Shown: one piece after another, positions 1 to 64,000 of the stretch
How positions within the stretch are numbered: the stretch's first letter is position 1
Layout: each line of letters begins with the position of its first letter
NCBI RefSeq assembly: GCF_010389155.1
Contig: NC_057765.1
Location: 6,448,001-6,512,000 of the forward strand
Direction: 5' to 3'
Length of the DNA stretch: 64,000 nt
From: Erigeron canadensis
Lineage: Eukaryota; Streptophyta; Magnoliopsida; Asterales; Asteraceae
The notes under the pieces: model-generated
The model's database searches: none
What the model was told of the DNA's origin: nothing
The model's input: the letters and a program-made list of their open reading frames with translations, nothing else
Made by a program: the position numbers and the translations under genes

Positions 1-741
1 TGAACAGCCCCCAACTAAGCATCACCCTTGTATATTCTTGCTTTATTTGAGAAACATCTTATATTCTAATAATTTAATCTAATTTGATTCGAAATTTGAT
101 AGTGGTCTCCATCAAAACTAGAACAAGTGAATGAGGAAATGGTAAGCAAATGTTTGTCCATGATCGATGATGAAGATTGGCAGGCGTTGCAGCTATCAGC
201 TAGAAGAAACACGAACCACGTTATTATGTCAAAGATCTAGCTAATTATCAAATTAAGATCGAGCATTATTTTTTTATAATCATCTGTATCAACACATGCC
301 CAAAATGTGTTGGAATGTTTTATTGCTCATGGGATATGTAGATTTGCAAAGTGGAAAAGAGAAGTAATCAATAAATAAATCTGATAAACATTAACATGTA
401 ATTTTCTAAAAAATATTCACAATACTTACCTAAACGAGGTAGAATTTAAAACATATTCATTATTCTAACACACAAGGTGAAGTTAAAAGATTTAATATAG
501 AATTTGCATATATAATGCAAAGGATACATACAATATGTAATTGCATGGTCCCTCCTATGAAATTTTATTGTATGGAGCGACAAATCTACATTCCACTTCT
601 TATACAACTTGACATTTATTTTTTGTAGCTCATACAACTTGTTAGAATATGAATTTAGAGGTTTGTGATGTGAAAATACACCACAACTGTAGGCACAAAT
701 GCAAAATAATCGAGCAATACAAGAAAGCTTTCTCTAAATTT
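1..741. other. No gene seen; AT-rich flank
   Basis: I see no coding pattern, splice-linked exons or clear terminal repeats here. The short open frames have no recognisable protein character. It is ordinary AT-rich plant intergenic sequence. Confidence 0.5.
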
Positions 742-749
742 ATTATAGG

Positions 750-873
750 TAGGGATGTGCACGGGTCAAAACCCGGCCCGAACCGGCATGACCCGCGACC
801 CGCAATTGCATAAAAAATAGAAACGGTCGGTATGCAACGGGTCACGGGTTTTCGGGCTAAAAGCTCATCCTTA
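750..873. mobile_element. hAT-type MITE, 124 bp, with 8-bp target duplication
   Basis: The element begins TAGGGATGTGCA and ends AGCTCATCCTTA, imperfect terminal inverted repeats matching at about 9 of 12 positions. It is flanked on both sides by the perfect 8-bp direct repeat ATTATAGG (742-749 and 874-881). An 8-bp duplication is the signature of hAT transposition. The interior is GC-richer than its surroundings, contains several CCCGACCCG-like motifs and encodes nothing. Confidence 0.8.
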
Positions 874-881
874 ATTATAGG

Positions 882-1383
882 TATGCAACAATCATCATAC
901 ACTTGGAATAAAGCATTAAGATGTATAAAATCAAACTAAGACAAAAGAAAAATAGTATCACCACTTGAAATTCTGACTTCTGTTCCAACCGCTATAAATT
1001 AACAACTTATATCACCGACAGAAATTGACCCATATGTTGTGAAGCTTCTGTCCAAAAATATAGATGATCCAATAGTTCAATTTGAACGAATGAGATGTCT
1101 TGTAGACTGTTGTAGGTGAAAGATGGATTATCTAATCCAATCACTCCATTTTTGCTCTCTCTGTCAAGAATGTTTTAGTTAGATTAAAATTAACAGGTGT
1201 CATGTAAGGAATGCGTCAAATGTTGATAAAAAAAGGTCAATATCCTGTTTTAGTATAATGGTAGATAAAGTACTATACGTAGTGACAAAACAAAATTAAA
1301 AAGCCAACTTATCCAAGGGATTGGGAGCAAGGAGAGATTGGATGGAGGTGTGTATGTGTGACTATTTTCTATTTTTATTTTAG
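882..1383. other. No gene seen
   Basis: There is no coding signal. The right edge is where recognisable copia polymerase sequence begins abruptly, just after a TTTTATTTTAG string. Confidence 0.45.
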
Positions 1384-2232
1384 AGTTGTCGGATGCCAAT
1401 AAGGCAATAAGCACCAAAAATCTTTATGCTTGTGAGTTACTAAAGAAATTTGGAATGGGTAACTCCAATGGTGTTGTTACACCTATGAATACCGGTGAAA
1501 AGTTACGAGGTGAAGATTCGAGTCATAAGGTTGATGGAAAGAAATTTTGAAGTCTTGTAGGTAGGTTGCTGTATCTCACCAATACAAGACCTGAACTTGC
1601 ATTTTCTGTGGGATTCATTGCAAGGTACATGCAGATCAAAACCATCGGCACAACACTTTGGAGCTGCAAAGAGGATATTGAGGTATGTTGCTGCTACTAC
1701 TAACTATGGGTTATGGTATGAGAAGGGTGCAAAGGTTTGTTTGAAGGGATACATTGATAGTGATTGGGCAACATCAATTGATGATCGAAAAAGTATATCA
1801 GCACATGTTTTCTCTATCGGCAGTGAGGTTGTTTCATGGAGTTCAAAGAAGCAGCCTATTGTGGCTCTATCTTCTACCGAAGCGGAATATGTTGCATCTA
1901 ACAATGCGGCTTGCCAAGCAGTTTGGATGAGACAGTTAATGAAAGAGTTGGGGCATGAACACGTAGAAGCAACAGAAGTGATGCGTGACAATAAGTCAGC
2001 TATTTTCTTATCCAAAAATCCAGCCCTTCACAACAGGAGCAAGCATATTGATATAAAATTTCATTATATAAGAAGTCTTATGGCTTCGAATCAGGTGGTG
2101 CTTAAGTCATGCTATACAGAAGAGCAACTGGCTGATGTGTTAACAAAGCCTCTTGGTACTAATCGGTTTCGTCTCCTTCGAGAAAAGTTGGGTGTTCAGG
2201 TGTTTGAGTTAAAGGAGGGTATTGGAAAGTAA
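1384..2232 (+). pseudogene. Ty1/copia pol fragment (end of RT plus RNase H)
   Basis: The conceptual product is the C-terminal third of a copia polyprotein. It starts in the RT thumb/connection (LLKKFGMGNSNGVVTPM, then LTNTRPELAFSVGFIARYMQ) and continues through RNase H. RNase H motifs visible are DSDWA, SSTEAEYVA, RDNKSAI, KHIDIKFHYIR and the usual tail QLADVLTKPL. It is broken by an in-frame TGA after GKKF at about 1548 and by a frameshift near 1635; the last 211 codons (1597-2232) are open. Everything 5' of about 1384 (gag, protease, integrase, most of RT) is missing, so this is a dead fragment. Confidence 0.9.
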
Positions 2233-2390
2233 TTCAAATAAGTCATGACCATTGGGTTTCCAGTTATGCACGTTTAATAAAGTGGGCCGGGGTGTTTAGG
2301 TGTTTGAATTAAAGGAGGGTATTGGAAAGTAATTCAAACAAGTCATGACCATTGGGTTTCCAGTTATGCACGTTTAATAAAGTGGGCCGA
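2191..2390 (+). repeat. 100-bp tandem duplication across the pol end, PPT and LTR start
   Basis: Positions 2191-2290 and 2291-2390 are the same 100 bp repeated head to tail, with about four substitutions. The unit contains the last pol codons, the purine tract AAAGGAGGG and the first part of the LTR. Confidence 0.9.
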
Positions 2391-2586
2391 GTCTCATGCA
2401 CAATCCCTGAAGATTTGGCTTTTTAGTTATTTCCTTTATTTACTACTTGTTTGTTATTTGTTATCTCTGCACGTTTCTTTTCTGTTATGTACTTGTGGCT
2501 ATATATAGCCTTAGTTTTTATCAATGAAAGTATCCTAAATAATTGAAAGTACTTTATTGTGTGTTTGACTATAATCTGTTCTATCA
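2320..2586 (+). mobile_element. Copia LTR shared by pol and gag remnants
   Basis: This segment follows a polypurine tract (2311-2319) and ends CTATCA three bases before a tRNA-Met-type primer binding site. A TATA-like CTATATATAG lies near 2500. The start reads TATTGG rather than the usual TGTTGG, so its first bases may be mutated. The sense-strand order is pol, LTR, PBS, gag. Confidence 0.7.
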
Positions 2587-2589
2587 GTG

Positions 2590-2602
2590 TGGTATCAAAG
2601 CC
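2590..2602 (+). other. Retrotransposon primer binding site (tRNA-Met type)
   Basis: TGGTATCAAAGCC lies three bases after the LTR end. It matches the initiator tRNA-Met complement used by most plant copia elements (TGGTATCAGAGC) with one change. Confidence 0.8.
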
Positions 2603-2665
2603 AGGCTGGTTCCGAAATCACAACCTCTCTCAACTCCTCTGATCACCAAATAAGTCACAATCCTC

Positions 2666-2833
2666 ATGGCTCCTAACAATCCCACCAGAGTTCCTACGAC
2701 TCCCCTTCCTATCTTTAAGGGGGATGGGTATGAATTCTGGAAAATTCGTATGAAAACAATCCTCATGTCTCATGATCTTTGGGACTTTGTGGCAAGTGGG
2801 TTCAATGAAACCAATGGAGACAGGGTTCAATAA
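2666..2833 (+). pseudogene. Truncated copia gag N-terminus
   Basis: An ATG 64 bp after the PBS opens a 55-codon frame. Its start (MAPNNPTRVPTTPLPIFKG) and the following YEFWKIRMKTIL motif are typical of copia gag proteins. The frame ends at TAA in sequence that no longer looks like gag, so the element was cut here. The rest of this retrotransposon is not downstream. Confidence 0.7.
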
Positions 2834-3073
2834 ACATACATCTTTATTTGAAATTATAAAAAATACATTCGAGTTGTTTTTATATTTTTTGTAAAAATAT
2901 GTTACTCAAAACAAGTCCTTTTTTTAAAGTTATTGTAATAATTTGAAATAAAAAATGGTTATTCAAATGATTATCTATATTCAGACATTTATAAAAACAA
3001 ACAGTTATCATCATCCAGATTTCAACGATAACTACTTAGAAAAAACAAACGGGGCCTTACAATAATAGAAGGA

Positions 3074-3125
3074 CTAGCATGGTACCCGCGCGTTGCAGCG
3101 GATACCGTTGATAGGACTTCTCATA
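3074..3125 (-). mobile_element. Helitron 3' terminus (minus strand)
   Basis: Read on the minus strand, the segment contains CCGCTGCAACGCGCGGG, a short palindrome-like stretch, followed eleven bases later by CTAG and a host T. A GC-rich hairpin about 10 nt before CTRR, inserted before T, is the Helitron 3' signature. Similar ends occur at 12695 and 25367. The 5' end of this copy, at a higher coordinate, could not be placed. Confidence 0.65.
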
Positions 3126-3447
3126 TCGCGATTACCAAAACAATATAACTGAACAATCAATTGAGCAAGATCCTACGCTGGATAACGTATTAACCTTCAT
3201 GCCATAATTGAAATTGCTAAAACTGGTCATGGTTTCAAGTTTTATCAGTTGTAACCTATATTTGGACTATATTTGTATTATATACATTGAGCATACACAT
3301 GTCAACAAATTTTGCAATTTACTCTTTTGATTAGGAGACAAAATATTTAAATATTCATATTAAACCAATTCTCTGAATAAGTAGCATACATTGTCTGGTA
3401 AAAAAGTATACACTATTTTCTTTCTTTATATGCACGCCGTCCATCTC

Positions 3448-3540
3448 TAAGTCTTTTAACTCGAAATAATTTTTCAAAATAAGTCTCTAACTCAAAATAG
3501 TTTTTCAAAATAAGTCTCTAACTCAAAATAATTTTTCAAA
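3448..3540 (+). repeat. 31-bp tandem repeat, three units
   Basis: Three head-to-tail units of the type TAAGTCTCTAACTCAAAATA plus TTTTTCAAAA lie here; the first is the most diverged. Confidence 0.8.
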
Positions 3541-3544
3541 CTTT

Positions 3545-4966
3545 TTTAAGCTAAATAGTCAATGAGACGTTGTTGACCCGTCTACTGCGCTACTTGCAAT
3601 TTATCCGTTGGTTGAATGACAAAATGATCAACGATCTTAACTGTATTTAGAGGATCCTGATGAAAAGCATTTGCCCTCCAGTTGCTCGAAGCTTTTCTAT
3701 GGTGGCTTGTCGGCTGCAGCAATTTCGCCTCATTTTCCCGCTCGGGATTTAGCTTCCATTCCTATAGAACCTACATATTAGAATGTTTATCAGCCATGCA
3801 AGAGATGAATGTCAAATATACAAATCTAATGTTTAGATGTGGCAAAAAGGATGGTCTAGTAGGGAAATGGGTCAAACCGGTCATTCTTAACGGGCTAACT
3901 TATTTAAATACCATTGAAGAGTAAAATATGAGTACTACTATAGTGTTATAAGTAATACTTACAAAAAAAAATTATCGATGCTATATACCACCGTATGAAT
4001 GTTAAGCCCAAGTATCATATATGGCTGCACCTCTCGTGAGAGTGAAATCATCTCATTCTTGCATATGTTGCTCCATGTCACGGCAATAACCTCATTATTG
4101 CACAAGAAATCAATTTTACACAAGTGAAAAAAGAAAATGGTACCAAATTTATAAAAATCGAATCTCTGGAACACCAAAAGTGGACATGAGATACTTAATA
4201 CATGAGATACCCGACACGTAGGGTTAGAAAAGGGCTTACTTTCCACTGATCTGTACCATTTATATAATGTGTGATGACCCGAAGTAGCCAAAAGGTTATG
4301 TTGAACGCATAATTCAACACCTAATTCCATAAGTAGGATGAGAATTAAAGTGGCTGTAAGGTGTGCTGAAACATGCAGAACTCTGATTACTACTTTTCTT
4401 TTTTGTGACATTTTAGAAGGAACAAATGATATTGCAACTACTAACCGTAACATGGCACCCCACAGATGACACATATGATTGCCCAAGCATGTACATAAAA
4501 GCATCCCACACAAACCTAAAAAAGCTCCTAACATGGCCCGTAAATGTATCGTTTTTCTTTAAGATATGGCCAAGGTTGCATTACGACAAAACTATAAGGA
4601 AGTATTCTCGGTCTTTAAGTACAGGTTAATGAGAATATTAACATAATATATACCTGTGGGAACATTGAAAAGGCCAATATGAAGTAAATGAACCCGCCAA
4701 TAAAATCAAACTGCCAGTTTTTCTTTCAGAACTTCAAGATATTACCAAGAGCAATATGCAACTCTAAATTATTCAGGCCTTTTAACTATTTCAACACTAA
4801 ATCACATTGTTTTATGAAACAAAAGAGGCACTTGGTGAGTTACCTCTCGACTGCAATTGACAACACCAATTTAGAACATAAGACCATTTATACTAATTAT
4901 AATACCGCAATATAGAATATAAAGAACCAAACAATGCATAGATTGTAATTTAGTATAACTCGATTA
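3545..4966. other. No confident gene; long antisense frame of unknown nature
   Basis: A 191-codon open frame on the minus strand (3959-4534) and shorter plus-strand frames occur here. None matches a family I recognise, and none shows linked exons with convincing splice sites. A decayed gene is possible but I cannot support one. Confidence 0.35.
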
Positions 4967-4974
4967 ATCTAATA

Positions 4975-5649
4975 CATAGTTGTTAAAAGCCATGGCATTG
5001 TGCGCCTAGGTCCTAGGCGCAGGAGATTTTCAGCTAATCGCATCTGATTCCTAAGCCCAAGGCCCATAAGTTTAAGCGAGTTTTTTGGGAATCAGATTTA
5101 ACTTAAATGGTAGTCAACGGTCAAACCTGACTGGATATGTCTCAAAATGGGTATGAAAAAAAGATCTTGTGGCCGGAGATGAAGAAATCCATACATCACG
5201 GAGGAGAAGATGTACAGAAATGATGATGAAGTATAGGAGGGGATACTTGTTGATTTGACAGATGGATATGGAGGCGCACAAAAACCCTAGAGTAATAGAA
5301 AGAAAGTAGTACTTTTTTGTTTTTCCAACGCCTTCTTTTCTTTTAGTGTATAAAAGGTTAGAGTAAATGCTAACAGATGGGCTTTTAACCCAACATTAAG
5401 CCCATGAAAGTATGAAATAAGAACCTATAGTTTTTTTAATATACAATTTAGCCCATTAACTTTAATAAACATGTCATTAATACTAAACAATTAACAATAT
5501 TTGTGAATATTGGTTGAATAATGTCATTTTCTTTGTTTTACTTAAAGTGCGTTTTTTCTGCTCAGTCCCGCGCTTTTTTTGCGTATCTCACCTAGGCCAC
5601 ATTTAGTTCCTTTGCGCATTGAGTGCGCCTCGCGCCCTTAACAACTATG
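4975..5649. mobile_element. hAT-type non-autonomous element, 675 bp
   Basis: The ends are perfect 12-bp inverted repeats, CATAGTTGTTAA and TTAACAACTATG. The flanks are the perfect 8-bp duplication ATCTAATA (4967-4974 and 5650-5657). Subterminal regions are rich in GCGCC/GGCGC motifs (such as CCTAGGCGC), also in inverted orientation. No transposase is encoded. Confidence 0.88.
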
Positions 5650-6492
5650 ATCTAATATATTAAGAAAAAAAGAACCATCTCCTAGATTTTGAAAACCTTA
5701 CCATCTAGCAAGTGCACCTGTTGCTCCATGACTTGTAACCCAACCTCAGTTCAGTTTTTCACCATGCACGCAACTTGTATCCCGTTGGAATAAAGAAACC
5801 ATTTCATCAAATCACTTTAAAATTACATTCTTGTTATTCAAGATATACTTCTTTCCTTCTCGACTAAGTTCGGGATCCTCACTTGGTGAACTATGAGCCT
5901 AGATGAAATTCAAACTCACAACTATAAGTTGCACTAAAGTTTTATTTATGACTTCATATAGATGAAACTCAATACACACATATACGTGTATCAAAAAAAC
6001 TTACCACATCAAATTAAAACGTGAAACGTTAATGGTAAAAATTACATGAACGTATTGGTTCAAGAAACTGAATAATGGAGGGAACTTGAACCACATACCA
6101 ATCTAAGTTTAAAAAACGGATACAGATTGATGGATAAAGGAAAAACAAAAAAAAATATGAAGGAATTCGGAGCATGAGAAAAATATGAAATATATACCTA
6201 TAGTGACAGAACACTATTGCTATATTTCTTCACTCCATCTTCTTTTCCCCAATCCCTCAACTTCCTGGATAAAAAACAGTATTCATTTGAGCATGTAAAT
6301 AACTTTGCTTAGTAAAGAAAAAGACTTGAAAACCCTAAAACAAACTCAGTCAACTTAAACTCAACCTAAAATTAAAACCTCGAAACCCCAAAACGAACAA
6401 TCAAACACAAAGAGGAACCCAACCTAAATGAATCTTGTACACACGAAATAAGAGCTCCTAAAATTCCAATGGGTGTCTAAAACCTGCAAAAG

Positions 6493-6549
<57 letters not shown>
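6493..6549 (+). repeat. (AAT)n microsatellite
   Basis: This is an uninterrupted run of about 19 AAT/ATA triplets. Confidence 0.95.
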
Positions 6550-7081
6550 GCAAGATGACAATAGAAATCTCACCCATTTACCCTTTTTTGATCAAGATGA
6601 AAAAAAATTAAAAATGAAATAAGCTTTTGATATGTAGTATCAATAATTTAGGCAAAATAAAATTATAATAAAAAAATCTGACCACCGTGGATACAGATGA
6701 ATCGAATATGGGTCAACCCTACCCGTTTTGATCTATGAGGCAACTTACCTGCAGTAAGTAATCATTTGCACCCATGAAAACAATTAACACATGGCTAATC
6801 ATTTGCATCAGATTCATTAGTCTTGCAGTAATTTTCGTGGCCATCCATCCATTCTTTAAAACATCCATCATCAACAATTCTAATTAACAAACATAAAATT
6901 ATCATTATCCCTAAATCTTTATACATACTACAGATCGATGTATAAAAGTATATATACATAGGGTGTATATAACATATGACATGAAAAAAAAAGAAAAAGA
7001 AAACAGTAGGGTGTAAAAGAAATCATACCTTTTGATGGCGGTGTATATATCGATCTGCAGTATGGTGTATATATAACAGAT

Positions 7082-7141
7082 GACATAACTCTATCGATTT
7101 TGATGGCGGTGGACATAACTCTATCGATTTTGATGGCGGTG
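7082..7141 (+). repeat. 30-bp perfect tandem duplication
   Basis: GACATAACTCTATCG followed by ATTTTGATGGCGGTG is present twice, head to tail, without a mismatch. A third partial copy (TTTTGATGGCGGTG) lies near 7030. Confidence 0.9.
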
Positions 7142-7614
7142 GCGATGGCAAATCATTTGCTGGTACATATCGATGAGGGAGAGACATGGGGAAGGGGTAG
7201 ATTTGAGTGATCGATCAATTTAAGTTTTTTTTTTTGTGTGTTTCTAACAGAGGAACTGAGGAAGTGATTGAGACAAAGGTTTTTTTTTCCAGTAATGGAG
7301 GGTAGTTTAGTTCAACTGGGTCGAATTGAGTGTAAATATAAGGGGTATAGCCAATCTGTTTTATAAGGGGTATAGATATAGATATAGATAATAGTAAAAA
7401 AAATATTTCTACCGACTGTGCTAAAATCGTTACTTTGGGAGGTAAAATAATACTTCCCACGTTATTATTACGCAACTCGGTCACCGGCTATGGACGCCAG
7501 TCATATATCATACATATATGATGATGATCTATATATATAGCATCAGAATCAGAAAAAAAGAAAAATATAGGGGCGCTTGAAAATATATACATATATACTG
7601 GTATACATATAAAC

Positions 7615-10600
7615 ATGCATCCCCGGAAAGAACTTTGCCGGAACTTCCAGCGTGGCTAGTAAGCTCATCTTCTTCCGTTTATTTCTCATTGTTTTATTCT
7701 TGTTTAGGGTTTTAACATTTTTTTTCTATCAAAAATTAAAACCCGTGTTAAAAATCTCAACTTTTTAATAACCCAATATATTTTCCTTGTTATAAACTTG
7801 TCCACATTCTTATTTAGGGTTTATTAAAACATGGATTTTTTTTTTGTTTGTTTGGTTTATAATTAATGTTTGACTAAGATAAATAAGCATCAATTTTGTC
7901 TCTATGCATGATAATATTATTGTATATAGTTTCTTGTTATAAGTTTGAATTTTTTGATTTGGGTTTATCTATATATATTGGAGGGTGTTTAAGATTGTGT
8001 TTTTAAAACTTAAACAGTCATGTTTATGGTTTTTGAATTTTTAAGACCAAATTTTGTTTAGTTTGTTTTTGTGGTTAAGATATACTTGGTAACAATGATA
8101 CATTCGAAATCGTTTCTTTGAGGGAAGTTTGATTCTTAAACTGGAGTTGTATAGAGTGTTTGCTTTTGTGGTCAAGCTTTATTTAGTAAACATAATATGA
8201 CTACATCGCTTGGATTGTGTAGATTGTTCACTTGTTGGTGTAACAATTCGATTTATTTACACTGTTTTATCTTTTTGTATAGCTGTCAATATGGCGAACG
8301 TTGCAGATTTCTTCATGCTAGTCAACAACAGCAAGCAAAGCCAAACCCTTTTGGACTTGGTACACAAAGCAGTTTAACGTTTCCGAATACTAATAGTTCT
8401 CAACCTCAAAAACCCAATCCGTTTGGGTTCGGTGTTAAGAATAATAGCCAAACCACATTTAACTCTAATCAGTTCAAGGTTTACTCTGCTAACTTTTATA
8501 TTTCTGTAGTTATGTTTATCTACGTTGTCAGTTTTCATCTCGTTTGTTTCAGATTTTTCTTCTCGTTGATGACTTTCTAACATGTTTTGTTGATTAGCCT
8601 GGTGAAAATAAGTGGAGTCGATTTGGCCCAACAAATGCTCCAGCCTCACAAAAAGAGGATAAGCAGTCTTCGGCACTTAACCACGTGTAAGAATCTAGTC
8701 AACTGTTTTTATGCCTTTCTTTCATTCTATGTCTGTTGCGGTTACTGACTGAGTCAGGTTTTGATGTTTTGAAGGTGCACAGATTCAGAGTCCTGCAAGA
8801 GTCAAATTGCTGAAGATCTTAAAAATGAGAAACCAGTTTGGAAACTTACATGTTACGGTCACTCTAGAAAGTATTATGTTCTTCATCTTCCATATCAAAG
8901 TTAATGCGAATTCTAGTCTAATGCTATGGTTAAATCATAATGTCATGATAATCTATTCACTTTGTTAGCAAAACACCAACAAGTATTTTTGCCAAAGCTA
9001 GTTGCTGTTGGGTATTCAGATGAAACTCAATTAAATATGTAGAGAGATCAACAAAATTCTAGGTAAACAAAAATAGTCTTTGACGTATACCTTCTACGGA
9101 AAACTCCTGGGTAGACTGTGTTGACTAGAAGTCATATCAATAGTGTTTTTAACGTAGTATACATGTTGATATGACACTGGTGTCACTGAGCTTATGTTTG
9201 ACATTCATCCCATGTCATGGTCTTAGATAATCTGGAGGTCAAGGGGTGAGGTATAGTGCTTTGGGCTCATGGTATTTTCATTGACGCAGTTTATGAAATT
9301 ATGTTTTTGTATATGTGTAGCCCTCATAACCTTGTCAGGTTTGATCGCTGTTTTGAAACTGAGTATCTGATTACTATGATTTGAAATGGCAAGAATCAAT
9401 TCTTAATGTTTGGACAAAAAGACCTTGAATAGATCAAATAATCAGTTTCGTATGAGCTAGGTACAAATGAAAGTTATCTTTGTGTACAGCAAATAGGCAT
9501 ATTATTCCTTTTCCATAAGATGATACAAAATTTGATATGTGAGATCGTTAATGGAAGTTAATATGGAAACAGTACATATCCATGTAATATATTAGGCATA
9601 GAGTAAACACATGCTTTCAATCTGGTTGTTTTCAAGTTTGGTAATGCATGTCATTGTTCTTCAAATTTCTTTTCTACAGAGGAATGCAATAATGTAACCT
9701 GAAACTTTCTGTTTTGTTTTTAGTGGCCCTTGTGACATTGTTGGAGATATTAGCTATGAAGAATTACGAGCTGTTGCATATGATGAAGTTAAACGTGGGA
9801 CGGGCATTCAGTCGATTGTAAGTTTATTAAGAACTACACAATCATTCTATTTTTTGCATCCCTTTTCTTCTAAGATTAGAGATGGCAAATTTGACCCATT
9901 TGCTTATGAATGGGTCAAACGGGCGAAAGAGCTACCCAGTGTGTCTTTTTGTTGACGCATACGACCTTCTGTATCATTTTCTCTAGTTTTGATGATCATG
10001 GTCGTAATGATACAGTTTTTGTAACCACAGTTAAGGCATCAATTTGCTGTAAGAATAGGACAAAATAGTGTTCCGGGTCAATCAATTTTTTTACAACCCG
10101 GTGACTCTGTATGTTCAAGTTTGGGTCTATCTCAACCCTCACTAATAATGACCCGCTTTGACTCGAGTTTGTTTTACTGGTTACCCAACCTGCCCATTTG
10201 TTGCCTTTAAAGATCATGGTAGTCAAATTTAGCTATAGTCTTTACTCTCTAATATAATAAGTTTAATTATCTGTTTCCATGCCATATATCATCTTGTCAA
10301 CAGAATTCACATGTATACAGGTGGAGAGAGAGAGGAGCTTACTTAGTTCCAAGTTGATTGAATTTGAAAATCTACTTCGTAATCCCTACCCACCTCCACA
10401 AAATTCAACCCTTACTACCCAAAATGCCTTTCCCAGAACTAATGTCCCTTCTTCGGCTCCGGGTTTCAACCAAGTGGGTACAAACTTCAATTCTGGAGCT
10501 AATACAAATTTATTCTCTCAAACAATGCAAAATATAGGCCCAACTCCGGTTACAAGTTTCAGTCAATTGAATACAAGTTTTCAAATGAGGCAAGTATTTC

Positions 10601-12767
10601 TTTCTTTTTGGGTTTCGTCCTTTTTTTTAGCAAGCTTTCCTGACCCTCACTTTATTTATATTATGTTTTTATGGATACTTTCTAGTTCGGCTGCCTCAAA
10701 TAATGCTTTTGGGCCAGTAAGTCAGTTCCAAGCTCCTACTCAGATTTCAACTGCATCCCAGAACACCTTTGCTTTTGGAATTCCAGGTGTGGTTTTTAAG
10801 TTTTTCCTCTTATGCAATTCATAGAGTTGGCAATTTCAACACACTTATATCTAAGGGGTCAAATAGGCCGAGGAAATGGTGAAATTGGCCAAAAGTCGCT
10901 TTAAGTGTATTTTCAACGAGTACAATTGCTTAACCAACTTTATCCGGGTAACTAGTTAACTATTGTAGATAACTAGTGACCCATATTTACTCTCCCAACA
11001 CAGCCATATCACTACCCATATTTACCAATATATATTTTTTCTTTCCTTTATATATACCAATCTTTTGTCTGGTTACTTGTAGGTCAACTGAGCAGTCAAC
11101 CCTCTCAACAGTCATTTGTTAGCTCCTTCCCTGCCTCGGCAAGTAGCTTTACCAACCAGTTCCCTGTCGCTGCAACTTCACCAAATCTTGATTCGGTACA
11201 TCAACAGCCATCTGGGCCATTTGGTGTACAAAACCCTTCTGCTAATGCACCTCCTGGAGCAGTTTCAAGCTTACAAATGACGTAAGTTTATTTTAGACAT
11301 GTTAAGTGTTACGTATGTAGTGTCTCTTGAATGGCCAACTACTTGGTGTTTGGATGTGCTGTTTTAAACTGATTATCTACTATTGTGATCTTGAATCACA
11401 ATAATCACTTTTGAATACACTCTGCTACAAAAGTGATATCCCAACATATCACAAAAACATCTTCCTTTCTTACAAATATGTCGTTTTTGGTCATGTGCTG
11501 AACAAATAATCAGAATATAAATTTCTAATTGTTACAACGTCGAACACATCCAAATACTATTCTCTACGGCATGTATTATTAGAAACGATAATACATCTTT
11601 GCATTCCGAAATCCCTTACATTTTGGGTTCACTGTGCTCTGACTTGTATACAGGCAAAACCTTCCAAGTGCAAGTAGTGATAACGATAACAGTATATGGT
11701 TAAAAGACAAATGGAGAGCAGGAGAGGTAATTTATTGAAGTTAATGTGAAGCTATAGATAAAGAATAATAGCATGATGTAATATAGACGTATATTATATA
11801 TTATATTATATATATATATATACTAAAAAGCAATGTACAATGTACAAGTCTTTTAAGCATGAGAGGTACAACCTTTTAAAACACATATTAATTTTAACCA
11901 AATTTCGTTTTAACCCCCTAAATTTTAACCAAATTTCGTTTTAACCCCCTAATATCTCTATTTCTTTAACTTTTACACAACATCAAAGTTTTCGTTTTCA
12001 TTTTCGTGGCACTAAACTTTTAGGTTCTCATGTTTTCATCAAACAACTTTCACACAGTTACAGTTTTACTTTTTACCATTTGGTCTTTAATTATTCATCT
12101 GTCTTTTTATACATATAGCGTTTTTATTAAAGGGTAACTTTTATCATCGTTACGTCTTACGTTCATGTTACATTTAAAACATTAATATAGTTGTTTATGT
12201 TTTTATACATCTTAATATTCTTTTACATTTTTTTTTATTGTATTGCTACACGTTTAATTGTTTTTTTAACGATAGTTTTCATCTTTTAACTTTTACCCCA
12301 CATCAAATTTTTCGTTTTCATTTTTATTGATACTAAACTTTTGGGTTCTCAGGTTTTAATCATACAACTTCCACACAGTTATGGTTTTACTTTAAAAAAT
12401 TTGGTTTTTGATTATTTTCTTTCGTTTATATATATATATATATTATATAACGTTTTTAATATATAATAACTTTCATCATGGTTACGCCTTACATTCATAA
12501 AACATTTAAAGCATTAATATAGTTATTGTTTGTGTTTTTATACACTTATTATTCTTTTTATAATATTTTTTTTGTTATTGCTAGATGGACAGTTGTCATT
12601 TTTAAAGTTTAGATTCGAATATTTGACATAAATTTGCCAAAACTTTAATGTGTAAAAAAACGTATTCCGCGGCAACGCGCAGGGTCAATAACTAGTTATA
12701 TAACTGGATTCATGTATTTTGTTTGCAGATTCCTGAAGAAGCCCCTCCAGACGGAGTCGTTTATTAG
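7615..12767 (+). CDS. CCCH zinc-finger/FG-repeat protein, C3H16 (Nup42-like) type, 10 exons
   Basis: Exons are 7615-7658, 8283-8478, 8598-8686, 8775-8870, 9724-9817, 10321-10589, 10686-10786, 11083-11281, 11654-11726 and 12729-12767. They join in phase to exactly 400 codons (399 residues), which strongly supports the model. Residues 8-26 form one CCCH finger (C8-x7-C16-x5-C22-x3-H26). A low-complexity region follows with FG-type motifs (NPFG, GFG, FAFG, GPFG), a short charged helix (VERERSLLSSKLIEFENLL), and a conserved acidic tail (IWLKDKWRAGEIPEEAPPD). This layout matches plant zinc finger CCCH protein 16 and resembles the yeast/animal Nup42/hCG1 mRNA-export nucleoporin. The nucleoporin role is inferred. 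Intron 6 is GC-AG (AG|GCAAGT at 10590); the last intron carries a Helitron. No lesion was found. Confidence 0.9.
9890..10215. repeat. MITE-like GGCAAA/GGTCAAA repeat inside intron 5
   Basis: The left edge (AGATGGCAAATTTGACCC) and right edge (CCTGCCCATTTGTTGCCTTT) are imperfect inverted repeats of a type common in plant introns. Similar GGCAAA and GGTCAAA motifs recur near 10830-10880 and 14225-14470. No target duplication could be confirmed. Confidence 0.45.
11800..12695 (+). mobile_element. Non-autonomous Helitron in the last intron of the zinc-finger gene
   Basis: The 3' end has CCGCGGCAACGCGCAGGG and then CTAG|T at 12692-12696, a Helitron terminus. The 5' side begins near 11800 with a TATATA run followed by ACTAAAAAGCAATG, resembling Helitron 5' ends (TCTATACTA..AAAAAGC). 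The exact first base is blurred by the TA run. The interior contains a duplicated AATTTTAACCAAATTTCG motif and no coding capacity. Confidence 0.65.
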
Positions 12768-13238
12768 CGAAGAAGAAAGTTTCATTTTTTTTTGTCCCTT
12801 TCCATGGAAATATATCAGAACTTTATGTAGTTAATTTTTATTTATTTATTTTTTCGGGGACCAAACTGTAGCCTTTTATACAAATGAAATGTCATAAAAA
12901 TGACAAGAAAATTATGAGTTCTGTGTTACTTGTTATTTACATTTATTTTTTGGGGACTATTGAGTATCCACTATACATGGGGTGTTTGATTTCAAGCACG
13001 AACCGCGATTAAAGTGGAAATGAGAATTAATTTTGAAACCCACCATCTTTTGTGGGTTTCATTCCCAAATTGTAATATCAAGGCTATCAATCAAACACTT
13101 TTAAGGCGTGTTTGGTTTGCATATTCGGTTCGTTAATGGGTTTAGTATGAATTTAGGTTTGGTTTGATTTAATGTAGTAAAGTTTGTTTGGAATTTATAG
13201 CATTTAACAAGGGTCTGTTTTTTGTTTAAATGTTATAG
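12768..13238. other. Short spacer between the zinc-finger gene and the DET1 remnant
   Basis: It contains the 3' UTR of the zinc-finger gene and a foldback MITE. I searched for upstream DET1 exons and found none, so the DET1 copy lacks its N-terminal coding part. Confidence 0.6.
12978..13112. mobile_element. Foldback MITE-like sequence
   Basis: The ends GTGTTTGATT and AATCAAACAC are inverted repeats. The centre holds a perfect 9-bp hairpin (GAAACCCAC / GTGGGTTTC) near 13040-13062. No target duplication was found, so the class is undetermined. Confidence 0.5.
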
Positions 13239-16200
13239 ATTGGAGGATGGAGCTATACTTGATGCTAGGGTTTTTTGTAATGATTACATCAATTTAGCAC
13301 ATAGCATGGGTGTTTTTCTATTTGAAGATTCACTCGCAATAGTCTCTCTTCGTTATCAGCATATTCACATACTTCAGATTAGGGATTCTGGCAGTCTTGT
13401 TGATGTAAGGGCAATCGGGGAATTTTGTCATGAAGATGATGAACTTTTTATCAATTCCAGTGCCCAGGCAAGTACTAAAGTTATGTTTTCTTTGTTGATC
13501 CGCAAACACTTCTTCATATATGATTTTAAACTCATTCTAATAATATGATGTGCTAAAGCATGATTATGAAAAACCTGTTTAGTAAGTAAAAAAAAGTTCT
13601 AAATTTTATATTAAAACGAGATGGGAGGGTTTTTATTTTTTATGCATTTCAATACTCTTTAGATGACCTTAAACCCTTTTTTGACCCATTTAACACGTTT
13701 CCTTTCTAGTAATATCTTTGAGCTCAAGCCATTTGACTTATGGAAATCAAGCATGATCCAAGTTTTTCAAGTGTTAAACTGTTCGTTTCTAACGTGACAG
13801 AGACTTTTTCCATTGAATACATTTTTGTGATAGAGTAAAAGCAATATCAACATATGACCCATAGAGAATATATATGCATTTGAAAAATCTTTGAAGGTAG
13901 TGACTTGGCTTATTAAGTTTTCTAGTGTATCTGCTTCACTTATTCTAGCCCTATATGGTCTATAGCTTGAAGTCTTACTTTACAAGCAAGACAAACATAC
14001 ATAAAATTTTCAGATCTGATTACCAAAGTTTGTGGGTTTGTATCTCTACTTCTGTAGTATCAAAAGTCGAATCATTTTCCATTTTTTGAGAGTTAGGGAC
14101 TAGGCACATGGTGTATTCGAGTTATCTTTGGTGATGATGGGGCATTTCATTTCGAATGCGGATTCGTGTTAAATTCTATCTCTAACGTGTCAGCCTGATA
14201 AAATAGAAAAATGTTTAGTTTAAAAGGGTCAAACGGGTGGCAAATAAGCAATAGTGTAGATTTAATGTTATATATGGCATTAGATTATTAATACAATGAG
14301 TTATTTTTGTGACCATATTTGACAAACTAGGTATGTGCAAAAGACTACAAAATTTACACCAAAAGTATATTGGGTCAAGTGTTCAACCCCACCGGACCTG
14401 TGACCAGTACCAAAAACTACCCATTTTGACCCTTTACTCAACCTGATCATTTTGCCACCTGTAGAGGTTGTAGTCATATGACCTCAATACCCTTCGACAA
14501 TGACGAAGCAAGGAGACTCTTTGCTTTCTGCTGTATCCTATCTCTCGCCATGACAAGTGGAATATGCTCAATATTAATACTTTGTAAATATAAAGATTAA
14601 TGAGTTTAACTTGCAATATGCTGAAATAAAATTGTTACACTCGATGCATGGCCTCAAAATGGATCTTGCAACTTCTATATGACACAGGGAGTATTTTCCT
14701 TCTCTTGGAAGAGATGAAAATAAACACATTAATTAACGATGGCCATGATGTGCAATGTAATCTTGCTTGAGTGCTTTACCTATATCAAATGCAACAAAAC
14801 ATGAGGTTGGTATTGATTGTGAATGTGTAGAAAATATCTAATCGTGTGTTAACTAGTCTGTGCTCTATATCCACCAAAACCTCAACTCTATTGGCTTCAA
14901 TAAAAAAGTGCACATATAATATGACCAGATCCATTTATGCAGAGTGATTTATATGGCCTGCAGTCATCCTCTGCAGTTGTTCTGGTTCTGGAGAAACTTT
15001 ATGAATTTACATAATTTGGTTTATGTTGCAGACCATTTCAAATATTGACAAAAGTCAATCACAACACATGCCCATGAATCATGCTATGAGTGCCCCAAAT
15101 CTTGAACCGCCAGCTCAAGAAAACCCTTTCCTGAGTGGTATAAAGCAAAGATTGCTTTCTTTTATAGTCCGGGGGATACGTAATGAAGAAACAGATGAAA
15201 CTATGGTTGGTCATCAACTATCAAACTTTTTGTTGCTGGGTGTTTGGATCTGTACTTTTGAACTGATTCTTTATTATAAAAGTTGAACATTCATTTTGGA
15301 TATTCAGGTAATAAACCAGCTGCAATGAAACTGGTAAATAGGTAAATAGGTTATTTACCTATTTCTTTGTATCTAATTTTGGAAGACTTTCACCCCTATC
15401 TAACAAAATGTCTGCACTTTTAGAATAAAACAGTTTTTGATCATATTATCTATCAAAGTTGTTAAATAGTCTGATTGACACATGTAGGTATCTGATTATT
15501 ACAACTCGAAACAACATAAGCACATCCAAATACCGCTGAAGCTGCTGGTTTTGTCGTGAATTTTTATGTTGAATTTTTGGTTCTGATTAGTACCATGTCA
15601 TATAATCACTTTAAAAACGTACAACCAAACGCCCGATTAATTCAAGTATATACATGTTTTCGCATTTTATATGTCATGTTTGTCACATTTAAATTCACTG
15701 CTAAATGCTCTTTTTATTTGTTTATTCAGAGAATTCAATCCCTTAAGAAGAAGTTTTATTTTCACTTTCAAGATTATGTTGACTTGATTATATGGAAGGT
15801 AGGCTTTGACTTCCCTAATACGTACATTTTATGTTCTGTTCCCAAAACGTGATGAAAATGTTGTTCTCTTCTTTTGGGTAGGTGCAATTTCTGGACCGGC
15901 ATCACTTACTAATCAAGTTTGGAAGTGTTGATGGAGCAGTAAGCAATCCTATTCTTACCATTTTTTCCTTTTTACTAGAAAGAGAGAATGTATAGACATC
16001 ACATGTGTTTTATATTACAAGTAACTACGCTTGGTGCATGTGAAATACTTGTGCTTCATAATATCATACACTTGCCCCGTCATTTGTTGTCCACGTGATA
16101 CAGGTGTCCCGAAATGCTGATAACCACCCTGCATTTTTTGCTGTATATAACATGGAATCAACAGAAATTATTGCCTTTTATCAGGTATATGTATATACAT

Positions 16201-17362
16201 TAGTACGTGGGATTTCTTATTTCTTAAAGTTTGTATAAAAGGTAAGTTATAATATTTCTCTGCTTACCAAATCAAATCAACCTCGGAATTTCTTGCAGAT
16301 GTCCTCGGATGAGCTCTATATGTTGTTTGAACAGTTTTGTGATCATTTCCATGTACCGTCTAAAAACACCCCATATATGAATTTTATATCTTCTCACTCG
16401 AATAACATTCATGCTCTCGAGCAATTGAGAAGCAGTAAAAATAAAGCTACGAGCTTTTTCTTTGGTAAGATCTCTGTTTTATGTTTCTTCATTCTACTTT
16501 CTCAGTTTCTTGATATTACACTATTACCCTTTCCATTCTATGAACTGATACCTGGACTTCTAATATCAACTCATTGCTTTGGAATTCGAAAAAGATGTGC
16601 ACTGTGACTTTTGACATCACCTAATTGTTGGTTTTTTCTTTGGAACAAAATCAGTATCAATGTTTAATCGAAAGATGTTTGGTTCTGATCTCATAAGTTG
16701 AAGGGCACGGTTTCAAGGTCCTTTGAAGCTTCATTGCATGACCTTTTATTGTCACTTTATACATGCAGTTTGTTAAGAAAGTGCTGGCCTCTTCGCCATT
16801 TAATTGTCAGTCTCAGAGCCCTTCACCCTATTTTGATCAGTCTCTATTTAGATTTGATGAAAAGGTTAGTCTTCTATACAGACTTCATAAGTGTGCCATT
16901 TCAAACATTCCATTATCGACTTAAGTTTCCCTTTTTGAGCACTTACATTATTGCATAACTTAGGCTCTATATAAAAGCTGTTATATATATTTGTTTGCAG
17001 CTTATTTCTGCGGCCGATCGTCATAGACAGTCGACTGACCATCCAATCAAGTTTATCTTACGACGGCCTCCACATACCCTTAAGTTCAAAATTAAGCCAG
17101 GTATATTGAATGAGCACAATAGACTTTGTAACCGATTGAAAATCGATCTTTCTCTTACCTGTTTAATGCAAGAAGATATTGATCGATGATAATAATAATC
17201 TTAAATATCTTATTGGCTTATCAGGACCCGAAGCTGGCATTACAGATTGCAGGACGAAGAGGATATCTTCATTTCTTTTTCATCCAGTTTTGCCCCTTGC
17301 TCTTTCAGTTCAGCAGACTCTTTTTGCAGCCTGCTTTTGTTAATATTCACTTCCGTAGATAG
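13239..17362 (+). pseudogene. DET1: 5'-truncated DET1 (de-etiolated 1) gene copy
   Basis: Nine exons encode the C-terminal two-thirds of DET1, the DDB1/COP10-associated repressor of photomorphogenesis: 13239-13467, 15032-15205, 15730-15798, 15882-15938, 16104-16184, 16299-16464, 16769-16864, 17001-17100 and 17225-17362. Diagnostic stretches are HILQIRDSGSLVDVRAIGE, KKKFYFHFQDYVDLIIWK, SPSPYFDQSLFRFDEK and AADRHRQS. The first about 170 residues are absent. Two breaks are visible. Exon 6 ends at 16464 one base out of phase with exon 7, where the family has a clean SFSQ|FVKK junction. In the last exon a 2-base loss after QQTLF shifts the conserved VNIHFRR tail out of frame, giving TAA at 17341. 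The first intron has a GC donor (13468). Retained introns mean the copy arose by DNA duplication, not retroposition. Confidence 0.9.
14220..14475. repeat. MITE-like remnant in DET1 intron 1
   Basis: GGGTCAAACGGGTGGCAAAT on the left and ATTTTGCCACCTGTAGAGG on the right are inverted relatives of the intronic repeat at 9890-10215. The ends are eroded. Confidence 0.4.
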
Positions 17363-18394
17363 CAAAATGTGTCAACTACCACTCTACCATACAAATGGTG
17401 TCATGAAAACTGCATTTGAGTGCGACATCTGTAAACCTGTGTCTAGTTCACGTTGAAGAGTGGGTATAGACTGTAGTTAGCATCAAGTCGAAACAACAAG
17501 AGAATCATTGTTTAGGCTACGAATCATTTTGGGATTAACTCTGGACGGAGGGTTACCCAGTCCAAAGAAATGGTTCTCCATTTCAGAAGCCTGTCAAGAT
17601 ATGTTTTCCCCCAAAGTTGGGAAGGAAGTTGTACAAGTGTTAACAGATTAGACATTAGAGTATAAAGAGGCTTATGTTATATTAGGACTTTTTGACTGAT
17701 TGGTTCTCATATTGTAATGGTTTTAAACTCGATTGTCATTGTTTGATAAAAGTTCCTAAGCCATGTTAGGCCCAATTGTATCTAATTAAAGGCTTGTAGA
17801 TTCCAGTGACAATCATTTATATTTTAGCTTAAGAACATCTGGGTTCTGAGTTGTGAAGCCTCTTGTTGTTTGATATTGATCAAGCCGCAAGTAATGCATA
17901 AATCCGAGGACATGAGTTCTTTAACAGGGAAGCCAATGACAATGAGTTGTGCTCCTTGAACCTTGTCGTAAAACATTAAGCCTAACAAGATTGACCAGCT
18001 CATGTGTTTGTAGACTTGGATCACTCTAAGTGAATAACTAGTATTTAACTAGGTAGTCTTTACATGTGTGCAGTTTCATAACTGCATCAGACTAATATTT
18101 CAACTTATGCATACAAAAAAAGGAAAAAGGAATAAAAGAATGAAAAAGGGAAAAGACATCCCTACTAGTTCAAATTAATATTATCTTGTCCATTTTTGCA
18201 AGATATTCCATGCTTTATAGTTTTGTTATTTTGTTAGTCTAAAAGTTACAACTACTCTTTTCCCACAACTAATTCTAGCTACTAATCTCCATCCAAATGG
18301 ATCTTATATAAGACAAAAGAATAATATTCTTTAACTAATTACAACAAACAAAACTACCCCAAAAGCAAAATACAAACACAAAAATCCCCAGAAA
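17363..18394. other. Intergenic between DET1 and DUF632 remnants
   Basis: The first part is probably former DET1 3' UTR/terminator sequence. No protein-coding signal or terminal repeat is evident. Confidence 0.45.
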
Positions 18395-20116
18395 TTACAC
18401 CTTGGGCCCATTACTACTTTCTGGACATGTGGCACTCTCCCGCTGCTTGATCAAATCAGCATATCCTTGAGCAGAAGATAGAGCAAATTCTGTTAATGAA
18501 CTAACAACAACTGATATTCCAGCACACAACACTCTAATGGCGACTTCTGCCATTTTCTCCACCGTTTCCTCCTCATCTTGACGCCCACTCTCCACCATCT
18601 CCATCCCGGAGCTGCTACCATACCGCTTTGACGATCCAAGGCCTGAACTACCGCCACCTCCTTCTTTTAGCTGCTGCATATATAAAGAACCAAACCCCTG
18701 CTGCAAAAAAGTCTAGCCCATCTAGCACTGGGACCTCACTGATCGAGTCAAGTAGTCTAGACCATTGGATGCACAGCCCAAATATTGGTGGGGCACCACT
18801 GGACCTTCGAGGTGATAATGGGAATTTTATGGTGTTATTGGAGTTTGACCCAATGCACCTTAGTAGCCAGCCAGCAATCGTGTGAATGTAGGCTTTTTGA
18901 GAAGTGACCCATGACTCGAAACAAACTTTCCAATTTTGTAATTCGAATTCAAGATTGGTAGCAGAGCGGGCTAACCGGTGTGGCTCACTAGGGTGACCCT
19001 GTGTGTACTTTTTGGGCTTGGAAGGTGTCCCCGCTAGTAAAATCTTGGCTTCATCTAGTGTTCGTTTCTGAGTTTGATGACACTCGGCCATTACCTTCCA
19101 TATTCTTGATAAACTGGTCCATGTATCATCATAAAAAATGGCATCTTTGTCAATTCATGATAATGTGTGTATCTAAAGTTATTATGTAATACTGAAATCA
19201 ACTATACTGAAATGAACTATGAAGTTATGAAATGATAATATTACCCTTGGATCAATTCGAGAAGCTGTGGCTGTAGTTCTTGATCCCTTAAAGTTTCAAT
19301 CCTTTTTGATACAGCTTCAACCGAGTGTATTGAAACCTTAATCTGTGTATGCAAATCTCTAATGGCATTTCTTGTTTTATCAAGGGATGAATGGTCATCA
19401 CCTTTAGCATCATGGTTCCTAAGTTGAGCACATTTTTTGTCATACGCTATACGAATTCGTTCACCAGCCTGTGAAGTTTGACAAAAGAAGCTGCCATTAC
19501 TGGCTAAGCGACAATAATACCCATGGATGATTTACAGAAAGGCAGATGATATATACCTTGACTTCCTGGTGCAGTTTTTTCTCCCAAGCATATAGTTTGT
19601 CAAGAGTTGATAAATTTGAGGCGAAGGTGGCGGTAAATTTGGTCTACTGTAACTAAAAATGGATGAAGGTGGTGATTGTGATGGCATACCAAAGAAACTA
19701 TCAGCTGCATATTGGTAAGCGGGTGACTGGTTATATGACTCGACTCTTGCTATTTCCGGTGACTAGGGTAGCCTTTCTTCAACAAAAACTGACGGGTTTC
19801 CACCCGATCTAAGATAGTTAACTCTTGGCTGTTCAATGGTGAATGAATTTGGTGAAATGGTGATGAATCTTGGTGCAGTTTTTTTGTTTGTTGGAAATGG
19901 CGGTGTGGCAAATGAGTCTAATGAGAATTCACGTGGTTCATCACCTTCTACGTAATCTTTAAGGGCTGCAGAAACTCTTCTAAGTGATTGAATATAAGCT
20001 TTATGACCCGAAGCGAATTTGGTTCGTTGTTCGACAGCTTTCTTGATAAAGTTTTTTCGATCTTTACAAAGTTGTACAGCTTCTTCATCATCCAACTTTG
20101 ATGAAGAACATCCCAT
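18395..20116 (-). pseudogene. DUF630/DUF632 (NRG2/REL2-like) gene with internal deletion
   Basis: Reading leftwards, exon A (20116-19557) starts MGCSSSKLDDEEAVQLCKDR, the DUF630 N-terminus with a myristoylation-type Gly2 and Cys3. It hits TAG at 19763 after EERLP, although related sequence continues (SPEIARVESYNQSP). The long acidic/proline central region usual for these plant plasma-membrane/nuclear proteins is missing. The text jumps, out of frame, to STLDKLYAWEKKLHQEVK, where DUF632 begins. Exon B (19468-19245) and exon C (19113 down) continue DUF632 in good phase (AECHQTQKRTLDEAK, LLAGTPSK). A one-base insertion near 18700 then shifts the tail MAEVAIRVLCAGISVV. So there is one stop, one frameshifting deletion junction and one insertion. 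Retained introns point to DNA-level duplication. Confidence 0.85.
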
Positions 20117-21207
20117 TTCTTGATTTCACGAGTTTTTATATTTCGAATCAGGGGGTTTTAACAGATTCATATGGAATATTCAGGCCTGTTTCAATTCAAA
20201 AAATAAGTCAAATAAAGAATGAAGTATTGAAGTGCACAGGAGATTTGACCTTTTTCAAAGTAAAACAAGTGATTTTAAAGTTTGGAATTTCGGTGGGAAG
20301 ATGTTTTGTAAGAAAAAATCTTGATTAGTGCATCGAACATACAAGTCTATAGTTATGTGCCGAAAAAAAAACATGCTAAAAAAATGCAAGACTAATACAT
20401 TTAATTTTAGATTTTGCAAATACAAATTTGACTTCCAAAGTCAAACTGTAGAAATGATTTTGGAAATTCATGAGGTCAGGAAGACATAGCATAACAATAT
20501 AACTTATTCTAAGGCTCTACATTAAGCTCAAAGTAAGTTGAAAGATACACCGGAAAAACATCTAAAATTATAACAACAAAAGAACTTCCTAATGAAAAAA
20601 ACTAACTTAAAACAATATCAAACTAAAAATAAGAAGAAAGTACATAAATCATCTTTTTTGGGACAAAGAAACAAAAAATAAAGTTTAGATGAGGTACAAG
20701 CTGCAGCCTTGCCGAATTCATCACATGGGTGAAAAAAAAAAATACAAAAGAAATAATCCAATAGTAAATCCCTTGACAAGATCGATCCGGGCTAGTGGTG
20801 TTTCCATTACTTCAAAGATGCGTCGGGTCCTGAAAAGGATCACTTAACATGATTAACATCACTAAAGGCATGCAAAGCCTTATTAAATGCTTAAAGTTTA
20901 GCTCATATCAGACCATCATTTGATCACTACATCATAAGTTGACAAATAAGAATAACTCCTTACAAGCCAATTTAGATCAACACAAATAACCTTTTACATC
21001 TTGATACTTAGCAATTACAAAACTGGCTCAATACATCTAATAGGCATGTCTTTGATCAAAAGATACCCCAAAACAAGAAAATAAATAGGCACCAAAAACA
21101 GGGCAATTTCAACAATCCCTCAATACAAAAACTGGTACTAATTGTTCAACTATGTTACGTTGTTCTCCTAATGTCACCAAGGCGCAGGCTGCTGATAAAA
21201 GGGATGC
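20117..21207. other. Intergenic; former promoter side of the DUF630/632 copy
   Basis: No gene or clear repeat is seen. The sequence is AT-rich with short homopolymers. Confidence 0.45.
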
Positions 21208-21215
21208 ATACGAGA

Positions 21216-22016
21216 CAATGCCGGCTCAAGATTTTTTTGGGCTCTAAGCGGGAGTAATTTGGGGGCCTCCCTTTAAAGTCTAATACAACCATTTTGGTGG
21301 TTCCACACGAGACAAATTTTATAATTTCCGTCAACAATTATGATCCACGACACTAACATCTTAAACCGCTAATTAGGTCAGATGCATAGCACATGAGAGC
21401 ATATAACTCTTATATAACTAAAGCCAATCACTACTAAATAAGATAAAAATACCGACCATTCATATACATATGCATATGCATAGAAAGATTTGTGTGTATG
21501 TACAAACAAAACCCAATCAGGAATCAATAGGAAAAATAACCAACACTCAAAAATACAAAATAAATAGTCAAATAATCTCAAAGTGCTTTATAATCCACAA
21601 CATACTTATTCATAGAATCACTAAAGTAAAAACAATAAGTAGTATATATACATAATAACAAAGACAAGTAAAGACCTTTATATATACTCAGTAGTATATA
21701 CATAATGATAGAAGGGTTGTTGAGGAGGAAGGGGAAATCGAAAGTCATAGGTGATAAAGACAAGTGAAAATATCATTATTGTATAAGTCTTTTTGTGTGC
21801 CCCAATATCTCAACCTTTCCTCTCATGTTCATAAAAAGGATTGGAGCGGCTCAATTTGATACAGCTATCCTATTTCTATTTGACAGAAGTAAATGAGTTC
21901 TTATTTCTAAGCCCAAACAACCAAAAAAAAATCAAGTCCATTAAAGTTTTGGAGCCTTGACTAATTGGGGGCCTTAGGCACCAGCCTAACCCACCACACT
22001 AATTTAGCCGGCTCTC
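21216..22016. mobile_element. hAT-like element with GCCGGCT termini
   Basis: The ends CAATGCCGGCTC and AGCCGGCTCTC are inverted around a shared GCCGGCT core. The flanks ATACGAGA (21208-21215) and ATGCGAGA (22017-22024) agree at 7 of 8 positions, consistent with an 8-bp hAT duplication. The interior shows GGGGGCC motifs near both ends and no transposase. The exact ends are less certain than for the other hAT elements. Confidence 0.55.
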
Positions 22017-22024
22017 ATGCGAGA

Positions 22025-22369
22025 TATATTTACTTTGAAAGTTTTAACTAAAGGTAATGTAGAATCTAGTGGACTACAATACCATTTATTTGAAGTTATG
22101 TATCAAAACAAACAAAAAAAAAAATAACTATAAGAGCAGGACACTACAGGCATAATCCAAAATTTTCAACTAAAACACAACTTTAACATCCATATCAAGA
22201 TCAAGCATTTAAATGTAACTACCAAGTTCATATTCTGTCAAATTTCAATAAATAAGAGCAGAGGCACACCAAGTAAGAATTTACATAGTGAACAAAATAC
22301 AGTTAAAAGGCAATACCTTGTAAAAACTTGGAGCATAAGCCGGCATCTGATCCAAATACTTCACTTGAA
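22025..22369. other. Spacer downstream of the NFS1 remnant
   Basis: No feature is seen. It is the 3' side of the minus-strand cysteine desulfurase copy. Confidence 0.4.
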
Positions 22370-23375
22370 TTAGTGTTGAGACCATTGTATACTTTTGATA
22401 TCAATCCCTTCTTTCACCATTTCATAAAGCGGGCTCATTTCCCTCAACTTTACAACCTGGTTAACGGTTAGCTCAACGGCTTTATCTATCTCTTCTTCGG
22501 TGGTAAACCGCCCAATCCCAAACCTAATTGAAGTATGAGCCATATCTTCATCCACACCCAATGCCCTCAGCACATACGAAGGTTCCAAACTAGCACTAGT
22601 ACATGCACTGCCACTTGATACAGCCACCTCCTTCAATCCCATCAACAAGCTTTCTCCTTCAACATATGCAAACGATAAGTTCAGATTCCCAGCATACCGA
22701 TGCTCACTACTCCCATTCACCACCACCCGTCAAGCCTATCCGTGATGCCTTTTAGCATCCTATCTTTCAACTTTGTAATCCTTTTCTCATCATACTCCAA
22801 CTCTTTCATCGCAAGCTCACATGCAGCACCCATTCCAACAACCAATGGTGTGGGCACCGTTCCACTCCTAATCCCCCTTTCCTGCCCCACCTTTCATTTG
22901 CGGTTCAACTCTAATTCGTGGCCGTCTCCTCATATATAAAGCCCCAACACCCTTCGGCCCGTAGACCTTATGGCCACTCAACGACATCAAACTCACATTC
23001 CACTTGTTCACATCAATCGGAATCTTCCCTAACGCCTGTGCAGCATCAGTATGAAACGGAACATTAAACTCCTTACATATCTGGCCAATCTCCTCCATCG
23101 GTTGAATAACACCAATCTCATTATTCACAGCCATAACCGACACAAGGCCTGTATCACATCTAATACTATCTCTCAACTGTTGCCTCATCGGATTCCCACC
23201 CGTAAAGATGGGTACGCGAATGAGGGTTCCCGTACTGTGAAACGAAATACGGGAGCATAGCATCAAGTACCCTGGGATCAACAGGAGAAGTAGCTTGCAT
23301 ATCTAAATATAACGGTCTCCCTGATATCCTTAACCCTTTCATCGAGATTCCGGGCTCTTCATAACGTTCTGCCAC
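22370..23375 (-). pseudogene. NFS1: Mitochondrial cysteine desulfurase NFS1, broken copy
   Basis: The product is the class-V aminotransferase-fold enzyme that supplies sulfur from cysteine for mitochondrial Fe-S clusters. Reading leftwards: [20 protein letters not shown] and [11 protein letters not shown] (substrate and PLP region); the PLP-lysine segment [16 protein letters not shown]; and [16 protein letters not shown] with the active-site Cys. The reading ends at its natural stop, IQWSQH. Lesions seen are: no start codon or transit peptide upstream of 23375; an internal deletion of roughly 100 residues joining GWESDEA to [10 protein letters not shown] out of frame (about 23185); a 2-base loss in the MKGGGQERG region (about 22877); and a 1-base loss in DRLDGVVVNG (about 22730). 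It cannot encode an enzyme. Confidence 0.9.
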
Positions 23376-23593
23376 ACCTATAGATACATAGAAAACCTTA
23401 AATCAATCTTCACTCAACAACTTTTTAGATTAACTAATTCAAGGATTCTGTCACACCTGTATCTATACACATATACAGACCCTATATAAGTTGTCATTCA
23501 ATTCAGCTTTTTAACTCATGGGTTTTGAAATTCAAACCCTAAAATACAAAATCAACCCTAAATTTTTACATAACCCAGATAAATTTATATTTA

Positions 23594-25367
23594 TCTATAC
23601 ACTATATAATTCCCTACTTGGGTTTTTCTAATTATGTCCTATGTGGCATGGCTTAGGAAGGATTCTTTATATTACACATCCTACGTGGCCACCTTACATC
23701 AAATTTAATCAAACAGTTAAGGTAAATTGACGGTTCTTCTATGTAGGTCATTCAGTATTGCTTCCCTCCATTTTCATGAATTTGAAAATCGATTTTGAAA
23801 TTGAATTGTATAACCGTATTGCAGTTTATTCATTACATCCACCTTCTGGTGTCTATAAGTACCAACCCATCTTCACCATAAATCACTCCCGTAAAATCAG
23901 TTTTGATTATGGCTTCAAAAAATCCCGTAGTGATACGCGAACTTCACGCAAACCACAACCCGTGTTCGATAACTGTCACGATTATCAGGCGGTTGAAACA
24001 GCCTGTGTATGGCAATGTTAACAACATCGGCAGCATCGAGATGATCTTAATGGACGCGGTGGTTAGTTTTTGAATGATTTTAATTATGTTATATGTATAT
24101 ATGGTTTATTCATGAACATGTAAAACGTACAACTACCTATCTTTGTTTCAACTTTGTATTTTTGTTGTAAAATCTATAGTTGGTCGCTTTTGAATGTATA
24201 GTATGAAATTAAAGTCTGATGAAAAAAGTCACAAAGTTTGACAATCCACAAGAACTTATTTAATCATGTTTGTTTGTGTAGGATGTAGTTTAAGTTTGAG
24301 TCTAACTAAACATATGCTATCTTAATGGTTTTGGTTTGTATGTTATGTAGTTTACGTTTCGGTCTAAGAAAACATATATATGATGTATCTTGTGGCTTAA
24401 TGTTAGGTTAACCACATGGTTTTGTGAAAAATTATGATGATCTATGTAGATTCAATGATGTGTGAATTTGAAGATTAAAGTAATGCCATTAATCAATATA
24501 AGGCTATATTTTTATCCTGTGAATTTATAGTTTCCTGTTTTGTACGAATTGCATTGTCTCATGATCATACTTACGTGATGCGATTTTATGTCAACATATC
24601 ACATTATTTGTAACTTATCCAGTTTCTTACTATAAATGTAGTAAGAAGAAAACAAAACTAATCATCTCGCCATGCAATATGGAAATAAGTCCTTGGATGA
24701 TCTTGCAGAAAAATGTGTTTCAAAGTTGCAAGGTGGGTCCAGAATCAGATACAATAACTATCTTGAATGAACATTAGAACTTGACACCGAGGAGAATGGC
24801 TAAAAGGCTATGTAATTCCAAAGACTAGAGTGTATGATCTGTTTATATACGAGTATTTAATTATTATTCTTTTATTAATTACCTTCCCTTCTTTTGCATT
24901 TCAGACACCCAATCATCGGTACCATTAGGTTCTAAGGAGCTTTATATGGGTTAAGTGTACCCTATATGTAGGAATTGAGTGCTTCTTTTGAAAAGCAACC
25001 AGAAAATTTGTTTTCTTATTCTAACATATATGTGCTTGTGGATTTTGACATCTTTTAGGTCATTGGAGCCAATAAACCGCCATAGTTATATCAAAATTAA
25101 GGAAACAGTTGATGTAAAGTGACAGTTTTTCTGTACGTAGGCCACTACGAATTATTCCCTCTAAGAGCAATTATTCAAATGTCTTTAGAGCAGTTAAGAA
25201 TGTATAAACCGTCTACAGGTGATTTTCCAATCCAAGATACTTTTCCTTGCAATCTGTTTTTTTTTTTTTTTTTGTTAATTGTTTACAAACTCCAAAAATT
25301 GAAGTTTCTCCTGTCTTGTATAAACCGTCTACAGGTTGTAAGCGCATCGCGCGGGTCTAGGCACTAG
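23594..25367 (+). mobile_element. Short Helitron carrying an RPA-like exon
   Basis: The 5' end A|TCTATACACTATATAA matches canonical Helitron starts. The 3' end has the palindrome GCGCATCGCGC and ends CACTAG|T at 25367. The length is about 1.77 kb. It contains a DUF223/RPA-like first exon (separate entry). It also contains two copies of an approximately 75-bp segment (about 23692-23768 and 25086-25162), and the 20-mer TGTATAAACCGTCTACAGGT twice near 25200 and 25318. No RepHel protein is present, so it is non-autonomous. Confidence 0.7.
23909..24073 (+). pseudogene. RPA70/DUF223-like first-exon fragment inside the Helitron
   Basis: A 54-residue frame starts MASKNPVVIRELHANHN and includes CSITVTIIRRLKQPVYG and GSIEMILMDAV. 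This is the beginning of the first OB-fold of plant replication-protein-A-like (DUF223) proteins. Such genes are commonly carried by plant Helitrons. A donor-like GGTTAG follows MDAV; no later exon was found before the Helitron end. It is a fragment rather than a working gene. Confidence 0.7.
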
Positions 25368-26690
25368 TTTATATATATAAAAGGTGAAGGGAGCGACTGA
25401 ACGTACGAGCAGCGGTGGAAAATGATCGTGGAATCACGCGCCACGCGCCCATTCGAAGACTGTTTCATATCATCGCCGACTTTGATTAAAAGAGGGTCAG
25501 GTCTCTATACACTGTGAAAGTGAATCGGATCAAACCGGATTGAACTGGCTAAACCGTAACCAAATGCCGGTGAAGCAATATTAATATTATCTATTTTCCA
25601 CTATATAAATGTCGATATTTTACTTCTTAAAAATATGTCCAAACAGTTTTAAACTTTATAATCACTTTTTCATCATTATTATCTTTATATATCCATTAGT
25701 TAAAGTTAATGTAAGTATTTTGTATTAATGTGTATGTATATTGTACTTCTAAATTTTATATATAATATATGAGGATAACTTATATGATGTTAACATCATT
25801 TAATTAGATGATATTCTCCTCACAAACACCATAAAATTCATGGAGGGCTATTTAACATGTGTGAAATTGATGTGAGTGTATCACCATAATGTTAATATCA
25901 TATAACATTTTCCCATAATATATATACAAATCCAATTCAACTACGGTCCAACCGATCCGACCAGTAAAATATTGTGAGACCGGTTCAGTGTCCGGTCCGG
26001 TTTTCAAAACATTGCTATGCAGAACGCTGAAGTCTGAACCATCCAGAATCCCACACTACTGTTTGGGCTAAATTATCTGGGCTTAAATAGGCTCTTCTAA
26101 AGTCCAGCATAATGTCTACTTTTGGCCCAGTAAGTCCAGCATAATATGTATTTTGACAAAAACATAGTATTACAGACCTATAGAATCTATAATTATAATT
26201 AAAGTATTATTACATGTTTAGAAGCTTATATCTTAATCCCAAATTATCTAGCATCTAAATTATCAAAACATAGTGTACATTTTTAAAACAAATTATACTC
26301 CGTAACACATTATTAACAGGTTGTGTTCCATTTTTCAAATCAACATTTCTACATTGTTTCTAGTTACGTGAAGTGTTTTTCCTTATTGAATATAAATCGA
26401 GAAATTATGTTTACGACACACATAGGGATGAGCAAAATTAGTCCGGTACCACCGATGGTGTAGGTTTTGGTTTTAGATATTTGACAAAAATGGTCTATTA
26501 CCAACCAGTTTGATACTGAGAAAACCTAATTTTGGTACCGAAAAGGTAGCAAAGTTTATTATTTTAATGTAGATTTTGGAAGTTATGGAATAAGTGATGT
26601 GCATTCTTAGTATGGTGAAGTCATCCGTTTATGTTTTATATTATTTGTACAAACTACACCTCTTATAAATGTACTGTATTAATAATAAGT
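25368..26690. other. Intergenic with degraded repeats
   Basis: It contains a MULE-type MITE (separate entry), CCGGTT/AAAACCGG-type repeat debris at 25500-26010, and a TAGGGATGAGCAAA hAT-like end near 26425 without a matching partner. There is no gene. Confidence 0.45.
25771..25914. mobile_element. Mutator-like MITE, 144 bp, 9-bp target duplication
   Basis: The termini GAGGATAACTTATATGATG and CATATAACATTTTCCC are inverted repeats; over 26 bases they agree at about 20. The flanks carry the 9-bp direct repeat ATAATATAT (25762-25770 and 25915-25923). The duplication is AT-only, so chance cannot be dismissed. Confidence 0.6.
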
Positions 26691-26695
26691 GAAAA

Positions 26696-27639
26696 ATGTT
26701 TGATAGATGGGAATATGGTGCTGAAGCTTTGTATAGACAAAAACATGCGGATGTAGAGGTGCAACTCAGGGAGAAGAGGGCTAAGTTTGAGGCTGAAAAG
26801 GAAAAATGGTTGAAGTATATGGAGGATAGGAAGAGGCCACAGAGGATTGTAGATGCTGAGGCCTTCAAAGCTGACATGGGTCTTAAGACCAATCCGAAAG
26901 TATTAAGAGAAGGTGTTGGTGTCCCAACAAGATTTGAAGGGGTCAAACCCACCACTCTGGGTGCTTCTGAGTGGTTTGAAGTTAACATGCTGGTGAAGGA
27001 CAAAAAGGCTGCCAGCTATGCTCAACTCTAAAAGACGCTGAAAGATTATTTTGAGAAGGCCAGGGATACGAGACAAAGTTTAAGGCAAACCTGCCGATGC
27101 TGAGGCAAGTTTTTGGCACTCCAACAGCTATAACCTCAACAGCAAGCAAAAGGGAACAAAGAAAAAGAAAAACATATTTACCCTTGTCTGTTGACCTTCC
27201 TCTTATTACTAGTTATGCTCTGCTGAACACCAGACTTCCTCCAAGAAGCTTTTTTGAAGAGGGGAGAGTACTGGAGAATCCTGCTGGCATATTCTTCACA
27301 AACTTCCAGAACAATCAGCTATTCTCCCGCTTGGCAGAAATTGAAAAAGTTCATCATTAGCATAAGAAGAAGGTGTGCTGAAACATCCAGTAACAGATGG
27401 TTCATCAGTAAGTTGGATGAAGAATTGATCAAGCCACACTGAAGAGATGATCCAGCAGTCAAGATGGCCAAACAAGAACAAGTCTGGGAGTTTGAAGCAG
27501 CAAATCTGTAGATGTCTTACTTTGTAATAGTATCAGCTTGTAATGTTCTTTGATGATATAAAAGACATCTTTCTACCATACTTTGTTCTTTTCTAAGTCT
27601 TATCTACTCAGCAAGTCTTCTCAGCGAATAGGGGGAGAT
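26696..27639 (+). pseudogene. 3' end of a related copia element: tail of the post-pol ORF plus PPT
   Basis: The first 111 codons (26696-27031) are rich in charged helix (ALYRQKHADVEVQLREK, FEAEKEKWLKYMEDRK). They contain VKPTTLGASEWFEV and LVKDKKAASYAQL, matching the tail of the post-pol ORF of the large minus-strand element (VKPTTLGPTEWFEI, LIKDKKTSQYDPLL). Stops and frameshifts follow, with further fragments to about 27500. The segment ends in TCAGCGAATAGGGGGAGAT, nearly the same polypurine tract as in the large element, directly before an LTR. Confidence 0.75.
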
Positions 27640-28296
27640 TGTTGATGAGTCAAGGATTCGCTGACCAAACTTGGTCGCTGACGTGTGTCGTCAGCAAGTC
27701 ATCAGCGAGTCGAGTGACTCTCTTCAGCGGATTGTATGGTGCCCAAATTGTATGTCAAGGTAGGAAGATTTCAAACAGGATGAAGACAAAAGTTACATGG
27801 TGGTTCTTCCAACTGTAATTTGCCTTGTATGGCAAAGGTACAGTTGGGACCAAAAGCAAAGGTTTTCTCTTTCATACCCGTTTTGGTAGAGAAGACAAAG
27901 GCTCCTGAATTCAAGTACAAAGAGCCAATGGGACGTCAACAACCACCATCAAGTCTTTATCAAAGGAAGGTTGGGTTGCCCTAATTCTCCTCTATAAAAA
28001 GCAACACAGCCGCACCATTTACAGTGTGTTTGTCACCATAAAAAGTGTGTGTCACTTTAATTGTAATTGTTCAAGTTTTTAGCGTGTCTAGACTTAGCAA
28101 TTACTTTGTTCATTTGTATTCTTGTAATTCAAGTTGTAATATCAACCATGTGTTCATCGTTTAATCAATCATACATATGATTAGATTTGCCTAGATTCCT
28201 TGCATTTGAACTTGTTATTGTTCTTGTTATTTACTTTCTGTTCTTTACTTTTTGCTTAGTTAATTATAATACAAGTTGTGCATTCGTGGACTGTCA
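27640..28296 (+). mobile_element. LTR of the Sirevirus-like family (657 bp), plus orientation
   Basis: It begins TGTTGATGAGTCAAGGATTCG right after the purine tract and ends GTGCATTCGTGGACTGTCA. A TATA-like CTATAAAAAG lies near 27992. Start, end and length match the 668-bp LTR at 51432-52099 (read on the minus strand). A primer binding site follows at 28299. Confidence 0.85.
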
Positions 28297-28298
28297 AG

Positions 28299-28311
28299 TG
28301 GTATCAAAGCC
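28299..28311 (+). other. Primer binding site after the LTR
   Basis: TGGTATCAAAGCC begins two bases after the LTR end. The following sequence is not gag but a piece of the post-pol ORF, so the internal region is deleted or rearranged. Confidence 0.8.
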
Positions 28312-28852
28312 AGATGAAACCTTAGCCCTGGTCACTGAAGCAATCAATGGCGCTATGAATAAAATTTATGAGGACTCTGTTGAAGGGGTGTTAAATGAAG
28401 ATACCGCTGAAGCCACCAAAACTAAAAATGATGATGATATGGCAATCATGGCTGTCAGCGAGTAAAATGAAGGTGAAACTCCCCCTGCTGGTGTTGAGGG
28501 GGAGACAAAAGGAGAAAAGTAAGGTGGTGAAACTCCCCCTGCTGGCGTTGAGGGGGAGATTAAAGAAGTTGATGCTGAGGGGGAGCAACAATTGATTGTT
28601 GCAAATGCTCCCCAATTTGAAAACTTTGAGGATATTGGTGAGGAGTTCGATCCCAAAGTTCTTAGAGCTGAAGGGGAGGCCAGGTTTGCTGAAGAAATGG
28701 CCACTGACAGATCCAAGGAAGTTCTCTCAATCTTTCATCCACGCAGGGGGAGCAGAGAAAAAGCAGTAAAAAGCAAAAGAAGTAGATTGATAACAAAGAC
28801 AAAGACGAAGACATTTATTTTAACGTCTAGAAGCTATTGCCAAGGGGGAGTC
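28312..28852 (+). pseudogene. Fragment of the post-pol ORF joined directly to a PBS
   Basis: Several short frames are acidic and Glu/Ala-rich (ANAPQFENFEDIGEEF, VLRAEGEARFAEEM, LSIFHPRRGSREKA). They resemble the middle of the extra ORF at 52-54 kb, which has VEGEE-type repeats and the same AGGGGGAG purine motifs. It is interrupted by stops at 28463-28465 and 28521. It ends with CCAAGGGGGAG directly before another LTR-like segment. Confidence 0.6.
28472..28560 (+). repeat. 54-bp tandem repeat with CTCCCCCT/AGGGGGAG hairpins
   Basis: GGTGAAACTCCCCCTGCTGG recurs 54 bp later (28472 and 28526). Each copy forms an 8-bp perfect inverted repeat CTCCCCCT ... AGGGGGAG with a 10-nt loop. Confidence 0.85.
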
Positions 28853-29398
28853 TGTAAGTGCACGTCTATGTCAATAGCAGTCTATATTGTTTGGGCTTAT
28901 ATTGTAATATGTCTTTGTCATGTGATTGTCATTAATGAACTTTGTATTATGCATAGATTACTAGATTAAGTTTGAGTATTGAATGTGTAATAAATCTGCT
29001 GAGGAAATGCGACCTCGTAATTGCAGGGTCAATTACGAGGTGGACATAGGAATACGACCCATATTTGCAGGGTCAAATACGAGGCCAATCAATAATTACG
29101 ACCTTGTAATTGTGACGGGCTGGGCTTGGATTTGCGAGGCCGACTTGCTGGAAATCCATTCGGGTGTTTTCTATAAATACCGAACCCTAACAGAGATTAG
29201 GGTTGAACATTTGTCGAATTTTCAAGCATATTTGTGCAGGTTAGTAGGTCAAAGGTTGTTCCGCTAGCCCGAAGAATATCTGCGAGGCAACAGGTGATCT
29301 AGGGGCTATCGTCCTGAATCACCAAGTTATAGAGAGGGATTCCGCACCTCTGGATAACTTGAGCAAACTATTAACGATCCGATTCAAGGGGACTAACA
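28853..29398 (+). mobile_element. LTR-like segment of a second copia family
   Basis: It starts TGTAAGTGCACG just after a polypurine tract and may end GACTAACA near 29398. A TATA box (CTATAAATACCG) sits near 29171. A perfect 11-bp inverted repeat CCTCGTAATTG ... CAATTACGAGG occurs at 29013-29040, with related motifs repeated after it. No primer binding site or target duplication was seen, so the right edge is uncertain. Confidence 0.45.
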
Positions 29399-32300
29399 AA
29401 ATGTAAAGATCAATTCTTCACGGGGGATTTATACGCACTGTAAAAATCATTTATTCGCTGGTGATTTCTATGCAAGAAAGTGATTCCACACTTATAAGTG
29501 CATAAAATGTAAACTTTGTACACACTTATTAGTTTGAACAGTTTTCTTCACACTTTTGAAACTTTTAAATTTGTACGCACTTATTGTTTACACTTTGTAC
29601 TCATTTATTAGTGCGAACGACCCAACAAAATTTTATGCACTTTTCAAACTTGCGTTAAATATAATTGTGTAAAATTGGCTAATTTGTTGTAGTGAGATCT
29701 TTCTTTAATTTAAGAGATTGCAATATAAAACTATCTTGATATATCGAGTAATATGATTTATATTTTCTTAGGAGGTTTTTGGTAAAATAAAACAAATATT
29801 AACGTAAAACAAATAAAACAATAGGTTCTTATTGACTGAAAATCACCGTGCATAATGAAAATTATCGTGCATCAGTTGTCTCGTGAATCTTTGTGCATCA
29901 ACTTAATCATGATCCAAGGGTCAAGATCTTGTCTTATTTGTCTTACTTTAATACTTGTTTTACAATACCTAACCTTTTTTTAGGATATGGATATAAATTA
30001 TTTTGTGAATTAAGCTATTAGTAAGATTTATTCTTATACGAAAAGTTACAAAAGCGTAAAATAGTGTTCAAAAAACAAAAAAAAATATTAAAGAGAATTT
30101 TTCTAAATCTATTACATGTAATATAATTAATATAATGGTGTTTTAGTATATAAAAAGATAAATATAAAGATAAAAATTATGTATTATATAATTTTATTTA
30201 TCCAATAAATAATCTAATTAAACGTTGTTAATAATTTTAAGTGACACAGACCATCATATATTTAGATTAGGTGATATCATTGCCAATTTTCAATCAGTAA
30301 TATTAGATTTTGAGAAAAACTTTTGTTGATACATGTGTTTTGTTATTAGGCTATTATAATTATAAATTGTACACTATATAATCAATTTGTATATTATACG
30401 GGTATTAAGATTAGAGAAAAATCCATAAAAAGATAATCTTCTTACATAAATTTCTTATTAAAATGAACTTATTTAGTTTTCGTCTATTTAAAGGATTCTA
30501 TTTCTAAAAATTTCGCAATAAAGGAAACGTCGTTAGTTTTTAATAGCAGTCCTTTGTTAAGTCTCACGTCACCACTGTCACATCATTAGTTTTGCTTACG
30601 TGACATTTGGCTTTAACTAAAATACATATATATGTATTTATATATATCAAAAAATCTATTCCAGTTTCAGACACTCTCTTCCTGCTTTTTTTTTTTCCCT
30701 AAAACCCACGGGTAGTTTTGTTAGAGAAAGAATCTTTGAGCTAAACTAAAAAGGTAGGCTATAAACCTAAGAATGGTCCTCAGTAACAAAGATATGCATA
30801 CAAAGAGATGCACCATTATTGTCAGCCATTGTTAGATTGAGTATCATATCAGCTGCTTTGGGTGCTTTGTTAACCTTGGACACCAATACACAAATTATAA
30901 AAGGGAGTAATCACGTATACAATCAAGAAAACTTCTTACAAACTTAAGACACGACATATAGAAACTCCGTGGGTACACTCTTGTTTAAAAATGACACACT
31001 TATTAAACAAGCAAGTATAAAACATTGTAAAGTGACTTATATTTTTGAGAGCCAGTAAGCACGTCGTATCTCGGAAACTATAACACCCCGAGCTAGGCTC
31101 GAAATGCACCGAAAAACATGACACAAGATGGAATTACCGTAGAACGAAACTATATGAAATTAAAAGGATTCCGTGAACCCAAAAATTTAGTTATAATGTC
31201 ACAAAAGTGTAAGGAGCATTCAACCATCAAAGTTTACAAAATAACATTCAAAAGATGGCTCGTGATCCTAAGCAAATCCCATCAACGGGTAATGAATCAT
31301 GGATCCATGGTCAAGTCCATCATCTAGCAAAAGCACATCAAGCTCTAGGATTCTCTTGATTACCTGAAAAGTGTACTAAACAATGTCAACACTAGGTTGG
31401 TGAGTTCGTAAGAAAGAAGGAACAAGAACACGTACCAATGCCATCCATCACATACACAGACATAAAGAACAAGAATTTAGACATCAATTAAGTATCTAAC
31501 ATGACCAATGATCTCACACTTGCACACAATGTCCCTCAATTGTTCTCATGTCATCCATAATTGTCATCAAGTACGTATCGTACCCGTATAATGTCATCAA
31601 GCACTAAAAGTGCCCGTTTGTATTGTCATCATGCCCCTCATTTGCATTCATTGCACATATATTGATCATCCATGACCATCATTGTCCACACATAACCAAA
31701 CGCCGTGTGTATATACTTCGTATGATACTACTTTTGAAAGGCCTTTGATGTTTATATATAGGGTCACCCGCAGCCTTCCCACCACATCTCCAACCTTTCA
31801 AAGGCATTATCATCCTCCATATATACCCAACTATCCTAAACAAACTCATCATACATACACAAGTAACCATACAACGAATCACATATCGGCACGTCAACAA
31901 AACCATCGCACAACATGTAAATCACAACTGTCATCATCTACGAAGTACACTTTTCAGCCCGACTCTTAAAAGAGTAAGGGAAGCTACGAAAACTCACATT
32001 GATTGGCAAAAGGAGTGAATCTCTAGTTAAAGTTGTCCAACAATCGTCAAATGCCCACAAGCTAACAATATGTGTCACAATACAAGTCATGGTCAACACT
32101 AGTTATACAATACCACAACTTCCCCCAAGGTGTTTTAGAAGTGATTCGAGGCGTTTAAACGACAAATAAAGGGTTTTGGTTAAACACGGTTCAATGACTT
32201 AGCACCAAAATTCGACGTACTTAAATTTTCAACATTGAACTTAAATTTTCAATATTAATTTTAAGTACTTCCCCAAAATGTCTCTCCTATCTATTCTATA
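29399..32300. other. Gene-poor AT-rich region
   Basis: I see no gene. Items noted are a CACTA-like end (TTGTTGTAGTG at about 29684-29694) without a partner, and a TATAACACCCCGAGC string at 31080 that resembles starts of some plant LTRs. There are also unrecognised open frames at 31118-31327 and 31682-31969. Confidence 0.4.
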
Positions 32301-32309
32301 TTTATTTAA

Positions 32310-32465
32310 GGGGTTTGCTAAATACAACCCTTAGGGCTGTGTTTAAGGTGCATAAATTGTTTGTACATTTATCATGAAAATCAGGGGGCGGACTTTTAGT
32401 ATAGAAGGTACAAATTTTTTTATCCACGTTAAATATAGCCCTTAGGGCTGTATTTAGCATTTCCC
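32310..32465. mobile_element. Mutator-like MITE, 156 bp, 9-bp target duplication
   Basis: The ends are GGGGTTTGCTAAATACA and TGTATTTAGCATTTCCC, inverted repeats extending about 30 bp and including CCCTTAGGGCT-type palindromes. The flanks are the perfect 9-bp repeat TTTATTTAA (32301-32309 and 32466-32474). A 9-bp duplication with G-starting repeats indicates a Mutator-like origin. Confidence 0.75.
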
Positions 32466-33389
32466 TTTATTTAAAATAACTATAATACCTTTTCTCTCTT
32501 ATCAAATCTCAACCAATCATTTTTTTCTTCTCTCCTCCATAAATCATTTATTCCTTCAATTCATTCATAATCTTTTATCTCAAAACCGTATATCGATAAA
32601 TCATAAAAATTATATGGGTGTTCTTAAAATTTCATGCACTTTCATTAGAGATGCCATTCGATACACTTTCGACGAATTTTTAAATCCGATGACGGAGCCC
32701 ATACTGCTAAGGCATTTGACTATCATACTCTATGATATATCAACTCCTATGACCTATCACACTTTATGACATATCACACTCTATAACCTGTTATCACCCT
32801 CACCATCTCACCGCCGCAACGCGCGAGTAGTTACTCCATTAAAGTTATTACAAATAAATTGATAATCCAATCAAACCTATCAAGCGAAAGAAATAAGAAA
32901 TTATTGCATCCAATCCCACTTCTGGGAATCAAAAATTTTCATTTGAAGCATAAGCGATTTCTAATTTTCCAAAATAGCCTAAAGAGTCATTTGAATAACA
33001 TCAAATTGAGGTCCTTCGTTGGAGTTCAAGTTGATGTGAACTTGTGGAAGTAAACTGACAAAATTGTATTTGTAATATCCATGGCCGGATCTTAGCATGT
33101 TCAACATATGCATAGTAATAGGTCACATATTCAATAACGACCCATATTTGAGATGTGGTACATACTTAATGTGAAATTGTGATGGATTTTCAGTATGTGA
33201 GATTTATAGCTATATACACAAACTGAACTTGTTTTAAAAAATTAAAAGCTTTTCATTATGTATGTTGGTTATGGATTAACATGAATACTCAATTTTTCAT
33301 GTTATTAATATGTTTATAATTTACAAAGATATGTTTTACGACATTTTCTTTTGTATATCTTAATATATATATATATATATATATTTATC

Positions 33390-33732
33390 GGGTTTTGATC
33401 ATTTGAAACTAAATTTTTCGTGAAAACTAGAAAACTGTCAAAACACATTGTGTTTTGAATTTAACACAATGTGTTTTTAATATGTTTTTCGAAAACACAT
33501 TGTGTTAAGTTCATATCACAGTGTGTTTGAACAATTTTCTGATTTACAACACTATCAAAAACACACCGTGATTTAAAACTTAACACAACTAATTTTAGAT
33601 TATATACGATAAAAACACATTGTGTTTTATAAAAACCCAATTAAAACACATTGTGTTAAATTCAGATCACAATGTGTTTTGACAGTTTTCTAGTTTTTAC
33701 AGAAAATTTAGTTTTCAAATGAACATTTTACT
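33390..33732. mobile_element. Foldback Mutator-like MITE built from AACACATTGTGTT motifs
   Basis: About 60 bp at each end are inverted (left TCATTTGAAACTAAATTTTT, right AAAATTTAGTTTTCAAATGA). The middle contains about eight copies of AACACATTGTGTT or its complement. The flanks are the 9-bp direct repeat ATATTTATC (33381-33389 and 33733-33741). There is no coding capacity. Confidence 0.75.
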
Positions 33733-33741
33733 ATATTTATC

Positions 33742-34341
33742 TTTTATATATATATATATCTATCGTATGCATTGCTTACGCCGTAAAATCTACGGGATGG
33801 CCCTGGTAATATCTTTGACAAAGATACAGAATTGTAAAGCTATATTATATAAAATTCATAGAAAGTATAAATTATTAGTCAAAATAATACCCTGTACCAT
33901 TAACGAGCTATTGATCAAATAAAGAGATGATAGGCTTTGTTTATTTTCCAGAGATCCCAAATTCAAATTCAAACTTAAACATTGACTTGCAATTACCCAA
34001 CTTATGAAAAATTTACTACTGAAAACAATTTTTCCAGCTTAAAAAAATTGTCAAACAAAAGTGAAAATAGTGTAGATACATATCCCCGAGTTACCAACTC
34101 TGTTTATACATGGGCCCTGATTTTAATATTGCTTAATACTATTGGTCAAGGTTAGCCATCTTGGCAAACATGTTTGGGAGTAGCCATCTTTGAACAAAAA
34201 GGAACTCCATATCAAGATGATCTATGCACTTGCACTATAATAAGAAGCTACATGCTCACTGAAGTATATTAAATCAAAAACTTGTTCTAATAATCAAAAT
34301 ACAAGTTTCAGAATATTTAAACACACACAACTTTGGTTTCC
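33742..34341. other. Upstream region of the SDR gene
   Basis: No gene is seen. An ATTGGTC (CCAAT-type) motif lies near 34142 and could belong to the SDR promoter. No clear TATA box can be assigned. Confidence 0.35.
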
Positions 34342-35843
34342 ATGGCAACAATGAATATAGCACCTGTCTCTGGAGCATCAACTCCACAAAGGTACACACT
34401 ATTTCACATTTTTGCTATTTGCCTCATCTTTACTATTAAATAAATTCTTAAATCTATTGCATACAATGTTGTTTTCTAAGTTAGGATTAAAGATCTTATA
34501 AGCAAATATATATGTTTTGATTGCTAGATTATTAGCGAATATAACGAGTGGGGCTGAAAGTATTAGAGCGTGTTCGCGAGAATTGTGCATCGAGAGTGGG
34601 AAAAATGATGTTCTAGCTAGTAGTAAATCCTATGTAGCACAACAATTGCATTTCAAACAGATCAACAAAATCCAAAGATTAAGATCTACTCTTGTTCGTG
34701 TCCATAACCACCAATCTATTAGAAATTCCTTGGGGAACGACGAACATGGAGCTACCACGAGGTATACAATGTTCTATGGTTCCCAATTGTTTTTTTCTGT
34801 TCTTACAAACAATAACCGAGATTTGAAAATTCATTACATACAATGCACATGATTGAAAGCTCGATACACACTATGACAATTCATGTAAAATTTTTTACAT
34901 TCTGAATTACTAAGCTAATTTAGGCTAAACTTGATATTTCTTCTCTGTATCCTTAAATGGTAGATTATTATGATTTTGCATACTCATTATCATTCTATTA
35001 TAATTTTAAATTGGACTAAACATCTTCTAACAATTAATTTCTATGTTTGGGATATATAGACTAGCAGGTAAAGTAGCAATCATAACTGGAGCAGCTCAAG
35101 GAATTGGAGAATGTACTGCAAGACTTTTTGCTAAACACGGAGCCAAGATTGTAATCGTTGACATCCAGGACGATTTGGGTCAATCTGTTTGTGAAGACAT
35201 TGGTCTTGAAAGCGCATCTTACATCCACTGCGATGTAACTAAAGAAGAGGATATAGAAAAGGCAGTAAAGTTCACCATAGAAAAGTATGGTAAATTAGAT
35301 ATAATGATCAACAATGCCGCGGTTTTAGGTGAAGCAAAGCAAAGTATTCTTGAAAACAGCAAAGCTGACTTTGACCATGTTATAAGTGTCAACTTAGCAG
35401 GCGTTTTTCTAGGAACAAAACACGCAGCTCGTGCCATGATCCCAGCTCATAGTGGTAGCATTATATCAGTTGGAAGTGTATCTTCTGCAATTGGCGGTGT
35501 TTCCCCTCATGCATATACTAGTTCAAAACACGCAATAATTGGACTGACAAGAAATGTTGCTGCAGAACTTGGCAAACATGGAATTCGGGTCAATTGTGTA
35601 TCCCCTTACCTTATTCCACCATCAGTCCCAGCTGAAATAACCGATACGTATCCAGATATATTTAAAAATATATATTCAAACATTAAGGGAGTGACTCTTC
35701 AAGGAGAAGATGTGGCTCAAGCTGCTCTGTACCTAGCAAGTGATGACTCCAAGTATATAAGTGGCCATAACCTTGCAGTTGATGGAGGGTTTACCACAAT
35801 AAATCCTGGATTCGGCTTATATGCGCCATCTAAATCTTCTTAA
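34342..35843 (+). CDS. Short-chain dehydrogenase/reductase (SDR110C-type, secoisolariciresinol dehydrogenase-like)
   Basis: Exon 1 (34342-34391) encodes MATMNIAPVSGASTPQ and joins in phase to exon 2 (35060-35843), giving 277 residues, the usual size for this family. The classical SDR motifs are complete: TGAAQGIG (residues 26-33), Asp51 at the end of beta-2 favouring NAD(H), NNAA at 101-104, Asn128, and catalytic Ser156, Tyr169 and Lys173 (YTSSK). These enzymes oxidise or reduce alcohols of lignans, terpenoids and ABA precursors; the substrate cannot be read from sequence. The 668-bp intron contains a 234-bp stretch (34528-34761) with good splice sites that would insert 78 codons in frame. 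I treat it as intron. No lesion is seen in the coding part. Confidence 0.87.
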
Positions 35844-36563
35844 TTTGCTTATGATACGTCACATTCTCTGTTACCGTATTGAAAATTTTTGAATAAACTT
35901 TCTTTTTAACAATCAAATTTGTCTTGCGGTGTTTATCTATTAGTGCGTTGGATGTAGAGTCGAATTGATGTCTTTGTTAAGTTGTTTCTAATTCTTTCAA
36001 GTTTGTTTATTGTCCATGGACAGTTGTTTTCTATGTGGGATAACAACAGTTTTCTTGTTAATGAAAAGGGGTTACTGTAGTTCTTAAATTTAGACCAAAC
36101 AAACGTATTTTTCTGATTCAGTTTTGATGGCTTTAGACTTTTGGTATCAACGGTACCAATTACAAAATTCACCAAAACATCAGGTTGATGATTGACCTCA
36201 GTCTTATTAATTTGAAATTCAGTATCACTTTTCGATTCTGATGATACTGATCCCGGGAACCAAAAAAAGTTACTTGTCCCAGTCCAACTTGATATCAATT
36301 ACATTTTTCGGTTTCATCTTGATATTTTTCGGCCCCACTTTGAATTTGGTACTATCTCGGGACCAAATATCACTATGTCCTATATACTAGAGAAAATAAG
36401 TGTACCGACTGACGGTACCGGCTAAAACATAAATACTATTTCACCAGTTTACCATACTTTTTTGAGGTACCGACACAAACAAAGTCAAATACTTGTATAT
36501 TTAAGCAATGTTATAAAAATCGGTTTTTAGGTCCAAACGGAAAAATTTTTGGGACCCATTGAT
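35844..36563. other. 3' flank of the SDR gene with degraded repeats
   Basis: It contains GGTACCG/GGTATC-rich repeat debris at about 36140-36480, like that near 26450. No gene is seen. Confidence 0.4.
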
Positions 36564-36571
36564 CCAATTTG

Positions 36572-37208
36572 CAGTGGCGGATCTTGAAAGTTTTAGCGGT
36601 GGGGGCCAATTTTATTTACTTTTGTTATCGTTATGTTCCGGGTATTATATTATGGTCATGCAGTAAACTAAATCGGGTCGGGTTAAACAAAAATAACACT
36701 AATAATCTAAGTTTCCCATTCAAATTACCAATACATAGTTTCTAACCAACAAAAAACTAGAAAGACTTATGAAAATATCAAGAGAAAAGGAGTGAATTGT
36801 GGATTGTGGGAGGAAGACCTTGTTACATGAATTGTGGGATAAAACATAAAATTATGAATGAACTAAGTGAATTGTGGGTTATAAAAACTATAAAGGTAAT
36901 TTGTTTTTTGCTGGAGCCTAAAACTCAAAAAATGGAGGAAAACCTTGTTACGTTAATTGTGAATTGTGGGCTAAAACAAAAAATTATGAGTGGATTAAGT
37001 GAATTGTGGGTTACAAAAACTAAAAAGGTAGACTTTATTAGACTATTAAATTTATTAAACATATCAAAAGTTTTTTGAAAAATAATTCCTGGGGGCTGAC
37101 TTAATAGATATAATAAAATTTGAACGAAATATGGATATATTGATACTGCTAAGCGAAAAAGCAGTGGTGGCCCAGACCCCCACGGGCCCCAAAAGAGATC
37201 CGCCCCTG
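36572..37208. mobile_element. hAT non-autonomous element, 637 bp, perfect 8-bp TSD
   Basis: The ends CAGTGGCGGATCT and AGATCCGCCCCTG are 13-bp inverted repeats with one mismatch. CCAATTTG is duplicated exactly at 36564-36571 and 37209-37216. Inside, a roughly 125-bp segment containing CCTTGTTAC and AAGTGAATTGTGGGTTA is tandemly duplicated (about 36800-37035). No transposase is present. Confidence 0.9.
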
Positions 37209-37216
37209 CCAATTTG

Positions 37217-38742
37217 TAAGTGTATTTTAGTACATATAACTAAATAAAAAAAATCATTATTTACAAAAATATATATCACCGCGTCACTTTCACATATATA
37301 ATTGAATGAAAGAAGTTTAGGAAATGAGTGACTGAGATTTGTTTCCCGATCCATTTAGTAGGAATGTTCTCAAATTATTTTTCTCATATATATATATATA
37401 TATATCTATATAATTTGTTCCATCTCTCTCCATCTCTTTATTCGATTTGTGATTCTCTTCTTTTCAGCATGTTTCTCTTTCCATTATTTTTGATTATTTA
37501 AGTTCTTTTTTATTTCATTAAATTTCCGAACCTTTTTCTCCATTTAGTTTATGTATAAATTCATTGATGTTATTTCTCACAAGACCCTAATTATAGCATG
37601 CTCTAAATTAAATTCTACGAATTTTGTTAACAGATCCGATTTTTGGAGAACGGGTACGTCTTTTTCATCCTCCTGGCTGTAAGTGGTTCAGGAGTTGTTT
37701 TAGTTTGGTCATTAATTTTATAAGTTACTCTTACTTTGTTTGTGCTACTTTATTTTGTGTTTCCTACATAAGCATGATTAAGTTTGTTCTATTTTAATTT
37801 TCCAGTTGTGTCGTGTATCATTAAAGGTAACCCTTTAATCATTTTTACTTATGATGTGTGATTTAGAAGTCACCAAAATAACAGAAGTGACAAATATAAA
37901 AAAAAAAAAAGTTGTAGGACTAGAAGTAAAACAGATTGAATGTAATGAGATGTTGTTTGTTAGTGGTTTAATTAAAAGAAATAGTATTGAACACAAAGGT
38001 CACCTATGTACATCCAATATTGCTTAATGCTAATTAGCTCTTTAACCTTTCAATGGCTTCTTTCTTTCTTTTTAATCTAGCATGTTTGTCAAGGCACTTC
38101 TCTTTTGTGACAGGGTGGTTTCGAAGTCTAGAACTTCTATGAATGTGATCTGCTGGAATTTTATTATAATTTACAGTGAACATCTTTCCATGAATTGCCA
38201 ACTAAGGGTTTGTATCAATGAGTACATATTTACTACTGATTTTATTATCTTAAAATGCTACAATTGTAATGCTACTACTAAAAATTATATGGATGCTACT
38301 AGGAGTTTAAGCAAATAACTTTATACTACATTTGGTAATTATTCTTTTTTCAAAATTAATTACACTTTATTGTATTGCTGTAGTGTTAATAACTAACTTA
38401 TAATCTTAATCATATGGTGTAATTTGAATGTTTCGGGTGATGTTTGCTAATTCTTCCTAACACTGCTTATAGTTTTACAATATGTATATTTTGTATGATA
38501 TTTGGCAACTCAATCTCACATTTGTCAGGTGATCAGATATTTGACTGATTTATAGTTTTCTCTCCAACACTGCCACATTACTTACAAGTCTATTTGCTCT
38601 ATGCAGAGCCAACTTGGAGGGAATTGCTAATTTTCCAAAGTACTCTTTCCTGAGTTGGTGTTGGTTGTTGAAAGTTGCGTAGAGATGATCTTCGTGTTTA
38701 TAGGACATATAAGGAGTATACTTTAAGAATACGAGATGACTC
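37217..38742. other. No confident gene
   Basis: It includes (AT)n repeats near 37387 and open frames without recognisable protein character. It ends at the insertion site of a solo LTR. Confidence 0.4.
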
Positions 38743-39387
38743 TGTTGGATCAGGGATTCGCTGAGGGACTCAGCGAGCTCTCAGCGAGCATATGCATCTG
38801 CAAGCATGTTCTACCTTCAAAGTCTAAAGGATATGTTCAATGACTCATCGTCCAGTATTTGTAAGTCAAATATGAGCGGGAATTTGAAGAATAGAAGAAT
38901 GGTCCCAAGGACACGTGTTGAAAGATTAAGATGAAGCCATGTGACCTTGTACTACTTTTGTGCAATGGAGTTTCTCTTTCATACCATTTTTGGAAACAAA
39001 CAAGATGAAGGAAAGAGACCTCTGCAGATCTGAATGATCCACCAATAGATAGTTGACAACCTTCATGTGTCAACATCTACTAGGGTAGTCATGTGATTCC
39101 TTATCTGCCGATAAAAAGGATCACTTGACCTAGCCACCATTCTGTTGGGGTGTTCCACAGTTTTTACTTTATTCTCTTTAGTTATTTGTTAAGTTTTTGT
39201 GTGTTCAAAAACTTAACATATTTTTCTGTTTATTGTTGTTGTTAAACAACCATCCATGTTTTCATCGTTTAGTTTGAAATACATATAACTAAACAAAGTT
39301 CTTTACTTCTCGTCTCTATTCTTGTTACTTCATATTTATCTTACAAGTTAGTTAATCAAACACAAGTAGTGCATTCGTGAACCTTCA
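38743..39387 (+). mobile_element. Solo LTR of the Sirevirus-like family
   Basis: It starts TGTTGGATCAGGGATTCGC and ends GTGCATTCGTGAACCTTCA. It is 645 bp and similar along its length to the LTR at 51432-52099. No internal retrotransposon sequence adjoins it. The flanks GACTC (38738-38742) and TACTC (39388-39392) match at 4 of 5 bases, as expected for an old 5-bp duplication left after LTR-LTR recombination. Confidence 0.82.
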
Positions 39388-39392
39388 TACTC

Positions 39393-41687
39393 ATTTTATA
39401 AACAAATGGATGTGGATACCTCCAAATTTCATGTTGGTGTAAATATATCATATATGCATTTAGTGACAAGTATACTGACACAACTTCACTAGGTATGTAT
39501 CAAAGCTAAACTTCCTATTCTATACTTTAGTGATCACCATGTACATTGCACTTGCGGTTGATTGTTGAGGAAAGTAATTTACCATTAAGGTGCCCATAAT
39601 AAGGCATCAGGGCATTAACCTCTAAATTGGTCAATTTATGTTCGCTTTTTATTTTCTTTTTATTTGGGTTGTTTTATATTTTATGTCTAAAAAGTCTAAT
39701 GTGTTAAGTTAATGAAGATTTAGGTTCTAACTAGATAGGATGGGTCCATTGGATTAAAATGATGTGTCTAAGTCTATTCAAATACCCATATCACCTTTTT
39801 TTTTTGGTAAAAGAATATAGGTTATTATTTAGTTATATAAATTTTTGTAATCATATCACTTTAATTATTTATAAATGCTTAATATGAAAAGTGATGAAAG
39901 AAAAATTGTTTGTGGGTCAATTATTTATAATCTCGCGTTTAAGTTTTCCTTTGTTGGTGTTTGGTAATTAACCTCAGGATCTCTATAGCTTCTTTTTTTA
40001 TTTTGTTGATGTTTCTGATTGGGTGATATTGGTGATCCATTTTTTACAAGTACAAAAACAAACTTTGCTTTTTACATGATCCACAGCCACTAGCAAAGAG
40101 TGTAAGTTTTGATCTTTATGTTTAGATACCAATGCAAGTGTAGTGCTATCATCTTCATGGTTATTCCATATATGTGCTTTTGTTATAAAATTCTTGCCCA
40201 ACATTTCTTAAATCACTTCATAAAGCTTTTGAATGTTATGTGAAGCTTACTTTCATTATGGTTTTAATTTCTTAGATAGTCACAAGTGGTTAATCTTTTT
40301 TTTAGTGCAGCCGTGCAGGTACTTCGACAAAATACACCGACGACAAAGACAAGTTGAGATATGAGTTGTCTAATTATCTCACAAGAGAAAATATATGGGA
40401 GGTTGTAATGCGTATTTGATGTGGGAAAAGGTTGTAATGTAATTAAATAATTGGATGGTTCGTGGACAATGGGGTAACCCCAAATATGTCATGGAAAAAT
40501 CGGACCTGGAAGAAAATAGACTCTTTTTTAAATAATTAAACATAAAAACACATTGTATGTATCGCACCAGCCTGTCGTCTAAACTATTGGTTTGTAGTTT
40601 GCATTACATAATTCTATCATCTAAAAGATTGTTTTTACCATATTTTCAAGTTTCATTTTAAGGTATGCTATAATGTTCTTTATACTGTCCGTGCATGGTT
40701 TGGCTCAAAAACCTCAAGACAATTTTAAAGCCTCTAAAACTCAAAACTAACTTATTGCATTGCCACATAAGATTTCTTTTAGTTTCATGGTTAGTATCTA
40801 TTTTCTTTAAATGTATGTTATAATCGTTCTTTAAAATCTATGTAGCCGAATCCAAATTTAACACATTGTTTAATTTTTGTTAATTGGTTTTGTTGCTAAC
40901 CGTGTTATAAAAATACTAGGGCAAGCGAATGGCATGGCTATATAAATTAACACAAAACACTTTTACTAATTATAAAATGCAGTAAATGTTGAATTATAAC
41001 GAAAATAGTCAAAATATATTTAAAATGCAGTAAATGATAGTACTAGATAACTACAATTTCATAACAAAATATAAATTTTAAAGTTCATAATCATTTAAGA
41101 AAAAACATTAAATTACTACTGTTGTTGGTGGACATTGGTAATGTTTTTTACCTTGGGAGAATTCATCTAAATTTGAGTACCACATCTCACAGTTATGGAT
41201 AGATTAATAGAGGGTTTTCAGAAATCCTATGTTATATCTCAGATCTCCGTGTAATATAGCAGTAGGAGTAGAAGTTAAAGAATATATCGGTAAAAAAAAT
41301 TAAATTATACACAAATAAAAAATTTATGAAAAGAAATATTATGAAAAAAAAACAATAAAACAAAAAACCGATTTAACCGGTGGTTCAAATCTCGTAAAAA
41401 CCAGGTATAGAAAACCACACACCACTCCAGAACCCTATTAAATCGCCAGTTTGAATCTGCGTTCGACTTTGCTTTTGGTCAAAGTGTTGTGATTTTGACC
41501 AGTTTAGTAAAAGTAGACCAAATTTTGAAAGTCAAAATCCCATTGATATTTGCCAAATCGCAAAACTATTTCACAAATCGCGATCTTTTGGTTGTCGATG
41601 GTGAACACTAAACCAAATTTTGATATTTTGCAGCATTCGATTTATCTCTTCTCCCTCTTTTAAGAAGCTTTTTTATTTAATCAAATA
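39393..41687. other. No gene seen
   Basis: The stretch is AT-rich, with scattered short frames and no recognisable family, terminal repeats or RNA gene. Confidence 0.4.
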
Positions 41688-42394
41688 CAGTAAAATCTCT
41701 ATAAATTAATAATGTTGAGACCTGAATATTTTATTAAATTATCGAGATATTATTATATTGATAAATTAATAAATTATTAATTTAAAGAGGTTCATGTATC
41801 ACATTCAAAATTTTTAAAATTTTTATATCCAATGTACATTCACACATAATATGAAACAAGAGTCCAGAGCAAATTGTTTTCGACACGATAAAATTCGTTC
41901 AATGAATTCAGTTAGCGTAATTTAAACGATGTAAACTCTGAAGAAGACATTTGTGCGCTTGAGAGCTTAGATTACAAGTAAGCATTATTATCACAAAACG
42001 GAAGTGAATGAGTTGTAGGATTATCCAAGTGAAAATAATGAATGTTATGATGTTCAAAGCATTGAAGAAATTGTGATGGATAATGTTCAAAATCTAGTTG
42101 ATGATGAAGTTGAGGATGATATAGTAGTTTTGAAATCGATTATTCGGAAAGAAACATTGCAAGCGGCAAACAACTCTTCACAACTTCTTGTTGCGACAAT
42201 GTCTCAATTCTTAAGTGCTTAATTTATAGTTTTGATGGGACCTATATATTTACCTTAAGGTTTCAAAGAAAAGGATTATCTTATTATTTTATTGATTGGT
42301 ATTCAATTTTGTACTGGTCACAAATTGAGACTGGACAAATTATTAGTTTTATCGAGGTTATTAAATTATCGCGTATTAATATATAGAGGTTCTG
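41688..42394 (+). mobile_element. pogo/Tigger-like (Emigrant/Lemi-type) element remnant
   Basis: The ends CAGTAAAATCTCTATAAATT and TATATAGAGGTTCTG are inverted repeats of the CAGTAAAACCTCTATAAATTAATA type seen in plant Emigrant/Lemi elements. A TA precedes the left end; the right flank is TT, so the duplication has decayed. The interior keeps a 48-codon frame (42076-42222: LVDDEVEDDIVVLKSIIRKE) that probably derives from the transposase C-terminus. Confidence 0.75.
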
Positions 42395-42474
42395 TTGTAC
42401 GTGGCAACACATTAATTCAATTCAACCAGCCAATTCTAAATTTATTTAGACATCCATTCTTTAAATTTACAACC

Positions 42475-42620
42475 AACAACAACAACAACGGTACCCAATC
42501 TCGACAAACGTCAGGGTATGGGGGAGGTACGATGTAGACAAACTTTACCCCTACTCAAAGGTAGGAAGGCTGCTTCCAGATCCACCGAAGTGGAAGGGAC
42601 CTCCGGACCAGGGAAAACCG
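42475..42620 (+). repeat. SINE-like repeat core
   Basis: It begins with a CAA run. It contains GGTATGGGGGAGGTACGATG, TTTACCCCTACTC and GGTAGGAAGGCTGCTTCC, which resemble the conserved core of Au/TS-type plant SINEs. Pol III boxes could not be confirmed. Confidence 0.45.
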
Positions 42621-43498
42621 AAAAGGGAAACACTCTCGATCTCAAACTCTTAATCTCAACCTTTTAACCTCTATCCCCGCTCAGATCTAGATCTGAATCT
42701 AGAGAGAGAAGGAGACGTTGGAGAGAAGAGGAAGAAAAGAGACGTCAGACGTTAGAAAAGAGAATAAAAGAAGCATATACAAAATAATAAAATGTTTTTG
42801 TCAAGTTTGGCGATGGTTTTGTGAATTAACGTTGGCTGCTTTTTTGGATATGTTAAATATTGTGTCATGCTTCTTGATTGTCCATGTTTACATGAAAAAT
42901 ATAATATGATTAGATTGATGTTTATTCTTTAGTTTTTTTTTTTTTGTCATCGAAACATTTGATTGATTAGAAAGGTTGTTGAACGCCAAATAGATCATTT
43001 ATTTAATTGTTAATATATGCTTTTGGCCACTTGTTACTTGTTAAGTAGACCACCAGGTCCACCTTCCTTAACACACTAGTCATTATCGTACACTCACATT
43101 CGGTCACTCACGCAGTCACGCACGCACATAATTAGTAAGTTGAATTAAAATATAAATGATAGGTGTCAAATGTTGATACAGTTTCGATATTTCTTACCAT
43201 AATCACCCTTAAAATAATTTGAGAAGCTACCTTTTGCAGAAATTAATGACAAAAAAAATTCTAATTTTAGATAACATATTGGAACAGATTGGGTCAAAAT
43301 TTAGATCTCCTAGCTAGACAATTGTTTAAAGTATGGGTATCATTTTCCTTTAGATCGTGCTGGTCAACTTCCCACAATTGGTGTGTAATTTTAGCTCACT
43401 TTTGTTATTGGAAAATGTTAAAATATATACTTCTTAAGAGTACACTTATTAAAAAAGTTGTATATTCATATCATAAGCCTACATTCTGAATTTGTTAT
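42621..43498. other. No gene seen
   Basis: A purine-rich patch (42700-42770) and AT-rich sequence lead up to the Harbinger element. Confidence 0.4.
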
Positions 43499-43772
43499 TT
43501 AGGTCTCACCTTATACAACTCACTTCTTCCAAACTTTTTTTCCACTTTTTCCACTATTCATTAACAATCTCTCTCCTAGAACACCCCAAGAATATCCCCT
43601 CCTTATACTACCCACTTCTTTCTCACTTCTTCCACTATTTTACTATTTCATTTTTAATTTTCACAAAATTAAACAAACACATTTTATTATTAAACAAACA
43701 CATTCCATTTAATATAAAATTAAACATTACACTGAAAAACAGAAAGTAAATAGATTATGAAAAATGACATTA

Positions 43773-46091
43773 TTAGGAAATATAAAAGTAGACATCAACG
43801 TTGACGGGCGTGGTCCAAACATGTTCAATCAGAGCATTGCGGAGTTGATGGTGAGCCCCTCTATCGCACAACTCACTGTACATATGAACACCGTTCAGTC
43901 CACGCACGGGTTGGAAGGACATTATTAGCTATCAACTCTTCTTCAAACTCTGTAATTACACGCCCGTTATCTTCAACGATCATGTTGTGCAGAATCACAC
44001 AACATAACATGATATGTTTTATCCTGTTCACACTGTATGGCCGCGCATATTGTTCAATAATCTGCCAACGACCCTGAAGAAACCCAAATGCTCGGTCGAC
44101 ATCCTTTCTTGCAGCTTCCTGGTATCTTTTGAACTTGGAGGTTTTCGGGTCCATCGGGCACTTGAATGACTTAACAAGAGTAGCCCATTCTGGATAAATA
44201 CCATCTGCTAGGTAATATCCCTTTTGAAAGTGTTTCCCATTAACTGAAAACTCTACTTTAGGAGCCTTGTCTCGAACCAAATCGTTGAACAAATCTAATT
44301 CGTTGAGGACGTTGATGCCGTTGTTTGAACCAGCAGGGCCAAAGTAAGCATGTCAGATCCACAAATCATATGAAGCAACCGCTTCAACCATGATTGTTGG
44401 ATGTCCCTTGCCGCCTCGAGTACTGCCATTGTCATGCCACGGGACAGTCCTCCAACCCCAATGCATGAAATCTATGCTACCAAACATACTCGGGAACCAT
44501 GAACCTCGACATCTTTAGCTGTTAACCGCTCGATATCTGCTTCTGTTGGCCTTCTCAAATACTCGTCACGATAGAGGTGTATAACAGACTTGCAGAAAGC
44601 GTCTAAACACTGGTAGCTCGTATCTTGAGCCATTTGAAAGTGCTCATCTAAAGCATCAGCCTTAAAGCTACACGCTAACTGACATATGGTAGAAGTACAT
44701 TTCTGGAATGTTGAAACCAGGACGACCTGTAGCATCTGTCACGCCTTTTTGGAAGAACTGAAGTGTTTCGGTAGCGGTTCAATGCTTTCAAAGGAGTTTA
44801 TATCTCGCACTATGCGCAGAAACATTTTCTTTCGCATTCAAAACCTTTTACCAAACATGTCAGGTGGGTAGGTTGGTTCTGGAGCAAAGTAATGATCCTA
44901 TAAAAGATTTGCGGCACCCACGTGATCTCGCCGGATCACCCTTCTAGTAAACTTGGGTCTAGAAGAACTTAGTGATTCTTGGCTTTGGTTTTCTTCTTCG
45001 TCAAAGATAACGTTAAGACAAACGCCTATTGTTATGGGTGAAATTTCAGGTTTCATTATCTTGAAGGTCCAAGATCTTGAAGTCTAAGGATCTGACGTGC
45101 TAGAATATTCTGATTACTTATTAATATATTGCTAATGATATATTCGAAGTGTTATTATTATTTCCCCGTGAGATAAGTATGCAGGTTCCATAATATTCAA
45201 TATAAAGCTTTGAAGAATACCTCTAACGGTATAAAAAGGATTCAACACATGTTTTATCTCATCAACACGCAAAGAAGACTAAGTCCACCAACATAATCGG
45301 ACTTCAAGTTAATTTTAGCATGAGGAGAATATCTTCAACGGCCACAATATTAGTCAAGATATGCTCCAACGTTTACTTTATGAAAACCCGGAAGATCCCT
45401 ACAAAGACAGAAGATTAGTAAGGATCTTGAGTCTATATAAACGAAGGAGGTTGATCGGTTATAAGCATCTGCTTATTTCTCTGCTCACGAAACACTTGTA
45501 CTCACACACCACTCTCATTACTTTCATTATCGCACTTAGAAACATCGATCAACTGAATTCATCATCGTAATCATTTTAAACACGATTAATAAGATAACAA
45601 AGGCAGGGACGATTGCTTCCTCCCAGGGTTTTTATGCCGGCGATCCTTAAAGGATTAAGGGCTTTTCCTCGATAACAAATCTCGATGTTCTTTGTTCCTT
45701 ACTTTTTACTTTATTGCATTATTTACATAATCTTTGTTTTATCTTGTTTCTTACAATATTATTTGCATCATATTTTATTTTCTGCATTTAGTTTGCGAAT
45801 ATCTTTGACCTCCTTCTTTTATTTAAGTCGACATAATCTTTGACAATCATACTCTATTTTACGCATCTTTGAATCTAAACATATTTTACAAGCCCTTAAC
45901 CTCACGAACGAAAGTTTGGTTACATAATTGATTTAAGTCTTCGACGTAGATTATCTTAGGTAATGTTTGACCAAAACACCTATGGCTTCGGGATTGAAAA
46001 CAACATTCATTTGCATAACAACATTATTGATTGATTTGTAATCGTTTGATTCATAATCGTCGCTAGAGGATGATGATGATGAGCTAGACAT
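43773..46091 (-). pseudogene. Harbinger (ALP1-like) DDE transposase, multiply broken
   Basis: It starts at 46091 with a serine run (MSS..DDYESNDYKS). It is interrupted by the solo LTR and resumes at about 45024 (NVIFDEEEN, SSSRPKFTRR). It continues as YFAPEPTYPPDMFGKRF and MFLRIVRDI, CTSTICQLACSFKADALDE, YLRRPTEADIERL, SIDFMHWGW, FNDLVRDKAPKVEFS and ARKDVDRAFGFLQGRWQII, and ends NALIEHVWTTPVNVDVYF. Lesions include TAG/TGA stops, a 1-base loss after DVEVHG, TGA in the WIWHA position, and a frameshift near 43885. Two catalytic positions look changed: NNDINVL reads NNGINVL, and the VERAFG glutamate is Asp. It cannot be active. Confidence 0.88.
45030..45978 (+). mobile_element. Solo LTR inserted in the Harbinger transposase gene
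   Basis: The 949-bp segment starts TGTTATGGGTGAAATTTCAG and ends TTTGACCAAAACA. CCTAT is duplicated exactly at both sides (45025-45029 and 45979-45983). Removing the LTR and one CCTAT rejoins the transposase reading (FNPEAIG to VCLNVIFDEEEN). The LTR does not resemble the 51-kb family. Confidence 0.88.
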
Positions 46092-46444
46092 TTTTGGTAG
46101 TAGTGTGTGATTGAAATGCTTTGGAAATAATAGAAAATGGTATGTTTAAATTGTTGTATTTTGAAATGGTGGTATAATGAAGTATAAATAGTAGTATGAA
46201 AATAAAAAAATTAAAAAACAAAAAATTCAACCAACTAGCCGTTGGTTTCAAATTAGGATTGGAAAATGTTTTTATTATTTTGCAATGGCTAAATGCAAAA
46301 ATCGGGCCCCACATGCACCAATGTCGCACATCTACACATGGGAGAAACACATTGGACGCGACCCAAGACGCGATGGTGCTAATGGTGTCCTCCCGCTCGT
46401 GTGCGTCCGACGCGGGGATGACGTCTCTATAAGCAGTGACCTTA

Positions 46445-47285
46445 GTGAGCTAAGTTATATCCAATTTTCCTTACCGAAAAGCTAGAAATACACAATATAT
46501 TTAGGGTAGAATTTATAGTTTATATTTTTTTAAGAATAAAAATACCTATAAATTAGTAACAGATAAATATATATTTGCTCATAGATATTCTCTATTTTAT
46601 GAATAGATTAAAGTATAAATTAAATCGATTCAATTTATATGAAAGCTAACTTTTAGGCGCTAGCCAATATCACTTTTGTTGACGACTATCACCCTAAATG
46701 CATATGTCAATTGAGGTTTATTTTTTATATATATTTAATAAAATTCTAATATTAATATTTTACATGAATAGCTTGTGGTGCATATGGGGCTTATATGGAA
46801 GTGTATCAAAACCATCTCGAAGTAAAAACTAATGACTTGATTTCGTTAGATGAGGGTTTTTGTGTCTTAAAAGATAATAATTGGCATTACATTTTTTACC
46901 CTTGTGTTTATCACTGTTCAAGTTCCAAGATTTATTAAAGAATGAGTTGTGGGTAGTTTTTAATTGTATTTGTATTGTAGGAGGAGACACATCACTGCTG
47001 CTTTCTACGGATTTTGAACCCCAATACTTCGACGATGTGTGAGGAGGTTAAAATGTAAGAGGACCTTATCTCTACCTAAGTAAATAGAGTGCTTCCATAT
47101 TGTTACCTAATCATTCTAGTTCATTATACATGCTTAGTTAAATAATCAAATATTAATAATAACATATCTATTTTTCTAATTAATAAATTAATATTATTTA
47201 TTTATCTACTAAGTCTAATCTAATCAAATGCAGTTTAAAGTTAAAACAACAAGAAACATTATGTTTCAGCATTATGACTTTAAGT
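46445..47285. other. No gene seen
   Basis: AT-rich sequence without recognisable features. Confidence 0.4.
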
Positions 47286-47293
47286 AAAGCGAT

Positions 47294-47804
47294 TAGGGGT
47301 GTTCATTCGATCGGATTTTGGGGGAAGAAAGTTATTCGGTTTTGGTTATTCGTTTTTTTTAGAATTAGTATACCACCTAAAATAAAGTTCGAGTTATTTT
47401 GTCGGGTTTTAGATTACCCAAATAAAAAACGTTTTCAACTTTAAGTTTAATATACTTGAATAATCATGTGATCCAAATGTGAATGTACACCATTTTATTT
47501 ATTGTGTGATGTTATTACGAATAACTACGTACTTTTAGATTTTTATGATTAACGTATTTTAATAATTAGAGTTCCATTTATGTCATTTAGATTATGTTTT
47601 TATACTTTTTATTAAACATTAGATGGTTAATTTTTCGGTTGGGCCCCATCTGAAACTTTCTAAACCAAAACTAAACCGTTTAACGAATTCTTTATTCGGT
47701 TTCAACCAAACACCAAACCGAATCTGAATAACCCAATTCCAATAGTACAAACGTAAAATGAATTGAGTAGGCTATTCGGTTAATCCAAATAATGAACACC
47801 CCTA
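47294..47804. mobile_element. hAT MITE, 511 bp, with 8-bp TSD
   Basis: The ends TAGGGGTGTTCATT and AATGAACACCCCTA are perfect 14-bp inverted repeats. The flanks AAAGCGAT (47286-47293) and AAAGGGAT (47805-47812) match at 7 of 8. TTCGGTT/AACCGAA motifs are inverted in the interior. No coding capacity. Confidence 0.85.
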
Positions 47805-47812
47805 AAAGGGAT

Positions 47813-49139
47813 GTCATTACCATTACCGAAGGAAATATTAGATTTTGACTAATATTTTTTATGATATATACATGTCTCTTACTATTATGTTATCATTGGA
47901 GAGACCACATACATCAGTTAGAAAATGTCCTAAGTTTATATTCTTTACACAAAAAATACGTTTGCAAGTTTTCAATATTCTACATAGACATCAATATACA
48001 CGGAACTCCAATATTTTTTATTTTTATTTTTTTAACACCTAGAGAGATATTTTATTGTTTGAATTCAATTGATATTTACCTAGCTAGCTTTAACAGAAAC
48101 TATGTTCATACAGATTGCTAGTTATCTTAATACGTACGAACACATATAAAGATTTATTTCTTATGTATAGTTCATAAAGGATATGTAAGGGAAAAAAAAG
48201 AGTACATTAAAAAAAACGTGAACAATATATATAATTTCAAAACTATCAACTATGCCGACAAATGATGATGGTTCAGTCGTGGATGTTGAGCCATGAAACT
48301 TACGTACGTGATTCTTAATTATCATGGTAGTGTATGGTCTTCGTTACTAATTAGAAATTGAGCTTAATGGCCATAAAAGGGTCAGATAAGCCCGATATGC
48401 TTATATATGATGGTGTTAATTGTTCAAACAAAATTGGAAAAAAAAAAAAAATTAAGTTTATAAGTGAATTTAAGTAAAAATAATTTAATTGTTAAAAAAA
48501 AAATTGGAAAAGTAATATCTGTCATGAGTGAATTTAAGTTTATAAGTGGAAGTAGATCTAATTGTCGTTTAGAAAAAAATTTTTTTTGTCAATTCCAATA
48601 GTCTAGCTTGTCTACAAAGTGTGGACAGGGAAACAAAAATCACCAGAGACTTAAAGATATGAAGGACAAAGAGATTTTGACCCATAAAGTCATAAACCTC
48701 TGCACACAAGAAGTAGAAGCTAGAAGAAAAATGGACAATTTTGAGTTTTTAACAAAATGCCCAAAGTCCCAAACACAAGAAAATGCGGAAATGGACACAC
48801 ATCCAGTCAATATAGGACTATAGGCAGCCCAGAACAACACGCGGTTGACTCAACGGTGTGACGATTCCGGTGTTCTCTAGCCATGAAGAGTCATGTTTTT
48901 TTTTTTTTTCTTTTTTCTTTTAACAACAAAAATGAGTCAAGTTTGTTAATTTAATAGAAGTAAAATGATGTTTTAATTTTCTTTGTAAAGAATGTTATGC
49001 TAATTATAAATAATGTAGAATTTGGAAAACACAATGAAGCGGAACCAGGATCGAATGTTACCCATAAAACAAAAAAGTTTCAGTGGCGCACCTTATTGTA
49101 TCGACGTAAAGTAATGATAGCGTCTAGATAGTTACGATT
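47813..49139. other. No confident gene
   Basis: An A/T-rich region with a local duplication of AAGTGAATTTAAGT around 48460-48550, homopolymer runs and unrecognised short frames. Confidence 0.4.
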
Positions 49140-49791
49140 TTTATCAATTACTTGGTAAGTCCCAAGTTTGAAGGATATGTAATTAACAACTAATGTAAAT
49201 TGCTCTAAGAACAAATAACAAAGTAAATAAGTTTAATCATATGTATTATTGATTAAACAGTGAATAGATGGCCGATTTAAAGAAGAAGGAAAAGAGAAAA
49301 CATTGTTAAGTTTTTGATACATTAAAAACTTAACAATTATACAATGATGTAAAACACACACTAAGTGTAGATTGTGGAACACACCAACAAGGGTGCGACT
49401 AGGTTAAGTGATGACTTATATAGGGTAAGAGAACGCATCACATCACAACCCAATAGATGTTGACACATGAAAGGTTGTCAACCATCCATTGGTGTGTAAG
49501 ACTGATCTGCAGGACTCTCTATCTTCATCTTGTTTGTTTCCAAATCGGGTATGAAAAAAGAGAAACACCTTAGTACCATTTTGGTACAAGGTCACATGTC
49601 TTCATACTGCTTTATCAACACGTGTCATTGGGGACTAGTCTTCTTATCTTCATTTTCCCGCCTATATTTGACTTAAAAATCTTGGTGTTGAGTCATTGAA
49701 CTTATCCTTAACTCGAAAATAATTGATGGTCGCTGAGCAGTCGCTCACAAAATTCAGCGCTGAGTCTCCTAAGCGAATCCATGACTCAACA
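49140..49791 (-). mobile_element. Diverged LTR of the Sirevirus-like family
   Basis: On the minus strand it starts TGTTGAGTCATGGATTCGC at 49791. It shares the order of landmarks with the 51-kb LTR (GTGTCAACATCTATTGGG, GGTGTGTTCCAC and GTTAAGTTTTTAATG in minus reading). The distal end is diverged and lacks the CACAAGTAGTGCATTCGTG terminus, so the left boundary is approximate. No internal sequence adjoins it. Confidence 0.65.
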
Positions 49792-51431
49792 TATTTACCT
49801 TTTTTCTATTTTTAACTAGTTTAAAGAGTTTTTTGCACAGTTGATCTTATTCATTTTACATTATTTTGATAAGAAAATCTTTTGAAAGTTTAAAGTTAGA
49901 TTGGCCGGTACTCCATATTTGGTTGACCCGTAACATTAATAAAAAATATATTTATTTTTAAAAAAAGTTATACTACAAAAATTTAATGGACGCATAGCCC
50001 AGACTACCTCTCATTTGTATTTAGTTCCGCTAGTAAAATACAACCTAGCCGGTTGAATAATGAGGTTTGTTCTTTCAAAAGCGGATTCTAGCTCGTCTTG
50101 GTTGACGCATGTTCTAGTGTTTTTTTAGAGAATCTACTCTAATTGCAGGCTCAATTAAGATAATATAATCTACACTAAGTTCTCTCACCCTTATATGATG
50201 AGTTAGAGATATTCGAAACGCGAAACATATGTAAAGTTAAGAAATAGGCTAGACCAGGTTGCGAAATCCAAATAAAAAAATAAAAAAATCAAGGTTCATT
50301 AAGTAATTAGACACTAGTTTTATTTTAGTTTAAGGAATAAAAAAAGTTGATTGAATAAGTGATATATGTACAATGTGAGCCATGGGCCAAGGGCAGAGAT
50401 ATATATAAGACCAGACAGTTCGCGTATTCTCACAAATTATTCAAAATCCACTCCATCTGAGTCGAGCCGAGCCTCAAAATAGCCTACTCGAAAATCTCGT
50501 GAGCTTAAATGAGTGTGTTCTTACTTACAACTTTACGCTTATAATTATAAATTTTTACATAATTACTATTTTATCGAGTCGAGTTTGAAATTGTCAAGCT
50601 TATATGACAAATTTAATTTAACCTTAGTTTAATACTTACACGAGTCGAGCTCAAAAGTGTCAATTCATCATCACTAGCGTGTTGTATGAGTTAGTGGGTC
50701 AGACCTCATGAAGCACGATGCATGAGTCCAATTGAGGGTTAGTTGTTGTAACACCGTAAATCATTCCTCCGCTCTTATAAACAAAAGTGATCTTCGGGAT
50801 TACATGTGACGAAGAAATATAAGAACATTGTCCAAGCAATATGTTTCAATTACTGATGGGTTCTCTGGAGGTAAAGGAATAACGTGGCCTTTAAATTAAG
50901 GAAACAACTCCCCTAGTATAGACATTTTTCATGTTGTAGTTTCTTTTTCTTATTTTTGAATTAATTGTCGTAGTAAAAAGGATAGTTTAGTATATGTGGT
51001 CACTTTGCTAAATTTGCCGTAATTATATGATGTAATTTTGGTATTTTTCGATTTTTCGTCGAAAATCATTAATATAATTGCTGTTAAAAAATATATATAT
51101 ATATATGGAGCATACCTACATGACAAAACACTTTTTGGGGCTATAATTAGTGCACAAGATCCCATGAAAGCTAAGGTTAAGCATTTTGATCATGAGTAGT
51201 TGTAGCATTATATATAGTCCTTGTGGGTCCACAAATGAAAATTATAAACGATCATTAGGCTGAGTGCGACAAGTAATTTCTGAGAAATGCATTTTCTTGT
51301 AAAGATATGATTAACATAAAATCTTCTAAATATTCTACTATCTAAAGTGTTTACATAACATATTTAACAAATTATGAGCAAAGAAATTGAAAACAATTTT
51401 AATTGACAAAAATAAGATCAAAGTACAATAT
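49792..51431. other. No gene seen
   Basis: AT-rich spacer with a short (AT)n tract near 51089. It ends at the large retrotransposon. Confidence 0.4.
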
Positions 51432-52099
51432 TGATGGTCCACGAATGCACTACTTGTGTTTGATTTACTAACTTAAAATGTAAATATGAAATAACAAGAA
51501 TAGAGACGAGAAGTAAAGAAATTAGTTTAGTTATATGTATTTCAAACTAAACGATGAAATCATGGATGGTTGTGTTACAACAATAGTAAACAAAAAGGAA
51601 AAGAGTTGTTAAGTTTTTGAACACACAAAAACTTAACAAATAAGCAAAGAGAATAAAGTAAAGAATATGGAACACACCAACAAAACTCGTGGCTAGGTCA
51701 AGTGATTCCTTTTATAGGCAGATAAGGAATCACATGACAACCCTAGTAGATGTTGACACATGAAGGTTGTCAACTTTTTATTGGTAGATCATTCAGATCT
51801 GCAGAGGTCTCTTTCCTTCATCTTGTTTGTTTCCAAAAATGGTATGAAAGAGAGACTCCATTGCACAGACATAGTACAAGATCACATGGCTTCATCTTGA
51901 TCTTGCAACACGTGTCCTTGGGACCATCCTTCTTATCTTCAATTTCCCGCTCATATTTGACTTACAAATACTGGACGGTGAGTCATCGAACATATCCTTT
52001 AGACTTGAAGATAGATCGTGCTTGCAGATGCAGGCGCTCGTTGAGAGCTCGCTGAATGAGTCACTCGCTGAGTATCTTCAGCGAATCCATAACTCAACA
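51432..52099 (-). mobile_element. 3' LTR (668 bp) of the large element
   Basis: In minus reading it starts TGTTGAGTTATGGATTCGC and ends GTGCATTCGTGGACCATCA. A TATAAAAGG box lies near 51710. It is preceded by the polypurine tract and matches the visible 5' LTR (63885-64000). Confidence 0.9.
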
Positions 52100-52113
52100 A
52101 TCTCCCCCTATTC
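52100..52113 (-). other. Polypurine tract
   Basis: GAATAGGGGGAGAT (minus strand) directly precedes the 3' LTR. Reverse transcription uses such a tract to prime plus-strand DNA. Confidence 0.85.
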
Positions 52114-52243
52114 GCTGAGGAGACTTAGCTGAGTAGAAGATTTGCACTAATAATTATTTGACAAGAGATCTTTGGTATAATGCTGATTTTATATATATGA
52201 CAAACATGTTACAAGATATCAACATTACAATTTTACAAGCAAT

Positions 52244-54377
52244 CTATTCCCACATGCATTCTTCCTTAGCCTTGATTAATTCAGCTTCATTTTGTCTTTC
52301 TGGCTTCAGCAGTTCTCTATCAATCAACTTCACAAACTCTTGATTGTTAGAGGACTTGATGCAATATTTCCTAATCTTTACCAGAAATGCCGAAGAAGCA
52401 ATGCTAATTTCATTTGTTCGAAAAAATAGTTCATGACCATGAACATTACAGAAACATAAACCTCCCAGATTTTCATCATACTCTCCATCAACGAAAAGAG
52501 TTCTTAATGGCATTTTCAAGTTGAGAAGTGGCTCTTCTTCAATGTTTGCTTTTGGGACAGCTCTGAGAATAGAGGGGAGCTGAGAGACTGCTTGACCAGC
52601 AGCTGTCCTTTTGGTGCCACTTCTTGGTTGCTGTGGAGGAGGAGGAGGATAAGGATGTCTGGCAGAGCTGAGCAGGGAATCTTTCACTTTGTATTTTCGT
52701 TCTTTGCTTCTGATGTCTTTGATTTGCTCTCCAGCCATCTTGAGCAGAGGATCATATTGTGATGTTTTCTTGTCTTTGATCAGCTTGAAGATCTCAAACC
52801 ACTCAGTTGGCCCAAGTGTAGTAGGTTTGACATTCTTTAGATTGTACAACTTGGGCATCCCTCTCCTCTGAATACTTAAGTTCATACCTTGCTGAGTGAG
52901 AGTAGGAGTTACCTTGAGAATTTCTTCTTCTCTTTGTCTGATCTCTCTTGACTTGAGGTAAGCTGCCTGACTCTCCTCTTAAGGTTTTAGCTATCTTAGC
53001 AAAAAATTGCTCCTCATTCCTTTTGAGAGCTGCCAACCCTAACCTACTCGTTTCTTCATCAGCACCTTTTAATTCCTCACTGACAACCTGCTTACTGATG
53101 AACTTAGCTAAAAGTTCTTCTTCTTTCTTTTTGCTTAGTATTTCATGTTGAAGAACAATTTCTTCTGGAGAAAGATCAGTAGAAGCAGTTGTTGATTTTG
53201 GAAAGGCTCCAAACATCAATTTTTCTTGTTGACGAGGTTTGGGTGGCTTGCATTGAGAAACCATGACTGCTTTACCTTTGTCAGCAAATCTCTTTTCAAG
53301 AGCAGCATGGAACTCAGGAGTTGGTTTGAAGGAGGATACATTTATTGGCCTTGCTGGAACAACCTCAGCAGGCTTTGACACAACTTTAGTAAGACCAGCT
53401 GGCACCTCCTCAACTGTCTCCTTAGCAGCTTCTTTATTTCCTTGCTCCCCCTCAACGTCAGCTGCCGGTCCATCAACCTTATCAGCTTCATCATTTTGAC
53501 TTTCTTTTGTTTCCTCCCCCTCAACATTTGCTTCAACTTCAATACTTTGGGAACTAAGGGGAGCATTTTCAACCTGGACTTCCTGAACTTTGTTTGTTGG
53601 GACCTCCTCAACTCTTTTCTCCCCCTTGGAAGCAGCGGAGGTATCAGCAGCTTCCGTTTTAGTTTTAAGGAGGCCTAACATCTCATGCATCATACCTTTC
53701 AGTTCACCAACTTCTTTTTCAAGTTTGGAAGTTCGATCATCAAAAGTGGCAGCAGAAGAAGATTGTGGTTTGAGAGAAGAAATTTCTTGGGTGAGAGTGG
53801 TGAGAAAATCATCTTGGTGCTTGAAAAAAGTGGAGACGGTATGATTTAGTTGATTTAGATGGGCGGTGAAGAGAATGTTTGATTGAGAGAGTTGATGGAG
53901 CGAAGAGACAAGACCAGGAACTTCAGTGGCCAAGTTGGATTTTAGAAACTCATTCTTTAATTTTTCAAGAGATGTTGAGATAGAAGAGTTTGAAGTGCTA
54001 ACCCGTTTCATGCTGGCATCAAGTAAAGTTTGATTTTGACGAAGAAGGCGCTCATGAGTTAGCTCGCTTGCACGATGAGCGTTCTTGATGCCAAATATGT
54101 TGTCTTTAAGTTCAGCTAGCTCATCCTGCAAAGTATCATTCCCAGCGACCAACTCACCAAACTTCGCCCATGCTCCCAGGTTTAGCTCAGCCACTTTGTC
54201 AACCAACCATGCATATAAGTAGCCATGTCTATTTCCTTGACTTTGGCAAACTTGCACCCTTCTTAAGATTTCTTGCAACTGGTATGTTTCGACATAATCC
54301 AAACCAGGCAAGTTGATAGCTGTGAAGGCAGTAGTCGCTTTTTGTGGAGAAGGAACTTTCAAGTTCTTTAGCGACAC
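52244..54377 (-). pseudogene. Second part of the post-pol ORF (coiled-coil, acidic), one frameshift
   Basis: It begins at GTG 54377, in the same frame as the preceding 657-codon ORF and separated from it only by TAA CTA. About 480 meaningful codons contain probable coiled coils (SLEKLKNEFLKSNLATE, SKLEKEVGELKGMMHEM), an acidic Glu/Val-rich stretch with VEGE repeats, and a Lys/Glu helix (LSKKKEEELLAKFISKQ). A frameshift near 52930 moves the reading to a 213-codon frame (52885-52244). That frame contains QREEEILKVTPTLTQQG just before it, then VKPTTLGPTEWFEI, a proline run, and a C-terminal block (CNVHGHELFFRTNEIS). No transmembrane segment or signal peptide is evident. The function is unknown. 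Relatives of its middle and tail are at 26.7-28.9 kb. Confidence 0.75.
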
Positions 54378-54380
54378 TAG

Positions 54381-56354
54381 TTATTTGCTACAAGGAAGGC
54401 CAAAGAAATCAGGATGATGTAGTGGTGGCACTTCCATGATTATTTCATCGTCCAACTCCTCAGCTTCAACATATACTGCTGGCTTCATTTTCACAATTTT
54501 GCACATCATAATTCTTTTTTGAAGCTCAGCATCATCTAATTTGAGTTCAAACTCTCCAAAGTGACCATCAAGCTCAAACTTAGCAGTGGGCTTTGGAGAG
54601 AATCTTGGAGGAGGGGGCATGTCATCAAGAGACTCTAGGACATCGTCAAAATGATTGGGAGAGGAGATAAGCACATATCCCAAGTCTTCAGCCAAAAAAC
54701 CACTAACAACATCTTCCTCACTTTCTTCAGCTGCATCGAGTGTGATTTCAGCATCATCATTTAATGGGTCAAACTCACTGCCAACTTCTTCGTCTGTAAG
54801 ATTACCAAAAATATATGTCTCGGTCCCTGCAAAAGCAGTTTCCAAGACAGAAGTAGATGGAGGGTTAAGGGAACCTGGTGCCTCAACCTCAGTGTGTTGT
54901 ACCACCAAGATATCATCGGCCGTAGAGGGTGTTGACTCTAGTATCACTTGTGATCTGGCTGCTGTCAACGACTCAGAAGGTATTTGAGAAGAAGGGGGAA
55001 TATTTATTTGGGGTGGAGTTGGACTCTGACCTCTAGTGGGTTGGGGTGACCCAATTTCTTCACCAACCTCTCTTACAGAAATTTGAGGTGGCTGCCTGCT
55101 GCTCCCATTTAACTCGTCAACAGCCTGTTGGGAGGCTGCTGATGGGGTGGCTTGGGTACTAGTGTCCTTGGGAGTAGAGAACATCCTAACCTTTGGTTTG
55201 CCCTTTGAATTACTTCGCTTTCGTTTTGGGACGACAGCGGAGGGTGAAGATTGAATATCTTGAGTTGGGGATGCTACCTTAGATTTTCTTTTGGCTTGTT
55301 TGGAGGCTTTGGAGGTCCCTGGGGGGTTTTCCAGCAAACCAGCCTCCGAAGGCATTTCGGCATCCACAACGACCGTATCAGCCACTTCATCAGAAAGAAG
55401 TGCTACCTCCCAGTCGCTGTCTTTGGGGTATAGAGAAGAGTTTAAAGAAAATAATACCTCTTTCATGTGTGAGGTGAGCCTTGCAATAAGATGTTCAGCT
55501 GGCTGCTTGTATATGTTGTTCCCAACCCTTGCAATTGGGATTGTTGAAGCGTCTGGCAGCGAATAAGCATCACCAAGTGCTTCCTTGAAAATCACAGAAA
55601 ATAATCTAACAAAAGGCACTGTATGTGACCTATTGTTCATGGAAATCTTGTTCTTCATGTCATTGAAGATCAACAGCCCAAAATCAACAAACCTCCCTTC
55701 TGCAAGAGCATGAATCATAGGCATAGAAGTAGTGGATGCCTGATTGTAAGACCCGGAATTTCCACCCATACACTGAATTACATGCGTAAAAAGAACTCTC
55801 CAGATCCCTGGAAGATTTTGCTTAAGAGGATTGCTGGGGATCGTGGATGGAGGGTTCTTTAGATTATATTTAAACCTAATTGACGGCAACCATGCTTTCC
55901 ATTCACTTTCAGTAGCAGGCTCCACAAAGTTATTTTCACTGGTTTCTTGAGGAAACCCAAAAGTTTGGCGAAGGGACGCCAGAGTGATGGTGATGGTTTT
56001 CGTCCATTCCCTAACTGTACCACTGATGGACTTAGTTTCATCATTATAATTACAAGTCCACCAGAATTCTCTAAGAAGATGCATAAAGATCTTCTCAGGA
56101 TCAGCCATAATACATCGACTGGCGGGGGATGCATGGATGAAATCCAGCATTGGCTTATATCCTTTTGTACCTTTTGGTACGTCAGACGAGCCGAGATGAT
56201 TGTTAGGTTTAACAACCATCTCTGATGCAATAAAAGAGATTTTAGAAGATTTAATGATATTAGGAGAGGGAGAATAAGTAGAAGAATTCAAGTACGATTT
56301 TGGAGTTTGTTGAGTGGCGGCGGAAGCGGATGGAGTTTCAGATGAAGATGCCAT
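54381..56354 (-). CDS. First part of the post-pol ORF of the large copia element (657 aa, unknown function)
   Basis: An uninterrupted 657-codon frame starts MASSSETPSASAATQQTPKS. Residues about 60-330 look like a folded domain (CIMADPEKIFMHLLREFWW, SGTVREWTKTITITLASLR, GIWRVLFTHVIQCMGG, FGLLIFNDMKNKI, PAEHLIARLTSHMKEVLFSL). The second half is Ser/Pro/Glu-rich and probably disordered, ending FFGLPCSK. It lies after pol and before the PPT, where Sireviruses carry their extra ORF. I see no transmembrane segment, so the label envelope-like is not supported by sequence. It sits about 155 bases downstream of a TATA-like box. I do not recognise its fold and assign no function. Confidence 0.75.
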   Translation of the reverse strand: MASSSETPSASAATQQTPKSYLNSSTYSPSPNIIKSSKISFIASEMVVKPNNHLGSSDVPKGTKGYKPMLDFIHASPASRCIMADPEKIFMHLLREFWWTCNYNDETKSISGTVREWTKTITITLASLRQTFGFPQETSENNFVEPATESEWKAWLPSIRFKYNLKNPPSTIPSNPLKQNLPGIWRVLFTHVIQCMGGNSGSYNQASTTSMPMIHALAEGRFVDFGLLIFNDMKNKISMNNRSHTVPFVRLFSVIFKEALGDAYSLPDASTIPIARVGNNIYKQPAEHLIARLTSHMKEVLFSLNSSLYPKDSDWEVALLSDEVADTVVVDAEMPSEAGLLENPPGTSKASKQAKRKSKVASPTQDIQSSPSAVVPKRKRSNSKGKPKVRMFSTPKDTSTQATPSAASQQAVDELNGSSRQPPQISVREVGEEIGSPQPTRGQSPTPPQINIPPSSQIPSESLTAARSQVILESTPSTADDILVVQHTEVEAPGSLNPPSTSVLETAFAGTETYIFGNLTDEEVGSEFDPLNDDAEITLDAAEESEEDVVSGFLAEDLGYVLISSPNHFDDVLESLDDMPPPPRFSPKPTAKFELDGHFGEFELKLDDAELQKRIMMCKIVKMKPAVYVEAEELDDEIIMEVPPLHHPDFFGLPCSK

Positions 56355-56510
56355 TTTTGATGTTTGGTAAGGAGATTTGAAGATGTAAAGAACAAAGGAA
56401 GTAGAAAATAAGATTTAGAGGAGATAACCAGTTTGAGAGATTTTAAGAGATTAGAGAGAAGATGAATAGTTGAAAGAAAGCGTGAAAATGAAAATATGAG
56501 TATGAATTTG

Positions 56511-56545
56511 TATATATAGGGTATGGTGAAGGAATATGATTGGTC
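56511..56545 (-). promoter_or_regulatory. CCAAT and TATA motifs upstream of the post-pol ORF
   Basis: On the minus strand GACCAAT (56545-56539) is followed after about 20 bases by CTATATATA (56519-56511) and about 155 bases later by the ATG at 56354. A GA-rich tract (56569-56582) lies just upstream, and the interval before the ATG is CT-rich, as in plant 5' leaders. This could let the extra ORF be transcribed separately. The activity is inferred. Confidence 0.5.
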
Positions 56546-56614
56546 AAATGAAAGGACAAAGAAGTTTTCTCTCTCTCTCTCCTCATTTTCAACATGTACA
56601 GTTGTTTTTAACAA

Positions 56615-57024
56615 CTGTAAAAATATATATATATAAAACTTTGTGAGTAACGTTTAAAAAAAAAATTTACAACTACTTGAGAGTGCACCGTATGCGTCTG
56701 ACAGGGCCAGACCGTCAGAGGCACAGTCACAGTCTCAAGTGGACAGGTGACGTACTCAAGTAAACAAGTGGGTAACCTTTTCTTGTAAAGTATATATCAT
56801 ATGGCTCAAAAGACTGCCACGTTGCCAACATAGTTACATCCGAAATAGTTAGTTTTAGATCTAATCCTATGTTTTATTTAATATGTTAAAATCCAACAAC
56901 TATTATTTTAATAGATCATGCCTCAGCAAACACATTGATAAGGACACGTTTTCTATTAGATGTCAGCGAGCATATGACACACATATGGTCGCTGAGATAC
57001 AATTTTTGGCAAATTGTCCGCCAT
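56615..57024. other. Non-coding interval between pol and the extra ORF
   Basis: No frame or repeat is evident apart from the adjoining 106-bp array and the promoter-like motifs. Confidence 0.4.
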
Positions 57025-57320
57025 CAACGGATTTTATAAGTCTTTACCATTAGCTGTTTGCTGATGGACTAGATGGAAACTTTTGGCTTTCCATTGCCTT
57101 TATTTTGCTTTTTCCCAAAGCAACAGGGATCAACGGATTTTAGAAGTCTTTACCAATAACCGTTTGCTATTGGACTAGATGGAAACTTTTGGCTTTCCAT
57201 TGCCTTTATTTTGCTTTTTCCCAAAGCAACAAGGATTAACGGATTTTAGAAGTCTTTACCAATAACCGTTTGCTATTGGACTAGATGGAAACTTTTGGCT
57301 TTCCATTGCCTTTATTTTGT
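57025..57320 (-). repeat. 106-bp tandem repeat (about 2.8 units) after pol
   Basis: Units begin at 57025, 57131 and 57237 (plus-strand CAACGGATTTTA or TAACGGATTTTA). Each contains ACTAGATGGAAACTTTTGGC and CCCAAAGCAAC; the last is incomplete. Units 2 and 3 are nearly identical, unit 1 more diverged. Confidence 0.92.
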
Positions 57321-57381
57321 TTAGCAAGCAAGACATACGTAAACTTGCTGACAAAATCTTAGCTTACAAATGATATGTAAG

Positions 57382-60300
57382 TTAAGTAGCTGAGTCACCA
57401 TTCAACATTCCCAACCTACTAACAAGATCTTTAAATCTCTTTTCATCTAAGGGTTTTGTGAAAATGTCAGCAAGTTGATCATCAGTGGGAATGAAATAAA
57501 TTTCAACATCCCCTTTCATGACATGGTCACGTATGAAATGATACCTAATGTCTATGTGTTTGGTCTTGGAATGTTGAACGAGATTATGTGTGATAGCAAT
57601 TGCACTTGTATTGTCACACATAATGGGAATCTTAGTATAATCTAAGTCATAGTCAGCGAGTTGGTGTTTCATCCAGAGGACTTGTGCACAACAACTCGCT
57701 GCCGACACATATTCTGCTTCAGCAGTGGAGATGGATACTGTATGCTGTTTCTTACTAGACCAACTAGTTAACCTCTCCCCCCCAACAGTTGACATCCTCC
57801 ACTGGTACTCTTTCGATCTAACATGCAGCCAGCATAGTCAGAATCGGAGTAAGCAACAAGATCAAAATTGGACTCCTTGGGATACCAAAGACCTAAGGTC
57901 ATAGTACCTTTCAGGTATTTGAAGATTCGCTTGACAGCGAGAAGATGAGATTCTCTTGGAGATGCTTGATATCGTGCACATAGGCAAGTGGCAAACATGA
58001 TATCAGGACGACTCGCTGTGAGATACATTAGCGAGCCAATCATCCCACGATAGTGAGTGGGGTTCACATGCTTACCGTCAGGATCAGCATGGAGATTATT
58101 GGGAGGAGACATGGGAGTTGGCTTGGGAGAAATATCAGACATATCAAATTTAGCCAACATGTCTCGAATATACTTTTCTTGATTGATGAAAATACCATCA
58201 GCAAGCTGACGTATTTGCAAACCAAGAAAGAAGGTTAATTCTCCCATCATACTCATTTCAAAGTGAGATGACATAAGGGAGCTAAACTTTTTGCATAGTT
58301 TAGTGCTTGAGGATCCAAAGATAATGTTATCAACATAAATTTGGACATACAGTATATGAGCGCCTTTTTGAAAGATAAAAAGAGTGCTGTCAATAGATCC
58401 TCGCTAAAAGTTGTTAGAGAGGAGAAATTCAGAGAGGGTGTCGTACCAGCTCTAGGAGCTTGTTTAAGACCATATAAAGCCTTATGAAGACAATAGACAT
58501 GATGTGGCTTGGCTGGATCTTCAAAACCAGGTGGCTGTTCGACATAGACTTCTTCATCGAGTTTTTCATTTAGGAATACACTCTTAACATCCATTTGATA
58601 GACTTTGAAGTCTCGATAAGCCGCATGTGCTAAGAATAAGCGTATAGCTTCTAATCTGGCCACTGGAGCAAAGGTTTCATCAAAGTCGACTCCTTCTTCT
58701 TGAAGATAACCTTGTGCAACCAGCCTAGCCTTGTTACGTATAACAACACAGTTTTCGTCCATTTTATTTCTATATACCCATTTGGTACCAATAGGTTCCT
58801 TACCAAGTGGTAAAGGAACCAAAAACCAGACATGTTGTCGTTGAAATTGAGTTAATTCCTCTTGCATGGCAGCAACCCAAGAGGGATCAACCATTGCCTC
58901 ACCAATATTTTTGGGAGTGATCATTGACAAGAAGTTTACATAAAGACATGTGTTTCTTGTCGCTGATCGAGTGACCATACCCTGATGAAGATCACCAATG
59001 ACTTGGTGAGCGGGATGACTCGCTGTCCACCTAAGTGCAGGAACACTTGAAGAACCTAGTTGAATATCAGCGGAAGATTGAGTGATGGGGACAGCAGGGA
59101 GAGGATTGTCTGATGAGAAGTCGATGGTGACAATGGGTTCAGCGACAGGATGATCAGTTGAGTCATTTGACTGAGTTGAGTTATCATTGATGTTGGAGTC
59201 ATCAACAGACTCCATATCCTCAGCATTTGCTGAGGTATCATGAAACTCATCCTCAGCGAGATCATCAGCATGAACATCCTTAGTCAACGATCTATTGTTG
59301 GCTGAGGCGGCCTGGATGTATCCTGATGTATCCTGAGATCATCAAAATAGGCTCAACTGGCTCAATAGAGTAAATATGAGCAACAACTTGTTCCTTATCA
59401 GTACTCACTGATGTGTCCTGAGATGTCTGCTGATGACATTCAGGTAAGGTACAAGGTGCACCAGAAAATGAGTCAGCTTCCTCATTGGAGGGATTAGTGA
59501 ACTCACTAAATACTTCTTCATAAGAAGAGGATTGTATGTCTTTTAGAGCAGATGAACTTTCATCAAAAGTGACATGAATGGATTCATCTACTTTTTGAAG
59601 GCGAACATTAAATACTCTAAATGCCTTGCTTATAGATGAGTATCCTACAAAATAACCATCATCAGTTTTGGGATCAAACTTTCCTAGGTGATCCCTATTA
59701 TTCAAAATGAATACAGGGCATCCAAACACATGAAAGTATTTAATTTGAGGTTTCTTACCTCTTAATACTTCATATGCTGTCTTATCATGTCTCTTGACAA
59801 TTAGACAGCGATTCTGGGTGTGACAAGCTGTGTTAACAGCCTCAGCCCAAAATTTGTTTGGAAGGGAGGACTCACTGAGCATTTTTCTCGCTGCCTCGAT
59901 AAGTGTTCTATTTCTTCTTTCAGCGACACCATTTTGCTCAGGAGTTCTAACAGACGAGAAATTTTGTGAGATCCCTTGATCGTCACAAAAGGATTTAAGA
60001 GTGTGGTTTCTGAACTCAGTTCCATGATCGCTTCTGAGTTCTTTAACCCTTATGCCATTGAGATTTTCCATTTTCTTAATAAAATTTATGATCTCATCAG
60101 CAGCATCACTCTTGGAGTGAAGGAAGATAGTCCAAGTGTATCGCGAATATTCATCCATGATAACTAAGGTGTATTTGCTACCTCTTAGACTTTGGACATT
60201 CACAGGACCAAAGAGGTCCATGTGAAGGAGATGAAAGCATCCTTTGACAGAGTTGGCTTGCTTAGTTTTAAAGGTAGCTCTATAGCCTTTACCTTTTTCA

Positions 60301-62285
60301 CAAGCGCTGCATAGTCTGTCTTTTTCAAAGGATAGATGAGGAAGACCACGAACCAAGTTTTTCTTAGCTAGTGAATTTATGGTTTTGAAGTTCACATGCG
60401 ACATACGCTTGTGCCATAACCAATTTAGTTCAGCTGCTGACTTGGCAAAGAAACAAGTCTCGCTATCAGTTTTGATAGGAGTGAAGTCAACGAGATATAC
60501 ATCTCGTTTTCTGGGAGCTACCAATACGACTTCCTTGTTAATATTTACAACAGTCCCTTGATGTTTATCAAGAATGACTTTGTAGTCAACGTCACAAAGT
60601 TGACTAATGCTTATAAGATTGTGTTTTAATCCGTTTACATAGGCAACTTTAGAGAATTTGATTAACCCATTTGAGAGGAGACCATAACCTTCAGTTTGTC
60701 CGGTGGAATTATCACCAAACACTACAGTAGGACCAGCAGCCTCTACGTAGTTATCCAGCAAGGTCTTTGAGCCAGTCATGTGTTTTCAACATCCACTGTC
60801 CAAATACCACACTCCTTTTCCCAGTGAACCCTGCAAGGATAAAACAGAAGGTTTTAGATTGGTCCACTTTCAAATTCGCTGACAAGCATGTCAGCAGGAT
60901 TAAGGATGGGTACATCAAAGGTAGTGGTTGGCTCAGTGGAAAGAGCTTCCTCGAGAGTGGGATGGTTTCCGAAATCAGCAAGCATATGCGTTCTATCATT
61001 CTCATCAGTGGGCATAGTGTTATTCCCATTTTCTTGAAGAACAACAAAGTTGCTGAAAACATTGGGAGCACTAAATTCAACCAGCATCGCTGGTCGTCCC
61101 CAAGAATTGGAGATGACACTCTGAGAATGAGGAATCTCAATACGTTGAGAGGCAACATAGTCAGCTAGGTTAGTTTGATGAGTTCTATATGGGCCAGTGA
61201 CAGAGCCAGTGTCAATGATGATAGATTCATCAAGAGGGCTCTCGCTTATCCTAGTAGATGAGATGGTTTCACTGACAGGATCAGGTAATGGGACACAGGC
61301 TGAAATGGAAGCACTTGTTTGAACAACCACTTCAGGAGCATCTCTTAAGCCACTACAGTCAGTTGCAACATGTCCTCTAATGCCACAAAGATAGCATTTT
61401 CTATTTGAGGAGTTATTTTGTTGATTGCTAAGAATGAATTCCTTAAGTTGAGATGACAAGTCATTGACTTGTTGAGCAAGTTCAACAATTTTAGGGTCTG
61501 AGGAGGTTGAAGCCCTGGTCTTTGCTTTGGACTTAGGATTTGATTTTTGCTTGCGAGAATTCCTTGAGAATGGAGGAGGACCCAAGAGAGATTGTCCAGT
61601 GGGGTCATCTAGACGAGGAGTGGAAGAGGAGGCAACTTGTGATCTTCTTAAAACACTCTAGGCTTGTTTCAGATTTGATTGAGAGGAGGAAGTCCTAGGT
61701 TGATGCACTCTGCTGGGAGTGGTGGACCTAGATTGACGATTTGGAGTAGTAGACCTCCCTTGCCTGTGAGGGAGGTATTCTCCAATAGGAACAGAAGATT
61801 GTACCTGCTGAGAGGACAGTTGTCCTCGGTTAGGAGTGGAGGATCTCACTTGCTGATGTGGCAAGTATCCTCTTTGGGGAGTCACAATCCTTATTTGTTG
61901 CTGAGGAACATTTCCTCGCTGAGGAGTTACACTCCTAACTCCTCATTCGTTGCTGAGGAATGTTTCCTCGCTGAGGAGTTACATTCCTCATTTGTTGCTG
62001 AAGAATGCACCCTCGCTGAGGAGTGGTCGGTCTATTAACTAACTGAGGCATCTTACCTCTTTGAGGAGTTGAGTGTCTCAGAATTGATCGAGGTGGAGAT
62101 GACTGAGTAGCCTGCTAATGGACAACAGGTTTAGCTTGAGATGAGCTTTCATGTTGAAACCTAGCATCTCCAAACTTTACACGTTTCACCATGAGGCGTT
62201 CATGCTGAGATTCCTCAGCATTTGAGACTTTAGAAGGAAAAAGATCAGATAAGATTGACTGGGGTTGCTGTTTAGGATGATCAGC
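57382..62285 (-). pseudogene. Broken copia pol (linker, second CCHC, PR, IN, RT, RNase H)
   Basis: After the gag TAG the frame continues into a TPQRG repeat array, then a basic region and a second zinc knuckle (CYLCGIRGHVATDC). The protease active site DSGC is followed at once by TGA (60786-60788). Integrase is open from 60779 to 59292 with HHCC (HKRMSH ... CSACEKGKG) and the DDE residues (MDLFGP, RSDHGTEF, EQNGVAERR). A frameshift near 59290 leads to RT ([35 protein letters not shown]). A 1-base loss at about 58448 and a TAG at 58404 follow. The RT box reads YVDN instead of YVDD. RNase H (SDSDYAGCMLDRKS, STAEAEYVSAAS, KHIDIRYHFIRD) has a frameshift in a C run near 57780. It is not functional. 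Confidence 0.9.
61667..62075 (-). repeat. 45-bp minisatellite encoding TPQRG-type repeats
   Basis: About nine units of roughly 15 codons begin ACTCCTCAGCGAGGA or variants, with the pattern TPQRG-x2-P-x-QQ-x-R-x2. Examples are TPQRGKMPQ, TPQRGNIPQQRMRS, TPQRGYLPHQQVRSS and TPNRGQLSSQQVQSS. Units drift towards the 3' end (VPIGEYLPHRQGRST, TPNRQSRST). A TAG and a frame change lie in the middle, near 61938. Confidence 0.85.
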
Positions 62286-62288
62286 TCG

Positions 62289-63770
62289 CTAAGGCGTGCT
62301 ATAATCATAAGGCACAGCAACGGTACTTCTTTTGAAAGTCTCAGCCATTTTCAAGGTAAGTTGCTGAGGAGCAATGGATTTGTACCCAGCACTTGAAATG
62401 TCTCCATGAAATGTTTCATTTAGAGAGTATTGAATTTTACCTTCATGTGGCATCATGCCAACAATAGGTAGATAGGAAAACATATTGTTAGAGGATGAAG
62501 ATGAGCTAGCTATTTTAGCTTCAGAGGAATTTGAAGGGTCGCTGGAGAGAGATGAGGAGGATCCAGCGTCCATTTCAGTGTGATAATCAGCCCAATCATG
62601 CTCTTCAGCAACCAGACCTTTGCCTGGTGTTTTGGCTTCTTCAGTTTCAGCCATTTTGGCTTTGAGCTGATAATACTTGTTCCTGTATTCATCAGCAGAT
62701 TTAGATGAGTTAGTTTTTGGAGCAGCAGGAGTTGGGATAGAAACCCTGCACTCCTTTTGATAATGGCCTTTTCTGCCACATTTCCAGCATTCTTCCTGTG
62801 ATTTATCCACAGGAGGCTTATATGGAGCAACCGACTTACGGTTGTTCCATTTTCTGGAGTATTTCTTTCCAGCGATTAAGGCAAATTCCACAAAATCAAT
62901 GAACATTTCTTGTTTCTCTTCAGCATCAAGCTCATCAACAAGAGCTTGAATGGATGCTGGAAGAGTAGAGGTGCCGGCACCATCATTGGGGTAGATGGGC
63001 TCATTAGAGATGAGAGCAAGAGGGTTAGTTAAAGGGTTTGCAGAAGTGCTAGCTGCGGAAGAGGAGCCAGCATATCTCCTAGATTTTGCAGAGGCTCTAA
63101 TATTTTGAGCCAAGGGTTTCTCTTCAAATTGAAGAGTGCCAAACAATTCCTCAAGATCCAGTTCTTGAATCTTTTTAGTGGTACAAAGGATTTGTCTTAA
63201 ATTCTGCCATTTAAGAGGGAGAGAGTCAATGAACTTGTGGCATACCTCAAAATTGTCATTGAGCAACCCTTTGAACCGAGTATATGTGCCCTCGAGACTT
63301 TCATCAGGAAGAGAAAAGAAATTTTCATAGACACGTTTTAGGTCAATTTTCTTGGTTTTAATCAAGTCAGCTGACCCTTCATAAGTGCTCACTAGTCTTT
63401 CCCAGACTTCTTTTGAAGTGGGGAATTTAATGACTAGTTTCATCACCTCAGTGGGAAGAGTGGTGATGATCATATTTTTCAATCTTGAATCAAGATTGAC
63501 GAGCTTTCGCTCTTCTTCAGTCCATTGGACTTCTAGCTTTACCAGATCAGTCACAATTTCAGGAGCATCAGGTGTAGCACCTGGTGTCCTTTGGACATAC
63601 ATGGGTATGTAAGGACCTTCATTTAAGATGGTCATAAGGTATGGTTCTACACCCACTATGTGTAGTAACATTCGTTCCTTCCATGAGCCAAAGTCTTTTG
63701 GCTCAAATTTTGGAGGAATAGAGACGTAACCAAAGTCACGCGTGTTAACCAGAGTGGGTACAGACGACAT
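62289..63770 (-). CDS. Copia gag (UBN2-type) with CCHC zinc knuckle, 493 aa
   Basis: The ATG at 63770 lies about 100 bases after the primer binding site and opens 493 codons. Residues 20-220 form the copia gag/UBN2 domain (FGSWKERMLLHI, EVWERLVSTYEG, GTYTRFKGLL, LPLKWQNLRQIL, ELFGTLQFEE). A single zinc knuckle CWKCGRKGHYQKEC sits at 328-341. A Ser-rich tail follows and the frame ends YSTP-TAG. The same frame stays meaningful beyond the TAG (PKQQPQSILSDLFPSKV) to a second TAG at 62115. The first TAG is therefore either a mutated CAG or a leaky gag stop. The protein would form the nucleocapsid of virus-like particles in the cytoplasm. Confidence 0.88.
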   Translation of the reverse strand: MSSVPTLVNTRDFGYVSIPPKFEPKDFGSWKERMLLHIVGVEPYLMTILNEGPYIPMYVQRTPGATPDAPEIVTDLVKLEVQWTEEERKLVNLDSRLKNMIITTLPTEVMKLVIKFPTSKEVWERLVSTYEGSADLIKTKKIDLKRVYENFFSLPDESLEGTYTRFKGLLNDNFEVCHKFIDSLPLKWQNLRQILCTTKKIQELDLEELFGTLQFEEKPLAQNIRASAKSRRYAGSSSAASTSANPLTNPLALISNEPIYPNDGAGTSTLPASIQALVDELDAEEKQEMFIDFVEFALIAGKKYSRKWNNRKSVAPYKPPVDKSQEECWKCGRKGHYQKECRVSIPTPAAPKTNSSKSADEYRNKYYQLKAKMAETEEAKTPGKGLVAEEHDWADYHTEMDAGSSSSLSSDPSNSSEAKIASSSSSSNNMFSYLPIVGMMPHEGKIQYSLNETFHGDISSAGYKSIAPQQLTLKMAETFKRSTVAVPYDYSTP

Positions 63771-63869
63771 CTTTAAGAGAGAAAAAAAAGGTTTTAAGAT
63801 TTAAACAGTAAAGAAAATAATGTAAACACAAAAGGCAAACAGATCTTGTTTCAATGATTTAGGAACAGT

Positions 63870-63882
63870 GGCTCTGATACCA
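63870..63882 (-). other. Primer binding site of the large element
   Basis: TGGTATCAGAGCC on the minus strand, two bases after the 5' LTR end, matches the initiator tRNA-Met complement. Confidence 0.9.
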
Positions 63883-63884
63883 CT

Positions 63885-64000
63885 TGATGGTCCACGAATG
63901 CACTACTTGTGTTTGATTTACTAACTTATAATGTAAATATGAAATAACAAGAATAGAGACGAGAAGTAAAGAAATTAGTTTAGTTATATGTATTTCAAAC
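63885..64000 (-). mobile_element. 5' LTR, partial (last 116 bp)
   Basis: It is identical to 51432-51547 except for one base (TTATAATG against TTAAAATG). The rest of the LTR lies beyond the window. Confidence 0.92.

What the first reader, a model, noticed from the sequence alone, without database searches (positions are those of the whole stretch)
52244..56354. A 4.1-kb extra coding region downstream of copia pol, with no recognised domain
Seen: after pol and before the PPT the large copia element carries 657 open codons, a single in-frame TAA, then about 710 further codons with one frameshift. Known: Sirevirus-type copia elements can have one extra ORF here, usually called envelope-like, of roughly 2 kb. 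Inferred: this region is about twice that size, has coiled coils and acidic repeats but no visible membrane segment, and is in better shape than the pol beside it. It may be a novel accessory protein, possibly structural or chromatin-interacting.
Basis: partly seen in the sequence, partly recalled or inferred. Interest (0 to 1): 0.75.

Follow-up and report, generated by a model that had tools for sequence, protein, structure and literature searches.

The report
Selected extra gene in a retrotransposon
A plant jumping gene of the Sirevirus kind carries a large extra gene, broken in this copy but shaped by natural selection in the copies compared, that looks like an internal scaffold protein rather than an envelope and that holds repeated copies of a signal normally used to copy the element's DNA.

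Summary
In detail: 657 open codons, an in-frame TAA, then about 712 codons with one frameshift. The host genome (426 Mb; probably Erigeron canadensis or near) gave 70 matches to the first 657 codons, 67-100% identical. In one copy the frame runs 1,341 codons unbroken from the ATG, so the stop and frameshift here look like damage and the gene encodes one protein of about 1,340 residues. dN/dS between this copy and two others is 0.08-0.32 in the correct frame, and 1.8 in a 61-codon wrong-frame stretch. The element is Sirevirus-like by terminal PPT, attachment site, inverted repeat and PBS. "No recognised domain" is partly wrong: residues 83-258 match Pfam PF20167 weakly in 3 of 3 copies scanned. 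There is a coiled coil, no membrane segment, and a CCAAT/TATA block shared by 8 of 8 copies compared. The acidic Glu-Gly-Glu repeats are in-frame copies of the Sirevirus PPT octamer (3, 3 and 2 in three copies; 0.1-0.2 expected). Most likely: a self-assembling accessory scaffold with its own promoter and dual-use internal PPTs. Function is inferred.

The parts
51432..52099 (-). 3' LTR, 668 bp (TG...CA)
   Evidence: 656 of 667 aligned positions identical to the 5' LTR; 5-bp ATATT on both sides
52100..52109 (-). Terminal polypurine tract AGGGGGAG plus AT attachment dinucleotide
   Evidence: matches the Sirevirus junction described in PMC2829016
52067..52129 (-). Inverted repeat around the PPT/LTR junction (arms 52067-52086 and 52110-52129, 85% complementary)
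52247..52978 (-). ORF2b: C-terminal part of the accessory gene, 244 codons, different frame from ORF2a in this copy
   Evidence: dN/dS 0.083 and 0.158; diverged homologue at 26789-27490
52804..54380 (-). ORF2a: coiled-coil and acidic part of the accessory gene, 525 codons; roughly the last 55 lie past the frameshift
53631..54137 (-). Predicted long helices / coiled coil (ORF2a residues 82-250)
   Evidence: heptad periodicity at 191-246; helices in a low-confidence model
53445..53452 (-). Internal PPT octamer AGGGGGAG in frame, read VEGE
53514..53521 (-). Internal PPT octamer AGGGGGAG in frame, read VEGE
53619..53626 (-). Internal PPT octamer AGGGGGAG in frame, read KGE; present in 3 of 3 copies compared
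54381..54383 (-). In-frame TAA between ORF1 and ORF2a; absent from both other copies compared
54384..56354 (-). ORF1: N-terminal 657 codons of the accessory gene
   Evidence: dN/dS 0.157 and 0.235
55581..56108 (-). Weak PF20167 (Transposase_32) match, ORF1 residues 83-258
   Evidence: similar to the L018 N-domain
55215..55226 (-). Basic cluster KRKR (ORF1 377-380), NLS-like by eye
   Evidence: kept in 3 of 3 copies
56511..56519 (-). TATA box CTATATATA about 164 nt upstream of the ATG; candidate internal promoter
   Evidence: CCCTATATATAC in 8 of 8 copies compared
56537..56546 (-). CCAAT-type block TGACCAATCA upstream of the TATA box
   Evidence: invariant in the 8 copies compared
57003..57320 (-). 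Three 106-bp tandem repeats in the linker between pol and the accessory gene
57382..60836 (-). pol (integrase, reverse transcriptase, RNase H), broken into several frames
   Evidence: RNase H by eye
62289..63800 (-). gag frame, 503 codons, with a CCHC-type motif seen by eye
63871..63879 (-). PBS TATCAGAGC, preceded by CA/AGTGG
   Evidence: junction as in PMC2829016
63885..64000 (-). 5' LTR, cut by the window end; continues about 552 bp further in the genome

Best explanation
The 4.1 kb is one accessory gene of a Sirevirus-like Ty1/copia element. It encodes one protein of about 1,340 residues: a weakly PF20167-like N-terminal domain, a basic cluster, a long coiled coil, an acidic hinge and a conserved C-terminal part. 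It is read sense to gag-pol, most likely from its own CCAAT/TATA promoter in the pol-to-gene linker. The protein has no membrane segment, so I infer a self-associating cytoplasmic or nuclear scaffold that acts with the virus-like particle or the incoming DNA, not an envelope. The hinge also holds two to three exact copies of the element's plus-strand priming signal (PPT octamer); I infer these are kept for the DNA and only incidentally read as Glu-Gly-Glu. Shown: single frame in one copy, purifying selection against two copies, shared upstream block, octamer excess. Inferred: promoter activity, self-association, location, role of the protein, priming at the internal octamers. In this copy the gene is broken.
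For: Frame 1,359 codons open in the fetched stretch L031, of which 1,341 from the ATG; 16 of 70 ORF1 matches lie in open frames of 1,000 codons or more, against 677 for ORF1 here. dN/dS against L030 and L031: ORF1 0.157, 0.235; ORF2a 0.320 and 0.216 (two L030 pieces), 0.196 (L031); ORF2b 0.083, 0.158; the 61-codon wrong-frame stretch gives 1.8. PF20167 in 3 of 3 copies at the same place, not in one reversed and one shuffled control. CCCTATATATAC in 8 of 8 upstream regions. Octamers: 3 in ORF2a against 0.12 expected, 0 of 5000 synonymous shuffles; 3 in a 228-codon L030 piece, 0 of 5000; 2 in L031, 14 of 5000. Sirevirus junction features.
Against: No transcript or protein data. PF20167 stays under Pfam's cut-off (17-23 bits against 45). 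Both structure models are of low confidence (pLDDT 39.7 and 44.5). The TATA block is one of three 13-column invariant runs, and 421 of 5000 column shuffles reach that length, so its conservation alone does not prove a promoter. Two of the three octamers here may be one old short duplication. dN/dS rests on two other copies, by a simple method, with synonymous sites near saturation in ORF2a; both were chosen among copies without a stop in ORF1. L030 against L031 gave 0.379 over ORF1+ORF2a and no finite value for the rest. Against the two database relatives the replacement test is weak for ORF2a and ORF2b and strong only for integrase. A passage of PMC1142308 says that env genes of plant elements are far more degenerate than pol, the opposite of strong constraint.
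Confidence: 0.75

Rival explanations
1. It is an envelope-like membrane protein, as such Sirevirus genes are usually called, for cell-to-cell spread.
For: Position, sense orientation and coiled coil fit; passages of PMC3414828 describe Sirevirus ENV-like proteins as sharing transmembrane and coiled-coil domains.
Against: No strongly hydrophobic stretch: highest 19-residue mean 1.13 here, 1.38 in an unbroken copy. No signal-peptide or trained membrane predictor was run.
Confidence: 0.07
2. Two proteins: ORF1 and ORF2 are separate products, or the TAA is a regulated read-through stop, as reported for SIRE1.
For: The TAA is in frame with no other break near it, and two Erigeron gene models begin at the methionine at ORF2a residue 124. 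SIRE1 uses stop suppression (stated in PMC2829016 passages).
Against: L031 runs through without a stop, and L030 has no stop at the end of the ORF1 match, its frame running on to 784 codons; 16 of 70 matches lie in frames of 1,000+ codons. The gene models are predictions.
Confidence: 0.07
3. A captured host gene or a neutral filler open by chance.
For: A database names one relative 'spindle pole body component 110-like'.
Against: 70 matches across the genome; L031 ends in the same PPT and attachment site; no open frame over 231 codons in 1000 shuffles; dN/dS 0.08-0.32.
Confidence: 0.02
4. The octamers are not a signal: they come from expansion of a Glu-Gly-Glu coding repeat kept for the acidic peptide.
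For: Two of three here share a 27-nt unit at 78%; all eight octamers in the three copies lie in one codon phase. In L027 none of the four octamers lies in its 384-codon frame.
Against: Synonymous shuffles that keep the peptide give 0.11-0.21 octamers on average. In another Sirevirus-like element, L018, two of four octamers lie in the corresponding part but are read S-R-G-R and stop-G-E, so the DNA word is there without the peptide. Octamers: 8 in 16.4 kb of L018 and L027, 14 in 177.6 kb of the other 26 loci.
Confidence: 0.4

Closest known systems
SIRE-lineage extra ORF (eORF-3'F / ENV-like), e.g. SIRE1, ToRTL1, MtRetro3, LjRetro3
   Same: Same place and orientation in the same kind of element; coiled coil; 74% of SIRE elements have one, in 19 groups that barely resemble each other (PMC6317226 passages).
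   Different: About 1,340 aa against 381-793 aa in the legume families seen in PMC4093653 (passages); no membrane segment found; a separate 1-kb linker with its own TATA block; PPT octamers inside the gene and not after it.
Athila 3' additional ORF with Transposase_32 (PF20167)
   Same: PF20167 matched part of a 487-aa sense ORF of a sunflower Athila element, with a predicted nuclear signal (PMC11728184 passages); the same family is matched here at the N terminus.
   Different: Athila is Ty3/gypsy; no coiled coil or internal PPT was mentioned in the passages read; the match here is below the cut-off. The two proteins were not compared directly.
Grande gene23 and Retand antisense ORFs
   Same: Accessory gene between pol and 3' LTR; for Grande, own promoter and nuclear protein (PMC7264820).
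   Different: Those are antisense to gag-pol; sequences not compared here.

Membership tests
Sirevirus (SIRE lineage) | Terminal PPT AGGGGGAG followed by AT/TG | tested here: met
   52098-52109 minus strand
Sirevirus (SIRE lineage) | Inverted repeat flanking the PPT/LTR junction | tested here: met
   arms 52067-52086 / 52110-52129; the paper found it in nearly all its Sireviruses and about half of other copia elements, so not exclusive
Sirevirus (SIRE lineage) | 5' LTR/PBS junction CA/A(T or G)TGG then TATCAGAGC | tested here: met
   sequence against PMC2829016 section 12
Sirevirus (SIRE lineage) | Multiple identical PPTs upstream of the 3' LTR | tested here: met
   three further octamers, but inside the accessory gene, 1.3-1.5 kb from the LTR; the paper found most after ENV
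Sirevirus (SIRE lineage) | CGG-CCG repeated motif in LTR and before ENV | tested here: not met
   one CGG-N(0-3)-CCG hit in the part of the element in the window, at 54917 in ORF1. The paper lists a repeated motif for 13 elements, one without this signature, so it does not define all Sireviruses
Sirevirus (SIRE lineage) | C-rich integrase signal near the LTR 3' end | tested here: inconclusive
   no C run seen by eye in the LTR end printed; no comparison with the published motif
Sirevirus (SIRE lineage) | Reverse transcriptase clusters with SIRE references | not tested
   no named reference set was used
ENV-like proteins | Transmembrane segment | tested here: not met
   hydropathy only
ENV-like proteins | Coiled coil | tested here: met
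   by heptad periodicity only
PF20167 Transposase_32 | Score over the curated cut-off of 45 bits | tested here: not met
   20.5, 19.7 and 17.3 bits in three copies, 22.7 for the domain alone

The most novel reading that the evidence does not exclude
The internal polypurine tracts are a second layer of information inside the accessory gene: selection holds the octamer in the coding sequence so that plus-strand DNA synthesis can also start there, and the acidic Glu-Gly-Glu hinge of the protein is its by-product. The element thus combines a 1,340-residue non-envelope scaffold, an own promoter and an embedded central priming site, comparable in logic to the central PPT of lentiviruses (recalled).
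Probability: 0.4. Interest if true: 0.75.

Novelty: new variant of a known kind. Interest (0 to 1): 0.62.

Why it matters
What the extra genes of Sireviruses do has been open since they were called envelope-like; the papers seen here say the function is unproven, and one says no promoter could be conclusively identified (PMC2829016 passages). This family gives a gene under measurable selection, without a membrane segment, with a specific candidate promoter to test, and a case where repeated PPTs, a Sirevirus hallmark without a known role, sit inside a coding region. At least one public gene model appears to take such a protein for a host gene.

Tried and rejected

Selection of data: dN/dS used two other copies (L030, L031) of the 70 matches, and the upstream comparison seven (L034 and L035 belong to the same copies as L030 and L031), all chosen among matches without a stop inside. 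The 70 matches include this copy, and a few are two or more pieces of one copy. L018 and L027 came from 20 places fetched, plus the 8 loci, of 150 listed reverse-transcriptase places.
Full report
What is there. The element lies on the minus strand. Its 3' LTR is 51432-52099; the 5' LTR starts at 63885 and continues beyond the window. Fetching the flank gave 656 of 667 identical LTR positions and the same five bases ATATT on both sides, so this is one complete, fairly young insertion of about 13.1 kb. The terminal PPT, attachment dinucleotide, inverted repeat and 5' LTR/PBS junction agree with those described for Sireviruses (PMC2829016, passages and sections 9 and 12). The CGG-CCG repeated motif is lacking, and the lineage was not tested on a tree with named references.

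The extra region. Two Erigeron canadensis database proteins, P0001 (626 aa) and P0002 (432 aa), the only two of 7,997 scored candidates to pass, align to both ORF2a and ORF2b. One is named 'spindle pole body component 110-like', most likely a retrotransposon gene taken for a host gene.

Copies in the genome. After many busy answers, one search of the window's own genome returned 70 matches to ORF1, 67-100% identical, this copy included; 67 of 3,341 first-look candidates were scored, so the number is a lower bound. 26 of 70 have no stop inside the match, and 16 of 70 lie in open frames of 1,000 codons or more. I fetched the gene from two copies. In L031 one frame runs unbroken through all three pieces (1,359 codons in the stretch fetched, 1,341 from the ATG); L030 has no stop at the end of its ORF1 match but has breaks of its own further on. 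So the gene is most likely one frame in the family, and the stop and frameshift here are damage to this copy. That an unbroken copy exists is stated; none is proposed for use.

Selection. Against L030 and L031, dN/dS is 0.157 and 0.235 for ORF1, 0.320 and 0.216 (two L030 pieces) and 0.196 (L031) for ORF2a, and 0.083 and 0.158 for ORF2b. ORF2a residues 464-525 against L030, most of which lie past the frameshift and so in the wrong frame, give 1.8 over 61 codons, a built-in control. L030 against L031 gave 0.379 over 995 codons, a stretch that includes two stops, and no finite value for the rest. A much older relative inside the window (26789-27073 and 27350-27490) keeps the C-terminal part at pS 0.96 and 0.85 but pN 0.44 and 0.40; that alignment was found by protein similarity, which lowers pN somewhat. 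Against P0001 the coiled-coil part is the most alike (112 of 120 residues, first four blocks from ORF2a residue 124) and the acidic part less so (61 of 82 in the next three). The replacement test in the same call is weak for ORF2 and strong for integrase, so the accessory gene seems less constrained than pol.

Promoter. Between pol and the gene lie 1,027 bp with three 106-bp repeats. CCCTATATATAC is present 155-172 nt upstream of the ATG in 8 of 8 copies compared (this one and seven of the 70), with an invariant TGACCAATCA upstream and a pyrimidine-rich leader (65-71% C+T). The whole linker part aligned is fairly conserved (335 of 619 columns invariant), so the 13-column run is not by itself exceptional (421 of 5000 column shuffles reach it). 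The case rests on the coherence of CCAAT box, TATA box, leader and start context. The authors of PMC2829016 favoured an internal promoter but could not conclusively identify one.

Polypurine tracts in the gene. The Sirevirus octamer AGGGGGAG occurs 12 times in the window, both strands, against 0.65 expected; all 12 lie in this element or in the relative at 27630-28850. Three are in ORF2a, all in one codon phase, read KGE, VEGE, VEGE. Synonymous shuffles, which keep the protein and codon usage, give 0.12 on average, and 0 of 5000 reach 3. L030 has 3 (0 of 5000 in the 228-codon piece tested) and L031 has 2 inside the gene (14 of 5000) plus the terminal one. The KGE site is the same in all three, although ORF2a synonymous sites differ by dS 0.66 to 1.7. 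In L018 two of four octamers lie between the coil and the C-terminal part but in reading contexts S-R-G-R and stop-G-E; in L027 none of four lies in the open frame. I read this as retention of the DNA word, not of the peptide; a duplicated acidic repeat remains a fair rival.

Mechanism. Shown: one gene, under selection in the comparisons made, repeated in the genome, without a hydrophobic membrane-type segment, with octamers in excess. Inferred: an own transcript from the linker; a protein that self-associates by its coiled coil and works inside the cell with the particle or the incoming DNA; octamers used as extra plus-strand primers. I found no stated function for PF20167 proteins in the passages read, so the match does not settle the role.

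Literature seen: PMC2829016 (passages, sections 9 and 12), PMC6317226, PMC11963269, PMC3599292, PMC3414828, PMC4093653, PMC1142308 and PMC9073684 (passages), PMC7264820 (two of three parts), PMC11728184 (abstract, outline and passages). In the listings I saw no paper on PPT octamers inside a Sirevirus extra gene, nor on PF20167 in one; most listed papers were not opened and most subscription papers are not in that library, so this is no proof of absence.

Noticed in passing
window 26680-28850 (+): Remains of a diverged Sirevirus-like relative: C-terminal accessory-gene fragment, PPT, LTR, PBS-like TGGTATCAAAGC, then directly an acidic fragment with five sense and two antisense PPT octamers; in two places an antisense and a sense octamer face each other 10 nt apart, within a 54-bp duplicated unit.
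   Followed up: partly
window 38770-39387 (+) and 49290-49746 (+): LTR copies of the family outside the element, 90.4% and 75.6% identical to the 3' LTR; the first may be a solo LTR.
   Followed up: no
P0001 (Erigeron canadensis database protein): A gene model named 'spindle pole body component 110-like' is a relative of ORF2 and carries a block of about 103 residues about three times over; it is probably a retrotransposon gene annotated as a host gene.
   Followed up: partly
[not shown]
   Followed up: partly
window 56962-57000 and LTR starts: The word TCAGCGA/TCGCTGA recurs at LTR starts and as a 7-bp dyad in the linker, a possible family version of the repeated motif of Sireviruses; it also occurs elsewhere in the element.
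   Followed up: no
window 35031-35843 (+): A 270-codon open frame that reads as a short-chain dehydrogenase/reductase; the name is by eye, no search was run.
   Followed up: no
window 61878-62024: Tandem repeats of about 45-52 bp between gag and the integrase part of pol.
   Followed up: no
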